Notes under the pieces: model-generated
Told to the model about the DNA's origin: nothing
Databases searched by the model: none
What the model saw: only the letters and a program-made list of their open reading frames with translations
Made by a program: the position numbers and the translations under genes
Source of the DNA: Mariprofundus sp. KV
GTDB lineage: Bacteria > Pseudomonadota > Zetaproteobacteria > Mariprofundales > Mariprofundaceae
Direction: 5' to 3'
DNA: 64,000 nucleotides
Assembly (NCBI RefSeq): GCF_013387475.1
Contig: NZ_VWNB01000003.1
Span: forward strand, 124,001 to 188,000
Part shown: positions 1-64,000 of the stretch, one piece after another
Numbering within the stretch: position 1 is the first letter of the stretch
Layout of the letters: every line of letters begins with the position of its first letter

Positions 1-873
1 GTCGATTTCAAAGTGTTCCGTGATCCGGCTGATAATGGTGGTCTGATTAAAGTGATGCGCGTGCCTGATGGTGCGGCAAAACTTTCGCGTAAACAGATTG
101 ATGATTATACCAAGTTTGTATCGATCTACGGTGCCAGAGGTCTGGCCTGGATCAAAGTGAATGATAAATCCGATCTGCCGGCTGGTCTGCAGTCTCCGAT
201 TGTGAAGTTCCTGCCTGAAGATGTGCTGGCTGAGTTGTTGGAAGCCAGTGAAGCTGAGAATGGCGATCTGCTCTTCTTCGGTGCCGGTGACACTCAGGTT
301 GTGAATGATGCACTGGGCCATCTGCGTGTGAAGATGGGCCATGATCTCGATCTGATTGCCGAGAATGATCACCGCTTTGTCTGGGTGGTCGACTTCCCGA
401 TGTTTGCCTGGAATGCCGATGAGAAACGTCCTGAAGCGCTGCATCACCCGTTTACCGCACCACGCGAAGATGAGCTGCACAAGCTGGAGAGCGATCCGCT
501 GAATATCTGTTCACAGGCTTATGATCTGGTCTGGAACGGTACCGAGATCGGTGGTGGTTCGATCCGTATTCATAAACCGGAAGTGCAGGCACGGGTTTTC
601 AAAACACTCTGTATCTCCGATGAAGAGGCAGACGAGAAGTTCGGCTTCCTGCTCAAGGCTCTGAAATATGGTGCACCACCACACGGTGGTCTGGCATTCG
701 GTCTGGATCGCGTGCTGGCACTGATGGCCGGAGTGGACTCAATCCGTGATGTGATCGCATTTCCGAAGACGCAGAAGGCGGCTGATCCGATGTCTGATGC
801 ACCGAGTGAGGTTGCCGATGCGCAGTGGAAAGAGCTGGGTCTGCGTAAACGCCCAACCATCAAAGAGAGCTGA
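1..873 (+). CDS. aspS: Aspartate--tRNA ligase, C-terminal part (5' end outside window)
   Basis: The frame is open from base 1, so this is the 3' part of a longer gene; about 290 codons are visible. The product charges tRNA-Asp (or Asp/Asn in non-discriminating enzymes) with aspartate in the cytoplasm. The visible part holds the GAD insert and the second half of the class II catalytic core. The class II motif 3 region reads [13 protein letters not shown], followed by the typical [20 protein letters not shown] ending of bacterial AspS. A strong intrinsic terminator follows 32 bases after the stop. Nothing looks broken. The first in-frame ATG at 31 or 13 is internal and not a start. Confidence 0.97.
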
Positions 874-905
874 TCCAAACATTCAAATAATCGTTCAATC
901 ATCAA

Positions 906-934
906 AAGGCCGCGTAACTTACGCGGCCTTTTTT
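906..934 (+). terminator. Intrinsic terminator after aspS
   Basis: An 11-bp perfect stem (906-916 with 920-930) around a 3-base loop, GC-rich in its core and followed by a run of T. It ends the aspS transcript. Confidence 0.9.
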
Positions 935-1044
935 ATGCTGTCGCGTTGCGTATCCGACAGCAGCTTCATCGGCCTGATCAATATGAATGATATCAATCTC
1001 TTACAGCGGCCAGTGCATTGACATCGCAATGAAATAGGCTGATT

Positions 1045-1335
1045 ATGCATGTTATGAAACGCGGTCTGTTTGTTCTGATGATATTGCTCTCTGCCTGTGC
1101 GGCGAAACCGCCGGTGCAGGAGATGTCCAATGCGCGTTCTGCAATCAAGGCGGCACAGGATCTTCCCGGTAGCAGCCAGAAATCAGAGGTTTATCTGAAA
1201 TCTGCTGAAACGGCGATGGAAGAGGCTGCTGAAGCGATCCGTCTTGAACACTACGAAACAGCACGTGGTAAAGCGCTTGAAGCCAAGCGCAATGCACAGG
1301 CCGCTGCACGCATCAAACAGTCCACTAAACAGTAA
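1045..1335 (+). CDS. Small DUF4398-type lipoprotein
   Basis: A 96-residue predicted lipoprotein. The N-terminus has a short basic region (KR), a hydrophobic stretch and a lipobox LLSAC with the acylated Cys near residue 18. The rest is Ala/Glu/Lys-rich and helical (SAETAMEEAAEAIRLEHYETA), resembling the TPR-like helical pairs of the DUF4398 family. No function is established for that family; an envelope or periplasmic scaffold role is only inference. Translation could start at 1045 or at the second ATG (1054, MKRGLF), which gives a more standard signal peptide. It sits 29 bases before icd on the same strand and may be co-transcribed with it. Confidence 0.75.
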   Translation: MHVMKRGLFVLMILLSACAAKPPVQEMSNARSAIKAAQDLPGSSQKSEVYLKSAETAMEEAAEAIRLEHYETARGKALEAKRNAQAAARIKQSTKQ

Positions 1336-1364
1336 CAATTCGTTTCTACCGAGTGAGGTAAGTC

Positions 1365-3107
1365 ATGGCCTTTGATAAAATCAGTGTGCCGGAAAACGGC
1401 GAAAAAATATCTATGGGAGCTGACGGCATTTTGAGTGTGCCGGATCAGCCGATTGTCACCTTTATTGAGGGTGATGGCACCGGTCGTGATATCTGGCGGG
1501 CATCACAACGTGTTCTGGATGCGGCCGTTGCAAAGGCATATGCAGGCACGCGCAAGATCGCCTGGATGGAGGTGTTTGCCGGAGAGAAGGCCTGGCATAT
1601 GTACGGCCAGTCCGATGAGGCATGGCTGCCGCAGGAGACGCTGGATGCGTTCACTGAGTACCTGATTGGTATCAAAGGGCCTTTGACCACACCTGTCGGT
1701 GGCGGTATCAGCTCACTGAATGTGGCGCTGCGTCAGAAGCTTGATCTCTATACCTGCCTGCGCCCTGTAAAGTATTTTGAAGGTGTGCCTTCACCTGTAA
1801 AACGCCCTGAAGATGTTGACATGGTGATCTTCCGTGAAAACTCTGAGGATATCTATGCAGGTATCGAGTGGGCGGCCGGCTCTGATGAGGTGAAGAAGCT
1901 GCTCACCTTCCTGCACAATGAGATGGGTGTGAGCAAAATCCGTTTTCCTGAAAGTAGCGGTATCGGTGTGAAACCGGTGTCACAGGAGGGTACAGCTCGT
2001 CTGGTGCGTGCGGCTATCCGGTATGCCATTGATAACGGGCGTGATTCGGTGACGCTGGTGCATAAAGGCAACATCATGAAATTTACTGAAGGAGCCTTCC
2101 GTAACTGGGGATATGCTGTAGCCAAAGAGGAGTTCGGCGCGGTTGAGATTGATGGCGGCCCTTGGTGCCAGTTACCAAATGGCATCATCATCAAGGATGC
2201 TATTGCTGATATTGCACTGCAGCAGGTGCTGACCCGTGCCACCGAGTTTGATGTGATCGCTACGCTTAATCTTAATGGTGACTATCTCTCTGATGCACTG
2301 GCGGCACAGGTGGGTGGCATCGGTATCGCACCGGGTGCAAATATCAACTACACAACTGGCCATGCCATCTTTGAGGCAACCCACGGTACCGCCCCTAAAT
2401 ATGCCGACAAGGATATGGTCAACCCCTCATCAGTGCTGCTATCCGGTGAGATGATGTTACGCTACATGGGGTGGGCAGAAGCCGCTGACCTGATTCTCGA
2501 TGGTATCAACGGTGCAATCGCGGCTAAAACCGTGACCTATGATTTCCATCGTCAGATGGAGGGGGCAACAAAACTCTCCACCTCCGCATTCGGTGATGCC
2601 GTGATCTCTCATATGGGACGTGGTGCAGAAACGGCTAATCCAGAGGACCAGTACGATGAACTGGCCGAGCGCTTTAAAGAGCTGTTTGAGGCGGGGGCTG
2701 AGAAGAGTAGTGAGTACGCCCAGATTGCTATGGAGAAGGCACGTAAGCAGCTGACCGCAGCTGGTGCATTCAGCGAAGAGCAGGGTAAAAATCTCAAGCA
2801 GTTTCTCGAACGTGATTTTGCTCAGGTGGCTGATGTGATGCGAAGTGAGGCGAAAGAGAAGCTCAATCCATCGCGTGTTGGTGCAGGCGCTCTGGCGTCA
2901 CTGTCGGCTTTGCTGAATATGGCAGGCAGTGCACTCTCATCTATTGCCGAGCGCACCCAGAAGGCGATCAGTTGCCGCTCCGGTGAGATTACCAGTGCCG
3001 GTACATTAACCTGCCGTGCCTGCGGTAATGAGCTGCACTTCAAGAAGACCGGGCGTGTGCCGCCATGTCCGAAATGTCATGCGACCGAGTTTACCAAGAG
3101 CTATTGA
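1365..3107 (+). CDS. icd: NADP-dependent isocitrate dehydrogenase fused to a C-terminal zinc-ribbon domain
   Basis: TCA-cycle enzyme converting isocitrate to 2-oxoglutarate and CO2 with NADP+. Residues 1 to about 418 match the whole E. coli-type Icd. Visible signatures are GDGTGRD, the substrate and regulatory Ser loop [13 protein letters not shown], and the NADP-selecting [11 protein letters not shown] and TYDFHRQM (the Lys-Tyr and Tyr/Arg positions of NADP enzymes). The usual length is about 416, but this protein has 580 residues. The extra 160 are a helical stretch ending in a four-Cys ribbon ([10 protein letters not shown] and CPKCHATEF), the pattern of the YbeL/DUF1451 family. The frame is continuous, with no sign of a frameshift. 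Start supported by a GAGGTAAGTC ribosome site before ATG. Confidence 0.95.
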
Positions 3108-3119
3108 GTTCTTTCTGTT

Positions 3120-3139
3120 CACCACGAAGTTCACGAAGT
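3120..3139. repeat. CACGAAG-type degenerate spacer repeat
   Basis: Two CACGAAG units in tandem (accacgaagttcacgaag) between icd and its terminator. A related sequence occurs near 52707. Such units are found as dispersed spacer repeats in various environmental bacteria; the role is unknown. Confidence 0.4.
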
Positions 3140-3166
3140 AGACAGAGAAAAGATGGTATAAAAACA

Positions 3167-3204
3167 GAGAAGGCCGGATCAACGATCCGGCCTTCTCTCT
3201 TATC
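3167..3204. terminator. Bidirectional intrinsic terminator
   Basis: A 14-bp perfect stem (3167-3180 with 3184-3197) and a 3-base loop between the convergent icd and the outer-membrane protein gene. On the minus strand it is followed by TGTTTTTAT, on the plus strand by a weaker T-rich tail, so it can serve both genes. Confidence 0.85.
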
Positions 3205-3227
3205 AGATAAAACTTAGTGGTGAATGA

Positions 3228-3983
3228 TCAGAAGCGGAAGAATGCACCTGCATAGGGGCCGCTGAAGGTGGTGTTGACGTACATACTGTTGGTGTCGATC
3301 TTCAGCTTCAGCTGGCGATAGCCTGCATAGATGCCGAGCGTTGGTAGTGGCGAAAATTCGATCTGGGCATCGGCATCAAGGATGCTGTTACCCGAATAAC
3401 CGAGATAGCCGACGCGGCCGGTAACACCGATAAAATCAGCCAGCGCAACACGGGCACGTAGTCCCACGGTAGGAATGGGAACAGTCGCACTCTTGTTGGA
3501 TGTGGCACCGGCACTGGTGATTGAGGTTTTTGCTGTGATGGTTTTTACAGCCGTCTCAATGCCCAGCTGAAAACGGGAGGGCAGATCATCCATGTTAACG
3601 ATGTAATAGGTATAACCGAAGTCGAGCATGTCGGCTTTGAAATCACTGCTGACGGTGGTTCCTGCTGTATAGGTTGTGCCACCATAGGTGATGTTGCGAT
3701 TAAGCACGCTGCTGCCGCTAAAGGTCATCGGAACGAATGCTGCTGAGATGGCTGCATCGCCCAGGTTCACTATGATCTCACCGGTGGGCTGCTGACTATT
3801 TTTCAGTGCCAGGTCGGTTTCCATATCAACGCGGGTACCGACATTGTTAACCGTTGAGGCAAACTGGCCGGATGGGGATAGCATCATATAGCCGACCTTT
3901 ACTGCAATGGTCTCATCTGCACAGGCAAGGCCTGCAAAGCCAAACATCATGGCTGAGAGAGCAGCCGATATCTTCAGTTTCAT
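3228..3983 (-). CDS. Outer-membrane beta-barrel protein with signal peptide
   Basis: About 251 residues. The N-terminus MKLKISAALSAMMFGFAGLA followed by CADE is a Sec signal peptide. The mature part has alternating hydrophobic and polar strands (LDFGYTYYIV, TVGLRARVAL, GIYAGYRQLKLK) and ends in the terminal Phe of an outer-membrane barrel (PYAGAFFRF). It resembles the small OmpW-like or TIGR04219 barrels, but I cannot fix the family. The start is the ATG at 3983, because GGAG lies 9 bases upstream; the upstream in-frame TTG (3998) overlaps that ribosome site and is rejected. It is alone on its strand, with a strong terminator behind it. Confidence 0.75.
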   Translation of the reverse strand: MKLKISAALSAMMFGFAGLACADETIAVKVGYMMLSPSGQFASTVNNVGTRVDMETDLALKNSQQPTGEIIVNLGDAAISAAFVPMTFSGSSVLNRNITYGGTTYTAGTTVSSDFKADMLDFGYTYYIVNMDDLPSRFQLGIETAVKTITAKTSITSAGATSNKSATVPIPTVGLRARVALADFIGVTGRVGYLGYSGNSILDADAQIEFSPLPTLGIYAGYRQLKLKIDTNSMYVNTTFSGPYAGAFFRF

Positions 3984-4167
3984 AATAAAACACTCCAATC
4001 AAGAGATATGAATTTTTGTACGTAAATCCCAGACAAGCAATACTTCAGTGGCCGGTCAGCAAGAGATGTGATCTGCTTCACGATGGAGCTTTGGATAAGC
4101 CCCTTTATCTCAGGATTCCAGCTTCTAAGCGTTAGCCATAAAAGGATGTGACGGCTACAATCCTGCC

Positions 4168-6123
4168 ATGTTTTTAGGGGTTGATACAGGTGGCACCTTC
4201 ACCGATTTTGTTCTGTTTGACCGCTCGGGTCTGCGTTTCCATAAGGAGCTGTCCACACCGGATGATCCATCACGGGCTATTGAGCAGGGGATTGCCGCGC
4301 TAGGGTTAGATGCTGCTGAGCTACACCTGATTCATGGCTCAACGGTAGCCACCAATGCGATCCTTGAACGCAAGGGGGTCAAAACCCTGTTGATCACCAA
4401 TCGGGGGCTGGAGGATCTCCTCACCATAGGCAGACAGACACGAACTGAACTCTATGCGTTGACACCTGCATCGCGTATGCCATGGCTATCGCGATGTGAC
4501 ACGCTTGGCTTATCAGGCCATCTGAATTGTGAGGGGTTGGAGATCGAAGCGGTTCAACCACAGGAGCTTGCAGGGCTTGCGGATCTTATTAAACAGGGCG
4601 ACTACAGGTCGGTTGCTGTCTGCCAGCTCTTCTCATTTCTCAATGCCAGTCATGAGCAGCAGATCGCTGCTGTTTTGCCGGATGATCTGTATGTATCCCT
4701 CTCGCATCAGGTGCTTTCAGAGTACAGAGAGTATGAGCGGAGTGCGACTACATTCCTAAACGCCTATGTCGGGCCACTGGTGCAGCGTTACCTCAGGCGC
4801 ATCAGAGACACACTGCGGCCAAAACATCTGTTTGTGATGCACTCAGCCGGTGGCGTTATGGATGCTGAAGCTGCCGGTGCACAGGCGGTGAAACTGGCGC
4901 TCTCAGGTCCTGCAGGTGGTCTGGTGGCTGCAGAAGCGGTTGGCAGAGAGCTTGGCGAGCCTAACCTTCTTACCTTTGATATGGGTGGCACCAGCACTGA
5001 TGTGGCGCTGATTCAGGGGAAAGCTGCGAAAACAACCGCATCTTCTATTGCCGGTATGCCGATTGCACTACCGATGCTGGATATTCACACCATTGGCGCA
5101 GGAGGTGGTTCACTGGCCTGGATCGATGTGGCGGGCCTGCCACAGGTTGGGCCTGAGTCGGCCGGAGCAAGGCCCGGCCCTGTCTGTTACGGAGCAGGTG
5201 GAGTGACACCGGCTGTGACGGATGCCAATCTGGTGCTTGGTCGTATTCCCTCGGATGCGCTGCTGGCAGGTTGTATGCCGCTTGATCGTGCAGCTGCTGT
5301 GGCTGCTTTTGAACAGTACGGAAAACAGCTGGGTCTCAGTGCTGAAGAGGCCGCCGATGCGGTGGTTGAAATTGCCGAAGAGCATATGGCCGGAGCCCTG
5401 CGCGTGGTATCTGTTGAGCGCGGGCACAACCCGGATGATTTTTCACTACTCTGTTTTGGAGGTGCCGGTGGTCTGCATGCCTGTTCGCTGGCCGAAAAAC
5501 TGGGCATGCACCGGGTCATTGTGCCTCTGGCCAGTGGTGCCTTTTCTGCACTGGGTATGCTGGCCGGGCGTCAGCAGAGTGATTACTCAAGAAGCAGGCG
5601 CATTGCTGTGGGTGATGGCGATGCGATGGCACAGCTATCAGCCATATTTAGTGAGCTGGAGCAGGAGGCTGCAGATGGCATGGCAGGCTTGAATCTCTCC
5701 AGTGAACGTGCTGTTGATATGCGCTATATGGGGCAGGGGTTCCATCTTACGATTCCGTTTGAATCGAAGATTGCCTCGATGGTAAAGGCGTTTGAGGCTG
5801 AGCACCTGCGCTCATATGGCCATATTCTTGAGCGTCCGATTGAGATGATGACAGTGCGATTAACCGCATTTGTTGAACGACCGGCGCTGAGCTTTCCGCA
5901 GTTGCCAGCCTGTGATGAGCCTGTTGCGCCCTCGGCGTTCTCACCGGTCTACGGAGCCGGTGAGGTGGGGCATCTGCAACGCTCTGAACTCAGACCGGGC
6001 TGTATTTCACATGGCCCGCTTCTGATTGTAGAGGAGACCTCAACGTTGTGGTTGCCTCAGGGGTGGAGTATGCAGCTCTCTGTTCAGGGGCATCTGCTGT
6101 TGGAGAGAAACAGTGAATGTTAA
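4168..6123 (+). CDS. hyuA: Hydantoinase/oxoprolinase family protein, A subunit
   Basis: An ATP-dependent hydantoinase/5-oxoprolinase-type A subunit of 651 residues. Visible family motifs are the N-terminal nucleotide loop GVDTGGTFTDF, the central LALSGPAGGLVAAEAVG and LLTFDMGGTSTDVAL of the ASKHA-like fold, IGAGGGSLAW, and LLCFGGAGGLHACSLAE near residue 430. It works with the B subunit encoded immediately downstream (11-base overlap). The real substrate cannot be read from sequence: N-methylhydantoin, 5-oxoproline and acetone carboxylase relatives share these motifs. No strong ribosome site precedes the ATG. The stop overlaps the hyuB start, implying translational coupling. Confidence 0.88.
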   Translation: MFLGVDTGGTFTDFVLFDRSGLRFHKELSTPDDPSRAIEQGIAALGLDAAELHLIHGSTVATNAILERKGVKTLLITNRGLEDLLTIGRQTRTELYALTPASRMPWLSRCDTLGLSGHLNCEGLEIEAVQPQELAGLADLIKQGDYRSVAVCQLFSFLNASHEQQIAAVLPDDLYVSLSHQVLSEYREYERSATTFLNAYVGPLVQRYLRRIRDTLRPKHLFVMHSAGGVMDAEAAGAQAVKLALSGPAGGLVAAEAVGRELGEPNLLTFDMGGTSTDVALIQGKAAKTTASSIAGMPIALPMLDIHTIGAGGGSLAWIDVAGLPQVGPESAGARPGPVCYGAGGVTPAVTDANLVLGRIPSDALLAGCMPLDRAAAVAAFEQYGKQLGLSAEEAADAVVEIAEEHMAGALRVVSVERGHNPDDFSLLCFGGAGGLHACSLAEKLGMHRVIVPLASGAFSALGMLAGRQQSDYSRSRRIAVGDGDAMAQLSAIFSELEQEAADGMAGLNLSSERAVDMRYMGQGFHLTIPFESKIASMVKAFEAEHLRSYGHILERPIEMMTVRLTAFVERPALSFPQLPACDEPVAPSAFSPVYGAGEVGHLQRSELRPGCISHGPLLIVEETSTLWLPQGWSMQLSVQGHLLLERNSEC

Positions 6124-7666
6124 TGCGGTAGAGATCAGCCTCTTCGCACACCGGCTTGCCGCGATCTGTGAGGAGATGGGGGCGGTGCTTAAGCGCAGTG
6201 CGATCTCGCCTAATATACGTGATCGCGAGGACTTCTCCTGTGCTCTGTTTGATGAGAAAGGGGAGTTAATAGCCCAGGCAGCACACATTCCTGTTCATCT
6301 GGGTTCAATGGCATTTGCTATGGTTGATGTCATTCCTCTTTTTCAGTGGCAAGCCGGGGATGTGGTGGTGTTTAATGACCCCTATCTTGGCGGTACCCAT
6401 CTTCCCGACATTACCGTTGTCACACCGCTGTTTATAGCCGGTGAACTTGTCGCATTCTCTGCAGCACGTGCCCACCACGCAGATATCGGCGGCAGGTCAC
6501 CAGGTTCGATGGGGGTAGAGACCCGGCTGCAGGATGAAGGCTTGATTATCTCTCCCCGCTACTGGTTTGAAGCGGGGGTCGAAAACCCTGAGTTGCTACG
6601 CCTGTTTTATGAGCAGGTTAGAGCGCCTGCCGAACGTATGGGAGATCTCGCTGCACAGAAGGCAGCCGCTTTGGTGGCTGTTGCTCGCCTGAACGCGTTT
6701 CAGCCCGATAAGTTGAGAGAGATGTTTGCAGCACTTATTGCGGTATCCGAAGGTTATGGGCGTAGTGCCGTGGCTTCTATTCCGGATGGCAATTACAGCT
6801 TTGAAGACAGTCTGGAGGATGATGGCTGCGGCTCATCCGCGCTGACCATTCGGATCACTGTATCGATCAGAGGTGAAGCTGCTATTGTCGATTTTAACGG
6901 CACGGCGATGCAGGCCAGAGGGCCGGTCAACTGCCCGCTGGCCGTCACTGCAGCAAGTATCTTTTATGTCTTCCGCTGCCTGATGCCTGAGCATACACCG
7001 CAGACTGCAGCACTGTTTCATCCCATCACAATTCGTGCGCCAAAAGGGTCTCTGGTCAATGCCGAGAGAGGCGCACCGGTGGCTGCCGGTAATGTGGAGA
7101 CAAGCCAGCGCATTGTTGATGTACTGCTGGGGGCTTTGGCCAAAGCGATTCCTGATCGTATCCCTGCCGCAGCGCAGGGCACGATGAACAACGTGATTTT
7201 CGGTGGCCAAAGCAGTGGTGAGGAGTGGGTCTATTACGAAACGCTGGCCGGAGGCATGGGCGCCTTTGCTGGAGGTGATGGGCTCTCGGCAGTTCAGTGC
7301 CATATGACCAATACCAAAAACTCATCGATTGAGGTGCTGGAGATGCACTATCCACTGCGCATCTCCGCCTACGCCGTGCGTGAAGGTTCCGGGGGAGCGG
7401 GGGCTTTTCGCGGTGGTGATGGTCTGGTGCGCGAATGGTGTGTGCTTGAGGATTGTCAGCTCTCTCTGCTGACTGAACGAAGGCGCTCCCGTCCCTATGG
7501 GCTGGCCGGTGGTGAAGCGGGCAGCTCTGGTGTGAACAGTTTGTGGCGAAATGGTCAGTGGCGAAGTTTACCTGCCAAGGGCAGCTTTGCGCTTAAACGC
7601 GGTGATCGTATACGCATTGAGACGCCGGGCGGTGGCGGATTTGGAGAGAAGAAGGGTGATAGATGA
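6113..7666 (+). CDS. hyuB: Hydantoinase/oxoprolinase family protein, B subunit
   Basis: 517 residues of the hydantoinase B family, the partner of the A subunit upstream. Recognisable stretches are ICEEMGAVLKRSAISPNIRD, DVVVFNDPYLGGTHLPDI, HHADIGGRSPGSM, GAPVAAGNVETSQRIVD and the Gly-rich end RIETPGGGGFGEK. The start is a GTG at 6113, placed 8 bases after GGAGAG, inside the end of hyuA; no ATG is in frame for the first 20 codons. The stop overlaps the tsaD start (ATGA). The protein is full length and intact. The joint A/B enzyme is expected to be cytoplasmic. Confidence 0.88.
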   Translation: MNVNAVEISLFAHRLAAICEEMGAVLKRSAISPNIRDREDFSCALFDEKGELIAQAAHIPVHLGSMAFAMVDVIPLFQWQAGDVVVFNDPYLGGTHLPDITVVTPLFIAGELVAFSAARAHHADIGGRSPGSMGVETRLQDEGLIISPRYWFEAGVENPELLRLFYEQVRAPAERMGDLAAQKAAALVAVARLNAFQPDKLREMFAALIAVSEGYGRSAVASIPDGNYSFEDSLEDDGCGSSALTIRITVSIRGEAAIVDFNGTAMQARGPVNCPLAVTAASIFYVFRCLMPEHTPQTAALFHPITIRAPKGSLVNAERGAPVAAGNVETSQRIVDVLLGALAKAIPDRIPAAAQGTMNNVIFGGQSSGEEWVYYETLAGGMGAFAGGDGLSAVQCHMTNTKNSSIEVLEMHYPLRISAYAVREGSGGAGAFRGGDGLVREWCVLEDCQLSLLTERRRSRPYGLAGGEAGSSGVNSLWRNGQWRSLPAKGSFALKRGDRIRIETPGGGGFGEKKGDR

Positions 7667-8691
7667 AAATTCTCGGTATTGAGACATCGTGTGACGAGAC
7701 TGCGGTAGCCATTTATGACGGTGACCCAGCCACCGGCAGAGGTGAGCTTCTGGCTGAGCAGGTGGCCTCACAGATTGAGACGCATGCGCGTTTTGGTGGT
7801 GTGGTGCCGGAGGTGGCATCACGCGAACATCTTGTTGCGCTGCCAGCGATGGTGACCTCAATACTGGCTGAGACTGAATTGAGCTGGAATCAGATTGACC
7901 ATATCGCCGTCACCTCTGGCCCCGGCCTGATGGGGGCACTTCTGGTTGGCACCTCCTATGCCAGAGCTGCAGGACTGGTGCACAATATTCCTGTTGCACC
8001 TGTTCACCATATGGAGGGGCATCTGCTGGCACCGGGATTGGCCGGGCTGTTGCCCGAGTTTCCGTTTATTACGCTGCTTGTCTCCGGTGGTCATACGCAA
8101 CTGGTGCGGGTAGACCGCATCGGCTCTTACCGTGTGATTGGTCAGACTCTGGATGATGCTGCGGGTGAGTGTTTCGATAAATCAGCACGGCTGATGGGGC
8201 TTCCCTATCCGGGAGGACCGGAGATCGCCATGCTGGCCAAGGGAGGGGACGCCAAACGCTTTAAGCTGCCGCGCCCGATGCTCAATAAAGATAATCTCGA
8301 TTTCAGCTTTTCCGGGTTGAAGACAGCCGTGATGTATGCTGTGAAAAATGCCGGTGGTATCGACGCATTTGATCAACAGATGATGAAAGATATGGCCGCT
8401 GCCATTGAAGCCTCGGTCAGTGAGGTGCTGGTCAAAAAGAGTATCCGCGCCTGTATTAGAGAGGATGCGCCAAGACTTGTGATTGCCGGTGGCGTAGCAG
8501 CTAATCATACACTCAGGCATACACTGTTTAATCTGGCAGAAAAAAAAGGGGTAGAGGTACATCTCCCGCACCCCAAACACTGTACCGATAACGCCGCCAT
8601 GATCGCCTATGCCGGTTTTCAGCATCTCTGTGCCGGTATCAGCGCTCCTGATGAGTGGGATGCCACACCGCGCTGGCCTTTGACTGCCTAG
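7663..8691 (+). CDS. tsaD: tRNA N6-adenosine threonylcarbamoyltransferase
   Basis: Transfers the threonylcarbamoyl group to A37 of ANN-decoding tRNAs, with TsaB and TsaE (not seen in this window). 342 residues, typical length. The N-terminus GIETSCDETAVAIYD, the metal-binding HHMEGHLLAP with its HxxxH pair, the VSGGHTQLV loop and KHCTDNAAMIAY are all classical. It starts in the ATGA overlap with hyuB, so this essential gene appears to be the third gene of the hydantoinase operon. It converges with the next gene, overlapping its stop by 4 bases. Confidence 0.97.
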   Translation: MKILGIETSCDETAVAIYDGDPATGRGELLAEQVASQIETHARFGGVVPEVASREHLVALPAMVTSILAETELSWNQIDHIAVTSGPGLMGALLVGTSYARAAGLVHNIPVAPVHHMEGHLLAPGLAGLLPEFPFITLLVSGGHTQLVRVDRIGSYRVIGQTLDDAAGECFDKSARLMGLPYPGGPEIAMLAKGGDAKRFKLPRPMLNKDNLDFSFSGLKTAVMYAVKNAGGIDAFDQQMMKDMAAAIEASVSEVLVKKSIRACIREDAPRLVIAGGVAANHTLRHTLFNLAEKKGVEVHLPHPKHCTDNAAMIAYAGFQHLCAGISAPDEWDATPRWPLTA

Positions 8692-10370
8692 AGCTGAAAA
8701 GCTTCAGGGGTCTTGCCTCGGCATACATCTGCATAGGCTTTTCTGTTTGGTTCATCTGTTATCCAGTTCTGTCGTCTGATAAACATGCCTGTTTTGCATG
8801 CCTCAACCAGCTTATCATCGACAATGTAGGCATAGAAGAGCTCCCTGTAGAGGCGTGGTCGCTCATGCAGTGAGAGCGCTCTGAGAATAAGCGGGCGCAT
8901 CTCGGCAATCTGTCTCTGTTTGCCTGGCAGGTGAACCATTTCCGCAATTGAGAACTCTACAATATAGGGGAAGAGTTGATCGTTATTGGCCAGTACAGAT
9001 GCAATCGCACCTTTCTGTGGAGCTTTGTAGTCCATATGTACCCATTGGCCAAATTTATGCCACGCCGCTGTTGTCTGGATTGCTCCTGATACAAGGAAAG
9101 CAAAGACAATGAAGGTTACTGCCAGAAACCACGTTTTTTTGATCTGAAAAGAGTGCGTTTGTATGAGCGGTTTAGAGACTATACCGAGCATCAGTGCGAA
9201 TAAAGTAAGGGGGAAGGGTTCTGTTAAGGATATGTTGAAGTGCCCTTGAATCCATAGCACAACAACTGATGCAAGAGCAGGCCAGCGTAGCGCATCGAGT
9301 TTGAAACGGTATAACCAGAGTAGGCGAAGTATAAACAGGGATAGTGCCACCCAGAGCAGAAAGCCTGCAATGCCGTATTCAGCCATCAGGTGCAGCAGAA
9401 TATGATGTGCACTTGCTGTATCACCTATTCCATGGGCATCAGGTGTGCTCTCCAGCGCTTTTGACTGGGCTGTAAGATAGTGCGCCTTAAACTGAGATGG
9501 GCCGACTCCTAGCATTGGCGATGATTTCCACACCTCCCATGCACTTCTCCACAGCGTCACTCTCTCTGCAAGACCATCTTCTGCACTTTTCTCAAATTGA
9601 TGCTGAATACCACCAATTTGTGGTTGATTAAATTGAGCCAGTGCATCTCCTGCACTCCAGGCAATGAATCCCGCGATTAGGATAGCTACAGTCTTCTTAA
9701 AACACTTCCTTCTAAGCAATTCAAACATGACCCATGCTAAAAGGAACATCTGTGCAAGCCATGCACCACGGGCCATTGAGCTGAAGATAAATATCCAGAA
9801 AAAGAGGATGATCAGCAACCATCCCCATTGAGATCGGCTGGAGCAATTCAGCCAGAACCAGACAGCGATAGACCATGCGCAAACAATAACGATGGCCAGC
9901 ACATTACCATTGGCGAACGGGCCATTCATCTTGTTTTGAATGGCATCTGTTGTCAGAGCCCAGCCATAAAAATGTAACGCTTCACTGCCATTTAAACCAA
10001 CCCACACATAGAGCGCGAGAGATATGATGATGGCAACTGATACCATGAAGGTTTTATACACTGTTTTAAGTTCATGATGGGGTAGCAGGCTTGCATACAA
10101 ATAGATCGCTGCCAGGGCGAAGCTGAACAGAAGCAGATCAGAGCCGATTAGAAATGGGGTGGAGAGCAGGAAAAAAAAGATGGCAACCAACGGCGCAGGG
10201 AGATCGTACTTTTTTTCAGCCAATAAAAACAGGATTAAACCTGCGAGTGAAATGGCCGGAACACTGTACGGTGGTACAACGTTCGGATTGATCAGGTAGG
10301 GCGCAAAAAGCGGTGATAAAAAAAGTGCAAAAAGGGATATGCGAGTTGTGAACCTGGTGTTCTGTATCAT
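8688..10370 (-). CDS. Wzy/PglL-type membrane glycan ligase (pilin O-glycosylation candidate)
   Basis: About 560 residues with 10-12 predicted membrane segments over residues 1-420 and a soluble tail. The large periplasmic loop holds MLGVGPSQFKAHY and a His pair in TASAHHILLHLMAEYGIAGF, the Wzy_C/O-antigen-ligase signature. Neighbouring pilin genes suggest it is the oligosaccharyltransferase that glycosylates type IV pilin (PglL/TfpO-like); that assignment rests on context. O-antigen ligase is the alternative. I chose ATG 10370 over the GTG at 10406, which lies inside the pilin gene and lacks a ribosome site. It is the last gene of the pilus operon. Confidence 0.75.
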   Translation of the reverse strand: MIQNTRFTTRISLFALFLSPLFAPYLINPNVVPPYSVPAISLAGLILFLLAEKKYDLPAPLVAIFFFLLSTPFLIGSDLLLFSFALAAIYLYASLLPHHELKTVYKTFMVSVAIIISLALYVWVGLNGSEALHFYGWALTTDAIQNKMNGPFANGNVLAIVIVCAWSIAVWFWLNCSSRSQWGWLLIILFFWIFIFSSMARGAWLAQMFLLAWVMFELLRRKCFKKTVAILIAGFIAWSAGDALAQFNQPQIGGIQHQFEKSAEDGLAERVTLWRSAWEVWKSSPMLGVGPSQFKAHYLTAQSKALESTPDAHGIGDTASAHHILLHLMAEYGIAGFLLWVALSLFILRLLWLYRFKLDALRWPALASVVVLWIQGHFNISLTEPFPLTLFALMLGIVSKPLIQTHSFQIKKTWFLAVTFIVFAFLVSGAIQTTAAWHKFGQWVHMDYKAPQKGAIASVLANNDQLFPYIVEFSIAEMVHLPGKQRQIAEMRPLILRALSLHERPRLYRELFYAYIVDDKLVEACKTGMFIRRQNWITDEPNRKAYADVCRGKTPEAFQL

Positions 10371-10390
10371 TAGCTCAATGGCAGGGTCGG

Positions 10391-10882
10391 TTAATATTTT
10401 GCCCACGAAGCGAGATCATTTGCAGCCGTGGCGGCCGGGATATCTGCAGATACCAGTGTGCCGGTTTTATCCGTCTTTTTAAATTCAGAATAGTCGTTCT
10501 CAATAGCAAGAATCTGGTCGCCGCCTGGATGATAGGCCCCGAAATTGGCATATTGTCTGGTTCCATCAACATTCACTACGATCTGCACAGCCGGAGTCAG
10601 TGATCTGATTTCAAACAGTTCAGTTGAGCCGTTGTTCAGCGTGACGTTTTTTGAGATGACACCATTTGCATCTTTATCGGAGGGGACGACTGCAACATAC
10701 TCCTGATGGTCTGAATAAAAGCTGTGTTCAAACAGGGAGAGGTTGCGAATATCACTGGCTGCAGAGGCGTAATAACTTTTGACGCGATAACTTTGATAGG
10801 AGGGGATGGCAACAGCTAAAAGTATGCCAACAATTGCCACTGCGATCATCAGCTCAATCAGGGTAAAACCTTTCTCATTCAC
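10391..10882 (-). CDS. Type IV pilin-like protein (second pilin)
   Basis: 163 residues with a short leader ending MNEKG and the class III N-terminus FTLIELMIAVAIVGILLAV. PilD would cut after Gly5 and methylate the Phe; Glu5 of the mature form is present. The globular part differs strongly from the major pilin at 13100-13546 and lacks its Cys pair. It starts with GTG in a 4-base overlap (GTGA) with the upstream TPR-like gene, 8 bases after AAGGAG, so translation is coupled. Context suggests a minor or alternative pilin of the same apparatus. Confidence 0.88.
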   Translation of the reverse strand: MNEKGFTLIELMIAVAIVGILLAVAIPSYQSYRVKSYYASAASDIRNLSLFEHSFYSDHQEYVAVVPSDKDANGVISKNVTLNNGSTELFEIRSLTPAVQIVVNVDGTRQYANFGAYHPGGDQILAIENDYSEFKKTDKTGTLVSADIPAATAANDLASWAKY

Positions 10883-11544
10883 AATGCTGACTCCTTTAGC
10901 TCTCTTATACGTCGTTGGATCTGGCCATGGTAAGCTGCAGGCATCGTGGTAAGCAAGTAGTGTAAAAAGCTGATGCTTGCCTCCACCCCCTGCTGTTGAG
11001 TAAGCATGCGGCTTGCCAAACCTATGGCTACTGGAGGCACACCCGGACGTTTGGTGGCCATTTCCATGAAATAGAAGGCCTGCTCACTGTCTTTCAGGCT
11101 ATCATAGGCAATAAAACCGGCCAGAAACGGAAGTTCCCAGTCCCAGCTTCGGGCTTCTGCTCCTTTTGCCAATATTGCAATTGCATCCTGTGCACCGTGC
11201 TCTGAGTAGGCCAGCAGGCCGCTTGAAAGGCGATAGGTGTCCATAAACAGAGGGTCGATATCACTGGTGCGTTGAAGATATGACGCCAGCTGCTGCCAGG
11301 CATGCTGTTTTTCAGACTCCGGTAGTTTGTAGATGATCTGATCATAGATTGTGAATACAGCCAGGATATTATAATCGGCGACCATGCCGACAAACGGGCC
11401 AGCAACAATCTGTTGTGCCACACTTGGCAGAGGTCCGCTTTGGACAACCGTAGATAATATGGCACTGCTATCACTGACCAGCATGCGACTTGCCCCATAG
11501 GAGATCGTTGCAAGCAGAAGCAGAGACCAAAGCATCCGTTGCAT
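10879..11544 (-). CDS. Membrane-anchored TPR-like protein, PilG-like candidate
   Basis: About 221 residues. One N-terminal hydrophobic segment (MLWSLLLLATISYGASRML) is followed by a helical periplasmic domain with degenerate TPR-like pairs (FLAGFIAYDSLKDSEQAFYF, VAIGLASRMLTQQQG). No enzyme motif. It sits between an ABC permease and a pilin, with overlapping starts and stops (TGATG with the permease, GTGA with the pilin). This arrangement resembles the pilG-pilH-pilI accessory genes of Myxococcus and Geobacter, where an anchored protein works with an ABC pair in pilus assembly. The match is by position and topology, not by clear sequence similarity. Start ATG at 11544; the upstream TTG is less likely. 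Confidence 0.6.
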   Translation of the reverse strand: MQRMLWSLLLLATISYGASRMLVSDSSAILSTVVQSGPLPSVAQQIVAGPFVGMVADYNILAVFTIYDQIIYKLPESEKQHAWQQLASYLQRTSDIDPLFMDTYRLSSGLLAYSEHGAQDAIAILAKGAEARSWDWELPFLAGFIAYDSLKDSEQAFYFMEMATKRPGVPPVAIGLASRMLTQQQGVEASISFLHYLLTTMPAAYHGQIQRRIRELKESAL

Positions 11545-12353
11545 CAAAGATCTCGGCGCGAGAATATGATGAGTGCCAGTACAAACATCATCAAGGCATA
11601 GCTGAAATGCTCTGTGAAGTGCAGGAGAATATCTGTGCTGTTGATGTTGACGCCATGTGCTAAAGCTACGGCGATATCACCCCCGTTGAGTTGAGGGAAG
11701 ATATAACCAATGCTATTGGTCAGTGATGAAATCAGTGGTGGAACATGTTGCATCACCTCCTGATTCTGCAGGGCATGGATAATGGGAGGCAGTGTCCAGC
11801 TAAGAAAGATGGCAGCGATAGAGAAGACCAGCATCTCTGCCAAACCGGTAGCCCAGACGCAGATCATGATCACCATGGCCAGCAGGCTGATGTGCTGAAC
11901 GAAGCTTAATATAGCCAGCGTGAAACCCTGCCCCTGAGTGATGCCGTGGCGGTAGATCTCGGTCGTTTCGGCAAGAGTCAGGGCAATCAGTAGCTCTCCT
12001 GCAATCATGGTAACGACCATCAACATCAGCATACAGAAGGTGAGGCCTGCGAAACGACCAGTGAGGTAAGCATGTCTGGATACCGGAGGCATGAGAAACT
12101 GATAACAGCTCTTCTGGCCGATATCTCTGCCCATCAATGTTACGGCAACAAACAGGATATAGCTGGTGATCAGCAGGCGTGTTGCGGCAGCAAACACATC
12201 GATTCTTACTTTGCCAATATCGAATATAAAAATATTGGAGAAAACCAGTGCAATAATCGGGGTAACTAGGATCGCCACAGCAAAAAACTGAAAGATGCGC
12301 ATGCGGATGATCTCTAAAATTGTGATGCGGGTGATTTCAATGGTCGTAGTCAT
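11544..12353 (-). CDS. ABC-2 type transporter permease (pilus accessory, PilI-like candidate)
   Basis: 269 residues with six predicted membrane segments (for example FQFFAVAILVTPIIALVF and YALMMFVLALIIFS) and a cytoplasmic N-terminus ITILEIIRMRIFQF typical of ABC-2 permeases. It is encoded directly after its ATPase with an ATGA overlap and before the TPR-like protein, so the three likely form one complex in the inner membrane. The cargo is unknown. By position it corresponds to PilI of the Myxococcus PilGHI transporter, which is needed for pilus formation. No sequence feature identifies a substrate. Confidence 0.75.
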   Translation of the reverse strand: MTTTIEITRITILEIIRMRIFQFFAVAILVTPIIALVFSNIFIFDIGKVRIDVFAAATRLLITSYILFVAVTLMGRDIGQKSCYQFLMPPVSRHAYLTGRFAGLTFCMLMLMVVTMIAGELLIALTLAETTEIYRHGITQGQGFTLAILSFVQHISLLAMVIMICVWATGLAEMLVFSIAAIFLSWTLPPIIHALQNQEVMQHVPPLISSLTNSIGYIFPQLNGGDIAVALAHGVNINSTDILLHFTEHFSYALMMFVLALIIFSRRDL

Positions 12354-13033
12354 GGGTGGCTCAGTTTTTCCAGTTGATCTTCAACAAAGGAGATCTCATC
12401 CATGGAGTGCTCCTGAATAGCCATGTCTCTCTTAAGCTTGCCGTTAGAGAGGATGAGAATGCGATCACAAAGCCTGACCAGATCAGGTACGATATGGCTG
12501 CAGACAAAGATGCCGGCACCCTGTTGATGTCGCAGCTTCAAGAGCTTGAGCAGCTGTTTGCGCCCGACCGCATCAAGGCCGGACATCGGTTCATCCAGCA
12601 GTAGCCAGGAGGGTTCTCCTGCCAGCGCAAAGGCAAGGGCTGTACGCTGACGCATACCTTTGGAGTAGCTGCCTATTCTTCTGTTCCAGGCCGTTGATTT
12701 CAGACCAATCTCTTCAAGTGTGGATTCAGCCAGAAGTGCGGAGGCTCCCTTAATTCGCAGGGCGTGGCGTGTTATCTGTAGTGCAGTAAGACTATCGGGA
12801 AGATGCGTCAGATCCGGCATATAACCGATGCTTGATGGGTGGGGCAGAGTGGCAGTGCCTGAATCAGGGGAGATAAGTCCCAGCATCGATTTGAACAGGG
12901 AGCTTTTTCCGGCACCGTTAACACCAAGTAGTCCGGTGATCTGGCTTGCTTTTAGGGTGAGGTCGATACCATCCAGTACAGTATCTCGTTGATACCTTTT
13001 GGTCAGATGTTGAATGTGCCACGCTTGATTCAT
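12350..13033 (-). CDS. ABC transporter ATP-binding protein (pilus accessory, PilH-like candidate)
   Basis: 227 residues. Walker A GVNGAGKSS, signature YSKGMRQR, Walker B WLLLDEP with the catalytic Glu, D-loop SGLDAVG and H-loop His in VCSHIV are all intact. It energises the permease encoded next (4-base overlap). The start ATG follows AAGGTGG by 4 bases, and this ribosome site lies directly behind the T-run of the pilin terminator, so expression probably depends on read-through from the pilA promoter. The family is the general NatA/CcmA group; the pilus role comes from context. Confidence 0.85.
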   Translation of the reverse strand: MNQAWHIQHLTKRYQRDTVLDGIDLTLKASQITGLLGVNGAGKSSLFKSMLGLISPDSGTATLPHPSSIGYMPDLTHLPDSLTALQITRHALRIKGASALLAESTLEEIGLKSTAWNRRIGSYSKGMRQRTALAFALAGEPSWLLLDEPMSGLDAVGRKQLLKLLKLRHQQGAGIFVCSHIVPDLVRLCDRILILSNGKLKRDMAIQEHSMDEISFVEDQLEKLSHP

Positions 13034-13049
13034 GCTGCCACCTTAGCAA

Positions 13050-13079
13050 AAAAAGGGCGGCTGAAAAGCCGCCCTTTTT
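13050..13079 (-). terminator. Terminator/attenuator after major pilin
   Basis: A 13-bp perfect inverted repeat (13050-13062 with 13067-13079), loop of 4, with A/T tracts on both sides so the T-run follows on the minus strand. It lies between pilA and the ABC ATPase start, only 17 bases before that ATG. It would make the pilin message much more abundant than the accessory genes. Confidence 0.85.
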
Positions 13080-13099
13080 ATATACATTAATCTGAACTA

Positions 13100-13546
13100 C
13101 TAGTTGCAAGCACCTACAGCGGCCAGCGCGGAACCTGCTGTTCCGGCTTCTGCCACTGCAGTAGGCGCATCCTGATTGGCTGTGTAGCACTCATCACCAC
13201 CGGTATGTTTGGTTCTGATCACATAGCTGTTACCGCCACCGGTAGAACCACCGGTTACGCCGGATGAGAGGTTCCAAGTTGTTGAGGTTGCACCTGAAGC
13301 GTTATCCAGTGTGGCTGAGCCAGTGAACAGGCCTTCTGCCTGAGGGTATGCATTTTCGTCAGTGAAAAAGGCTTCAAAAATGGTTACACCTGTACGGGTA
13401 TCAGAAGCTGATGCTGTGTTGAATGCTTTGGTACGATAGCTGGCGAACTGCGGAATTGCGATAGCTGCCAGAATACCGATGATGGCAACCACGATCATCA
13501 GCTCGATCAGTGTGAAACCCTTCTCTTTTTTAATCAAATTCATCAT
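13100..13546 (-). CDS. pilA: Major type IV pilin
   Basis: 148 residues with a short basic leader (MMNLIKKEKG) and the canonical N-terminus FTLIELMIVVAIIGILAAI: PilD cleavage after Gly, Glu5 present. The C-terminal domain is Gly/Ser/Thr/Ala-rich and has two Cys (DECYTAN and the penultimate residue) that can form the D-loop disulphide. AGGGAG lies 9 bases before the ATG. A sigma-54 type promoter and TGTC-type sites lie upstream, and a strong terminator downstream, as expected for a highly expressed, PilR-controlled major pilin. Downstream genes probably serve its assembly and glycosylation. Confidence 0.92.
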   Translation of the reverse strand: MMNLIKKEKGFTLIELMIVVAIIGILAAIAIPQFASYRTKAFNTASASDTRTGVTIFEAFFTDENAYPQAEGLFTGSATLDNASGATSTTWNLSSGVTGGSTGGGNSYVIRTKHTGGDECYTANQDAPTAVAEAGTAGSALAAVGACN

Positions 13547-13605
13547 TGGATTGTTCTCCCTTATATTAAGTTACTGCCATCCTTGGCAATGTGTATCTCC
13601 CTAGT

Positions 13606-13621
13606 CGCAAGCATGATGCCA
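13606..13621 (-). promoter_or_regulatory. Putative sigma-54 promoter of pilA
   Basis: On the minus strand the sequence reads TGGCAT-CATGC-TTGCG, with GG and GC at the required -24/-12 spacing. It lies 60 bases before the pilA start. Sigma-54 control with PilS/PilR is the known arrangement for many pilA genes. Confidence 0.65.
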
Positions 13622-13659
13622 ATTAGAATGGCTCTATATCAAGCTTTTTCTTAGCCTTG

Positions 13660-13687
13660 TGACAAAAAATGTCAGTAAGTTGTGTCA
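13660..13687. promoter_or_regulatory. Possible PilR binding region
   Basis: A TGACA-AAAAA-TGTCA palindrome (13660-13674) and a further TGTGTCA (13681-13687) lie 40-80 bases upstream of the sigma-54 element. TGTC repeats are the core of known PilR sites. Assignment is by motif and position only. Confidence 0.4.
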
Positions 13688-13818
13688 AAAGAGGGCGCTT
13701 GCATAACCTGATGATAGCACAATATTCGCATATAGGTATTTTATTTAGAGGCGGTGTGTGCATAGTGTTAGGGATACGCTGAAACATTCAGGGTATCCTT
13801 AGCTCATGGAGATATATT

Positions 13819-14187
13819 GTGGCTGTTAGACTGTTTAAACTCAGGGATGTGCCCGATGATGAAGCGGAGGATGTGCGCCTGCTGCTGGGTGAGCATGATA
13901 TATCCTTTTATGAGACCCATGCCGGCGGTTTTGGCATTGGTACTCCCGCCATCTGGCTGCATGATGATGAGAAGCTGGATCAGGCCAGGCTTTTGATTGA
14001 TGGTTATCAGAGCAGGCGCCACGCCGAGAAGCGGGCTGAATATGAGCGGTTGAGGGCAGAAGGGGGGCAGGTGACCTTCTTTGATCGTTTCAGGCAGCAT
14101 CCTGTTATGGTGATCGTTCTTCTGCTTTTCTCGCTGTTTATTCTCTATGTCAGCCTTAGTCCATTCCTGAGTTTCGGAAATAACTGA
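13819..14187 (+). CDS. DUF6164-type small membrane protein
   Basis: 122 residues. The N-terminal half (FKLRDVPDDEAEDVRLLL, HDISFYET, GTPAIWL) is a small alpha/beta domain similar to the DUF2007/DUF6164 signal-transducing-like fold. The C-terminus has one membrane segment (VMVIVLLLFSLFILYVSLS). The start is GTG at 13819 with GGAG 7 bases upstream. It stands alone, divergent from pilA. No function is known to me; family recognition is from overall pattern. Confidence 0.65.
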   Translation: MAVRLFKLRDVPDDEAEDVRLLLGEHDISFYETHAGGFGIGTPAIWLHDDEKLDQARLLIDGYQSRRHAEKRAEYERLRAEGGQVTFFDRFRQHPVMVIVLLLFSLFILYVSLSPFLSFGNN

Positions 14188-14470
14188 CTATTTTAGGGGA
14201 TGCTTATTTGTTGGCTCCTGCCAAAAATAAGCTCGCAATAACACCATTCATCAGGATAGTGGAATGGGACGGCGAAAAGCCGCCATGCATTGGTGCGAGG
14301 CATGGATGCCGAACATCAAAAGCGTGGTTTTATTGTTGCATACAAATCATCCACTTCCGTTTCTGATTTGGCAGCCCATCCGTGGACTGCAAGGAAATCC
14401 TGAGTAAATCAGCATTTCCTTAGCAGAGTCTACGCTTTCACATGCTACGCTTATCTCCTACACTAAGCTT
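14188..14470. other. Structured intergenic stretch with a series of hairpins
   Basis: No gene is visible in these 283 bases. There are at least five inverted repeats: 14202-14232 (GCTTATTT arm), 14270-14282, 14283-14305 (CCATGC/GCATGG), 14371-14390 (GCAGCCCA/TGGACTGC with one G-T pair) and 14391-14421 (13-bp arms with one mismatch). Such density suggests a dispersed palindromic repeat element or a structured RNA rather than plain spacer. It precedes the LolA-like operon, whose promoter must lie here or close by. Confidence 0.45.
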
Positions 14471-15229
14471 ATGAGAACCCTCTGCTTTCTACTTGCTATT
14501 TTTCTGTTTCTGCCAGCCGTAACTGCTGAAGCGTTAAGTGATAAAGAGCGCACGACCCATATTCTCAACAGGGTCGATGATCTCTGGCGTGGTGACTCAT
14601 CCTATGCCGTGGTGACGATGCGTGTGAAAACAGAGCATTACACCCGCACGATGCGTATGGAGGGGTGGTCCAAGGGCAAGGAGAAGACACTCTTTCGCGT
14701 ACTTGAGCCGCTGCGTGAAAAGGGGGCGATGACGTTGAAATCAGAGAATCACATCTACAGCTACCTGCCCAAGACCGATCGCACGATTCGTTTGACCAGC
14801 GGTATGATGATGGGCTCATGGATGGGCAGCCATCTCACCAATGATGATCTCGTTAAAGAGGCGCGACTGGAGGAGGATTATGAGGCTTCCATCAGTTTTG
14901 AAGGTGTGCGGGACGGGCTTGATATTATCGAGTTCACACTCACACCCAAACCGGATGCACCGGTGGTATGGGGGAAACTGCTGCTGACGATTCTTGCCGA
15001 TGGTTATGCGCCGCTGCTGGAGCGCTATTTCGATGAGGATATGGCGCTGGCCCGCACATTTACCTTTACCGATATGAAATTGCTCAGTGGTAAGATGCGA
15101 CCAGCTCTGTTACGCGTTGTACCAGCTGATAAACCCGATGAGTACACTGAGTTTATCTACGAACAGCTTGAACTTAATATCGAAGTCAGTGATGCAATGT
15201 TCACCAAAGCAAGTCTGAAACGGCGATGA
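14471..15229 (+). CDS. LolA-like periplasmic outer-membrane lipoprotein-sorting family protein
   Basis: 252 residues with a Sec signal peptide (MRTLCFLLAIFLFLPAVTA then EALS). The mature part matches the COG2834 group: half-barrel strands SSYAVVTMRVKTEHYTRTMR, TLFRVLEPLREKGAMTLK, the IYSYLPKTDRTIRL segment and MGSWMGSHLTNDDLV. Members bind lipid-like cargo in the periplasm. It is the first gene of a run that continues with two FtsX-type permeases, a LolD-like ATPase and an outer-membrane protein, so it probably ferries material between the inner membrane and that protein. It is not the housekeeping lolA (different motifs and context). Confidence 0.8.
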   Translation: MRTLCFLLAIFLFLPAVTAEALSDKERTTHILNRVDDLWRGDSSYAVVTMRVKTEHYTRTMRMEGWSKGKEKTLFRVLEPLREKGAMTLKSENHIYSYLPKTDRTIRLTSGMMMGSWMGSHLTNDDLVKEARLEEDYEASISFEGVRDGLDIIEFTLTPKPDAPVVWGKLLLTILADGYAPLLERYFDEDMALARTFTFTDMKLLSGKMRPALLRVVPADKPDEYTEFIYEQLELNIEVSDAMFTKASLKRR

Positions 15230-15241
15230 TCTTTACCTGAT

Positions 15242-16486
15242 ATGAGAATCCTGACCCTGGCATCAAGAAATGTGAGTCGCAACTGGCAGCGTTCACTTGT
15301 GACCATGCTGGCGATGGCTTTTGCCTGCCTGATTATGATTTTCTTTGCCTCACTGATGGAGGGGATGATTCAGGGCAGTGAGCGTAGTGTGGTATCGATG
15401 AATATGGGCGATATTCAGATTCATGCACAGGGCTACCGTGATGATCCCGATCTTTATACGCGTATCGACAGCGCAGATGAGCTGGTTACCAGACTTCAGC
15501 AGCAGGGATACATGGCTTCCAGTCGTATCTACGGTTACGGACTTCTGGCCGCCAACATGGCATCAAGCGGCGTGCATCTTCGCGGCATTGATTTGAAGCA
15601 GGAGATGACGGTCACCGAACTCTATCAGCATGTTGGCTATGGTCAGTGGCTGGTTGAAGACGATAGCAATGGCGTGGTGCTGGGAAAAAAACTTGCAGCC
15701 ACACTCGGTGTCGATCTCGGCGATGAACTTGTGTTTGTCGGCCAGAGTGCAGACGGATACATGGCCAATGACCTGTTCCGCGTACGCGGTATCCTCAAGT
15801 CTGTATCAGACGGCATCGACAGGATGGGAATGTTCATGCCGATGCCGACACTCAGGCAGCTGCTGGTGATTCCGGAGGGGGCGCATGAGATTGTTGTGAT
15901 TCGCGGGGATCGAACGGCAGATCTGGTGGCCGAAACAGCAAAGGTTGGAGGATTGGTTGAGGGATTGATTGAAGAGGGGGCTGCAGGGCTTGAAGTAAAA
16001 AACTGGAAGCAGCTCATGCCGGTGATTGCACGCATGATTGAAACTGCCGATGTGCAGATCATGATTATGCTGGTGATCTTCTATATTGCTGTGGCAACCG
16101 TTGTCCTTAATGCGATGCTGATGAATGTGTTTGAGCGTATCCATGAATTCGGGATTATGAAGGCGCTTGGCGTCTCCCCCTGGCAGCTGCTTGCGTTGGT
16201 GTTTGCAGAGACGTTTATTCTTACTTTTATAGCGGCTTCTGTTGGCCTTGCAGGAGGTTGGTGGGTTTCCGACTACTACCGGATTCATGGCATTGATCTC
16301 TCATCCATGGCCAGCTCAATCTCCTACGGTGGTATCGCATTCGATCCGCTCTGGTATGCGGCGATTACCACAGAAGCCTTGGCCTATCCGGTCATCTTCC
16401 TGTTTGTTATTGCCGCGCTTGCGGTAATCTATCCGGCAGTGAAAGCGGCGTTGTTAAGTCCGGTGAAAGCGATTTACTACCGATGA
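15242..16486 (+). CDS. FtsX/LolE-like ABC transporter permease 1
   Basis: 414 residues in MacB/LolCE topology: one N-terminal membrane segment (SLVTMLAMAFACLIMIFFAS), a large periplasmic domain (about residues 45-265), then three C-terminal segments with the FtsX signature (ERIHEFGIMKALGVSPWQL). It lies 12 bases after the LolA-like gene and 13 bases before a second permease of the same family. Together with the ATPase at 17769 they should form a heterodimeric mechanotransmission-type exporter. The cargo is unknown. Confidence 0.85.
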   Translation: MRILTLASRNVSRNWQRSLVTMLAMAFACLIMIFFASLMEGMIQGSERSVVSMNMGDIQIHAQGYRDDPDLYTRIDSADELVTRLQQQGYMASSRIYGYGLLAANMASSGVHLRGIDLKQEMTVTELYQHVGYGQWLVEDDSNGVVLGKKLAATLGVDLGDELVFVGQSADGYMANDLFRVRGILKSVSDGIDRMGMFMPMPTLRQLLVIPEGAHEIVVIRGDRTADLVAETAKVGGLVEGLIEEGAAGLEVKNWKQLMPVIARMIETADVQIMIMLVIFYIAVATVVLNAMLMNVFERIHEFGIMKALGVSPWQLLALVFAETFILTFIAASVGLAGGWWVSDYYRIHGIDLSSMASSISYGGIAFDPLWYAAITTEALAYPVIFLFVIAALAVIYPAVKAALLSPVKAIYYR

Positions 16487-16499
16487 GAACAGGGCTCTG

Positions 16500-17738
16500 A
16501 TGAATCTCAATAAGCTTGCCTGGCGCAATATCTGGCGCAGAAAGCGGCGGACGCTGATTACCGCATTCTCAATCGGATTCGGGGTGATGCTAGCTGTCAC
16601 CTTCACAGGCTCCGGCGATTACACCTATACCAATATGATCGATACCGGTGCCAGCATGGGTATGGGCCATGTGACGGTAGAGCCGGTTGGTTATCATCTG
16701 AAACCGACACTGGATAAACGTCTTCATGGTGTAGAGATGTTGCGCGAGAAAATAGTTGCACTGGAAGGGGTATCCGACGCCACGGTTCGCATTACCGGTC
16801 AGGCGATGTTTGCCAGTGCCCGCAAAAGTGTCGGTGGTGCATTTATTGCAGTTGATCCTGCTTTTGAAAGTGAAGAAAACAATCTGTTGATCCGCTCGAT
16901 TGTCGAGGGATCGGTTTTTTCCGACAGAGCAGGGCGCGGCATTGTGATCGGTAGCAGGCTGGCCAAAAAACTGCAGGTAAAAATCGGTAAGAAGGTGGTT
17001 TATACCACGACCGATGCTGAAGGTGAGATCGTTAGCAATATTGCACGGGTAACCGGCATCTTTACCACTGGTGAGAATACGATTGACGGGATCATGGCTC
17101 TGCTACCGATCGCCAGTGTGCAGAAGACGCTCAGTTATGCCCCGGATGAAGCGACGGTGATCGCTGTGGTGATTAAAGATCAGCGCCATGCGGAAGGCAT
17201 GCGCGATAAGGTTGCTGCTCTGCCTGAGGCAGAGGCGGCGGATGTATTAACCTGGAAAGAGTCACAGCCCGACCTTGCTGCTGTGATAGCTTTTGATAAG
17301 GCTGGTAACTATATCAGCCAGCTTCTTGTCGGCCTGCTGATTGCCGTGGGTATTCTCAATACCATGCTGATGAGTGTATTGGAGCGAACCCGGGAGTTCG
17401 GTGTAATGATGGCGGTTGGCATGTCGCCGAAGGTGCTGTTTAAACTGGTGATGGTGGAGTCGTTCTGGCTCTCTATTGTCGGGCTGATACTTGGCATCAT
17501 CATTACTACCCCCTGGTACTACTTTCTCTACAACTATGGCATCGACTTCTCCGGCGCATTCGGCACTGACTTCAGCTATGGCGGTGTACTGGTTGATCCA
17601 GTGTTTAAGGCCCGATTGTTCAAAGAGAGTATGATGGCGATTCTCGGTACGCTGTTTATGCTGGCGCTGCTGGCGGGCTTGTATCCGGCCTGGCGGGCAG
17701 GGCGTGTGCCGCCTGTTGAGAGTCTGAAAACGATATGA
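16500..17738 (+). CDS. FtsX/LolC-like ABC transporter permease 2
   Basis: 412 residues with the same architecture as the preceding permease: an N-terminal basic stretch AWRNIWRRKRRTLITAFSIG, a periplasmic domain to about residue 260, then membrane segments with ERTREFGVMMAVGMSPKVL and a final RAGRVPPVESLKTI. The two permeases are clearly related but divergent, as LolC is to LolE, so a heterodimer is likely. It is followed after 30 bases by the ATPase gene. Confidence 0.85.
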   Translation: MNLNKLAWRNIWRRKRRTLITAFSIGFGVMLAVTFTGSGDYTYTNMIDTGASMGMGHVTVEPVGYHLKPTLDKRLHGVEMLREKIVALEGVSDATVRITGQAMFASARKSVGGAFIAVDPAFESEENNLLIRSIVEGSVFSDRAGRGIVIGSRLAKKLQVKIGKKVVYTTTDAEGEIVSNIARVTGIFTTGENTIDGIMALLPIASVQKTLSYAPDEATVIAVVIKDQRHAEGMRDKVAALPEAEAADVLTWKESQPDLAAVIAFDKAGNYISQLLVGLLIAVGILNTMLMSVLERTREFGVMMAVGMSPKVLFKLVMVESFWLSIVGLILGIIITTPWYYFLYNYGIDFSGAFGTDFSYGGVLVDPVFKARLFKESMMAILGTLFMLALLAGLYPAWRAGRVPPVESLKTI

Positions 17739-17750
17739 GGTCGATGCAAT

Positions 17751-17773
17751 GAACAGAGATGAGCAGAGATGAA
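17751..17773. repeat. Short tandem GARCAGAGAT units
   Basis: Two copies of a 10-mer (gaacagagat, gagcagagat) plus a partial third directly over the start of the ATPase gene. It resembles the CACAGATG-type spacer units seen between thiG and hemE. Confidence 0.35.
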
Positions 17774-18467
17774 CAAAAACGAACATATTGTCCAGATGCA
17801 GAGCGTCATTAAAACCTACCGGCAAGGTAAGGTGGATGTGCATGCCGTGAATGGTGTCTCACTGGCCATTGAGAATGGTGATTTTGCCGTGTTATGTGGC
17901 CCGTCCGGCTCCGGTAAAACCAGTATTCTCAACCTGATCGGCGGGCTTGATGTGCCAAGCTCAGGCAGGGTCTGGGTGGATGGTGTCGATCTTTCAACAC
18001 TGGATAGCACACAGCTCTCTTCTGTTCGCAAGGATCGCATCGGTTTCGTTTTTCAGGCCTACAATCTCATTCCAGTAATGACAGCCTATGAAAACGCTGA
18101 GTTTGTTCTCAACCTGCAGGGGGTGAGTGAAGCGGAATCCCGGGAACGGGTAATGGCGACACTGAAAGCGGTGGGTCTTGAAGGGCTTGAGCATCGCAGG
18201 CCGGATGAGATGAGTGGCGGGCAGCAGCAGCGCGTGGCCATTGCCCGTGCCATTGTGACAAGGCCTGCCATCGTGCTGGCAGATGAGCCGACGGCCAATG
18301 TCGATTCGCATACGGCTGAATCACTGCTTGATCTGATGCAGCAGCTGAATAGGGAGCAGGGCATCACCTTTCTCTTCTCAACTCACGATCAACATGTCAT
18401 AGATCGGGCAAGGCGCATTATCACTATCCATGATGGAAAAATTGAGTCGGATGAAATTCAAGCTTAA
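17769..18467 (+). CDS. LolD/MacB-like ABC transporter ATP-binding protein
   Basis: 232 residues. Walker A GPSGSGKTS, Q-loop VFQAYNLIPVMTAYEN, signature MSGGQQQR, Walker B VLADEPTANVDS and the H-loop FSTHDQ are intact and of LolD/MacB type. It powers the two permeases upstream. The start ATG is embedded in a GARCAGAGAT repeat and lacks a clean ribosome site. The end overlaps the outer-membrane gene that follows, tying all five genes into one operon. Confidence 0.9.
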   Translation: MNKNEHIVQMQSVIKTYRQGKVDVHAVNGVSLAIENGDFAVLCGPSGSGKTSILNLIGGLDVPSSGRVWVDGVDLSTLDSTQLSSVRKDRIGFVFQAYNLIPVMTAYENAEFVLNLQGVSEAESRERVMATLKAVGLEGLEHRRPDEMSGGQQQRVAIARAIVTRPAIVLADEPTANVDSHTAESLLDLMQQLNREQGITFLFSTHDQHVIDRARRIITIHDGKIESDEIQA

Positions 18468-19689
18468 GCAGCTGCTCAAAGCTGTATCTGTTGTGATTGT
18501 TCTGGTTGCTCTGCCGCAGTCAGCCATGGCCTTCCTGTCGTGGCAGGAAGATGACAACAGCCTGGAGGCGCGAGGGCTTCTTCGTGGCTCGGGGTTGGCG
18601 TTGAAAAATCCGGATAATCAAGTCTATTATAATAGACGATCAGTTTCGGGGCTGGCCGCTTCCGGCAGGTTGATGGTGGATGCCGGTTTTTCTAAGCATA
18701 TCAGTTTCGAGATGCATGCAGTGCAGAACTATATCCCGCTTAGCCTGCAACATGGAGGCAGTAATCTGGCTCTGCTACAGGGGGTAGAGCGCAGTGATCT
18801 TCTTGACTGGAGTTTTGATAGCAGGGCAGCGCATCTGCTGGTTGATCGGCTGAATCTGCAGTACGCATCAAACAGAGTGAACATCAAAGCGGGGCGGCAA
18901 CCGGTGAATCTGGCCACTACCTTCTATTTCACCCCTAACGACTTCTTTGCCCCCTTTGCTGCACAAACCTTTTTTCGCTCCTATAAACCCGGCGTAGATG
19001 CGCTGCGGGCAGATGTTCAACTGTCAGAGCTCTCACAGTTGTCACTGATTTCGGTGCTGGGATACCGGCTTGATAGCGGTGGCGACAATGGCTGGAGCAA
19101 CAGGGTTGATGCGGCAAGGAACTCCTATCTGGCTCGTATTTCATCACTGTTTGGTGATTTTGAACTGGCACTGCTGGCTGGTTCAGTGAAAAAAGATCGG
19201 GTGGTTGGTGGTGACCTGCAGGGTGAGTTGTTTGAGTGGTTGGGTGTCAGGGCGGAGGGACATGTAAATTTCCCTGATCAGGCAGGATTCAAACGACGCG
19301 TGGAATTTGCCCTGGGGCTGGAGCACCGTTGGGAAAACACATTGAGTCTGCGTGCTGAGCAGTTTTATCACGGTGGTGGCGCCTCAAGCAGTGCGACCTA
19401 TGCCGCAGTCTTGGCTACGCAAGGTGGCTATCTGGCGCGAAACTACAGTGCATTGGGAGCCGGTTATGAGTTTACGCCGCTGCTGAGCGGGGATCTCACC
19501 CTGATTTACAACTGGATGGATCACTCCGGGCTGGCAGCTGTTTATCTGCTCTACTCATTGAGTGATGAGTCCGAACTTGCTTTTAGTGGTGCAGTGGCAA
19601 GGGGAGCCAGGCCAGCTGGTGTACGTATCAACAGTGAGTTTGGACTCTATCCCAATTCGGTCAGTGCAGAGATTCGCAGTTACTTCTAA
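18451..19689 (+). CDS. Outer-membrane beta-barrel protein of the ABC/LolA-like operon
   Basis: About 412 residues. A basic N-terminus (MKFKLKQLLK) and hydrophobic core end in AMA, a good Sec cleavage site. The rest is strand-rich (VNIKAGRQPVNLATTFYFTP, ELALLAGSVKK, NTLSLRAEQFYHG) and finishes in a terminal Phe (SVSAEIRSYF), as in porin-like barrels. I recognise no exact family; DUF1302-like or alginate-export-like barrels are possible. Start 18451 is chosen because it gives a normal signal peptide and follows GAGTCGG; 18430 is the alternative. It overlaps the ATPase gene by 17 bases, so it probably is the outer-membrane end of that transport system. Confidence 0.7.
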   Translation: MKFKLKQLLKAVSVVIVLVALPQSAMAFLSWQEDDNSLEARGLLRGSGLALKNPDNQVYYNRRSVSGLAASGRLMVDAGFSKHISFEMHAVQNYIPLSLQHGGSNLALLQGVERSDLLDWSFDSRAAHLLVDRLNLQYASNRVNIKAGRQPVNLATTFYFTPNDFFAPFAAQTFFRSYKPGVDALRADVQLSELSQLSLISVLGYRLDSGGDNGWSNRVDAARNSYLARISSLFGDFELALLAGSVKKDRVVGGDLQGELFEWLGVRAEGHVNFPDQAGFKRRVEFALGLEHRWENTLSLRAEQFYHGGGASSSATYAAVLATQGGYLARNYSALGAGYEFTPLLSGDLTLIYNWMDHSGLAAVYLLYSLSDESELAFSGAVARGARPAGVRINSEFGLYPNSVSAEIRSYF

Positions 19690-19713
19690 CCTTGGATTGG
19701 TGTTAACAGACTC

Positions 19714-20793
19714 TTAGATGAACCTGTTCGTATTGACCTGCTCTACATGTTGTTCAAAGGATGCGTAGAGCTTCATAAAGGTGTTGAAAATATTCTCGGG
19801 CATCTCACAAACCAGTGCCCGCTGTTTTGTTTTGATCTCAGACTCAAAAGGCAGCTCAATATGAGGGTTGACCGTACCGAAAAAATCACCGCTGCAGAGT
19901 TTTATCTGTTGACCATCTGGCATATTTAACTCGGCTTCTCCGGAGAGGATAATATGGCAGACAGGTGCAGAAAGATCGCTGATGGGGATCGTTTCTCCAC
20001 TCTCATAACTATGCACAACAGACTCTTCAGCAGCCCAGATTTTATCCTCTTCCGGCAGTTGCGAGAAAGCGGGCATGGCATGGGTCATGGCGTGCACCAT
20101 ACGTGTCTGCACAGTGCGGATAAGCTGATCACCAGCCAGAGGGGAACGCTCCATCAATTGGGTGATCGACTGGCTGGAGAACTCAAGCATTCGGGTCAGG
20201 CTATTGGCTGAAATCGTTGCTGTACGGTTTAGCTTGTAGAGGCAGGCAAACTCACCGAAGAAGTCGCCGGCGTTGAGTGTGGTCAGTGTTTTTGATCTGC
20301 CATCAGCAAGCATCAGGCGAACATCCACACTGCCTTCAAGGATCAGATAGAAGGTTTCGCTGGCTTCGCCCTGAGTTACAATATCGTGACCGGCCTCAGC
20401 CTGTATCAGGGTGGCCTGCGAAATAAAATCGAGGGCCTCCTGATCTGAGAGCTGATCAATCAGGGCAAAGAGGTGACCTGATCCGGAACTGCTCTCCTGA
20501 AATCCGGCGCTGGTGATGCGTGCCATATTCGAGAGTGCTTCGATCTCTTCTGTTTTTGGGTGATCAAGTTGTTTGCATATCGCCAGAAAACCAAGGGCAA
20601 AGCCGCCTTTGCCACTGGCGAGCATGCGTCTGGCCATGCTCAGGGCAAGGTTGCGAGCCTCTTTGATACGCTCACTTCTCTGCAGCATCTGAATCAGGGG
20701 GCGCACAATATGCATATCTTCGGGGAAGACATGATGCAGCAGCAGGTAGCTGTGCAGGAGCTTTTGTTCACTCAGTGACATGGCTGCAAGCAT
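19714..20793 (-). CDS. Protein with two cyclic-nucleotide-binding-like domains
   Basis: 359 residues, no signal peptide or membrane segment. Residues 1-115 are helical. Residues 125-235 form a cyclic-nucleotide-binding domain with a near-canonical phosphate-binding cassette (GDFFGEFACLYKLNRTATI). Residues 255-345 form a second, degenerate copy (CSGDFFGTVNPHIEL) that lacks the Arg. There is no helix-turn-helix or enzyme domain, so it is a candidate second-messenger sensor acting through partners. ATG 20781 (MSLSEQ) is an alternative start. It is encoded alone, converging on the transport operon. Confidence 0.75.
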   Translation of the reverse strand: MLAAMSLSEQKLLHSYLLLHHVFPEDMHIVRPLIQMLQRSERIKEARNLALSMARRMLASGKGGFALGFLAICKQLDHPKTEEIEALSNMARITSAGFQESSSGSGHLFALIDQLSDQEALDFISQATLIQAEAGHDIVTQGEASETFYLILEGSVDVRLMLADGRSKTLTTLNAGDFFGEFACLYKLNRTATISANSLTRMLEFSSQSITQLMERSPLAGDQLIRTVQTRMVHAMTHAMPAFSQLPEEDKIWAAEESVVHSYESGETIPISDLSAPVCHIILSGEAELNMPDGQQIKLCSGDFFGTVNPHIELPFESEIKTKQRALVCEMPENIFNTFMKLYASFEQHVEQVNTNRFI

Positions 20794-20903
20794 AGCCTAT
20801 GAATCGGGATTGTCATACATTGCTTGGGTATGGTCATGGTTGTCGCTAGTCTTGGCGCAATGACAATTGACCACCCAACCTCCGGTAGGCCTCGCAGCGC
20901 TAT

Positions 20904-20932
20904 CCCGTTCGCCTCTGACGGGTGGGGTTTTT
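20904..20932 (+). terminator. Weak terminator-like hairpin upstream of pssA
   Basis: A 5-bp CCCGT/ACGGG stem (20904-20908 with 20918-20922) followed by TGGGGTTTTT. It lies in the 180-base gap before pssA, where no gene is visible. The stem is short, so a role in attenuation or termination is only possible. Confidence 0.3.
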
Positions 20933-20974
20933 GCGAGATTCCGGCCGCTCTGGTCGTTGTGATTACGAAAAAAA

Positions 20975-21793
20975 ATGAAGAGAAATATGGAGAAGCCTGT
21001 GCCTATTAAAGATGCGGTGACCCGACGCGGTGTTTATCTGCTGCCCAGTCTGTTTACTACGATGGGGCTGTTTGCCGGTTTCTATGCACTGATTGCAGCT
21101 GTTCAGGGGCGCTTTGAACTTGCCGCCTGGGCAATTCTTGCTGCTGCTGTATTTGATATGCTCGATGGCCGGGTGGCAAGGCTGTTGCATGCCGAGACCT
21201 CATTCGGTGCCGAGTATGACTCTCTCTGTGATATGCTCTCCTTTGGTGTCGCACCTGCTGTGCTGCTCTATATGTGGGCACTGCTGAATCTTGGCCCTGA
21301 TCTGCACAAGCTGGCATGGCTGGGGGGCTTCTTTTTGGTGGCCGGAGCAGCCATCCGACTGGCGCGCTTTAATGTGCAGCTGGAGCATCAGGATAAACGT
21401 TATTTTCAGGGATTGCCGACGCCGGGCGTAGCGCTACTGATCGCTACTGCGGTGCTTTACCATGTCGATGGTAGGTTCAGTCCATGGCCGTGGCTCTGGT
21501 TTTTCCTGGCACTCTCTCTGGCCTGGCTGATGGTCAGTAATGTCCGGTTTATTTCAGGTAAAGATATTGATCTGAAACAGCGCCACTCGACAGGTGTGCT
21601 GGTAGGTATGATCCTGGTTGTCGGCCTTGTTGCTATTGACCCGTATCGCGTACCGTTCGGTATCCTGTTTATCTACTGCCTGCACGGGCCAATTTTGAGT
21701 CTCTGGCAGAACCGGCGGCTTACCCAGTATCGTCAGCAGCGTAAGCTCAAGCGCAAGCAACAGGGTAGTGGCGAAGATTCTGATCAGCTTTAA
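20975..21793 (+). CDS. pssA: CDP-diacylglycerol--serine O-phosphatidyltransferase
   Basis: Makes phosphatidylserine from CDP-diacylglycerol and serine, the precursor of phosphatidylethanolamine. 272 residues with about seven to eight membrane segments. The CDP-alcohol phosphotransferase motif is complete: DMLDGRVAR, then GAEYDSLCD with its last Asp. The N-terminus TRRGVYLLPSLFTTMGLFAG is typical. ATG 20987 is preceded by AAGAGA and may be the true start. It is followed by leuA, an arrangement common in Proteobacteria near ilv genes. Confidence 0.93.
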   Translation: MKRNMEKPVPIKDAVTRRGVYLLPSLFTTMGLFAGFYALIAAVQGRFELAAWAILAAAVFDMLDGRVARLLHAETSFGAEYDSLCDMLSFGVAPAVLLYMWALLNLGPDLHKLAWLGGFFLVAGAAIRLARFNVQLEHQDKRYFQGLPTPGVALLIATAVLYHVDGRFSPWPWLWFFLALSLAWLMVSNVRFISGKDIDLKQRHSTGVLVGMILVVGLVAIDPYRVPFGILFIYCLHGPILSLWQNRRLTQYRQQRKLKRKQQGSGEDSDQL

Positions 21794-21825
21794 GGAAATT
21801 GACCCACCCGTTGCATGGTGCTTTA

Positions 21826-21909
21826 ATGCGTCACATGAACAGCCAGTTTTCCGCATTTACCACTGCAACGAAGTACCTGCTACTTCGAACGGGTCTGTGC
21901 GTCTGCTGA
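21826..21909 (+). CDS. leuL: leuA leader peptide (27 residues)
   Basis: A 27-codon reading frame lies between pssA and leuA. Three consecutive leucine codons, CTG-CTA-CTT at 21877-21885, follow a Tyr and precede an Arg; a fourth Leu comes shortly after. The leucine codons sit inside a perfect 7-bp hairpin (21869-21887, CGAAGTA/TACTTCG), and a strong terminator follows 23 bases after the stop. This is the layout of a ribosome-mediated attenuation leader sensing charged tRNA-Leu. No strong ribosome site is visible; a second in-frame ATG is at 21835. Confidence 0.7.
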   Translation: MRHMNSQFSAFTTATKYLLLRTGLCVC

Positions 21910-21931
21910 TTGGTTTCAGCTGATGATGTAC

Positions 21932-21958
21932 AGGCCGCGGATTTCCGCGGCCTTTTTT
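21932..21958 (+). terminator. leuA attenuator terminator
   Basis: A 10-bp GC-rich stem (21932-21941 with 21944-21953) followed by five more T. It sits between the leader peptide and leuA. An upstream GCTGA/TCAGC pairing (around 21905-21921) could take part in the alternative fold. Confidence 0.85.
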
Positions 21959-21997
21959 GTTGCTGCTGATTTTTTTTGGAATAGATAGGAGATAAAC

Positions 21998-23542
21998 ATG
22001 TCTGATCGCTTGTACATATTTGATACAACACTGCGTGATGGCGAGCAGTCACCGGGCTGCTCGATGAACATTGATGAGAAATTGCGTGTGGCCCATGCTC
22101 TGGCCGTGCTCGGCGTAGATATTATCGAGGCGGGTTTCCCTATCGCATCTCCCGGTGATTTTGAGGCTGTTCATCGCATCGCCAGCCAGGTGCATGGTCC
22201 GGTCATCGCCGGACTGGCAAGAGCCGCACAGGGGGATATTGCCCGTGCCGCCGAGGCGGTAAAGCCAGCTGGTGATCGAGCCCGCATTCACACCTTTATT
22301 GCCACAAGTCCGATTCACATGGAGGCCAAGCTGCGCATGACTCCGGATCAGGTGGTAGAGCGTGCAGTGGCAGCGGTCAAACAGGCGCGTTCACTGGTGC
22401 CTGAAGTGGAGTTTTCTGCTGAAGATGCAGGCCGTTCCGAGATCGATTTTCTCTGCCGTATTGTGGAGAAGGTGATTGATGCCGGGGCACGTGTAATCAA
22501 TATTCCGGATACAGTCGGTTATATGACACCGGATGAATTCGGCTATCGCATTCGCACGTTGATTGAAAATGTTCCGAACTCCGATAAGGCGATCTTTTCA
22601 GTGCATTGCCACAATGATCTCGGCCTTGCTGTGGCTAACTCGCTGGCGGCTGTAGAAAACGGTGCACGTCAGGTTGAGTGCACCATCAATGGTCTGGGTG
22701 AGCGTGCCGGCAATGCAGCTCTGGAAGAGATCGTGATGATCATGAAGACCCGTTCAGATCGATACAATATTGATCTGGGTATCGATACCACCAAGATTGT
22801 GCCTACCTCCAAGCTGGTCAGCCAGATTACCGGTATGCCGATTCAGCCGAACAAGGCGATTGTCGGTGCCAATGCTTTCGCTCATGAGTCCGGCATCCAT
22901 CAGGATGGCATGCTCAAGCATAAGAAAACCTATGAGATCATGACACCGGAATCAGTGGGTTGGAGAGCCAATCGTATGGTGCTGGGTAAACACTCCGGTC
23001 GTGCAGCCCTGAAAGCCCGTTATATTGAGCTGGGTGTAGAGCTGGATGATGAGCGTCTGATTGTGATCTTTGATCGTTTCAAGGTGTTGGCGGATAAGAA
23101 GAAGGATATCTTCGATGAAGATCTGATGTCGATTCTTTCGGATGACTCCAGTGTTGATGCTGAGCGTGTGAAGCTGATCAGCCTGCATGCGGCATCAGGC
23201 ACCAACGATGCTCCGGTGGCTGCAGTTGAACTGGAGATTGAGGGTGTTCGACACAAGGCGACGGCACACGGGGATGGTCCTGTGGATGCTGCTTTCCAGG
23301 CGATCAAATCGATGGTTGAGCCTAATGGCAGGTTGCTGCTCTATGCCGTGAACGCCATTACTGCCGGAACCGATGCACAGGGTGAGGTGACAGTGCGCTT
23401 GCAGGATGGTGAACGTATTGTGAATGGCCAGGGGTCAGATACCGACATTATTGTGGCATCTGCCAAGGCACTGATTGCCGCGCTGAACAAGCTTCCGAAC
23501 ATGCATGCCAGAGAGGTGCATGCACAGTACTCAGGCGTGTGA
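21998..23542 (+). CDS. leuA: 2-isopropylmalate synthase
   Basis: First committed step of leucine synthesis: acetyl-CoA plus 2-oxoisovalerate gives 2-isopropylmalate. 514 residues, the usual size of the LeuA1 form. The catalytic TIM barrel shows [13 protein letters not shown] and the metal-binding [15 protein letters not shown]; residues 390-505 form the regulatory LeuA dimer domain (leucine feedback). AGGAG lies 7 bases before the ATG. Regulation by leader-peptide attenuation is likely, from the structures immediately upstream. A strong terminator follows at 23631. Confidence 0.96.
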
Positions 23543-23630
23543 CCGGAGAATCGTGAGGAGAAAGGGGTGAGGTGTAAACCTATCACTCCTTACGCTGCAT
23601 CTGCTTGATAAAAACATAGTGGAAACAAGA

Positions 23631-23658
23631 AAAGGCCGGGCATATGCCCGGCCTTTTT
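23631..23658 (+). terminator. Intrinsic terminator after leuA
   Basis: A 13-bp inverted repeat (23631-23643 with 23644-23656) rich in GC and followed by T residues. It lies 89 bases after the leuA stop. Confidence 0.88.
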
Positions 23659-23708
23659 TGCTGTTGTTGATCGTTAGTTCAAAGGATACCCACACCCAGG
23701 AGGGGTGG

Positions 23709-23752
23709 CTTTAGCGAGCTGGAGAAAACCACGTTGTCTCCAGCGACTAAAG
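23709..23752. other. Imperfect long hairpin downstream of accC
   Basis: Arms CTTTAGCGAGCTGGAGA and TCTCCAGCGACTAAAG pair with one offset. It lies between the convergent leuA and accC ends without a T-run, so it may be a processed 3' end or a repeat remnant. Confidence 0.35.
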
Positions 23753-23787
23753 GCAGAGGGCCGGAGCCCGATGCCGTATCTTACACA

Positions 23788-25137
23788 TCATAAACTCATC
23801 TGTTTCAGCCACTTCTCCAGGAAGTGAATGTTGAATTCGCCCTTCTGGAATCCGGGATTGGCAAGCAGACGCTGATGCAGCTCCTGATTGGTGGTGACGC
23901 CCAGAACAACCAGCTCATCAATCGCCCGCTGCATACGACGGATGCACTTTTCACGATCACGCGCATGGGTGATGATTTTACCGATCATAGAGTCGTAGTG
24001 CGGCGGGATTTTATAGCCTGTATAGAGGTGTGAATCGACACGTACACTGCGACCACCGGGGGCGTGATAGAGCTCCACTGTTCCCGGAGAGGGGGTGAAC
24101 TTGAACGGGTGCTCGGCATTGATGCGGCATTCGATGGCATGACCCTTGATCTTGAGGTCTTCCTGTTTGAATGCGAGTTTTTCACCATTGGCCACACGGA
24201 TCTGCCACTCGATCAGGTCAACGCCGGTAATCCATTCCGTTACCGGGTGTTCTACCTGAATGCGGGTGTTCATCTCCATGAAATAGAATGAATTATCCGC
24301 ATTCATCAGGAATTCAATGGTGCCGGCACCCACGTAATCTACTGCTTTGGCAGCAGCCAGACCTGCAGCACAGATCTTCTCACGTGTCTCCGCATCAATG
24401 GAGGGGCTTGGAGCTTCTTCCAGCACCTTCTGATTATTGCGCTGCATGGAACATTCGCGCTCGTAAAGATGTACGATGTTACCATGCGTATCGCCAAGTA
24501 CCTGCACTTCGATATGACGCGGCTCAACGAGGAACTTCTCGATAAACACGGTGTCATCACCGAATGCTGCACCGGCTTCGGCTTTGCACATGGAGAAGGC
24601 ATTGGAAAAAGAGGCCTCAGAGTGCACTACCTTCATGCCACGGCCACCGCCGCCAGCAGATGCTTTGATAATCAGCGGGAAGCCGGACTTTTTGGCAATG
24701 GCTCTGGCCTCTTCAATATCTTTTACTGCACCGTCTGAACCTGGAACCAGCGGCACACCTGCAATCTCCATCTTCTTCTTGGCAGTAACTTTGTCGCCCA
24801 TGATGCGCATCGATTCAGGTGTCGGGCCAATCCATACAAGACCGGACTCATTGACGATCTCGGCAAACTCGGCATTTTCAGCCAGAAATCCGAAGCCGGG
24901 GTGGATCGCTTGCGCATCAGTCAGCTCGGCAGCAGCCATGATGGCTGCAATATTGAGGTAGGAGAGGGAGCTTGATGCAGGGCCGATACAGACTGATTCA
25001 TCTGCCAGTCTGGCGTGCATGCAATCACGGTCTGCCTCAGAGTAGACAGCTACCGAACGAATACCCAGCTCTTTACAGGCACGGATAATGCGTACGGCAA
25101 TTTCGCCACGGTTGGCGATCAGAATTTTGTGAAACAT
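23788..25137 (-). CDS. accC: Acetyl-CoA carboxylase, biotin carboxylase subunit
   Basis: ATP-grasp enzyme that carboxylates biotin on AccB, the first step of fatty-acid synthesis. 449 residues, full length. It begins MFHKILIANRGEIAVRIIRA, has the Gly-rich ATP loop SAGGGGRGMKVV, the ERECSMQRNNQKVLEEAPSP stretch and FMEMNTRIQVEHPVTE with the catalytic Arg/Glu. GGAGGATAC precedes the ATG. It is the last gene of an operon running TPR-like protein, aroQ, accB, accC, only 11 bases after accB. Confidence 0.97.
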   Translation of the reverse strand: MFHKILIANRGEIAVRIIRACKELGIRSVAVYSEADRDCMHARLADESVCIGPASSSLSYLNIAAIMAAAELTDAQAIHPGFGFLAENAEFAEIVNESGLVWIGPTPESMRIMGDKVTAKKKMEIAGVPLVPGSDGAVKDIEEARAIAKKSGFPLIIKASAGGGGRGMKVVHSEASFSNAFSMCKAEAGAAFGDDTVFIEKFLVEPRHIEVQVLGDTHGNIVHLYERECSMQRNNQKVLEEAPSPSIDAETREKICAAGLAAAKAVDYVGAGTIEFLMNADNSFYFMEMNTRIQVEHPVTEWITGVDLIEWQIRVANGEKLAFKQEDLKIKGHAIECRINAEHPFKFTPSPGTVELYHAPGGRSVRVDSHLYTGYKIPPHYDSMIGKIITHARDREKCIRRMQRAIDELVVLGVTTNQELHQRLLANPGFQKGEFNIHFLEKWLKQMSL

Positions 25138-25148
25138 GTATCCTCCGA

Positions 25149-25601
25149 TCAGCCCAGTGGTGTGATAACGAAAATAGGCTGGCCGTATTCAACTGGCGTT
25201 GCGTTGTCTGCAAGGATGGCTTCAACAACACCGTCATACTCAGACTCGATCTCATTCATCATCTTCATCGCTTCAATGATGCAGAGGGTATCACCCTTTT
25301 TAACTTTCTGGCCGACGGCAACGAAGGTGTCCGCATCAGGGCTTGGTGATGAGTAGAAGGTGCCTACCATTGGTGATTTGACCTGATTGGCCGTACTCTC
25401 AGCAGGGGTCTCTGCTACAGCGGCAGGGGCAGCAGCTGCAGGTGCGGCGACAGGTGCTGGCGCAGCAGCGTAAACAGGGGCAGCCGCCACAGGTGAGCCA
25501 CGCGAGATGCGTACAGTTTCAGCACCTTCGGTGACTTCAATCTCTGTGACATCTGTGCTCTGAATCAGTTTTATAAGTTTGCGAATCTGGGAAATGTCCA
25601 A
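25149..25601 (-). CDS. accB: Biotin carboxyl carrier protein of acetyl-CoA carboxylase
   Basis: 150 residues. The N-terminal domain ([20 protein letters not shown]) is joined through an Ala/Pro-rich linker (residues about 38-70) to the biotinyl domain, with the target Lys113 in EAMKMMNEI. The start codon is TTG at 25601, well placed 8 bases after AAGGAG. Its neighbours accC and aroQ form a usual proteobacterial operon. Confidence 0.96.
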
Positions 25602-25619
25602 GTTAATCTCCTTGTTTTA

Positions 25620-26075
25620 TTAGTCTTTAATCTGACGCAAATGATCTTGCAGTCCGCGCAGGGCCAGTTGGTAAGAGGCGGCTCCAAAGCCTGCCACAAT
25701 GCCTGTAGCGGCAGCTGCAAGCATGGAGTGGTGACGGAACTCCTCGCGACGATGGATATTGGAGAGGTGTACCTCAATAAACGGGATGTTGATAGCCAGC
25801 ATGGCATCACGGAGTGCAATACTGGTGTGGGTGTAAGCAGCCGGATTGATAACAATACCATCGATATGGTCACTGGCAGCCTGATGAATGCGATCCACCA
25901 GCTCTCCTTCGTGATTGCTCTGAAAGGTTGAAATCTCAACGCCAAGGCTGTCGCCGAGATCGATTAGTGACTGGTTGATATCAGCGAGTGTGACATGACC
26001 GTAGTGGCCGGGTTCACGGGTGCCGAGAAGGTTCAGGTTGGGTCCATGCAGGACAAGGATGCGCAGGTTTTTCAT
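25620..26075 (-). CDS. aroQ: 3-dehydroquinate dehydratase, type II
   Basis: Shikimate-pathway enzyme, dodecameric type II. About 151 residues. Visible are [16 protein letters not shown] with the downstream catalytic Tyr (GHYG), the [15 protein letters not shown] loop and [17 protein letters not shown] with the catalytic His. The start at 26075 is chosen because its ATG overlaps the stop of the upstream TPR-like gene (ATGA) and gives the normal N-terminus; the in-frame codon at 26096 lies inside that gene. Confidence 0.95.
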
Positions 26076-26572
26076 GAGTTGGTCTCTCTCTCCCATTCAT
26101 GTTTAAGTGTTTGTAGAGAAGCATCTTCGGGCTGGCGCATCATGAGCAGGCCAAGCATCTCGATGGCATGCTCTTTTTCGCCCTGCTGCCAGAGTAGTCT
26201 GGCCAGTGTAGTCGATGCGGCTGTTTGCGGCATCTGACGGGCATTCTGTAACTTTAGTGCGCGGGTGGCGCTCTCTATACCCGCTTCAATTTTTCCGAGT
26301 TTTCGCTGAATGCGAGCCAGAAGCCGCCAGGCAGAGGTTTCAGACGGGGCAAAGGCGATCAGATCTTTAAGGATATGCTCAGCAGCATCGAGATCGCGCC
26401 TGCTGATCGCCGCTTTGGCCGCATCCATGCCGTCTGCGACACCGTGCCAGTTGGCAGGCACCGGGACTGACTTCGCTATTAACTGCCGGGTATTGGGTGT
26501 GCTGGCGCTTGCTGTTAGCATACGGCTCACACTAAGTGTTCGCATATAGCCGGTCAATCGGGATGAATGCAT
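26072..26572 (-). CDS. TPR-like helical protein, function unknown
   Basis: 166 residues without a clear signal peptide. Residues 50-160 show three TPR-like helix pairs ([55 protein letters not shown]). It leads the aroQ-accB-accC operon, coupled to aroQ by an ATGA overlap. It may begin at the downstream ATG at 26545. The role is unknown, and nothing beyond the repeat fold is recognisable. Confidence 0.7.
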
Positions 26573-26649
26573 AAACGGGTTGAAAAAGATCGATTCTGGT
26601 TAAAAAACGATCATTACGATTGGTTTTTGAGGATTTTAGAGGGGCTTGC

Positions 26650-26859
26650 ATGTCTGAAGAGATTACCATCCATATTAATGGCGAAGACCGGGTTGTGCAG
26701 GCAGCCACCCTCAGTGAGCTGGTGGCCGAGATGGGGCTGGAGAAGCGTATGATTGCCATTGAGTGCAATCTCGAGGTGGTTCCCAGAAGCCGGTATGAGA
26801 GCACTGCTCTGAAACATGGTGACCGCATTGAACTGGTTCACATGATTGGCGGCGGTTGA
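26650..26859 (+). CDS. thiS: Sulfur carrier protein ThiS
   Basis: A 69-residue ubiquitin-fold sulfur carrier for thiamine thiazole synthesis, ending in the required C-terminal Gly-Gly (MIGGG). Motifs seen are ITIHINGEDR and LKHGDRIELVHMIGGG. The ATG at 26650 has GAGGGG 5 bases upstream; the in-frame TTG at 26620 is rejected. It is followed by thiG, its enzymatic partner. No TPP riboswitch motif was seen before it. Confidence 0.93.
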   Translation: MSEEITIHINGEDRVVQAATLSELVAEMGLEKRMIAIECNLEVVPRSRYESTALKHGDRIELVHMIGGG

Positions 26860-26964
26860 TTTTTTACTGATAACGTATGGGATGTCTCGTCCTTGTGCAT
26901 GCGCAAAAGAGAAATAGTTGTGACGTTTTCCCGTACAGATTGTGCGGAAGGGGAGTTTGATTCG

Positions 26965-27744
26965 ATGTCTGATGATATGTTTAAAGTAGGTAGCCATGAG
27001 TTCAGATCACGGCTCATTGTAGGTTCCGGAAAATATAAAGATTTTCAGACCACCAAAGATGCGACTGAAGCATCAGAGGCTGAGATGATCACAGTGGCTG
27101 TTCGTCGTGTGAATATTACCGATCCTGGCAAAGAGAACCTGCTCGACTATATCGATCCAAAAAAATATACCATTCTGCCTAATACGGCTGGCTGCTTTAA
27201 CGCCGATGATGCTGTGCGTACCCTGCGTCTGGCTCGTGAAGCCGGTGGCTGGAACCTTGTAAAGCTGGAAGTGCTCGGTGATACACAGACCCTTTATCCC
27301 AATGTGGTTGAGACCATCAAAGCGGCCGAGATACTGGTGGCAGAGGGTTTTGAGGTGATGGTCTACACCAATGATGATCCGATTGTGGCTACACGTCTGG
27401 AGGAGATCGGTTGTGTGGCGGTGATGCCGCTGGGTAATCCGATCGGTTCCGGTCGTGGCCTTGCCAATCCGTTTAATATTCGCGTGATCAAAGAGCGTGC
27501 GAATGTTCCGATTGTGGTGGATGCCGGAATCGGTACTGCTTCTGATGCTGCCAAATCGATGGAGCTCGGTGCAGATGCGGTACTGATCAATACCGCTATT
27601 GCCGAAGCCAAAGATGAGTGCCTGATGGCCAAAGCGATGCGTGATGCAGTCAGGGCAGGGCGTCAGGCCTATCTGGCCGGTCGTATGCCAAAACGCGCCT
27701 TCGCCAGCGCGTCATCGCCAACTGAAGGTTATATCTGGGATTAA
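26965..27744 (+). CDS. thiG: Thiazole synthase
   Basis: Forms the thiazole phosphate ring of thiamine from deoxyxylulose phosphate, dehydroglycine/iminoglycine and ThiS thiocarboxylate. 259 residues from the chosen start, the usual length; the longer frame from 26893 adds an unusual N-terminal tail. GGGGAG lies 9 bases before ATG 26965. Signatures are [22 protein letters not shown] with the Schiff-base Lys, [20 protein letters not shown] and [20 protein letters not shown]. It lies 105 bases after thiS, probably in one transcript. Confidence 0.96.
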
Positions 27745-27757
27745 ATAAATCAGAGAC

Positions 27758-27900
27758 TGATTTGCGCAGACAAACACAGATAGTCTGCTTTGATCAGTAA
27801 ATACGATAGAAATTGAGTGGAAGGATCAGGTGATATCGTTTTTGATAGTAATCTTGTTCATCAGCGATAATCTGCGTCCATCTGTGTCCAAAAAGGAATT
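27758..27900. repeat. Possible small element bounded by CACAGAT-type units
   Basis: The thiG-hemE gap starts with a GCGCAGAC-AA-ACACAGAT unit (about 27765-27782) and ends with its inverted counterpart ATCTGCGT-CC-ATCTGTGT (about 27870-27889). No gene lies inside. The inverted ends suggest a small non-autonomous repeat or the edge of a dispersed spacer family. The evidence is only the two sequence units. Confidence 0.35.
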
Positions 27901-27903
27901 GAA

Positions 27904-28971
27904 ATGACTGAATTGAAAAATGATCTGTTTTTGCGCGCATGCCTGCGCCAGGATGTTGAGCGTACACCGGTATGGATGATGCGCCAGGCGGGGCGTTACC
28001 TTGCTGAATACCGTGCAACCAGGGCTCGTGCCGGCGGTTTTTTGAATCTCTGCCGCTCACCAGAGCTCTGCAGTGAAGTGACACTGCAGCCGATTGATAT
28101 TCTTGATGCCGATGCTGCAATTTTATTCTCCGATATTCTGGTTGTACCTGAAGCGATGGGGATGGAGCTCACCTTCGGTGTCGGTGAGGGGCCGAAGTTC
28201 CCTGATCCGATCACCTGTCGTGCTGATGTTGAGAAGTTGCCGGTACTGGATGATCCGAGCAAAGAGCTCGGTTATGTGATGGATGCGGTAAGTACCATTC
28301 GTCGTGATCTCAATGGTCGCGTACCTCTGATCGGTTTTGCCGGTTCTCCGTGGACACTGGCGACCTACATGGTTGAAGGTGGCGGCTCCAAGAACTTCTC
28401 CAAAGTCAAAGCGATGGCATTCAATGAGCCGGAAACGATGCATCTGCTGCTTGAAAAGCTGGCGGACTCTGTTGCGGCTTATCTCAATGGTCAGATTGCC
28501 AGTGGCGCTCAGGCTGTTCAGATCTTCGATACCTGGGGCGGCATCCTTAATACCCGTGATTACAAAGAGTTCTCCCTGCAGTATATGCAGAGAATCGTTT
28601 CACAGCTCACCCGTGAAAACGAAGGGCGCAGGGTTCCTGTGATTCTCTACTCCAAGGGGGGCATGGGATGGCTGGAAGCGATGGCTGATACCGGTTGCGA
28701 TGTGCTGGGACTGGACTGGTCGATTGATATCGATGAGGCGCGTCGCCGTGTGGGTGACAGGGTGGCACTACAGGGTAATATGGATCCGACCATGTTGTAT
28801 GCCAAACCGGAACGCATACGCGCCGAGGTGAAGGATATTCTGGCCAGGTTCGGTCATGGCAATGGCCATGTGTTTAATCTCGGTCACGGCATCACCCCCG
28901 ATGTGCCGCCTGAGCATGCTATTGAGTTTTTCAAGGCTGTTCGCGAAGAGTCTGTTCAGTACCACAGATAA
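27904..28971 (+). CDS. hemE: Uroporphyrinogen decarboxylase
   Basis: Converts uroporphyrinogen III to coproporphyrinogen III in haem synthesis. 355 residues, full length. The N-terminal [18 protein letters not shown], the catalytic Asp in [29 protein letters not shown] and the final [16 protein letters not shown] are all classical. AAGGAATTGAA precedes the ATG. A strong terminator follows. Confidence 0.97.
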
Positions 28972-28988
28972 CAGACTTTCGTGCACTT

Positions 28989-29019
28989 AAAAAAGGCTGC
29001 TCTCTGAGCAGCCTTTTTT
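28989..29019 (+). terminator. Intrinsic terminator after hemE
   Basis: A 14-bp inverted repeat (28989-29002 with 29006-29019), loop of 3, ending in a run of six T. Confidence 0.9.
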
Positions 29020-29094
29020 GTTTACTGCCATGCTATTCAGATGCATGCTTAGGAGTAGTGCTTAATAGTATTTGAGCGAGGTGGATGTCTGGAG

Positions 29095-31602
29095 ATGGTG
29101 AAGAGCAAAGAGGTTGCTGAAATGTCACCGCTGCAAACGGCAATAAAGGCCGAACAGCTCTCGCTTCTGTTTAAGGCGATGGCCTCATCTTCCTTTGCAG
29201 CTACCATTAACGCAGCCATTTTAACGTTCATGCTGTGGGATGTTATCAGGCACGACTATCTGATCGGATGGCTCACAGTTCTGCTGCTTGCCACATTCGG
29301 CAGGTTGCTTCTTAGTCACTTTTATCAACGTGATCAGGCTAAAGTCGAAAATAGTCATCGTTGGGGTAGCTATTTTTCGGCAGGAACAATTCTGGCTGGC
29401 ATCTGCTGGGGTTCTGCATCGCTACTTCTGTTTGCCAGTCAGTCTGTTGTTCATCAGGTATTTCTGGCTTTTGTTGTAGGTGGTATGGGCGCCGGAGCGA
29501 TCACCTCACTGTCACCACAGAAACTTCCTATTCTCACTTTTCTCTCGCTGACTGTTTTACCTCTCTCTCTGCGCTTTGTTATCGAGGCAACACCTATGGC
29601 CTATGCCATGGGTTTTATGCTTTTCCTGTTTTGGATCATTCTGGTGATCAGTTCGCTAAGGATTCACCACAATTTCACACAAAACATCTCCCTGCGACTT
29701 GAGAGTCAGCGTCAGAGAGATGAGCTGGAAAAGAGCGAAAACCGATTCAGAGAGCTGTTTGAGAACAATCGGTGTGTGGAGCTGATTATCGATCCCGATG
29801 ATGGAGCTATCATTGCAGCAAACAGGGCTGCAGAAGCTTTCTACGGTTACAGTCTGGATCAACTTCTGACGATGACTATCTCAGATATTAACATGCTCTC
29901 TCATGCCGAGGTCGCAGCTGAGATGCAGCAGGCGAAATCAGAGGGACGGAATCACTTCATCTTTCAACACAGGCTTGCTTCTGGTGAAGAGAGGGATGTT
30001 GAGGTCTATTCAGGGCCTCTGCACTGGAATGGCAAGAAGGTTCTCTATTCGATTATCCATGACATTACTGCCCGTGTAAAAGCTGAAGATCAACTGCGTA
30101 AACTCTCTCAGGCCATTGAACAGGCTGGTGAATCGATAGTGATTACCGACAGAGAGGGGATCATTGAATATGTGAATCCTGCATTTTCACTCATCACCGG
30201 GCATGCTGCTGAAGATGTGATGGGGGAGAGTCCCAGGCTTCTTAAGAGTGGCAGGCAGAGTTTGGCATTTTATGAGGAGTTGTGGCAGACGATACTCAGT
30301 GGCGAGGTGTGGAAGCGTACACTGATTGAAAGGCGCAAAGATGGCAGCCTCTATCCGGCATCGATGTCGATTGCTCCGATCTTCAATGAGGAGCATGAAA
30401 TTACCCACTTTGTCGGTATCCAGCAGGATATGAGTGACCATCAGGAGCTGGAGAATAAATTCCGGCAGGCGCAGAAGATGGAGGCAATTGGCACGCTTGT
30501 GGGCGGTATAGCCCATGACTTTAACAATATGCTGGGAGGCATGACCGGCAACCTCTATCTGGCCAAAAAACGGATGGGCGATTTTCCTGATGTGGTGCAC
30601 CGTCTGGAGGTAGTAGAGAGCCTGAGTTACAGGGCTTCGGATATGATCAAGCAGCTGCTGATGTTTGCACGTAAAGGTGTGCTGGAGATGCGACCTTTTG
30701 GCCTGACCTCATTTATCAAAGAGGTATCCAAGATCAATGAGGTTAGTATCCCGGAAAACATCACCTTCAAGACCCATTTTTGCCAGGAAGAGTTGGTGGT
30801 GAACGGTGATGCGACTCAGCTGCATCAGGCCTTGATCAATCTTCTTAACAATGCCCGCGATGCAGTGGCTAAGGTTGCTGAACCACAGGTTTCTCTTTCC
30901 CTTGATGAGTTTGAGGCGGATGCAGCTTTTAAACATCTCTACCCATCCATGAGTGGAACGCTGTTTGCAAGGCTGACGGTCAGTGATAACGGCTGTGGTA
31001 TCAACAAAGAGGAGCAGGAGCATATCTTCGAACCGTTTTATACATCCAAGGAGGTCGGTACAGGCACCGGACTTGGCCTGGCCATGGTGTATGGTGCTAT
31101 TGAAAGTCATGGTGGCATTGTTGACGTGGAGAGTTCACCCGGTGAGGGCTCCTCATTTTACATCTATCTGCCACTGCTGGAGGAGAAGCAGTCTGTAACC
31201 AGCCCTGAAGATAGTGACGCCATTATTAGTGGTCGGGGTGAGACCATTCTTGTAGTCGATGACAATGCCGACATTCGAAAGAGTACCAAAGAGGTGCTGG
31301 AGAGCATCGGCTACAAAGTCCTGGAGGCATCGGATGGTCTGGAGGCTGTAGAGATATTTGCTGCTAGCCACAGGAGTATTGCATGTGTCCTGATGGATGT
31401 GGTGATGCCTCGACTTGGTGGCGTAAAAGCGGTGGAGCGCATGTGCACTATTGATCCGGATGTGAATGTTATTTTTACGACCGGTTACGACAAAGAGGAC
31501 GCACTAAAGGGTGAGATGCCATCCGCTGATTATCTGATTCTCTCCAAACCGTGCCATATTGAGATGCTGAGCAGGGTGATTCGGGAACAGCTGGACGGTT
31601 AA
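29095..31602 (+). CDS. Membrane hybrid histidine kinase (6TM-PAS-PAS-HisKA-HATPase-REC)
   Basis: 835 residues. Residues 30-192 hold about six membrane segments in a MASE-like arrangement. Two PAS domains follow (about 215-335 and 340-455; EYVNPAFSLITG). The kinase core has the H-box GIAHDFNN with phospho-acceptor His474, an N-box LINLLNNARDA and a G-box [15 protein letters not shown]-terminal receiver carries Asp768 in LMDVVMP. No output domain or separate regulator is adjacent, so signal flow needs a distant phosphotransfer partner. ATG 29122 has the better ribosome site (AGAGG). It shares core wording with the kinases at 32081 and 37165. Confidence 0.9.
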   Translation: MVKSKEVAEMSPLQTAIKAEQLSLLFKAMASSSFAATINAAILTFMLWDVIRHDYLIGWLTVLLLATFGRLLLSHFYQRDQAKVENSHRWGSYFSAGTILAGICWGSASLLLFASQSVVHQVFLAFVVGGMGAGAITSLSPQKLPILTFLSLTVLPLSLRFVIEATPMAYAMGFMLFLFWIILVISSLRIHHNFTQNISLRLESQRQRDELEKSENRFRELFENNRCVELIIDPDDGAIIAANRAAEAFYGYSLDQLLTMTISDINMLSHAEVAAEMQQAKSEGRNHFIFQHRLASGEERDVEVYSGPLHWNGKKVLYSIIHDITARVKAEDQLRKLSQAIEQAGESIVITDREGIIEYVNPAFSLITGHAAEDVMGESPRLLKSGRQSLAFYEELWQTILSGEVWKRTLIERRKDGSLYPASMSIAPIFNEEHEITHFVGIQQDMSDHQELENKFRQAQKMEAIGTLVGGIAHDFNNMLGGMTGNLYLAKKRMGDFPDVVHRLEVVESLSYRASDMIKQLLMFARKGVLEMRPFGLTSFIKEVSKINEVSIPENITFKTHFCQEELVVNGDATQLHQALINLLNNARDAVAKVAEPQVSLSLDEFEADAAFKHLYPSMSGTLFARLTVSDNGCGINKEEQEHIFEPFYTSKEVGTGTGLGLAMVYGAIESHGGIVDVESSPGEGSSFYIYLPLLEEKQSVTSPEDSDAIISGRGETILVVDDNADIRKSTKEVLESIGYKVLEASDGLEAVEIFAASHRSIACVLMDVVMPRLGGVKAVERMCTIDPDVNVIFTTGYDKEDALKGEMPSADYLILSKPCHIEMLSRVIREQLDG

Positions 31603-31632
31603 CGGTTCAGGATTGCCAGATTAGCCAGCCAG

Positions 31633-31986
31633 TCACTCATCAGCAGTTCCAATCTCATCATTCACATCTTCAATCAGGCAGCGAATCTCTTCGATTGCAC
31701 CTGTGTTGCCTGATTCAACAAGGCCGATGATGAAACTTTCTATGGTGCGCGGCAGCAGGGTGGGCTCATCCACCGGGCCGCGAGAGTAGAGGATAAAGCC
31801 GTTGAGAAAGGCCTCAAACTGCTCATCGGAAAGCTTTTCGTAGTTCTTGTTTTGTGATCCGGCCATGAAGGCCTTGATCTGGCTGCTGCTGAATTCAAAG
31901 CCGCCCAGCTCGAAAATCTCTTTAATCTCGAAATGTTTCAGATTGTTGGCAATGGTGATTTTTTTGAGGATTGCATTATTTTTCAT
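31633..31986 (-). CDS. DUF1456 (YehS-like) family protein
   Basis: 117 residues. The sequence IFELGGFEFSSSQIKAFMAG and FEAFLNGFILYSRGP corresponds to one DUF1456 repeat; E. coli YehS has two and is longer (about 156). The remaining C-terminus is acidic and helical. No biochemical role is established. It stands alone between two kinase genes. Confidence 0.7.
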   Translation of the reverse strand: MKNNAILKKITIANNLKHFEIKEIFELGGFEFSSSQIKAFMAGSQNKNYEKLSDEQFEAFLNGFILYSRGPVDEPTLLPRTIESFIIGLVESGNTGAIEEIRCLIEDVNDEIGTADE

Positions 31987-32080
31987 GTCCCAAGCGTAAC
32001 CACTCTGGTTATACGAAGGCCAGCAATTTCTATCCCGGCGATGCTATAGCCGCGCCTGCTTGTGGCGCTTATTGGCACGG

Positions 32081-34369
32081 TTAGGATTGAAGCATTGCAT
32101 GCATCATCTGACTTAGTCCGATAAGTGAATAGGGTTTGGTCAGAATGTGACAGTTCTCAATCTCCTCTGAGGCTGGAGAAACGTGCTCCTGATCATAACC
32201 AGTGGCGAGGATGATAGGGATCTGTCCATTCATTTTGCGAATTTCTCTGGCCAGCTCCAACCCACCGATACCGGGCATGACAATATCTGAAAGAATGAGA
32301 TCAATGTGATCTTGATGCTCCAGATATTGTGATAGTGCATCCTCACCATTGCTGGCCGTGAAAACTTTGTAGCCCAGTTCATGTAATACATCAGCCGTGG
32401 TCAGTCGCAGGCTCTCTTCATCATCGACCAGAAGAACGCGTTGCCCGTTGCCTCGTATAGCCTGTGAAGTCTCTACCTGATCGATATTGACCTCTGACTG
32501 CACCAGCGGCAGATAGATATGAAATGTTGTACCTCGCTCCGGCGAACTTTCTACCTGAAGTTGACCGCCATGCCTTTGAATAGAGCCATACACCATCGCC
32601 AGTCCAAGCCCGGTGCCCTTGCCGGGCCCTTTGGTTGTGAAAAACGGGTCGAAAATAGCCTCAATATGCTTTTTCTTGATGCCACTGCCATTGTCCCGAA
32701 CAGTGATTTTAGCGAATTGTTCAGAATGGGCTTGTGGATATTGCTGTCTGAAAGCATCCGTGGCCTGAAACTTTTGCAGGCTCCAGATGATCTCAGGCTT
32801 CTTGACCTGTTCAAGGGCATCAATGGCGTTGTTGGAGAGGTTGATCATCACCTGTTGTAGCTGGGTGGCATCGGCATCGATATTAAGTTGTTCATCACAG
32901 ATGCTCAGGTGATGGTGAATGCTTTCAGGAATGGTGCTTTTAGCGAGTGTAAAACCCTCTTTAATTAACTTGTTGAGATTGATGGTTTCAATTTCAACAA
33001 TATCTTTTTTGGCAAATGTGAGCAGCTGATTGACTACACCACTGGCCTGTTCACTCAGCGCTGCAATGGTGTTCAACCTGTTGTTGAGTGCTTGTGGATC
33101 ATGAAGGTTTCTAAGAGCTAAAAAGATATTCCCCTGCACAGCCGCCAGCATGTTGTTGAAGTCATGGGCGATGCCACCTACCAGAGTACCCATCGACTCC
33201 ATCTTCTGTGCCTGAAGCAGCTGGTTTTCCATCTGCTTGAGCTCAGTAATGTCTTTCTGAATAGAGACATAGTGGATGATCTCATGCTGTGCATTGAATA
33301 CCGGAGCAATAGAGATCATGGCCGGATAAAAACTGCCATCCTTGCGGCGGTCGATCAGTGTGCCCTCCCAGTTATGGCCTGCTGAAATGGCCTGCCAGAG
33401 TTCATGGTAGATGGCCGGATCCTGTGCGTCGCTTTTAAGTATGGAGGTGGGCTGGCCGACAGCCTCATGAAATGCGTAACCTGTATTCTGGATAAAGGCG
33501 GGATTGACGTATTCAATTAGCCCATTCGGATCTGTAATGATGATGCCTTCACCAGCCTGCTGCAGAGCCTGTGACAGCTTACTCAACTCTTTCTGCTGGG
33601 CGGCTATCTCCTGCTGAGCCTGTTTACGTTCACTGATATCTGTACAGAAAACGAAAAACATGCCGTCATTGTTGGGAAGATAGGTAGTGGCAACCTCTAC
33701 TGGCCAGAGCTCACCCTGTCTGGTTCGGTGCCAGGTCTCAAAACGGTCATGCCCGGTGCGGATGATTTTCTCGATATGCCGCTTCGTCTCTTCAGAGGAT
33801 TCATTGGCCTCAAGATCCGATATGTGCATGCTAAGCAGCTCTTTCCTGCTGTAACCGGAGCGTTGGATATAGGCTTCATTGACATCAACAAGGCGCCCCT
33901 GGTTATCGGCTTGCCAGAAACCATCAGCTGAGGTTTTTAGCAGAGTGCTATACATCCGCTCTTTCTCATCCAGTGCTGCATGCATTTTTTTGCGTTCTGA
34001 GATATCCCGCACAATGCAGAGAGAGAGGATTTCATTGTCGACATTTACCATGCGCGCACTGATTTCGATCGGCATCACGGAGCCATCTCTGCGATAGTGG
34101 GCTGTTTCGAAAACGGCATGACCATTTTGAATAATCTCTTCCATTCGTTGGGGGACTTTGGCTGCAAACTCCGGCGGATCGAGTTGCTTGACGGATTTGC
34201 CGATTACCTCCTGTTTTTCATATCCCAGTCGCAGATGAAAGGCAGGATTGCACTCAATAATTGTCCCCTCAGTATTGACGATGATGACTCCGTCATTGAT
34301 CACCTCAAAGAGCAGCGTGTTTAACTCGCTGATGGAATCAAACTGTGGTTGTTTGTCATCCTTTCGCAT
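32081..34369 (-). CDS. Soluble hybrid histidine kinase (3 PAS-HisKA-HATPase-REC)
   Basis: About 762 residues from the chosen ATG (787 from an upstream in-frame codon at 34444). No membrane segment. Three PAS domains (about 15-130, 135-255 and 270-385 from this start) are followed by GIAHDFNN with His402, N-box [13 protein letters not shown]-box [13 protein letters not shown], and a receiver with Asp695 in LILSDIVMP. The third PAS and the kinase core closely resemble those of the kinases at 29095 and 37165, indicating paralogy. The start is a judgement: CAGGGA lies 6 bases before 34369. Confidence 0.88.
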
Positions 34370-34555
34370 GTGTTGTCCCTGTGACTTCCATGTGTTGGTC
34401 GGCATCCATTCACTATGGTTGCCAAAGTTTACAGATACAAGCAAATTTCATGCCTTGGTTGAGGCGGATAAACCGATCAGTTATTAATTTCATGGTATAT
34501 TCATCAAGTTATAGGCACTCTTCGCGGCCGGTAATTTCCGCAGGTATATAATTAA

Positions 34556-36433
34556 ATGACTACAAATGAACAACATCAGCTCACATTCGCCGAGCTGAAT
34601 CTAAATCCCGACGTGCTTAAAGGCATTCAAGATGTCGGTTATGAGACACCATCTCCGATTCAGGCACAGACCATTCCACTGCTATTAGAGGGCAGGGATC
34701 TGGTTGGCCAGGCACAGACAGGTACAGGTAAAACCGGTGCTTTTGCGCTGCCGATGCTCTCCCATATCGATTTGACTAAAAGCTCTCCGCAGCTGCTGGT
34801 TCTGGCGCCAACACGTGAGCTGGCCATTCAGGTTGCCGAGGCATTTCAGATCTATGCCAAACATATGAAAGGCTTCCATGTTCTGCCAATTTATGGTGGC
34901 CAGAGCTATGAGATTCAGCTGCGCGCACTCAAACGCGGCGTCCATGTTGTCGTCGGCACACCCGGTCGTGTGATGGATCATATGCGTCGTGGTACACTTG
35001 ATCTTGGTGGCCTGCGCGCCCTTGTGCTCGATGAAGCAGATGAGATGCTGCGTATGGGCTTTATTGATGATGTGAAGTGGGTACTTGAGCAGACTCCGTC
35101 AAATCGTCAGATCGCGCTTTTCTCAGCCACCATGCCACCGGTTATTCGCAAGATCGCCGAGCAGCATCTGAATAACCCTGAACATGTCACCGTGAAGGTG
35201 AAAACATCCACAGCAGAAACCATTCGCCAGCGTTATCTGATTGCCAGTGGCCGCCAGAAGATGGATGCATTGACCCGTATCCTTGAGGCAGAGCCATTTG
35301 ATGGCATGATCATCTTTGTGCGCACCAAGTCGGCGACCGAAGAGATAGCTGAAAAGCTTGAAGCGCGTGGTTTCTCCGCAACAGCACTTAATGGTGATAT
35401 CACCCAGAAAACACGTGAAGCGACAGTCAACCGTCTGAAGAAGGGGCAGATCGATATTATCGTTGCCACAGACGTTGCAGCACGTGGACTGGATGTGGAT
35501 CGTATTTCGCATGTGATCAACTATGATATTCCCAACGATACTGAGCCTTATGTGCACCGTATTGGCCGTACCGGCAGGGCAGGGCGTAAGGGCGATGCGA
35601 TTCTTTTCGTAGCACCGCGTGAAAAGCGTATGCTCTATGCGATTGAGCGGGCGACCAAGCAGACCATTGAGCAGTATGTCATGCCGACAACTGAAGATAT
35701 CAATAACAAGCGCATTGATGAGTTCAAACAGCGCATCAGTGAGACGCTGGAGTCCAGTGAAGGTCTGGAGTTGTTTGCGAGCATCGTAGAGAAGTATCAG
35801 GCTGAACATGACGTTTCGGCTATTGAGATTGCAGCCGCACTGGCAAAAATGGCGCAGGGTGATAAGTCTCTGCTGCTTAAGGATCAGCCGATACGTGCAG
35901 CCCGTGAACGGGCCGAACGAAATGATTCACGCGATGAGAGCAGAGGCGAAAGAAGGCCAAGGCCTGAACGTGCTGATTCCACTGAACACGCATCAGATCG
36001 TGCACCGCGTCGAGACAAACCTGTAGCCAGAACCTTCAGCGGGCCAAAACCTGACAGGGGTATGGCGCGCTACCGTCTTGAGGTTGGTGAGATGCATGGC
36101 GTGAAGCCGGGCAATATTGTTGGTGCGATTGCCAATGAGATGGGGCTGGAGTCTGAATTTATTGATAAAATCAATATTATGGATGACCACAGTACCGTTG
36201 ATCTGCCGGAAGGTATGCCCAGTGAGCTGTTCAAACAGTTCCGTGAGATCAGGGTTGCCGGGCGTACGCTGGATGCGACCTGCCTCACTGATTCAGGTTC
36301 ACAGGGTTCAGCACCAAGGTCTCCTGCAGCCAAAAAACGTAATATCAGGCCCTCCGGTTCTCGCGGTGGTGATCGCCCTCCGCGTCGTGGTGGAGCTGCT
36401 CCTAAGGGCAGGGGTAAACCTCCTCGCAGGTGA
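34556..36433 (+). CDS. deaD: DEAD-box ATP-dependent RNA helicase, DeaD/CsdA type
   Basis: 625 residues. All helicase motifs are present: Q-motif with PSPIQAQTIP, motif I AQTGTGKTGA, Ia PTRELAIQ, II VLDEADEML, III SAT, IV IIFVRTKS, V DVAARGLDV and VI HRIGRTGRAGR. Residues about 520-590 (GVKPGNIVGAIANEMGL) are the DbpA-type RNA-binding domain, and the tail is Arg/Gly/Pro-rich and basic. This matches CsdA/DeaD, a helicase for ribosome assembly and cold-stress RNA handling. A terminator follows. Confidence 0.94.
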   Translation: MTTNEQHQLTFAELNLNPDVLKGIQDVGYETPSPIQAQTIPLLLEGRDLVGQAQTGTGKTGAFALPMLSHIDLTKSSPQLLVLAPTRELAIQVAEAFQIYAKHMKGFHVLPIYGGQSYEIQLRALKRGVHVVVGTPGRVMDHMRRGTLDLGGLRALVLDEADEMLRMGFIDDVKWVLEQTPSNRQIALFSATMPPVIRKIAEQHLNNPEHVTVKVKTSTAETIRQRYLIASGRQKMDALTRILEAEPFDGMIIFVRTKSATEEIAEKLEARGFSATALNGDITQKTREATVNRLKKGQIDIIVATDVAARGLDVDRISHVINYDIPNDTEPYVHRIGRTGRAGRKGDAILFVAPREKRMLYAIERATKQTIEQYVMPTTEDINNKRIDEFKQRISETLESSEGLELFASIVEKYQAEHDVSAIEIAAALAKMAQGDKSLLLKDQPIRAARERAERNDSRDESRGERRPRPERADSTEHASDRAPRRDKPVARTFSGPKPDRGMARYRLEVGEMHGVKPGNIVGAIANEMGLESEFIDKINIMDDHSTVDLPEGMPSELFKQFREIRVAGRTLDATCLTDSGSQGSAPRSPAAKKRNIRPSGSRGGDRPPRRGGAAPKGRGKPPRR

Positions 36434-36456
36434 TAACCCTCTTTCACATATAGAAC

Positions 36457-36487
36457 GAAAAAGCCGTCCTGACTGGGCGGCTTTTTT
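36457..36487 (+). terminator. Intrinsic terminator after deaD
   Basis: A 12-bp stem (36457-36468 with 36474-36485, one G-T pair) with loop of 5 and a long T-run. Confidence 0.85.
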
Positions 36488-36554
36488 TATTCATTTGCAG
36501 TGAAGTGTTTGCTCTTTGTCTAAATACATTTTCCTGTAGTGGTGCTCCTGCCTC

Positions 36555-37058
36555 TGCAAAGCCTATACCACCCGCGTTGGTGCAGGCCCGTTCCCGACAG
36601 AGTTGTATAATGCTGAAGGGATGTGCGATGCCGAAAATGCCGGTAAGCATATGGCAGAAAAAGGGCATGAGTTTGGTGCTACCACCGGTCGTCCGCGCCG
36701 TACCGGCTGGTTTGATGCCCCGGTTGTTCAGCACGCCGTGCGTATTAACGGTGTTACTGGTCTGGCGATTACCAAGCTGGATGTGCTCGATGGCCTTGAT
36801 GAGGTGAAACTCTGCACCGGTTATGAGCTAAATGGTGAGCTGCTGAAATCTATTCCAGCCTGCTGCTCTGAACTGGATGCAGTAACCCCGGTTTATGAGA
36901 CACTGCCGGGCTGGAGTGAGAACACCTTTGGCGCGACATCCATGGATCAGCTGCCAGCCAATGCTGTGGCACTTCTTAAGCGCATTGAATCGGTGTGTGG
37001 TTGCCCGGTGATAATGCTCTCCACAGGTCCTGATCGCAATCACATCATTCATCTCTGA
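36555..37058 (+). pseudogene. purA: 3' remnant of adenylosuccinate synthetase
   Basis: The frame reads KAYTTRVGAGPFPTEL, then HEFGATTGRPRRTGW, ITKLDVLDGLDEVKLCTGYE, PGWSENTFGATS and STGPDRNHI, which is the C-terminal third of PurA. A stop codon (36537-36539) lies in frame just upstream, and the bases between it and KAYTTRVG do not match PurA. The N-terminal two thirds, with the GTP and IMP sites and the catalytic Asp/His, are missing. About 165 codons remain without internal stops, so the loss is either recent or the fragment is retained. A terminator hairpin still follows. A full purA must exist elsewhere if the cell makes its own AMP. Confidence 0.85.
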
Positions 37059-37084
37059 TAGTAGAGAGTTTCTATAATTCATTG

Positions 37085-37119
37085 AAAAGTGTGCCGCTCT
37101 GAAAAGCGGCACACTTTTT
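37085..37119 (+). terminator. Intrinsic terminator after the purA remnant
   Basis: A 14-bp perfect stem (37085-37098 with 37105-37118) and loop of 6, then T residues. Probably the original purA terminator. Confidence 0.85.
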
Positions 37120-37164
37120 GCTGCAATATTCTAACCTGTTTGCAGGTCGGAGTGCGCTATTGAA

Positions 37165-40100
37165 ATGATCTCTTCTTATTGCAAAGAATTTGCATGTTCC
37201 AGACTGTTTAAAGCAGCTCTAATAGCATTAGGTATCCTGATGCTATTCAACCCTTTTGCGGCTCAATCCCATACAGATCACCAAGAGATTCTCGTCGGAA
37301 GTGAACTGGATTATCCCCCTTATGCTACGGTAGATAAAGATGGCAATGCCGATGGCTTCTCGGTTGACCTGATCAAGTCTGTTGCAGAAGCGGTGGGATT
37401 AAAGATCAAGTTTCAGGTCGGCCCGTGGAGTGAGGTGAAGGCCAAGCTGGAACGCGGTGAAATTGATGCTCTGCCTCTGGTAGCATACTCCACTGAACGT
37501 GAAAAATATTTCGACTTTTCCAAACCACATATTATTGGCCATGCTGTCGCTTTTGTACGAAAGGGTAGCAGTGAGTTCAAAGCCATTGATGATCTGCGTG
37601 GCAAAGAGGTGATTGTCATGCGTTCTGATTCAACGCATGAGTATGTCAAATTCAGCGCCATCACTGATAAAATCATCTTAACCGATACTCTGGCTGATGC
37701 CTTTCAGCTGCTCTCTTCAGGCAGACACGATTTTGTCATTGCCCCCAAACTCTCCGGTCTGCTGCTGTTGAATGAGTTAGGTATTAATAATGTTGAAACC
37801 TTTGGCGGACCGCTTGAGTCCTATGGTAAAGGTTACGCCTTTGCCGTTCATGAAGGTGATTCAGAGCTTCTGGCACACCTTGAACATGGTCTTGTATTGG
37901 TTAAAGCCAGTGGAGAATATGATCAAATTTATGACAAGTGGTTTGGGCATATTGATCCCCGTCAAAAGGAGCAGAGTCAGCTTATAAGGTATGCCCTGAT
38001 AGGGCTGTTTATCCTGGCATGCATTATCCTGGTCGGGTCAATCTGGAATCTGACGTTGCGTCGAAAAGTGGCGCTGAGAACGCAGGAGCTGCTGGAGAGT
38101 GAAACCCGTTTTGCTGCCACCTTTGCCGAGGCGGCGATTGGGTTGGCGCATGTGGCTCCGGACGGTTCCTGGATTCGCGTGAATCAGGCACTTTGTGATA
38201 TTGTTGGTTACAGTAATGATGAGCTGCTAAAGCTCACCTTTCAGGATATTACCCATCCCGATGACCTCAATGCTGATCTGCATTTTGTTGAGCAGATGCT
38301 GTCTGGAGAGATTCATCAATACAGCATGGAGAAGCGCTATTTCCGTAAGGATGGTTCGACTGTTTGGATTAATCTCACCGTATCACTGGTGCGTAAAGAG
38401 AGTGGCGAAGCGGACTACTTCATCTCTGCAGTTGAGGATATCTCACGCCGTAAAGCTCTGGATGCCTTGGTGGGCCAGTCCAAGGATGAGTTGGAGAGAT
38501 TCTTTGACCTTGTTCCGGATATGGTCTGTGTGGCAACACCGGATGGCTACTTCAAAAAGATTAATAACACCTGGAGCAATATTCTGGGGTATTCAGATGA
38601 AGAGCTGCTCTCCAGACCTTATGTCGAATATGTGCACCCGGAAGATAGGAAGAATACGGAGGAGGCCCAAGCTACTCTCGTTCAAGGCATAAAAGTTTTT
38701 CAATTTACCAATCGATACCGCTGCAAAGATGGAACATACAGATGGCTGGAGTGGGTCTCTGCACCGGGCTTAGATGGAACAATTTACGCGATAGCACGTG
38801 ATATTACTGAACGTCGCGAGGCTGATGAACTTGTTCTGAGAGAGCGGAATCTGGCACAGAAGTATCTTGATATTGCCGGTGTGATGATGGTGGCCCTGGA
38901 TGTTGAGGGCAATGTGACACTGATTAATCGCAAAGGCTTGGAGATTCTGGGCTTTGAAGAGCATGAGCTGCTGCATAAAAACTGGTTTGACACCTGTCTG
39001 CCGACTGATGTGGTTGAAGAGGTTAGCGCTGTATTTAAGGAAATTATCACAGGAGAGGTCCCGCCACTCTACTACTATGAGAATCCTGTAGTTACCAAAT
39101 CAGGTGAGCACAGAATCATCGCATTTCATAATACAATGATGACAAATAGTGAAGGGGAGATCATAGGCCTTCTCTCTTCCGGCGAAGATGTGACAGATCG
39201 TATCATGGCTGAAAAAACTATTCAGGCTCTGGTTGAAACAACATCACGATATGTAGGAGATGAATTTTTCAGATCATCAGTGACAACTCTGCAGCAGTGG
39301 CTGGAAGCTGACGCTGTGATTCTCAGTCGACTGGTTGATGAAGAGCATGTGCAGGCCATTGCTATGCGAGTTGGTGATAAATTTGTTGAAGACTACTCCT
39401 ATGCATTGGCCCATACGCCTTGTAAAAATGTTATTAAAGACGGCTATTGCAGCTATCCGGAAAATGCGATGCAGCTATTTCCTCAAGATGAAGATCTCAT
39501 CACGATGCAGATAGAGGGTTATATCGGTGAGCCTTTGAAGAGTAATGATGGCGAAGTTCTTGGTCTTCTCTGTGCGCTCTCAAAAAAAAGAAACCATTTT
39601 CCTGAACATGCTCAGGATGTGATGAAAATTGTTGCAGCAAGAGCTGCCAGTGAGCTTGAGCGCAGAGAGGTGACGATGAGGCTGGATAAGCTCTCTCAGG
39701 CTGTAGAGCAGGCTGGTGAAGGTGTGGTGATCACAGACAGAGAGGGAGTGATTGAGTATATCAATCCTGCTTTTAGCGAGATCACTGGCTACAGTTTTGA
39801 TGAGGTGATTGGTGAGAATCCACGCCTGTTAAAAAGTGGCAAGCATGATCGCAAATTCTATGAGTCGATGTGGGCCACATTAACTGCTGGAGAGGTGTGG
39901 CAGGGGCGGGTAACCGATAAGCGCAAGGATGGCTCGCTCTATCCGGCTCTGGTGACCATATCCCCGATTAAAAGCAGCGAGGGAGTGATTACCCATTATG
40001 TCGGGGTGCAGCAGAATCTGAAGGAGTATGAGGACCTGGAGCGCCAGTTCCATCAATCGCAGAAGATGGAGGCGATCGGTACGCTGGTTGGTGGTATTGC

Positions 40101-41196
40101 ACACGATTTTAATAATTCACTGGCTGGCATTGCAGGCAACCTCTATCTGGCGCGAGCCAAATCCGAACAGCCGGAGGTGCTGGCTAAACTTGAGAGTGCA
40201 GAGAAGCTGGCATTCTCTGCGGCGGGCACAATCCAGCAGTTGCTCACCTTCTCACGCAAGGGTGTTGTAAATATGAGCGTGTTTACGCTGGCTCCTTTCC
40301 TGAAAGAGGTGATTAAGCTGCATCGCATCTCGATTCCGGAGAGTATCACTCTGCATCAGCAGCTTGATGATCTTGGCTTAAAGGTGCGTGGCGATCTCAA
40401 TCAGCTGCAGCAGGTGATCCTGAATCTGACTAATAATGCCCGTGATGCAGTTGAAGGTGTAGAGAACCCACAGATTACGATTGCTTTGACGCAAGAGAAA
40501 ATTGCTGAACCCGAAAAGGCAGTGCGCGGTCAGCTTAAGGGGGGTGAATATGCCTGCATCCGTGTGATAGATAATGGTTGTGGGATCGCTGCTGAAGATC
40601 GAGCGCACATTTTTGAACCGTTTTTTACAACCAAGGAGGAGGGCAAGGGTACAGGGCTTGGTCTGGCAATGGTTTACGGTGCTGTGAAGACGCATAATGG
40701 CTGGATTTATACCACGCCGGGTGAAGACGGTGTGGGAACTATCATGCAAATCTATCTGCCACTGGTTCACCAGAAGGCAGAGCAGGCGTTGGATTATGGC
40801 GAAGATACCGTAGTTGAAGGCAGGGGCGAAAGGATTCTGCTTGTTGATGATAATGAGGATGTGCTGAATGTTGGCAAGGATGTGCTTGAGGGGCTGAATT
40901 ACAGGGTTCTTATGGCAAAAGATGGACTGGAGGCAGTAGCGCTCTACAGCGCCGATCCAGATAAGATTGATCTGCTAATTCTTGATGTTGTGATGCCGGG
41001 CATGGGTGGCTTTGAAGCATTGAAACAGATTCGCCAGATCAATCCGGATGTAAAAGCACTGTTTGCAACCGGTTATAACAAGGCCAGTGCAGAGGCTGAT
41101 GATGAGGCATTTAAAGATGAGATGATTATCTCCAAACCTTTTGCTATCTCAGCGTTGAGTCAGCTGATCAGAGAGCAGCTGGATGCCAGGCCATGA
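37165..41196 (+). CDS. Large hybrid histidine kinase with periplasmic solute-binding sensor (SBP3-TM-PAS-GAF-PAS-HisKA-HATPase-REC)
   Basis: 1343 residues. A hydrophobic N-terminal segment (about 15-32) leads into a family-3 solute-binding domain (about 42-262; [38 protein letters not shown]). A membrane segment lies at about 272-293. Three PAS domains (about 305-430, 440-555, 565-685), a GAF-like domain (690-830, Cys in [16 protein letters not shown]) and a fourth PAS (835-955) follow. The kinase core has GIAHDFNN with His980 and [13 protein letters not shown]; the receiver has Asp1274 in LILDVVMPG. The likely stimulus is a small periplasmic solute such as an amino acid. No regulator gene is adjacent. 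Confidence 0.9.
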
Positions 41197-41279
41197 GGCC
41201 GTGAATGACTTTTTGAGCCAACGCGTGGTATGATGCATCTGTTTGGATGCTGAACCGATAAAGCAGCATCGGAGGTGAT

Positions 41280-42137
41280 ATGAGGTTAGATGCCAGGTCA
41301 TCAAAAAAAGCCTTTTCTCAGCAGAAACATGCGAGCCCTTTTCGTAATGTTCTCAATACCATGCTATTTGATGTGCACAGCAAAACCGGGCGTACTGTAA
41401 ACCTGAATATCACCATACTGATTGTTGTCAGCGTGCTGATTTCCATGATGGGTACCATGCCTGATCTTGAGCAGGCGTGGGTTGAACGAATCCAGCAGCT
41501 TGAAATGATTGTTACAGGCCTCTTTGCCATTGAGTTTGCGGCACGCTGTTATGCAGCCAGAAGTGCCCGCGCCTATATCTTCAGCTTTTACGGAATTGTT
41601 GATCTGCTGTCGATCCTTCCCATGCTACTGATTGGCGATCCCAATGTTGCAATCAGAATGCTGAGAGTTTTGCGTCTGCTTAAACTGGTGCGTTACCTGC
41701 GTGCCATGCGTCTGTTTATATCAAGCATGCGCGATACGATGGAGATGCTGCTGATGGTGTTCGGTTGTATTGCACTGGGAGCAATTCTGGCTGGTAACCT
41801 GATCTACACCATAGAGCCTGAAACATTTAAAAGTGCTTTTGAAGGTGCCTGGTGGGGTATTGTGACGATGACGACGGTGGGCTATGGCGATGTGGTTCCT
41901 AACACGCTTGCCGGACGCGTTGTCGCAATTTGCCTGATGGTGGTTGGTATCTGTATGTTTGCGGCAGTCACCGGTGTGGTTTCGATAAAAATTGCCCGCG
42001 CTGTCCATCATGGTGTGAAGTGCCAGAGCTGCGAAAAATCAATGGCTCCTGAGTTCCGTTACTGCCCTCACTGTGGCTATAAACAGCTGGATGAGGATGA
42101 GGACGATATGGATGCTGAGGATAAAGAGAGAGAGTAA
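41280..42137 (+). CDS. Voltage-gated-type potassium channel with zinc-ribbon tail
   Basis: 285 residues with six membrane segments. The S4-like segment carries regularly spaced basic residues (RMLRVLRLLKLVRYLRAMR), the pore helix and filter read WWGIVTMTTVGYGDVVPNT, and S6 follows. A short cytoplasmic tail contains CQSCEKS and CPHCGYKQL, a four-Cys zinc ribbon, then a very acidic end. Many bacterial channels have RCK domains there instead; the ribbon is an unusual addition. GGAGG precedes the ATG. It lies 83 bases after the large kinase gene on the same strand. Confidence 0.9.
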   Translation: MRLDARSSKKAFSQQKHASPFRNVLNTMLFDVHSKTGRTVNLNITILIVVSVLISMMGTMPDLEQAWVERIQQLEMIVTGLFAIEFAARCYAARSARAYIFSFYGIVDLLSILPMLLIGDPNVAIRMLRVLRLLKLVRYLRAMRLFISSMRDTMEMLLMVFGCIALGAILAGNLIYTIEPETFKSAFEGAWWGIVTMTTVGYGDVVPNTLAGRVVAICLMVVGICMFAAVTGVVSIKIARAVHHGVKCQSCEKSMAPEFRYCPHCGYKQLDEDEDDMDAEDKERE

Positions 42138-42148
42138 CTCTTCAGCTT

Positions 42149-44020
42149 TTATAAAACCTGTATCTCACTGTCGGGCTCATCTTTGAGCATGCCTTCCTGA
42201 TACCGAACTACCTGATTGCGGCCTGTATTTTTAGCGACATAGAGCGCTGTGTCGGCCAGATGGATACATTGATCCAGATCATCAGAATCATCCGAGTAGA
42301 TGGCGACACCGATGGAGAGTGTTTTGTTGAATGCAGATGATTCAGCACTGAACTGATTCTCTTCAAGTGTGCGTCGAATGCGTTCAGCAATCTCCAGTGT
42401 TTTAGCCTCTTCGGCATCAGTAATGATGACCAGAAACTCTTCACCACCATATCGGATGACATAATCTGAGAGGCGCACTGCTTTAGTGAGTATCTTGGCC
42501 GTGCCGATCAGAACAGTATCACCAACCTTGTGCCCATAGGTGTCATTGGTATCTTTGAAAAAATCGACATCGCACATCAGCAGGCCGATCTTCTTTTTAC
42601 TGCGCTGGGCTGAAGCAATCAGCCGTGATTTGAATTGATCAAGGAAACGGCGGTTATAAAGATCAGTCATCGGATCCTTGAGAGTCGATGCATGCAACAC
42701 CTCTGTGAGGCGCTTGGACTCAATCACCGGCGAAGCTTCACTGAAGTAAGTACGGATAAACGGCAGCTTCTTTTTGATCTCTGCGGCTTCACTATCCTCA
42801 TGGATGATTTGCAACACAACCCCGATACGCCCACCCTGCATCAGCGGGATGCAGAAGTGGTGCAGATGAATCTCATCTTTGGAGCAGATGCGGTTACCGG
42901 CAAATGAGGTGCAGATATTCTCCTCCTCTTCAGAATTAACATCGTGGGCAGTTCTGCAGGCTCTGCATGCAGACGAATCGACATTGACCTCAGGGTTGCA
43001 CCAGAGCATTTGCTCTTCCGGAAGTCCATGCGCATAGATCAGTTTCATCAGCTGTTTGTCATGGTTCACTTCATAGAGTGAAAAGCGTTTGATCTGGAAG
43101 GTGTCTGTGAGTGCCTGAAAAATGCGTTCATAGACATCACCAAGGTTGCGATCCTCTTCAATAGTCTGTTTAAAGCGTACGGCACCCACCATAGTTTTTA
43201 CCGAGTCCACCGTACGGGTGAGCAGGTTACCCTCACCAGTTGTGATGCTGTGAACCTCCATCGATTCGACCTCTTTGATAATGGTGCCAAAACTCTGCTC
43301 CAGCGTATCCATGAGGTGATTGGTTTGGGTTGCTACCTGACCCAGTTCATCATTGCGACCCTCTTCCATTCTTCCTGAAAAGTTGCCCTCCTTGGCATGG
43401 GCAACCACATCACGCATCGATGTGGCGGTGGCAACGATAGGCATGAGTAGTTGTCTTAAAACATAACCGAGCAGAATGGCGAAGACTATAAATGCAGCAA
43501 TGAGAACATAGGTTGAGGATAAGGCAGTGGCACGCTGATCTGTAAGATCCAGTTCGATATTCACCAGACCGAGCAGTGTACCTTCGTTGACGTCGTGGCA
43601 CTGCAGGCATGTTTTTTCAGCGTAGTAGGGGGTGATGTACTGGTATTTTACACCCTCGGCCGTTTCGATCATGCGATCATTTGAAGTGCCGGTTCTCAGG
43701 GCTATTTTTTCTGCATCATTGGGCTCATGAGTCCCTTTGCCGTACTGCTTCTCTGTCGCCTGCGTGCGCACGATGCGGATTTCATGCAGATCGGCAATAT
43801 GACTTCTAATATGTTTTTCCAATGCCTCATGATCGTAGTCGCCAGCAAGAAAGCTCAGTAGTAGTTCATTGCGAGCCAGTTCAGATGCCATCTCTCCATG
43901 TTCTCTCTCATTCTCCAGTGAAGTGGAGCGGAAGGAGAGCAGTGATACACCGGCCAGCATCACCACCATGGCCAGTGTGGATAGCAGAATAAGAATAGAA
44001 ACTTTGGTCCGAATGCGCAT
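42149..44020 (-). CDS. Diguanylate cyclase with periplasmic CxxCH haem-type sensor domain
   Basis: 623 residues. A first membrane segment (about 8-28) precedes a periplasmic domain of about 145 residues that contains CLQCH (Cys138, Cys141, His142) in the DUF3365/Tll0287-like setting. A second membrane segment and a HAMP-like linker follow (about 172-245), then a GAF-like region with a Cys cluster (SACRACRTAHD, ENICTSF, NRICSKDE) around residues 345-400. The C-terminal cyclase has RYGGEEF (GGEEF at 525-529) and an RLSD inhibitory site 5 residues before it. It should make cyclic di-GMP in response to a haem- or redox-linked cue. Confidence 0.88.
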   Translation of the reverse strand: MRIRTKVSILILLSTLAMVVMLAGVSLLSFRSTSLENEREHGEMASELARNELLLSFLAGDYDHEALEKHIRSHIADLHEIRIVRTQATEKQYGKGTHEPNDAEKIALRTGTSNDRMIETAEGVKYQYITPYYAEKTCLQCHDVNEGTLLGLVNIELDLTDQRATALSSTYVLIAAFIVFAILLGYVLRQLLMPIVATATSMRDVVAHAKEGNFSGRMEEGRNDELGQVATQTNHLMDTLEQSFGTIIKEVESMEVHSITTGEGNLLTRTVDSVKTMVGAVRFKQTIEEDRNLGDVYERIFQALTDTFQIKRFSLYEVNHDKQLMKLIYAHGLPEEQMLWCNPEVNVDSSACRACRTAHDVNSEEEENICTSFAGNRICSKDEIHLHHFCIPLMQGGRIGVVLQIIHEDSEAAEIKKKLPFIRTYFSEASPVIESKRLTEVLHASTLKDPMTDLYNRRFLDQFKSRLIASAQRSKKKIGLLMCDVDFFKDTNDTYGHKVGDTVLIGTAKILTKAVRLSDYVIRYGGEEFLVIITDAEEAKTLEIAERIRRTLEENQFSAESSAFNKTLSIGVAIYSDDSDDLDQCIHLADTALYVAKNTGRNQVVRYQEGMLKDEPDSEIQVL

Positions 44021-44261
44021 ATATTCACCCCGTTGAATATGACCTGATTCACTTTTATACGCATAAATCGGGCCAACTTAATGGTGATTCAGTCACGCTA
44101 ACTCAACTGAAGCGAAGCGTTTAAGACAAATCTATGGAATGGGTGTCAGAGCTTTATCGAAGAGACGCTCTTACTAGTGAGGTCGGTCACAGTTGATGCA
44201 TGTCAGGAGGTTAGTTTTAGTGCTGTGGATAAAGTGACGTTGTTTCAAAGGAGTAGATGTT

Positions 44262-44366
44262 ATGATTGAAAAACAGGTTGAAAACGAAAAAATGAACGCG
44301 AAAGCTGATCAGAACGACACGCGTCAGACCATTTACCCGTTTCCTCGTCCGCTGTTTGCCAAATAA
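44262..44366 (+). CDS. Small 34-residue protein, unrecognised
   Basis: A short frame starting with ATG preceded by AAAGGAG at 9 bases, one of the best ribosome sites in the window. The N-terminal half is charged (EKQVENEKMNAKADQNDT) and the end is TIYPFPRPLFAK, rich in Pro and aromatics. It has no signal peptide or membrane segment. It lies in the gap between the diverging cyclase gene and the convergent ygiQ. The strong site and clean stop argue for a real gene, but I know no homologue. Confidence 0.5.
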   Translation: MIEKQVENEKMNAKADQNDTRQTIYPFPRPLFAK

Positions 44367-44376
44367 CAGTTAAGAT

Positions 44377-46479
44377 TTAACGTCTCCTCACGCGCCTTTT
44401 ATGCAACGGGCGCTGAGGTTTTGCAGCTGATGACCCTCCTGCCTCATGCCTCCTCATCGAAGTGGATGGGATCAGCTGATCCGGGCCGTTACCGATAAGA
44501 TCGGTGCGGCCCATTTTTTTGAGTGCTTCACGCAGTAGCGGCCAGTTTTCAGGATCGTGATAACGCAGAAAAGCCTTGTGCAGATCACGCTGTTTTTTGC
44601 GTTTGGGTGTGAAGACCTTTTCACTTTTGTTGCTTATTTTGCGCAACGGATTTCTCTCCGAATAATACATCGCACTGGCTGTAGCCATGGGTGATGGCAG
44701 GAAAGCCTGCACCTGATCAGGCCTGAACTGGTTGGCTTTCAGCCATAGCGCCAGATTAAGCATATCCTCATCACTTGTGCCCGGATGGGCGGCGATAAAG
44801 TAGGGGATGAGATACTGTTTTTTGCCGGCCCGCTTTGATGCGGCTTCAAACATCTTTTTGAAGCGGTCAAAGCTGCCGATACCCGGTTTCATCATCTTGT
44901 TGAGCGGGCCCTCTTCAGTGTGTTCCGGCGCAATTTTCAGATACCCCCCGACATGATAGGTGGCCAGCTCCTCAATATACTCCGGTGATTCAACCGCCAG
45001 ATCATAGCGCAGCCCCGATGCGATAAAGATGCGTTTAATGCCGCGAAGGGAGCGCGCCCTGCGGTAGAGCCTGATCAGAGGGGTATGGTCGGTATTGAGG
45101 TTTTTGCATATGCCTGGAAAGACACAGGATGGTTTGCGGCAGGCCGCCTCAATCTCTTTCGACTTGCAGGCCAGCCGATACATATTGGCAGTAGGTCCGC
45201 CCAGATCGGAGATGGTGCCGGCAAAACCCGGTGTTTTATCACGAATCTCTTCGATCTCATGGATGATCGAATCTTCAGAGCGGCTCTGGATGATGCGCCC
45301 CTCATGCTCGGTGATTGAGCAGAAGGTACAGCCCCCAAAGCAGCCGCGCATGATGTTCACGGAGTGTTTGATCATGTCATAGGCTGGAATTCTACGGTTT
45401 CCATAACTCTGGTGCGGTGTGCGTGAGTAGGGCAGTCCGAACACAAAATCCATTTCACCGGTGCTCAGCGGGATAGGGGGAGGATTAAGCCAGACATCCC
45501 GATTGCCATGGCGTTGCACCAGCGCCCGCGCATTGCCCGGATTGGTCTCCAGATGCATCAGACGGGAGGCGTGGGCGTAGAGAACCGGACTCTCTTTGAC
45601 CTCTTCATATGAGGGGAGGCGAATCACTGTGTTGGCACTCTCCAGTGAGCGGGACATCAGACGCAGCGGTTCTGCCTCATCCTGAGTCGCACAGGCCTGT
45701 GTGGCACTATCTTTCATGGCATAAGGGTCAGGGTGCTCAATTAGCTTGCCCGGCGTGTCCAGTTCACGTGAGTCGATCTCATGCCAGCCATCGGGAATCG
45801 TGTTGCGCATGATGGCTGTGCCGCGCAGATCGGTAATCTCTTTGACCGAGTCACCACCAGCTAATCTATGTGCGACCTCGATGATCTGAGACTCAGCATT
45901 ACCAAAAACCAGCATGTCCGCTTTGGAGTCAGGCAGAACGGAGCGGCGAACCGTGTCTGACCAGTAGTCGTAGTGGGCGATACGGCGCAGGCTGGCCTCA
46001 ATACTACCGATAATCACCGGCACACCTTTAAAGGCTTCGCGGCAGCGCTGGGCATAGACGGTAACGGCCCTATCCGGCCGTTTGCCTGCTACGCCATCCG
46101 GGGTATAGGCATCATCAGAGCGGATACGGCGCTCGGATGTGTAGTGATTGACCATCGAATCCATATTGCCGGCAGTCACACCGAAAAAGAGGTTCGGCGC
46201 ACCGAGCGTGCGGAATGCATCAGCAGATTTCCAGTCCGGTTGAGAGATAATGCCAACCCGAAAGCCCTGCGCCTCGAGTACACGGCCAATCACAGCCATG
46301 CCAAAGCTAGGGTGATCGATATAGGCATCACCGGTTACGATGATGATGTCGCAACTATCCCAACCCAATTGATCCATCTCGGCTCTGCTCATAGGGAGTT
46401 GCTGAGCAGGGGTAAGCTCAGACCGATATTTCGGCCAACTCAGAATCGAGCGTTTGTGAGTTTTCTGCTCTTTGGTCAT
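44377..46479 (-). CDS. ygiQ: YgiQ family radical SAM protein (UPF0313)
   Basis: 700 residues closely following E. coli YgiQ. The N-terminal B12-like domain has [20 protein letters not shown], and the radical SAM cluster motif CFGGCTFC lies in [20 protein letters not shown]. Further stretches are [16 protein letters not shown] and [21 protein letters not shown] basic C-terminal tail follows. The exact reaction is unknown in the literature I recall. It stands alone on the minus strand. Confidence 0.95.
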
Positions 46480-46619
46480 GGCCGCATCCTATCAGTCAAA
46501 GCCGGTTGATGCTTATATCGAAAGTTGTGCCTATTCGATGTTCTGAGTTGCTTTTAAATTTAACTGGTTTTTAATCACAGGGTGGCCAAAATCGCATCCA
46601 TCAAAGTGATGGAGTTACA

Positions 46620-47792
46620 ATGATTTCAGCAATCAGATCTTTTCTTAAACTGGAGTCAGCCAGTGGTATCCTGCTCATTGCAGCGGCCTGTCTGGCTGTG
46701 ATACTGGCCAACTCACCACTCTCACACTACTACGATCTTCTGCTTGATACGCCTGTAGAGGTGCGTGTCGGTGCACTGCAGATCGCCAAACCTCTGCTGT
46801 TGTGGATTAATGATGGCTTGATGGCTGTGTTCTTCTTCATTGTCGGTCTGGAGTTAAAGCGCGAGATGCTTGAAGGGGAACTATCCTCAGCCAGAGCGAT
46901 TGCTCTTCCTGCTTTTGCTGCAGTGGGTGGCATGGTCGTGCCTGCGCTGATCTATATCCTTATCAATCGTGGTGATCCGGTAGCACTTGAAGGGTGGGCT
47001 GTGCCCACAGCAACAGACATCGCTTTTGCGCTTGCCATTCTCACTCTGCTTGGTGATCGCGTACCGCTGGCACTGAAAACTTTTCTGGTCTCTCTGGCAA
47101 TTTTCGATGATCTGGGGGCGATCATCATTATTGCTATCTTCTATACCTCTGAGATCTCGACCATCAGCTTGATCATTGCTGCTGTTTGCATTGCCGGATT
47201 GGCGCTACTGAATCGCTCTCATGTATACAGATTGACCCCCTATATCCTTTTTGCAGTAATTATGTGGGTGGCAGTACTGAAATCGGGTGTGCACGCGACA
47301 CTGGCAGGTGTGATCGTGGCGATGTTTATTCCACTGGCTCGTGACCCGGAGAGAGATCGCTCTCCGCTTAAAGAGTTGGAACATGATCTGCATGCTCTGG
47401 TGGCTTTTGTGGTCCTTCCTCTGTTTGCTTTTGCCAATTCAGGGCTGAGTTTTAAAGAGACGGGCTTGGATCAACTGCTGCATCCGGTGACCGTTGGTAT
47501 TGCTCTGGGCCTGTTTGTCGGTAAACAGCTGGGTGTTTTTACCTTTGCCTGGCTGGCTGTGAAGATGGGGCTGGCGACGCTGCCTTCTAAGGTGAGCTGG
47601 TCACTGATCTATGGCGTTTCACTGCTTTGCGGCGTTGGCTTTACGATGAGTCTGTTTATCGGTTCGCTGGCCTTTGAGAGTGGGGGGGAGAACCTCTTCT
47701 TCGATGAGCGCCTGGGTATCATTGCTGCCTCCACACTCTCCGCAATATGTGGCTACCTGTGGCTGAAGAGGGCTTTGATTAATCCTCAATAA
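46620..47792 (+). CDS. nhaA: Na+/H+ antiporter NhaA
   Basis: 390 residues, standard NhaA length, about 12 membrane segments. The ion-binding Asp pair is seen in LAIFDDLGAIIIIA, the further essential Asp in PTATDIAFALAIL, and the family stretch NDGLMAVFFFIVGLELKREML near the N-terminus. It exports Na+ in exchange for protons, giving salt and alkali tolerance, in keeping with a marine or brackish habitat. GGAGTTACA lies just before the ATG. Monocistronic by position. Confidence 0.96.
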   Translation: MISAIRSFLKLESASGILLIAAACLAVILANSPLSHYYDLLLDTPVEVRVGALQIAKPLLLWINDGLMAVFFFIVGLELKREMLEGELSSARAIALPAFAAVGGMVVPALIYILINRGDPVALEGWAVPTATDIAFALAILTLLGDRVPLALKTFLVSLAIFDDLGAIIIIAIFYTSEISTISLIIAAVCIAGLALLNRSHVYRLTPYILFAVIMWVAVLKSGVHATLAGVIVAMFIPLARDPERDRSPLKELEHDLHALVAFVVLPLFAFANSGLSFKETGLDQLLHPVTVGIALGLFVGKQLGVFTFAWLAVKMGLATLPSKVSWSLIYGVSLLCGVGFTMSLFIGSLAFESGGENLFFDERLGIIAASTLSAICGYLWLKRALINPQ

Positions 47793-47881
47793 GTTTCTGT
47801 CGATAGAATAGATGGTGATTGGGTGATACGCTCTCCAATGAGCTTTACCTTTTCTATTTCGACAGGAGTTGATTGAACTAG

Positions 47882-49840
47882 ATGCTATCTTTCCGACTGA
47901 AGCGGTTCCTTACATTTTTTGTGCCGCTTGTGTTGATTACTACGGCCATTTCGTTGAACCTCTATTTTACCACCATAGAGGCAGATCAGGCTCGACTGCA
48001 ATCCAAACATGCCTCTCTGCTTACGTATCAGAAAGAGAGTATTGAGAAGACCCTGAACCTGTTCATGTCGGATTTGATGGTGCTCTCCTCACAGCATGAA
48101 CTGAAACTCCTGTTTGCCAGTGATGGCGAAACTCATCGTCATGATCTGGCCAATGAGATTGTAGCATTTATGGAGCATAAGGATATTTATGATCAGGCTC
48201 GAATCCTCGATCTTGATGGTAATGAAATTTTTCGCGTTAACAGCAATAGCGGAGCTCCCGTGGTTATTCAAGCATCCAAACTGCAGAATAAAAGCGAGAG
48301 GTATTACTTTAAAGAGATTGTCGCACTGGGTGAGGGCGAATTCTATATCTCTCCATTTGATCTGAATATCGAACACGGGGCAATCCAACAGCCACTGAAT
48401 CCTGTCATTCGGATGGCAACTCCAATATTTGATGAGCGTGGCAATAAACGCGCCATAATCATTCTTAATATGGTTGGTGAGGGGCTGCTTAGTCCGTTTG
48501 AGAAGCTGGTATCTGCAGGCGTCGGGAAAACATTGTTGATCAATGCCGAGGGCTATTGGTTGAAGGGGTTGCAGCGTGAGGATGAGTGGGGGTTTATGTT
48601 TTCCGAAGGTAGGGATAGAACATTCCAGAAACGCTTTCCTGAAGCTGCAAAAATAGTGATGAGCAGTGAAAATGGCACCCTCTCTCTGGATTCCGGCTTT
48701 TTTGCCTATACGAGGATTTCAGCAGCCCCAACACTGGAAGGGCATTCGATTAATCCTTCTGCAACTTCGAATTGGTGGTGGATCATCTCCTATGTATCAC
48801 CGCAGGAACTGGATTTGATAAGTCAGGTTCAACGTGAACGCTATATACTGTTCAATGTGATCTTTGCACTGTTGTTTGCGATTGGTTCATGGATTGGTGC
48901 CGATGCGATGAATAGGCACCATCTTGCCGAGAAGCAGTTAATGGTTTCAGAGCGGCGCTTTAGATCAGTCACTGAGACTGCAAAAGATGCCATTATTATT
49001 ACCGATGGAGATGGAGAAATTGTTTCATGGAATGGCGGCGCCACCTATACCTTCGGTTATACGGAGTCTGAGACGCTTGGTGAACAGGTGACCATGATCA
49101 TGCCTGAACGCTATCGGGAGATGCACAATCAGGGTATCCAGCACTATAAAGAGAACGGTTATCCAGTACTTATTGATAAAACCATGGAGTTGCATGGCCT
49201 GAAGAAAGATGGAGAAGAGATCGATATACGTTTTTCTCTCTCAACCTGGGGTTCGGATGGCGAGCACTATTATGGTGCGATTATTCATGATATCACCGAA
49301 ACGAAAAAACTTGAGCGGCAGCTGGAGGCGATGGCCAGCAAGGATGGCCTGACCGGACTCTATAACCGCATCACATTTGATACGCGAATTATTGAAGAGC
49401 TTTCTCGCTCCAGACGATATAAACATCCGATATCGCTTATGTTTCTTGATATCGATTATTTCAAAAAGGTGAATGATCACTACGGCCATGCCGCAGGTGA
49501 TGCCTGCCTGATCGAATTTGCTGAGCTGATGCGCAAGATGACGCGAACTGTGGATGTGGTGGCGCGCTATGGCGGCGAGGAGTTTGTGATTATTCTGCCG
49601 CATACCGATTCACAGAGTGCCACTATTCTGGCTGAACGGTTGCGCGAGGCTGCAGAGCAGATGAGTACCATCTATAAAAATGAGCATATATCCTGGACTA
49701 TATCGATCGGTCTGGCCTCTCTTGAGCAGAACTGGGATACCTCCATTGAGTCCTGGCTGGAGCGAGCCGATGGCGCTCTCTACAAGGCCAAGGATAGTGG
49801 CCGTAACCGGGTTGTGATCAGTCAGGAAGAGCAGGCATAA
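47882..49840 (+). CDS. Cache-PAS diguanylate cyclase
   Basis: 652 residues. Membrane segments at about 10-30 and 318-338 bracket a periplasmic double-Cache-like domain (DQARILDLDGNEIFRVN, VIRMATPIFDERGNKRAIII). A PAS domain follows (about 357-475; DAIIITDGDGEIVSWNGGA), then a cyclase with DGLTGLYNRITFD, FLDIDYFKKVNDHYGHAAGD and ARYGGEEF (GGEEF at 564-568). An RTVD inhibitory site sits 5 residues before it. It should produce cyclic di-GMP on binding of a small periplasmic ligand. Confidence 0.9.
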   Translation: MLSFRLKRFLTFFVPLVLITTAISLNLYFTTIEADQARLQSKHASLLTYQKESIEKTLNLFMSDLMVLSSQHELKLLFASDGETHRHDLANEIVAFMEHKDIYDQARILDLDGNEIFRVNSNSGAPVVIQASKLQNKSERYYFKEIVALGEGEFYISPFDLNIEHGAIQQPLNPVIRMATPIFDERGNKRAIIILNMVGEGLLSPFEKLVSAGVGKTLLINAEGYWLKGLQREDEWGFMFSEGRDRTFQKRFPEAAKIVMSSENGTLSLDSGFFAYTRISAAPTLEGHSINPSATSNWWWIISYVSPQELDLISQVQRERYILFNVIFALLFAIGSWIGADAMNRHHLAEKQLMVSERRFRSVTETAKDAIIITDGDGEIVSWNGGATYTFGYTESETLGEQVTMIMPERYREMHNQGIQHYKENGYPVLIDKTMELHGLKKDGEEIDIRFSLSTWGSDGEHYYGAIIHDITETKKLERQLEAMASKDGLTGLYNRITFDTRIIEELSRSRRYKHPISLMFLDIDYFKKVNDHYGHAAGDACLIEFAELMRKMTRTVDVVARYGGEEFVIILPHTDSQSATILAERLREAAEQMSTIYKNEHISWTISIGLASLEQNWDTSIESWLERADGALYKAKDSGRNRVVISQEEQA

Positions 49841-49905
49841 GCTGCCGGTTTTTTCACCTTATCTGATTGCGGTATGAGAAATGGCAATCCAGAGTGGGGG
49901 CGGTC

Positions 49906-50565
49906 ATGACCACACTTCGCTTTAATAAACCCTACCAGGTGTTGAGCCAGTTCACTGATGAAACGGGTCGCAAGGCCTTGGCCGATTTTATCGATATGCC
50001 GGGAATTTATGCTGCTGGTCGACTGGATCGTGATAGTGAGGGGTTGCTGCTGTTGACCAGTGACGGGCTGTTACAGAATCGCATCTCGCATCCGGATTAC
50101 AAACTTTACAAGATCTATTGGGTGCAGGTGGATGGTCAGATTAGTGATCAGGCACTACAGAAGCTTCGTGAGGGCGTGCAGCTCAAGGATGGCATGACTT
50201 TGCCTGCACAGGTTGAGGAGATCCCTCCACCAGCCTCTCTCTGGCCGCGTGATCCACCGATCCGGGAACGGGCGGAGATCCCCACTTCGTGGATTCAAAT
50301 CGAAATATGTGAAGGGCGTAATCGGCAGGTGAGGCGTATGACGGCAGCAGTCGGTTTTCCAACCCTGCGTCTGATCCGCTATGCCATCGGCCCGATCAGC
50401 CTTGAGGGATTGAATCCCGGAGAATACGCTGAAGTGGAAGAGCAGCCGTTGTGGGAGTTCTTTCCTCAACAGAAGACCAGGCGTTCAAGAGGTAGCAACA
50501 AGCCGGGGCCGACAGCAAGAGATCGAGGTTCTAACAGAGGTAGAGAAAAGAGAGCTCGCAGATGA
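49906..50565 (+). CDS. rluE: 23S rRNA pseudouridine synthase, RluE type
   Basis: About 219 residues of the RsuA/RluE family. It matches E. coli RluE through [17 protein letters not shown], the catalytic [33 protein letters not shown] and [20 protein letters not shown]. It modifies one uridine of 23S rRNA (U2457 in E. coli). ATG 49906 is chosen; it follows GGGGGCGG and gives the normal N-terminus, while the longer frame starts at 49867. The C-terminus is basic. Its stop overlaps the next gene by ATGA. Confidence 0.93.
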
Positions 50566-51026
50566 GTGAAAGCTGGCAAGAGGGAATCAAGATACTGCTT
50601 CGTCAGTCGAAAATAAGTTTTTTAGCCACACAGGGGCGGCATGGGCCCGAGTCATCGATGGCGCCCTTTGCCATACATGAGGGAGATATTCTTCTGCATC
50701 TATCAAAACTGGCAGCCCATACGATGAACATTGAGAATAGTGCCGCTATTGGGCTGATGATCTGCACGCCAGAAACTGAAGCTGATTCACCTTTGGCACT
50801 ACCCAGGTTGAGTCTGCAGGGTGAAGCCACTCCTGTTACAGAAGATAGGCTTGAAGCAGCAAAAGCCGCTTATCTGAGTGCAATTCCGTATGCCGAATCA
50901 CTTTTTGGGTTTGGCGACTTCCGTCTGTTCAAATTCAAACCTGAGTCCATTCACTGGGTAGGGGGCTTTGGCAGGGCTCGAAAGGTTACGCAGGGTCAAT
51001 GGTATAACATCACCTTGGCTCCATAA
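50562..51026 (+). CDS. HugZ/pyridoxamine-phosphate-oxidase-like split-barrel protein
   Basis: 154 residues. The sequence [38 protein letters not shown] and [11 protein letters not shown] follows the FMN/haem-binding split-barrel of HugZ-like proteins. The end [13 protein letters not shown]-like stretch ([17 protein letters not shown]) and GGFGRARK are the family's haem-contact region. It may bind or degrade haem, but the reaction is not certain. It starts in the ATGA overlap with rluE. Confidence 0.8.
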
Positions 51027-51052
51027 AAAAGACGACCCGAAGGTCGTCTTTT
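51027..51052. terminator. Bidirectional intrinsic terminator
   Basis: An 11-bp perfect stem (51027-51037 with 51042-51052) with A/T ends on both sides, placed between the convergent HugZ-like and cytochrome c genes. Confidence 0.85.
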
Positions 51053-51069
51053 CGATGAATAGATATGAA

Positions 51070-51438
51070 TTATTTTAGACCGTTGAGGAATGCGATGACC
51101 TCATCTGCATCTGCACCGGTTACCTTCTGAGAGCCCATCTTGCTCTTGCCTCCGGCTGCCTTTGCCATGCCTTTGGAGTCGGCGATCCATGCTTTCATAT
51201 TCTCCTCATTCCACACGAAATCGGCACTGGCAAGGTAGCTGCCATATTTAAAACCTTCAACAGAACCAGCCTTTTTACCCATGATGCCGAACAGATTCGG
51301 ACCGACCTTATTTTTGTCACCCTGATCAAAGGTGTGGCACGCCTTACATTTGCTTTCTGCACCAGCTATAGCTTCTGTAATGGCAACACCGCTCATGAAC
51401 ATGGTTGCTGCTGTGGTAATCATGATAATCTTTTTCAT
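51070..51438 (-). CDS. Small periplasmic class I cytochrome c
   Basis: 122 residues. A signal peptide (MKKIIMITTAATMFMSGVAITEAIAG) precedes AESKCKACHTF with the covalent haem motif CKACH. GPNLFGIMGKKAG is the classical loop of cytochrome c2/c550 types, and the Met of KSKMGSQK is the likely axial ligand. It would carry electrons in the periplasm to a terminal oxidase or other acceptor. It has its own consensus-like promoter, suggesting abundant expression. Confidence 0.92.
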   Translation of the reverse strand: MKKIIMITTAATMFMSGVAITEAIAGAESKCKACHTFDQGDKNKVGPNLFGIMGKKAGSVEGFKYGSYLASADFVWNEENMKAWIADSKGMAKAAGGKSKMGSQKVTGADADEVIAFLNGLK

Positions 51439-51468
51439 TGTCTGCTCCTGTTGGTAAAGAATTAACGC

Positions 51469-51496
51469 ATAATATTATGATATAATTATATGTCAA
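51469..51496 (-). promoter_or_regulatory. Sigma-70 type promoter of the cytochrome c gene
   Basis: Minus strand TTGACA (51491-51496), a 16-base AT-rich spacer, and TATTAT (51469-51474). About 30 bases lie between it and the ATG, which has a clear AGGAGC site. Confidence 0.65.
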
Positions 51497-51529
51497 TGGG
51501 ATGCAGGGGGTAAAAAATACGCGCACATA

Positions 51530-51555
51530 AAAAAAAGGGAGCCTTACGGCTCCCT
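51530..51555 (-). terminator. Intrinsic terminator after ilvC
   Basis: An 8-bp stem (51536-51543 with 51548-51555), loop of 4, followed on the minus strand by at least seven T. It lies 36 bases after the ilvC stop. Confidence 0.85.
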
Positions 51556-51590
51556 ATTTCATTAAGTAGAGGAGAGTTACCTCAAAAAAA

Positions 51591-52643
<1,053 letters not shown>

Positions 52644-52702
52644 TTAAGGCGGCGCAGCATATACGTTTCACCGCTAAAGTTCACCCACTTTTGAGCTGTT
52701 TG

Positions 52703-52777
52703 CCACGAAGAACAGGAAGAGCGCGAGGAAATATAGAGCGTTTGGATTATTCGCTGTTTATCTGTTTGCTCTTCCTG
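52703..52777. repeat. CACGAAG-type spacer with long-loop inverted repeat
   Basis: The argB-ilvC gap contains CACGAAGAACAGGAAGAGCG (related to the unit near 3120) and a perfect 10-bp inverted repeat, CAGGAAGAGC (52713-52722) with GCTCTTCCTG (52768-52777). No gene is supported here. Confidence 0.4.
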
Positions 52778-52805
52778 CTGTGATTTGTGCCGTTCGAGGT
52801 GGGTG

Positions 52806-54208
<1,403 letters not shown>

Positions 54209-54427
54209 GCTGCTCCCTTTCCTGATCGTGATTGCACGCATACTAGCTGCTTTCAGCATTGAAATCACGCCGACCTGACCTTTCTTCTTTTATGGCTTGT
54301 TTATTGTTGGGGCTGCTGCTTAACAATCATGCATCTCTGCCTAAATCTTATGCATTGTAATTTTATCACACTTGGGTAAAAAAACATAAGCACTCAATAA
54401 TAAAGGACTATTTCATTTTGGCACGGG

Positions 54428-54443
54428 TGGCATATGGCCTGCT
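54428..54443 (+). promoter_or_regulatory. Putative sigma-54 promoter of the ammonium cluster
   Basis: The sequence TGGCAT-ATGGC-CTGCT has the GG and GC elements at the correct -24/-12 spacing, 51 bases before the porin start. NtrC with sigma-54 is the known control of glnK-amtB operons. I could not find a convincing NtrC site upstream. Confidence 0.55.
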
Positions 54444-54494
54444 ATAAGAAAGCATCTGGTTCAGCAAAAAATATTTATAACAGAGGAGTTAAAT

Positions 54495-55481
54495 ATGAAA
54501 GTACAAAATAGTGCAATGGCAGCGCTACTGGGACTAGGCCTGATGGCCTCTCCATCAATGGGGTGGTCTGGTAGCTTGCAGGATAAACTGGATAAAATTC
54601 AAATCAGTGGTTTTGTCGATGCTGCTTACTTTCAATCTAATGGTCCATTAAAGGGCGGTATTACCCTGGATCAGGTGGAGATCGATATCGAATATTCCGC
54701 CGGCAATGTGGGGCTGCGTTTCGACCTTGAATCTACTGCTGATGGCTTTGGTGCCACACCGTTTGAGCAAGGCTATGTATATTACACGCTTCCAGGCATT
54801 GGTGATGAGGGGCTGACATTCACCTTTGGTAAGTTTAATGCACCTATCGGTTGGGAACTTCTCGATGCGCCAGATATGTATCAGTATTCACATGCGCTGG
54901 TGTTTAACAATGCACTGCCAACAAATCTGACAGGTGTTTCGCTTGCGACAAGCTTCGGAATTGCAGACCTGATTGTTTATGCTGCAAACGGCACCGATAC
55001 CAATGCCGCTAATACTACAACGGGTGTGAAAACCTTCGGTGGCCGACTGGGAATTACTCCGATTGAAGGCATCAATATCGGTTTCTCTTATCTGACTGGT
55101 GATAACCTTGGTGGTGTATATCAGGCGTTGAAGTACAGAACTTATGATATTGATCTGACACTGGAGCTGGTTGAAAACCTGATTATCGGTGCTGAATTTG
55201 CTAAAAATAAGAACTGGACTGCATTGAATGCCACATCTCAGGGCTATTTCGTGACCGCCCACTACGATTTCACAGAAATGCTTGGTGTAACAGGCCGATA
55301 TGGTCAATGGGATCCTGACACTGCTGCTGTAGGCAAAATGACCGCAACAACAGTTGCGTTAACTGCCGCGCTGGGTGATGGCCTGGGTGCACTGTTCGAG
55401 TTCCGTAATGACAGGGACAAGACTGTTGTGCCAAGCACAAGCATAAACAGCTATGCCTTTGAAATGACCTATAGCTTCTAA
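54495..55481 (+). CDS. Outer-membrane porin-like protein of the ammonium cluster
   Basis: 328 residues. A signal peptide (MKVQNSAMAALLGLGLMASPSMGWSG region) precedes a strand-rich barrel: IQISGFVDAAYFQSNG, FTFGKFNAPIGWELLDAP, TFGGRLGITPIEGINIGFSY, and a terminal Phe (AFEMTYSF). The FGKFNAPIGWE wording is typical of BBP2/OmpL-like porins. Located directly ahead of the PII and AmtB genes and behind the candidate sigma-54 site, it may let ammonium or small nitrogen compounds through the outer membrane. Confidence 0.8.
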   Translation: MKVQNSAMAALLGLGLMASPSMGWSGSLQDKLDKIQISGFVDAAYFQSNGPLKGGITLDQVEIDIEYSAGNVGLRFDLESTADGFGATPFEQGYVYYTLPGIGDEGLTFTFGKFNAPIGWELLDAPDMYQYSHALVFNNALPTNLTGVSLATSFGIADLIVYAANGTDTNAANTTTGVKTFGGRLGITPIEGINIGFSYLTGDNLGGVYQALKYRTYDIDLTLELVENLIIGAEFAKNKNWTALNATSQGYFVTAHYDFTEMLGVTGRYGQWDPDTAAVGKMTATTVALTAALGDGLGALFEFRNDRDKTVVPSTSINSYAFEMTYSF

Positions 55482-55504
55482 GCTTCCCCGATTAGAAATG
55501 GAAA

Positions 55505-55528
55505 GGGAGACGGCTGCAACCGTCTCCC
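55505..55528 (+). other. Hairpin between porin and PII gene
   Basis: A perfect 9-bp stem GGGAGACGG/CCGTCTCCC with a 6-base loop and no T-run. It may stabilise or process the message so that porin and glnK are made at different levels. Confidence 0.6.
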
Positions 55529-55563
55529 GGATCCCAGCAAATTCACGTGTGAGAGAATTATAA

Positions 55564-55917
<354 letters not shown>

Positions 55918-55930
55918 AAGGAGGTAAATC

Positions 55931-57211
55931 ATGGAACCAATTGCAACAACACAGTTGGCAGGAGATATCCTGCAGACCAAATATGCACTGGATACTTTTT
56001 ACTTTCTGGTGATGGGTGCATTCGTGATGTGGATGGCCGCCGGCTTCTCCATGCTGGAGGCTGGCCTTGTCCGCTCAAAAAACACGGCCGAGATTCTGAC
56101 CAAGAATATCGTGCTCTATTCCATCGCATGTATTATGTACATGCTGATCGGTTATAACATTATGTATGGTGATTCGATCTCATCGATCATCCCGGGCATC
56201 AGTTTCGGTCTCGGTGGTGATAATGAGGCGGCTGCAGTGCTGGCCGGTGGTGAAGATGCGCCGTACTACTCCAACCTGTCGGACTTCTTCTTCCAGGTGG
56301 TGTTTGTAGCTACCGCGATGTCGATTGTTTCCGGTGCCGTTGCCGAGCGCATGAAGCTGTGGGCTTTCTTTGCCTTTGCTATCGTATTTACCGGTATTAT
56401 CTATCCGACTCAGGGTATGTGGAAGTGGGGCGGCGGTTTCCTTGATGAAGCAGGCTTCCTTGATTTTGCAGGTTCGGGTGTGGTTCATATGGCGGGTGCT
56501 GCTGCAGCACTTGCAGGTGTGCTGCTGCTTGGTGCTCGTAAAGGCAAGTATGGTAAGGATGGCTCGGTGAATGCGATTCCGGGTGCGAACCTGCCGATGG
56601 CTACACTGGGTACCTTCATTCTCTGGATGGGTTGGTTTGGTTTTAATGGTGGTTCAGAGCTGAAGGTCTCCGACATCGCTGAAGCCAATGCAACAGCCAT
56701 GGTCTTTGTAAATACCAATATGGCTGCTGCAGGTGGATGTGTTGCAGCTCTGCTGCTTGCTCGTCTCTGGTTTGGTAAAGCCGATCTTACCATGGCGCTC
56801 AATGGCGCTCTGGCCGGCCTTGTGTCGATCACCGCTGAACCTCTGACGCCATCACCTGAACTGGCTACTCTGATTGGTGCTATCGGTGGTGCGCTGGTTG
56901 TCATCTCGATCATTACACTTGATACCAAATTCAAGATCGATGATCCGGTAGGTGCGATTTCGGTGCATGGCGTGGTTGGTCTCTGGGGACTGCTGGCGGT
57001 ATGTCTCTCCAATCCGGATGCAACACTCTCAGCGCAGTTGCTCGGTATCGGTGTGATCTTTGCCTGGGTGTTCATCTGCAGTCTGATTGTCTGGATGATT
57101 GTGAAGGTAATCATGGGTATTCGTGTCTCCGAAGAGGAGGAGTACGAAGGTCTGGATGTTGGTGAGTGTGGTCTGGAGGCCTATCCGGAATTCACTCAGA
57201 ACAGGAAGTGA
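55931..57211 (+). CDS. amtB: Ammonium transporter 1
   Basis: 426 residues with 11 or more membrane segments. The Amt signature DFAGSGVVHMAGAAAALAG carries the first pore His, and SVHGVVGLWG the second. An N-terminal AGDILQTKYALDTFYFLV stretch precedes the first segment, and a conserved cytoplasmic tail (GIRVSEEEEYEGLDVGECGL) offers the PII contact. It is translated right after glnK (13 bases). It imports ammonium at low external levels. Confidence 0.95.
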   Translation: MEPIATTQLAGDILQTKYALDTFYFLVMGAFVMWMAAGFSMLEAGLVRSKNTAEILTKNIVLYSIACIMYMLIGYNIMYGDSISSIIPGISFGLGGDNEAAAVLAGGEDAPYYSNLSDFFFQVVFVATAMSIVSGAVAERMKLWAFFAFAIVFTGIIYPTQGMWKWGGGFLDEAGFLDFAGSGVVHMAGAAAALAGVLLLGARKGKYGKDGSVNAIPGANLPMATLGTFILWMGWFGFNGGSELKVSDIAEANATAMVFVNTNMAAAGGCVAALLLARLWFGKADLTMALNGALAGLVSITAEPLTPSPELATLIGAIGGALVVISIITLDTKFKIDDPVGAISVHGVVGLWGLLAVCLSNPDATLSAQLLGIGVIFAWVFICSLIVWMIVKVIMGIRVSEEEEYEGLDVGECGLEAYPEFTQNRK

Positions 57212-57274
57212 TACCCTTTGAGGTAAAATCCTGTTGCTGGATGTTTTAGGCAACAGATCTTTGATGGATGGGTT

Positions 57275-57298
57275 GGGAGCGGATTTTTATCCGCTCCC
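57275..57298 (+). other. Hairpin after amtB, with a second at 57321-57343
   Basis: Stem GGGAGCGGA/TCCGCTCCC with an A/T loop, followed by GATTCCCGTTTTA, a weak terminator. A second hairpin CATGGCT/AGCCATG ends 18 bases before the next start. Both lie in the 150-base gap before the unassigned gene and could attenuate it. Confidence 0.5.
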
Positions 57299-57361
57299 GA
57301 TTCCCGTTTTAATTTGGGCTCATGGCTGAGGTCAGGAGCCATGTTTAACAAGGAGGTTTAG

Positions 57362-58459
57362 ATGAGCAGTTCACTGTTGCTGCATGCATTATCACTTCAT
57401 GATCGAATGCTGGAGCCTAATCAGCTGCCGGTATCAGGGCATGTGTGGGGCTATGATAAGGAGTGTACCAGTCGCGAAGAGTTTGTCGGCAATGCTCTGA
57501 ATATGCTCTCACTGCTTGGCATTCAAGATGCCGAAATCAGTTGGGAAGATGATATTATGGCCTTTGATGTGAAGCGTAAGGGGCAACCGGTAACGGTGAT
57601 TATCTCACTGCAGGATGATTCACTGACCTCTGATTACCTCTATTTTCTGGGGATCTGGCTGCGCCCGCAATCGGAGAGCCTCTCCGAAGTGGAGCTGCTC
57701 AGTGATCAGATCGACTGGCAGGAGGAGGAGCTGCTGCAGCCGGCCATCTCCTATTCAGTTCGTTTTACTGCAGAGCCACTGCAGGTACCCGACATCAGGA
57801 GATTGTTGGGTAGTGAGATCTTTGCTCAGCGCATTTATGGCGATGCTTTTTATCTCTGTGGTATGACAGAAGCTTATCCCATCCCTTCCGGCAAGTTTGT
57901 GATCTCTCCGGCAAGTCATGCGCAGAATCATCAGCGTTATGAGATTCGTCATGCGCTCTATTCACTGCGTAATCTGATGGGGTTGATGGGCAGTGTGATG
58001 AATCTCTATGATCGTATCAGCGAGAAGGGCGACGCGACCACGCTGTGTCAGGAGATGATGGATTTGATGGCTGCTGTTGAGCGTCAGACGCCAACACCGG
58101 CTGAGTGGGATGCGCTTGTCAGATGTAATGGCTCCATTGCACTGCGACTGGCATCGGAGTCCAATGAGAGTCGTAAGCTACACAGCAGGCTTAAAGGGGT
58201 ACGCCGACTCTTCGATGTTATTCTTGAAGAGCTGGATATCTCTGAAATGCAGGGCATGGCTTCACTGACCAAACGTATGCTGGCCCCGTTTGATCACGTT
58301 AAGGATAGTCTTCATAGCTTTGAAGATATGCTTAATCAGGTTGAAAAGCAGTCGCAGATTCTGCAGCCGTTGATGCACTCTCGCATGCTGGCAGGCCAGC
58401 AGCTGCTGCTTGAAAAGCTTATCGCATCGAATCAATTGCAGGGTGAGCGTGAGAAGTAA
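57362..58459 (+). CDS. Unassigned 365-residue cytoplasmic protein between two ammonium transporter genes
   Basis: I do not recognise this protein. It has no signal peptide or membrane segment. The first half (about 1-190) looks like a mixed alpha/beta domain (HVWGYDKECTSREEFVGNAL, VTVIISLQDD, YFLGIWLRPQ). The second half (about 200-360) is nearly all helical, with leucine-rich coiled-coil-like stretches (RRLFDVILEELDISEM, SFEDMLNQVEKQSQIL). AAGGAGG lies 5 bases before the ATG, so it is well translated. Its place between amtB and a second amt suggests a role in ammonium uptake or its control, which is inference from position. Confidence 0.75.
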   Translation: MSSSLLLHALSLHDRMLEPNQLPVSGHVWGYDKECTSREEFVGNALNMLSLLGIQDAEISWEDDIMAFDVKRKGQPVTVIISLQDDSLTSDYLYFLGIWLRPQSESLSEVELLSDQIDWQEEELLQPAISYSVRFTAEPLQVPDIRRLLGSEIFAQRIYGDAFYLCGMTEAYPIPSGKFVISPASHAQNHQRYEIRHALYSLRNLMGLMGSVMNLYDRISEKGDATTLCQEMMDLMAAVERQTPTPAEWDALVRCNGSIALRLASESNESRKLHSRLKGVRRLFDVILEELDISEMQGMASLTKRMLAPFDHVKDSLHSFEDMLNQVEKQSQILQPLMHSRMLAGQQLLLEKLIASNQLQGEREK

Positions 58460-58526
58460 ACGATGCCGGAGCGTGATGCTGTTATTGCCTGACGATCTGT
58501 GGCGTCTGTTGAAGCGCTGAACTAAT

Positions 58527-58542
58527 TGGCGGTTTCATTGTA
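58527..58542 (+). promoter_or_regulatory. Weak sigma-54-like element before the second amt
   Basis: TGGCGG-TTTCA-TTGTA has GG at -24 but GT in place of GC at -12. It lies 48 bases before the start. Offered as a candidate only. Confidence 0.25.
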
Positions 58543-58590
58543 AGTGAGTAGAAGTAATAATTCGGATAATAAATAGGGAGTTTTATACAA

Positions 58591-59802
58591 ATGAATACAG
58601 CAGGTTTTGATGTCTTTTTTCTCACCCTGGGTGCAGCCATGGTGTTGGCGATGCATGCAGGTTTCGCTTTTCTGGAAGTGGGGACGGTACGCAAGAAAAA
58701 TCAGGTGAATGCGCTGGTGCGTGTGATAACCGATTTTGGTTTCTCTACGGTTGCCTATTTCTTTGTTGGTTTTGCTGTTGCTTACGGCATCAACTTTTTT
58801 GCGCCGGTTTCAGAACTTAACAAGCTCGCGGATATCTCCAACGGTTACAAAATGGTGCACTTTTTCTTTCTGCTTACCTTTGCCGCAGCTATTCCGGCAA
58901 TTATCTCCGGCGGCATCACCGAACGTGTTAAATTTTGGCCCAATGCATTGGCAACGGTGCTGTTGGTAGCTGTGATCTACCCGTTTTTCGAAGGTATGAT
59001 CTGGAATGGTAATTTCGGTTATCAGGCGTGGCTGGAAGCGAACTTTGGTGCTGCCTTCCATGACTTTGCCGGTTCTGTCGTGGTTCATGGTATGGGCGGC
59101 TTCCTTGCACTGGGTGCAGTGGTGTTGCTTGGCGCACGTCGAGGCAGATATAACCGGGAGGGACGCATGATGGCCATCCTGCCATCCAATATTCCTTTCC
59201 TGGCGCTTGGTTCATGGATTCTCTGTGTCGGATGGTTCGGCTTTAACGTGATGAGTGCAGGAACAGCAGAGGGTGCATCGGGTCTTGTCGCGATGAACTC
59301 ACTGCTGGCGATGGTTGGTGGTCTGCTGGCAGCGCTTGTGGCTGGTAAGAATGATCCGGGTTTTGTGCACAATGGCGCGCTGGCCGGACTGGTGGCGATC
59401 TGTGCCGGCTCCGATATCGTACATCCCATTGGAGCACTGACTATTGGCGCGATTGCAGGTGTTGTTTTTGTGATCGGTTTTGAATTTGTTCAGATCAAGC
59501 TGAAAATTGATGATGTGCTGGGAGTGGTTCCACTGCATGGCGTTTGTGGCGCATGGGGCGGTATTGCTGCCGGTATCTTTGGCACGACAGCCATGGGTGG
59601 TGCAGGTGGTGTGACATTCATGGCGCAGTTGATCGGCACCGTTACCGGCGTTGCTGTTGCTGTTGCCGGTGGTTTTGCTGTCTATGGTCTTGTTAAGGCA
59701 ACTATGGGTATCCGGCTTTCGGAAGAGGATGAGCATATGGGGGCGGATCTGGCTATCCATAACATCAGTTCAACACCTGAGCAGGATATGGCGAATCACT
59801 GA
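58591..59802 (+). CDS. amt: Ammonium transporter 2
   Basis: 403 residues. Lacks the longer N-terminal extension of transporter 1 and starts directly with the first segment (FDVFFLTLGAAMVLAMHAGF). It has FHDFAGSVVVHGMGG with the first pore His, VPLHGVCGAWGG with the second, and a tail IRLSEEDEHMGADLAIH that fits PII docking. Clearly diverged from the first copy, so it is an old paralogue rather than a recent duplication. GGGAG lies upstream; a terminator follows. Confidence 0.94.
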   Translation: MNTAGFDVFFLTLGAAMVLAMHAGFAFLEVGTVRKKNQVNALVRVITDFGFSTVAYFFVGFAVAYGINFFAPVSELNKLADISNGYKMVHFFFLLTFAAAIPAIISGGITERVKFWPNALATVLLVAVIYPFFEGMIWNGNFGYQAWLEANFGAAFHDFAGSVVVHGMGGFLALGAVVLLGARRGRYNREGRMMAILPSNIPFLALGSWILCVGWFGFNVMSAGTAEGASGLVAMNSLLAMVGGLLAALVAGKNDPGFVHNGALAGLVAICAGSDIVHPIGALTIGAIAGVVFVIGFEFVQIKLKIDDVLGVVPLHGVCGAWGGIAAGIFGTTAMGGAGGVTFMAQLIGTVTGVAVAVAGGFAVYGLVKATMGIRLSEEDEHMGADLAIHNISSTPEQDMANH

Positions 59803-59824
59803 TCTTTGTTGGTTGAATGCTGTG

Positions 59825-59853
59825 ACGGGCCTGCGGTAACGCGGGCCCGTTTT
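59825..59853 (+). terminator. Intrinsic terminator after the second amt
   Basis: An 11-bp stem (59825-59835 with 59840-59850, one G-T pair), loop GTAA, then a short T-run. Confidence 0.75.
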
Positions 59854-59892
59854 GCACTTGTCTTCAACCTTTGCAGGCGTTAGAAACCGGAC

Positions 59893-61158
59893 ATGCGATT
59901 GCTATCTGTTTTTCTACTCTTTTTCTCACTCACACTGCCTGTTTCTGCTGCCGAATTTGATATCTATCAGTCCGGTTATCGCCCCCTTCAGCTGGGGCTT
60001 CTGGTTGCGGTTGAGGATGCAGAAAATGAACGCCGTCTCTTCAATGGCGTGGTTGGTGACGACCTGGAGTCGAGTCAGTCATTTAAGGTGATTGACCCGC
60101 TGGCTTATCTGGCAACCTTTGAGGATAGCTGGGCCAAGGTTGAGTATGGTGACTGGCGCATTGTCGGTGCCGATATTCTTGCGCTGTGCAAACTGCGCCG
60201 GGAGGGGGAGCACTGGAAGGCGGAGGTGAGGGTTTACGATCTGTTCAGAACCAAGGAGCTGGCCACCGTCACGGTTGAGGGCGGCGCCAATCAGATTCGC
60301 AGACTTGCGCACCGGGTGGCTGATCAGATCTACAGTGCGGCACTCGGAATTCCCGGTTATTTCACCAGCCATATTCTCTACGTGCATAAACGTGGTGATT
60401 ATTCCGATCTGATCTACATGGATCAGGATGGGGCCAACAATCAGGTGGTGGGTAAGAACTTTACACTGCTGTTATCTCCTGACTGGGCACCGGACGGGCA
60501 GAAGGTGGCACTCAATACCTATGTGGGTAATCGACCACGACTGGAGTTTTTTGATCTACAGAGCGGCAGCCGTACCGCTTTTGGTGAGTTTAAAGGCCTG
60601 AACTCTACGCCGGAATTCTCTCCCGATGGCCGTTATGTGGCAGCGACACTTTCACACAATACCGGTAATACCGATATCCACATCTATGATATTAAAACCA
60701 GAAAATGGCGCCGTTTTACCACCGATAACGGTATCGATACCACACCGACATGGTCGCCGGACGGCAAATGGATCGCCTTTGTCAGCAATCGCAGCGGTCA
60801 GCCCCAGATCTACCGCAAGGCACTCTCAGGTGGAAAGGCACAGCTGGTCAGCACCCAGGGGAGCTACAACAGCTCACCTGCCTGGTCTCCAACGGGCGAC
60901 CGCATTGCCATGATCTCGCTGAAAAACTGGTCCTATGCTGTGGCAACAGTGCGTCCTGATGGCTCGGATATCCGCTATCTGGTAGCCGGTCAGCGGGTAG
61001 AGTCGCCATCGTGGTCGCCTAACGGGCAGATGATTCTCTATTCAGCCGAGGAGCACGGGGTTCGCCGTGTTTATCGCGTGCCGAGCTGGGGCGGTAGAAG
61101 TGAGCCGGTAACCTCGCCCGCTGTTGATGCTTCAGATCCGGCATGGTCCCGACACTGA
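59893..61158 (+). CDS. tolB: Tol-Pal system periplasmic beta-propeller TolB
   Basis: 421 residues. A signal peptide (MRLLSVFLLFFSLTLPVSAA) is followed by an N-terminal alpha/beta domain and a six-bladed propeller with repeated W(S/A)PDG or SPDG motifs (LSPDWAPDGQKVAL, TPEFSPDGRYVAA, TPTWSPDGKWIAF, SPAWSPTGDRIAM, SPSWSPNGQMILY). TolB binds Pal and the TolA complex, keeping the outer membrane tied during division. Upstream partners tolQRA are not in the window. It is followed by pal, cpoB, queE and queC in the usual order. Confidence 0.95.
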   Translation: MRLLSVFLLFFSLTLPVSAAEFDIYQSGYRPLQLGLLVAVEDAENERRLFNGVVGDDLESSQSFKVIDPLAYLATFEDSWAKVEYGDWRIVGADILALCKLRREGEHWKAEVRVYDLFRTKELATVTVEGGANQIRRLAHRVADQIYSAALGIPGYFTSHILYVHKRGDYSDLIYMDQDGANNQVVGKNFTLLLSPDWAPDGQKVALNTYVGNRPRLEFFDLQSGSRTAFGEFKGLNSTPEFSPDGRYVAATLSHNTGNTDIHIYDIKTRKWRRFTTDNGIDTTPTWSPDGKWIAFVSNRSGQPQIYRKALSGGKAQLVSTQGSYNSSPAWSPTGDRIAMISLKNWSYAVATVRPDGSDIRYLVAGQRVESPSWSPNGQMILYSAEEHGVRRVYRVPSWGGRSEPVTSPAVDASDPAWSRH

Positions 61159-61283
61159 TGGTACGTTTAGATGTTAAAAATGTGGATTCCTGATGCAGCA
61201 GTTGGCAGAATTCAAGCTTGATGGTTGACTAGTAAAAAGGGAATGTCACTATACGCTAACTAGAAGCGCTAAGGGAGAAATAT

Positions 61284-61766
61284 ATGAATTTCAATCGTTC
61301 AAAAAAACAGATCCTCCTGGTAGCTATCGCATCGGCTGGATTGCTGTTTGCGGGCTGTCAGAAGAAAGTTGAAGTGACCGCCGATAAGCCAGCGGCTACT
61401 CATTCAACCCATTCAGTACAGGCATCTGTTGCTAAACCATCCACCAACTCTGTTTACTTTGCTTTTGACAAGTCAGATTTGGATGCGGCGGCAAGAGCAA
61501 CACTCGATGCCAATGCAGCGTGGCTGAATGCCAACCGCGATGTAAACGTTACCGTTGAGGGTAACTGCGATGAGCGCGGAAGCCGTGAGTACAACCTGGC
61601 ACTGGGTCAGCGTCGTGCCGATGCTGTTCGTGATTTCCTCTCCTCTCGTGGCGTAAGCGCAGACCGCATTGATACCGTATCATTCGGTGAAGAGCGTGCT
61701 GCATGTAAGGGTACTGGCGAAGCGTGCTGGGCTCAGAATCGTCGTGGTGACATTGTCACCCGCTAA
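61284..61766 (+). CDS. pal: Peptidoglycan-associated lipoprotein Pal
   Basis: 160 residues. The signal peptide ends in the lipobox LLFAGC, so Cys24 is lipidated and the protein sits in the outer membrane. Residues 55-160 form an OmpA-like domain (VYFAFDKSDLDAAAR, VEGNCDERGSREYNLALGQR), which binds diaminopimelate in peptidoglycan. AGGGAG lies 7 bases before the ATG. Direct neighbour of tolB and cpoB. Confidence 0.96.
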   Translation: MNFNRSKKQILLVAIASAGLLFAGCQKKVEVTADKPAATHSTHSVQASVAKPSTNSVYFAFDKSDLDAAARATLDANAAWLNANRDVNVTVEGNCDERGSREYNLALGQRRADAVRDFLSSRGVSADRIDTVSFGEERAACKGTGEACWAQNRRGDIVTR

Positions 61767-61797
61767 CTCCATCAACAGTGGACTAGAGAGGCGGCCA

Positions 61798-62607
61798 TTG
61801 GTTTTTCCAATGGCCGTCCTTTTGTTGTGCTCGGCTCTTTTTTCCGGTTGTGCAAAAGAGGCTCCCGGTCCCCGCTGGGCGGATGATAAAGAGAGCGTTG
61901 CTGATTCGATAAGGGCTTTGTCAAAAGCTCAGGAAATTGCTGAATCAACAGTGCAGATAGAACATATCAAGCTGAATAAACAGCTGAAAGATCTGGAGAC
62001 TGTCAATCGTACCCAGCAGGCTCAGATTGATGCGCTGACGGCACGCATTGAAAAACTGCACCGCAAGAGAAAAGTGGTCAGTAAACCTGAGGTGAAAGAG
62101 AGTGTTGCTGTCACAGCGCAGCACCGTACTACACCTGTAAAGGCACCTGAGTTGCCACCGATTCAAGTTAAGCGAGCTGCTGTCGTTGATCGTGCGGCCC
62201 ATGCGGAAGCTGAGAAGAATGCCTATACCGCTGCCTATCTGGCACTGAAAAGCGGCCGTTTTGATGAGGCCTCCAAAGGTTTTAATGAGCAGCTGGATGC
62301 CTACCCGCAAGGTGAATATGCCGATCAGGCCTGGTACTGGCTCGGTGAAGCCCGTCTGGCGCAACAGGCGCTGGAAAATGCCCATAATGCATTTAAATAT
62401 GTAGCTGATCACTATCCTGAAAGTGTTAAACACGCTTCGGCACTACTGAAGCTTGGTCAGCTCTCCGAGATGGAAGGGAAAAATGGCGTGGCTGTCGAAT
62501 ACTACAACCGCCTGATCAAGGAACATCCTGAATCTTCGCTGGCTGAACAGGCTCGTGAGGCTCTTGTTGATCTGCAGCTGGGCAGCAGCGTGGAGAATCA
62601 GCAATAA
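61798..62607 (+). CDS. cpoB: Tol-Pal associated protein CpoB/YbgF
   Basis: About 269 residues. A hydrophobic N-terminus ending in ALFSGC makes it a lipoprotein, unusual for E. coli CpoB but seen in other groups. A coiled-coil region (about 35-85 from this start) and a C-terminal TPR domain (YLALKSGRFDEASKGF, QAWYWLGEARLAQQ, AVEYYNRLIKEHPESS) follow. The start is uncertain: TTG 61798 has GAGAGG upstream; ATG 61810 gives a very short signal peptide with no basic residue. The open frame runs back into pal (61669), but that part is read in another frame and is not coding. Confidence 0.85.
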   Translation: MVFPMAVLLLCSALFSGCAKEAPGPRWADDKESVADSIRALSKAQEIAESTVQIEHIKLNKQLKDLETVNRTQQAQIDALTARIEKLHRKRKVVSKPEVKESVAVTAQHRTTPVKAPELPPIQVKRAAVVDRAAHAEAEKNAYTAAYLALKSGRFDEASKGFNEQLDAYPQGEYADQAWYWLGEARLAQQALENAHNAFKYVADHYPESVKHASALLKLGQLSEMEGKNGVAVEYYNRLIKEHPESSLAEQAREALVDLQLGSSVENQQ

Positions 62608-63266
62608 CCGTTTCAGCGTCGCGTCTTCGCATTCATGAAATCTACGACAGCATCCAGGGTGAAAGTACACTGGCTGGCATGCCCTGCACCTTTATCCGAC
62701 TGGCCGGCTGCCCTTTACGCTGCAACTATTGTGATACTACCCAGGCGATCCCAACCGATAGTGGCAGCTGGATGGATATTGATGCCATTATAGAGGATGT
62801 TCGTTTGAGAGGCCGCCCGCTGGTGCTGGTTACCGGTGGCGAGCCACTGGCTCAACGTAATTGTGGCGAGCTGTTAAGAAGGCTGCTTGAGCTTGGTATT
62901 GAAGTGCAGCTGGAGACCTCAGGTGCATACAGTGTGGCGGCAGTGCCTGCCGGGGTGCATCGCATTGTTGATGTGAAAACCCCCGATAGTGGCGAGGCTG
63001 ATCGCAACCAGCTTGAAAATATGAAAATCCTCGGGGCAGGCGATGAGATCAAGTTTGTCATCTGCAGTCGCGGTGATTACGAATGGTCGCGTGATTTTAT
63101 CCACCAGCATCAACTGGGTGAGGGCGCAGTGGTTCTGCTCTCAGCGGCATGGAATGCGATCTCCAGCCGCGATCTCTGTGCATGGATGCTGCAAGATGCG
63201 CTACCGGCACGCCTGCAGCTGCAGCTGCATAAGGTGATCTGGGGTGCTGAGGCTTCAGGTGTTTAA
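62604..63266 (+). CDS. queE: 7-carboxy-7-deazaguanine synthase, apparent ATA start
   Basis: Radical SAM enzyme of the queuosine/preQ0 pathway. The conserved N-terminus RLRIHEIYDSIQGEST lies upstream of the first ATG in frame (62679) and is needed for function. The only plausible start that covers it is ATA at 62604, 8 bases after GGAG and overlapping the cpoB stop as ATAA where ATGA would be usual. From there 220 residues match the normal length. The cluster motif CPLRCNYC (CX3CX2C) and VTGGEPLAQ are intact. No ATG, GTG or TTG is in frame between the upstream stop and the conserved region. Confidence 0.85.
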   Translation: MTVSASRLRIHEIYDSIQGESTLAGMPCTFIRLAGCPLRCNYCDTTQAIPTDSGSWMDIDAIIEDVRLRGRPLVLVTGGEPLAQRNCGELLRRLLELGIEVQLETSGAYSVAAVPAGVHRIVDVKTPDSGEADRNQLENMKILGAGDEIKFVICSRGDYEWSRDFIHQHQLGEGAVVLLSAAWNAISSRDLCAWMLQDALPARLQLQLHKVIWGAEASGV

Positions 63267-63275
63267 GGTGAATCT

Positions 63276-63956
63276 ATGAGTCAGACTAAAGCTGTTGTCC
63301 TTCTCTCAGGTGGTCTTGATTCCAGTACGGCACTGGCCTGGGCGGTTAAAAAGATGGGTTGGTTGTGCCATACCGTTGCCTTTGATTATGGTCAGCGCCA
63401 CCGCATTGAGCTGCAGGCTTCTGAAAATGTGGCCCGTTATTTCGGTGTTAAGGACCATCGTGTGATCAACGTGGATATGCGTATGATCGGCCACTCCTCG
63501 CTGACTTCTGATATGCCTGTGCCTAAAGATGAGGCCGGTGGTTCAGATGTGCCGAGCACCTATGTGCCGGCCCGTAATCTTATTTTTCTCTCTCTTGCTG
63601 CCGGACTTGCTGAGACAGTGGGAGCGACCAAGCTGGTGATTGGTGCCAATGTCGTCGATTACTCCGGTTATCCCGATTGTCGTCCTGAGTTTCTTGAGGC
63701 TTTTGCCCGTTGTGCCCATATCGGTACCAGAGCTGGCAGTGAAGGTGGCGTACTCGATATTGAAGCACCGCTGATCAAGCTGGGTAAGGCTGAAATTATC
63801 GCTATGGGGCTTGAGCTCGGCCTTGATTATGGCTTGACGCGCTCCTGCTACGATCCGCGCCCTGATGGAATGCCGTGCGGCCACTGTGACTCCTGCTATT
63901 ACAGGCAGCTCGGTTTTCGTGAGTTGGGTAGCTCAGATCCTCTGCCATACCGCTGA
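63276..63956 (+). CDS. queC: 7-cyano-7-deazaguanine synthase
   Basis: Makes preQ0 from 7-carboxy-7-deazaguanine, ATP and ammonia. 226 residues. The ATP loop LLSGGLDSSTALAW, TYVPARNLIFLSLAAG, NVVDYSGYPDCRPEF and the zinc-binding Cys set CYDPRPDGMPCGHCDSC are all intact. It lies 9 bases after queE, its pathway partner. Intact to its stop, close to the window end. Confidence 0.97.
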   Translation: MSQTKAVVLLSGGLDSSTALAWAVKKMGWLCHTVAFDYGQRHRIELQASENVARYFGVKDHRVINVDMRMIGHSSLTSDMPVPKDEAGGSDVPSTYVPARNLIFLSLAAGLAETVGATKLVIGANVVDYSGYPDCRPEFLEAFARCAHIGTRAGSEGGVLDIEAPLIKLGKAEIIAMGLELGLDYGLTRSCYDPRPDGMPCGHCDSCYYRQLGFRELGSSDPLPYR

Positions 63957-64000
63957 ACAGGCTACCGCAGCAGATCACTGCGGCATTCACAATTCAATAA

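Follow-up and report, generated by a model that had tools for sequence, protein, structure and literature searches.

What does the protein encoded between the two ammonium transporter genes of Mariprofundus sp. KV do? The window analysed here (the whole stretch of 64,000 nucleotides from contig NZ_VWNB01000003.1) contains an ammonium-uptake cluster in which a reading frame, which we designate gene X, separates the two transporter genes. The features of the cluster are as follows:

54428..54443, + strand, candidate sigma-54 promoter (TGGCATATGGCCTGCT, GG-N10-GC) preceding the operon porin-glnK1-amtA (weighted scan and relatives)
54495..55481, + strand, outer-membrane porin of the BBP2 family at the head of the cluster (Pfam PF07642, E 5.7e-20)
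55576..55917, + strand, PII protein, GlnK1 (PF00543, E 8.6e-32)
55931..57211, + strand, ammonium transporter 1, marine subtype, amtA (TIGR03644, 681 bits against a cut-off of 514)
57270..57303, + strand, terminator-like hairpin with a weak U-tract (CCGTTTTA) in the amtA–X spacer; relatives without an adjacent X usually have a longer U-run
57362..58459, + strand, gene X, a soluble 365-aa protein with a predicted CorA/DUF3422-like architecture without membrane helices (ORF, AlphaFold, Foldseek, orthologues and dN/dS)
58460..58590, + strand, spacer, the site of glnK2 in most relatives; the gene is absent here (comparison of relatives)
58591..59802, + strand, ammonium transporter 2, amtB (PF00909, E 1.5e-86)

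The genes on the 3′ side of the cluster in the window are tolB-, pal- and cpoB-like by inspection.

The reading frame of X starts with ATG, comprises 365 codons and follows a good ribosome-binding site (AAGGAGG), exactly as given in a preliminary description of this DNA. The dN/dS values of 4 orthologue pairs (0.06–0.14) reveal purifying selection; therefore, X is a real, retained gene. The orthologues share 41–86% identity and many invariant residues, the C-terminal ends of the full-length copies nearly coincide, and X evolves faster than the adjoining glnK1, amtA and amtB. In genome G010, a frame change close to a contig end splits the copy, which could reflect either faulty assembly or a pseudogene.

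The AlphaFold model of X (mean pLDDT 81, pTM 0.78) agrees with the preliminary description in having a mixed N-terminal domain and a helical C-terminal half, and hydropathy analysis of the protein, described there as cytoplasmic, shows no membrane segment, the maximum over 19 residues being 0.93. A Foldseek search of the PDB returned CorA, ZntB and Mrs2, members of the PF01544 superfold, as 17 of the first 19 matches (best E 3.1e-3, probability 1.00). The TM-scores are low, about 0.27, so that parts and topology are matched and the exact domain arrangement is uncertain. The model is nevertheless strong grounds for assigning a CorA-type soluble fold to X. By contrast with CorA, X has neither the membrane pair nor the GMN motif, in sequence or in the model, and has no sequence match to CorA; being without membrane helices, X itself cannot be a channel. 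Residues 7–33 are strongly conserved and yet in part poorly modelled, an indication of an interface for binding or oligomerisation.

The family DUF3422 (PF11902), which we take to be a CorA-like membrane family, was chosen for comparison with X from the sequence pattern. Its AlphaFold model (pLDDT 89) independently matches CorA, Mrs2 and CmaX. Matching the two models by eye for the order and lengths of their elements revealed that (i) both are predicted to begin with a strand, a helix and three strands, repeated, and then two helices; (ii) both continue with a helix of 42–46 residues, a short strand pair and a long stalk helix; (iii) the stalk starts with a similar motif, RMLAP in X and RRLEP in DUF3422; and (iv) the stalk is 63 residues long in X versus 97 in DUF3422, and X lacks the second membrane helix. 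The stalk helix of X stops at residue 364, where that of DUF3422 would enter the membrane, and the hydropathy maximum is 0.9–1.6 in X versus 1.8–2.2 in DUF3422. Of the CorA-type architectures, that of DUF3422 comes nearest to X in the order of its elements.

None of 13 X orthologues scored above the Pfam gathering score for PF11902, and a PF11902 search of the window genome gave no match. Profile–profile comparison of X with DUF3422 gave P 0.13–0.19, and in deeper runs the best local match lay in the expected register and did not exceed the controls, which were reversed and unrelated profiles. Comparison with CorA gave P 0.02–0.03, the unrelated control being 0.03, and adding secondary structure left the score unchanged (SS term 0). 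As these comparisons were not significant, they do not establish common descent of X with DUF3422 or CorA, and homology between them appears not to be demonstrable from the sequences. In six X carriers, a DUF3422 gene, whole or in fragments, is present as well, and X is therefore not simply the DUF3422 orthologue. The same observation speaks against X being a decaying DUF3422 or CorA membrane protein that has lost its membrane helices, a view suggested by its DUF3422 order of elements minus the C-terminal membrane pair. The common end point of the full-length copies and the purifying selection also oppose decay, which we consider highly improbable. That every carrier has a conserved form free of membrane helices speaks for a stable function as a soluble protein.

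When whole genomes were searched, 15 of the 78 from the class Zetaproteobacteria contained X, all from the Mariprofundus family, which comprises iron-oxidising marine bacteria. It was found in 0 of the 398 genomes sampled from other proteobacteria, and a GTDB peptide scan returned only 2 matches, both Zetaproteobacteria (CG1_02_53_45 and Mariprofundus micogutta). Searches of IMG/VR and of phages and plasmids returned no X, and sequence searches of Pfam, NCBIfam, PHROG, PADLOC and the PDB with X or its orthologues returned nothing above chance. The profile and sequence searches thus gave no family, just as the preliminary description had recognised none. That description also proposed asking whether X is repeatedly linked to amt or glnK outside this lineage; such linkage is absent from unrelated lineages because X itself was found in one family only.

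Within the family, the conserved core of the cluster is porin-glnK1-amtA-glnK2-amtB, and X lies between amtA and glnK2/amtB in 14 of the 15 carriers. The order porin-glnK-amtB-X-amt proposed earlier is borne out by profile matches for the neighbours, except that glnK2 stands between X and the second amt in 9 of the 14 X-linked relatives. In the remaining carrier (G028), X is unlinked, lies behind rimK-like and M14/aspartoacylase-type peptidase-like genes (by inspection), and forms a long branch as the most diverged copy; the amt cluster of this genome is complete without X. Most relatives have this Amt-PII cluster but lack X in it. The single unlinked copy and these X-less clusters therefore define X as accessory. 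The linkage to amt and glnK holds in the 14 carriers, and X stays in place even where the adjacent amtA was swapped for an Amt of 31% identity. The association of X with amt is persistent, though confined to one family and one site; it is therefore not independent evidence from unrelated genomes, and the linkage may reflect shared ancestry inside the family.

Several replacements were observed in these clusters; in a number of genomes X stays although the head porin or amtA has given way to an unrelated or distant version. An approximately 31%-identical Amt occupies the amtA position in loci L023, L024, L025, L029 and L053 and in several X-less loci, with glnK1, amtB and, in the X-bearing loci, X kept. 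In L041, L043–L048, L050 and L052, smaller outer-membrane-like proteins (about 215–279 aa) stand in for the head porin, and L043–L046 carry a second smaller outer-membrane-like gene between amtA and glnK2, that is, at the site of X.

The confinement of X to one family, its absence from most relatives and its identical site in nearly all carriers would also fit a passenger, namely, a family-specific insertion between amtA and glnK2 that is vertically inherited and has no nitrogen-linked role. We regard a passenger as unlikely: X was kept through the replacement of amtA, the U-tracts upstream of it are weak (described below), and its low dN/dS and many invariant residues show a function, though not which.

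The gene glnK2 is absent from 5 of the 14 X-linked clusters (the window, G012, G033, G003 and G010) versus 2 of the 37 others (G040 and G005; Fisher p 0.013, relatedness ignored). These counts cover loci with a readable region upstream of amtB; G006, whose contig ends there, was left out. The AmtB tree places the losses in X clusters at about four separate points, too few for proof. On this tree, G005 clusters with the X carriers lacking glnK2, and a later loss of X may explain its present state. In G001, a close relative, glnK2 is present, unlike in the window genome; in the MAG CG1_02_53_45 (G016), it is frameshifted (L016, 7083–7419), which makes it a pseudogene or an assembly error. PII genes are kept in all genomes searched, and the window genome has more copies outside the cluster. 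GlnK/PII, the known Amt partner, is encoded next to amtB in the cluster that holds X and differs from X in size and in having an unrelated fold. The more frequent loss of GlnK2 alongside X hints that the two could overlap in role, and slightly helps the idea of X as a regulator or partner. A stronger proposal, that X is a new soluble regulator which arose from a CorA/DUF3422-like membrane protein and replaces a dedicated GlnK, hence the repeated loss of glnK2, seems to us decidedly unlikely.

The preliminary description included a candidate sigma-54 promoter, which is credible and recurs in relatives; it precedes the porin and not X. A sigma-54-type site lies approximately 60–160 bases upstream of the porin where the porin start could be placed, and most other loci have one at an equivalent position, with perfect copies in several relatives. 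The exact consensus occurs in the window with no excess over chance; the support for the promoter comes solely from its conservation across relatives. No conserved sigma-54 site was found directly upstream of X. In nearly all loci, a GC-rich hairpin follows amtA, ahead of the next gene. The U-tract of this hairpin has a median of 4 T of 8 where X is directly next versus 6 where X is far or absent (p 0.014, relatedness ignored; an alternative stem end was used to score 2 X-less loci, and one yielded no hairpin). In some relatives, the gap from the hairpin to X is only about 20–30 bases, which leaves no room for a promoter of X there. The weaker U-tract where X adjoins suggests that X is expressed by read-through from the sigma-54 operon.

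The terminator is the second part of a conserved two-hairpin RNA element on the 3′ side of amtA (57212–57303 in the window), which was also observed in loci L020, L021, L022, L023, L024, L040, L041, L027, L029, L053, L054 and L056. The first hairpin often precedes the terminator in relatives with and without X alike. Its stem varies widely in sequence with the pairing kept, and its loop is C-rich, CACCCGG being invariant in seven aligned sequences (fold z about −2 to −7); the window copy is without the CACCC loop motif. An Rfam search of the cluster and its relatives gave no match. The element is positioned like GlnZ, a 3′-UTR sRNA of glnA (PMC9731577), and is a candidate nitrogen-related 3′-UTR sRNA.

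The gene, its conservation, its linkage and its lack of membrane helices were observed directly. Our preferred reading, held tentatively, is that X is a cytosolic CorA/DUF3422-like accessory regulator of ammonium uptake, which is expressed by read-through and partly overlaps GlnK2. X would be an optional part of the nitrogen-limitation ammonium-uptake cluster in the Mariprofundus family. Transcription would start at the sigma-54 promoter that precedes the porin and pass through the hairpin after amtA into X; the soluble and probably oligomeric product would regulate ammonium uptake at the Amt-PII (GlnK) step, in a role partly shared with the GlnK2 encoded alongside in relatives. Amt or PII is a plausible partner, and position, likely co-expression and the loss of glnK2 favour a regulatory role. 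Because the gene is confined to one family, with X-less clusters and an unlinked copy, the regulator or partner idea is a working hypothesis.

Nearly as likely as this accessory role is a nitrogen-stress role apart from Amt, in which X would be co-regulated with ammonium uptake under nitrogen limitation and act elsewhere, for instance on divalent cations or in a different nitrogen-stress function, without contacting Amt or PII. The CorA-like fold, the sigma-54-headed cluster with its possible read-through, and the place of the unlinked G028 copy behind the rimK-like and peptidase-like genes are consistent with such a role. That X persistently lies flanked by two amt genes and next to glnK2 favours the accessory regulator instead; the one exception, the unlinked copy, is also the most diverged.

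The comparison provides a fold-level label for a protein left blank by sequence searches. Amt transporters are gated by GlnK, and to our knowledge few dedicated cytosolic Amt partners other than GlnK have been described. If X is an accessory regulator, a membrane-protein fold would have been reused as a soluble protein, and a channel-less CorA-like protein beside two Amt genes, where the local GlnK has been lost repeatedly, would offer the Mariprofundus family as a testable case of partner replacement.
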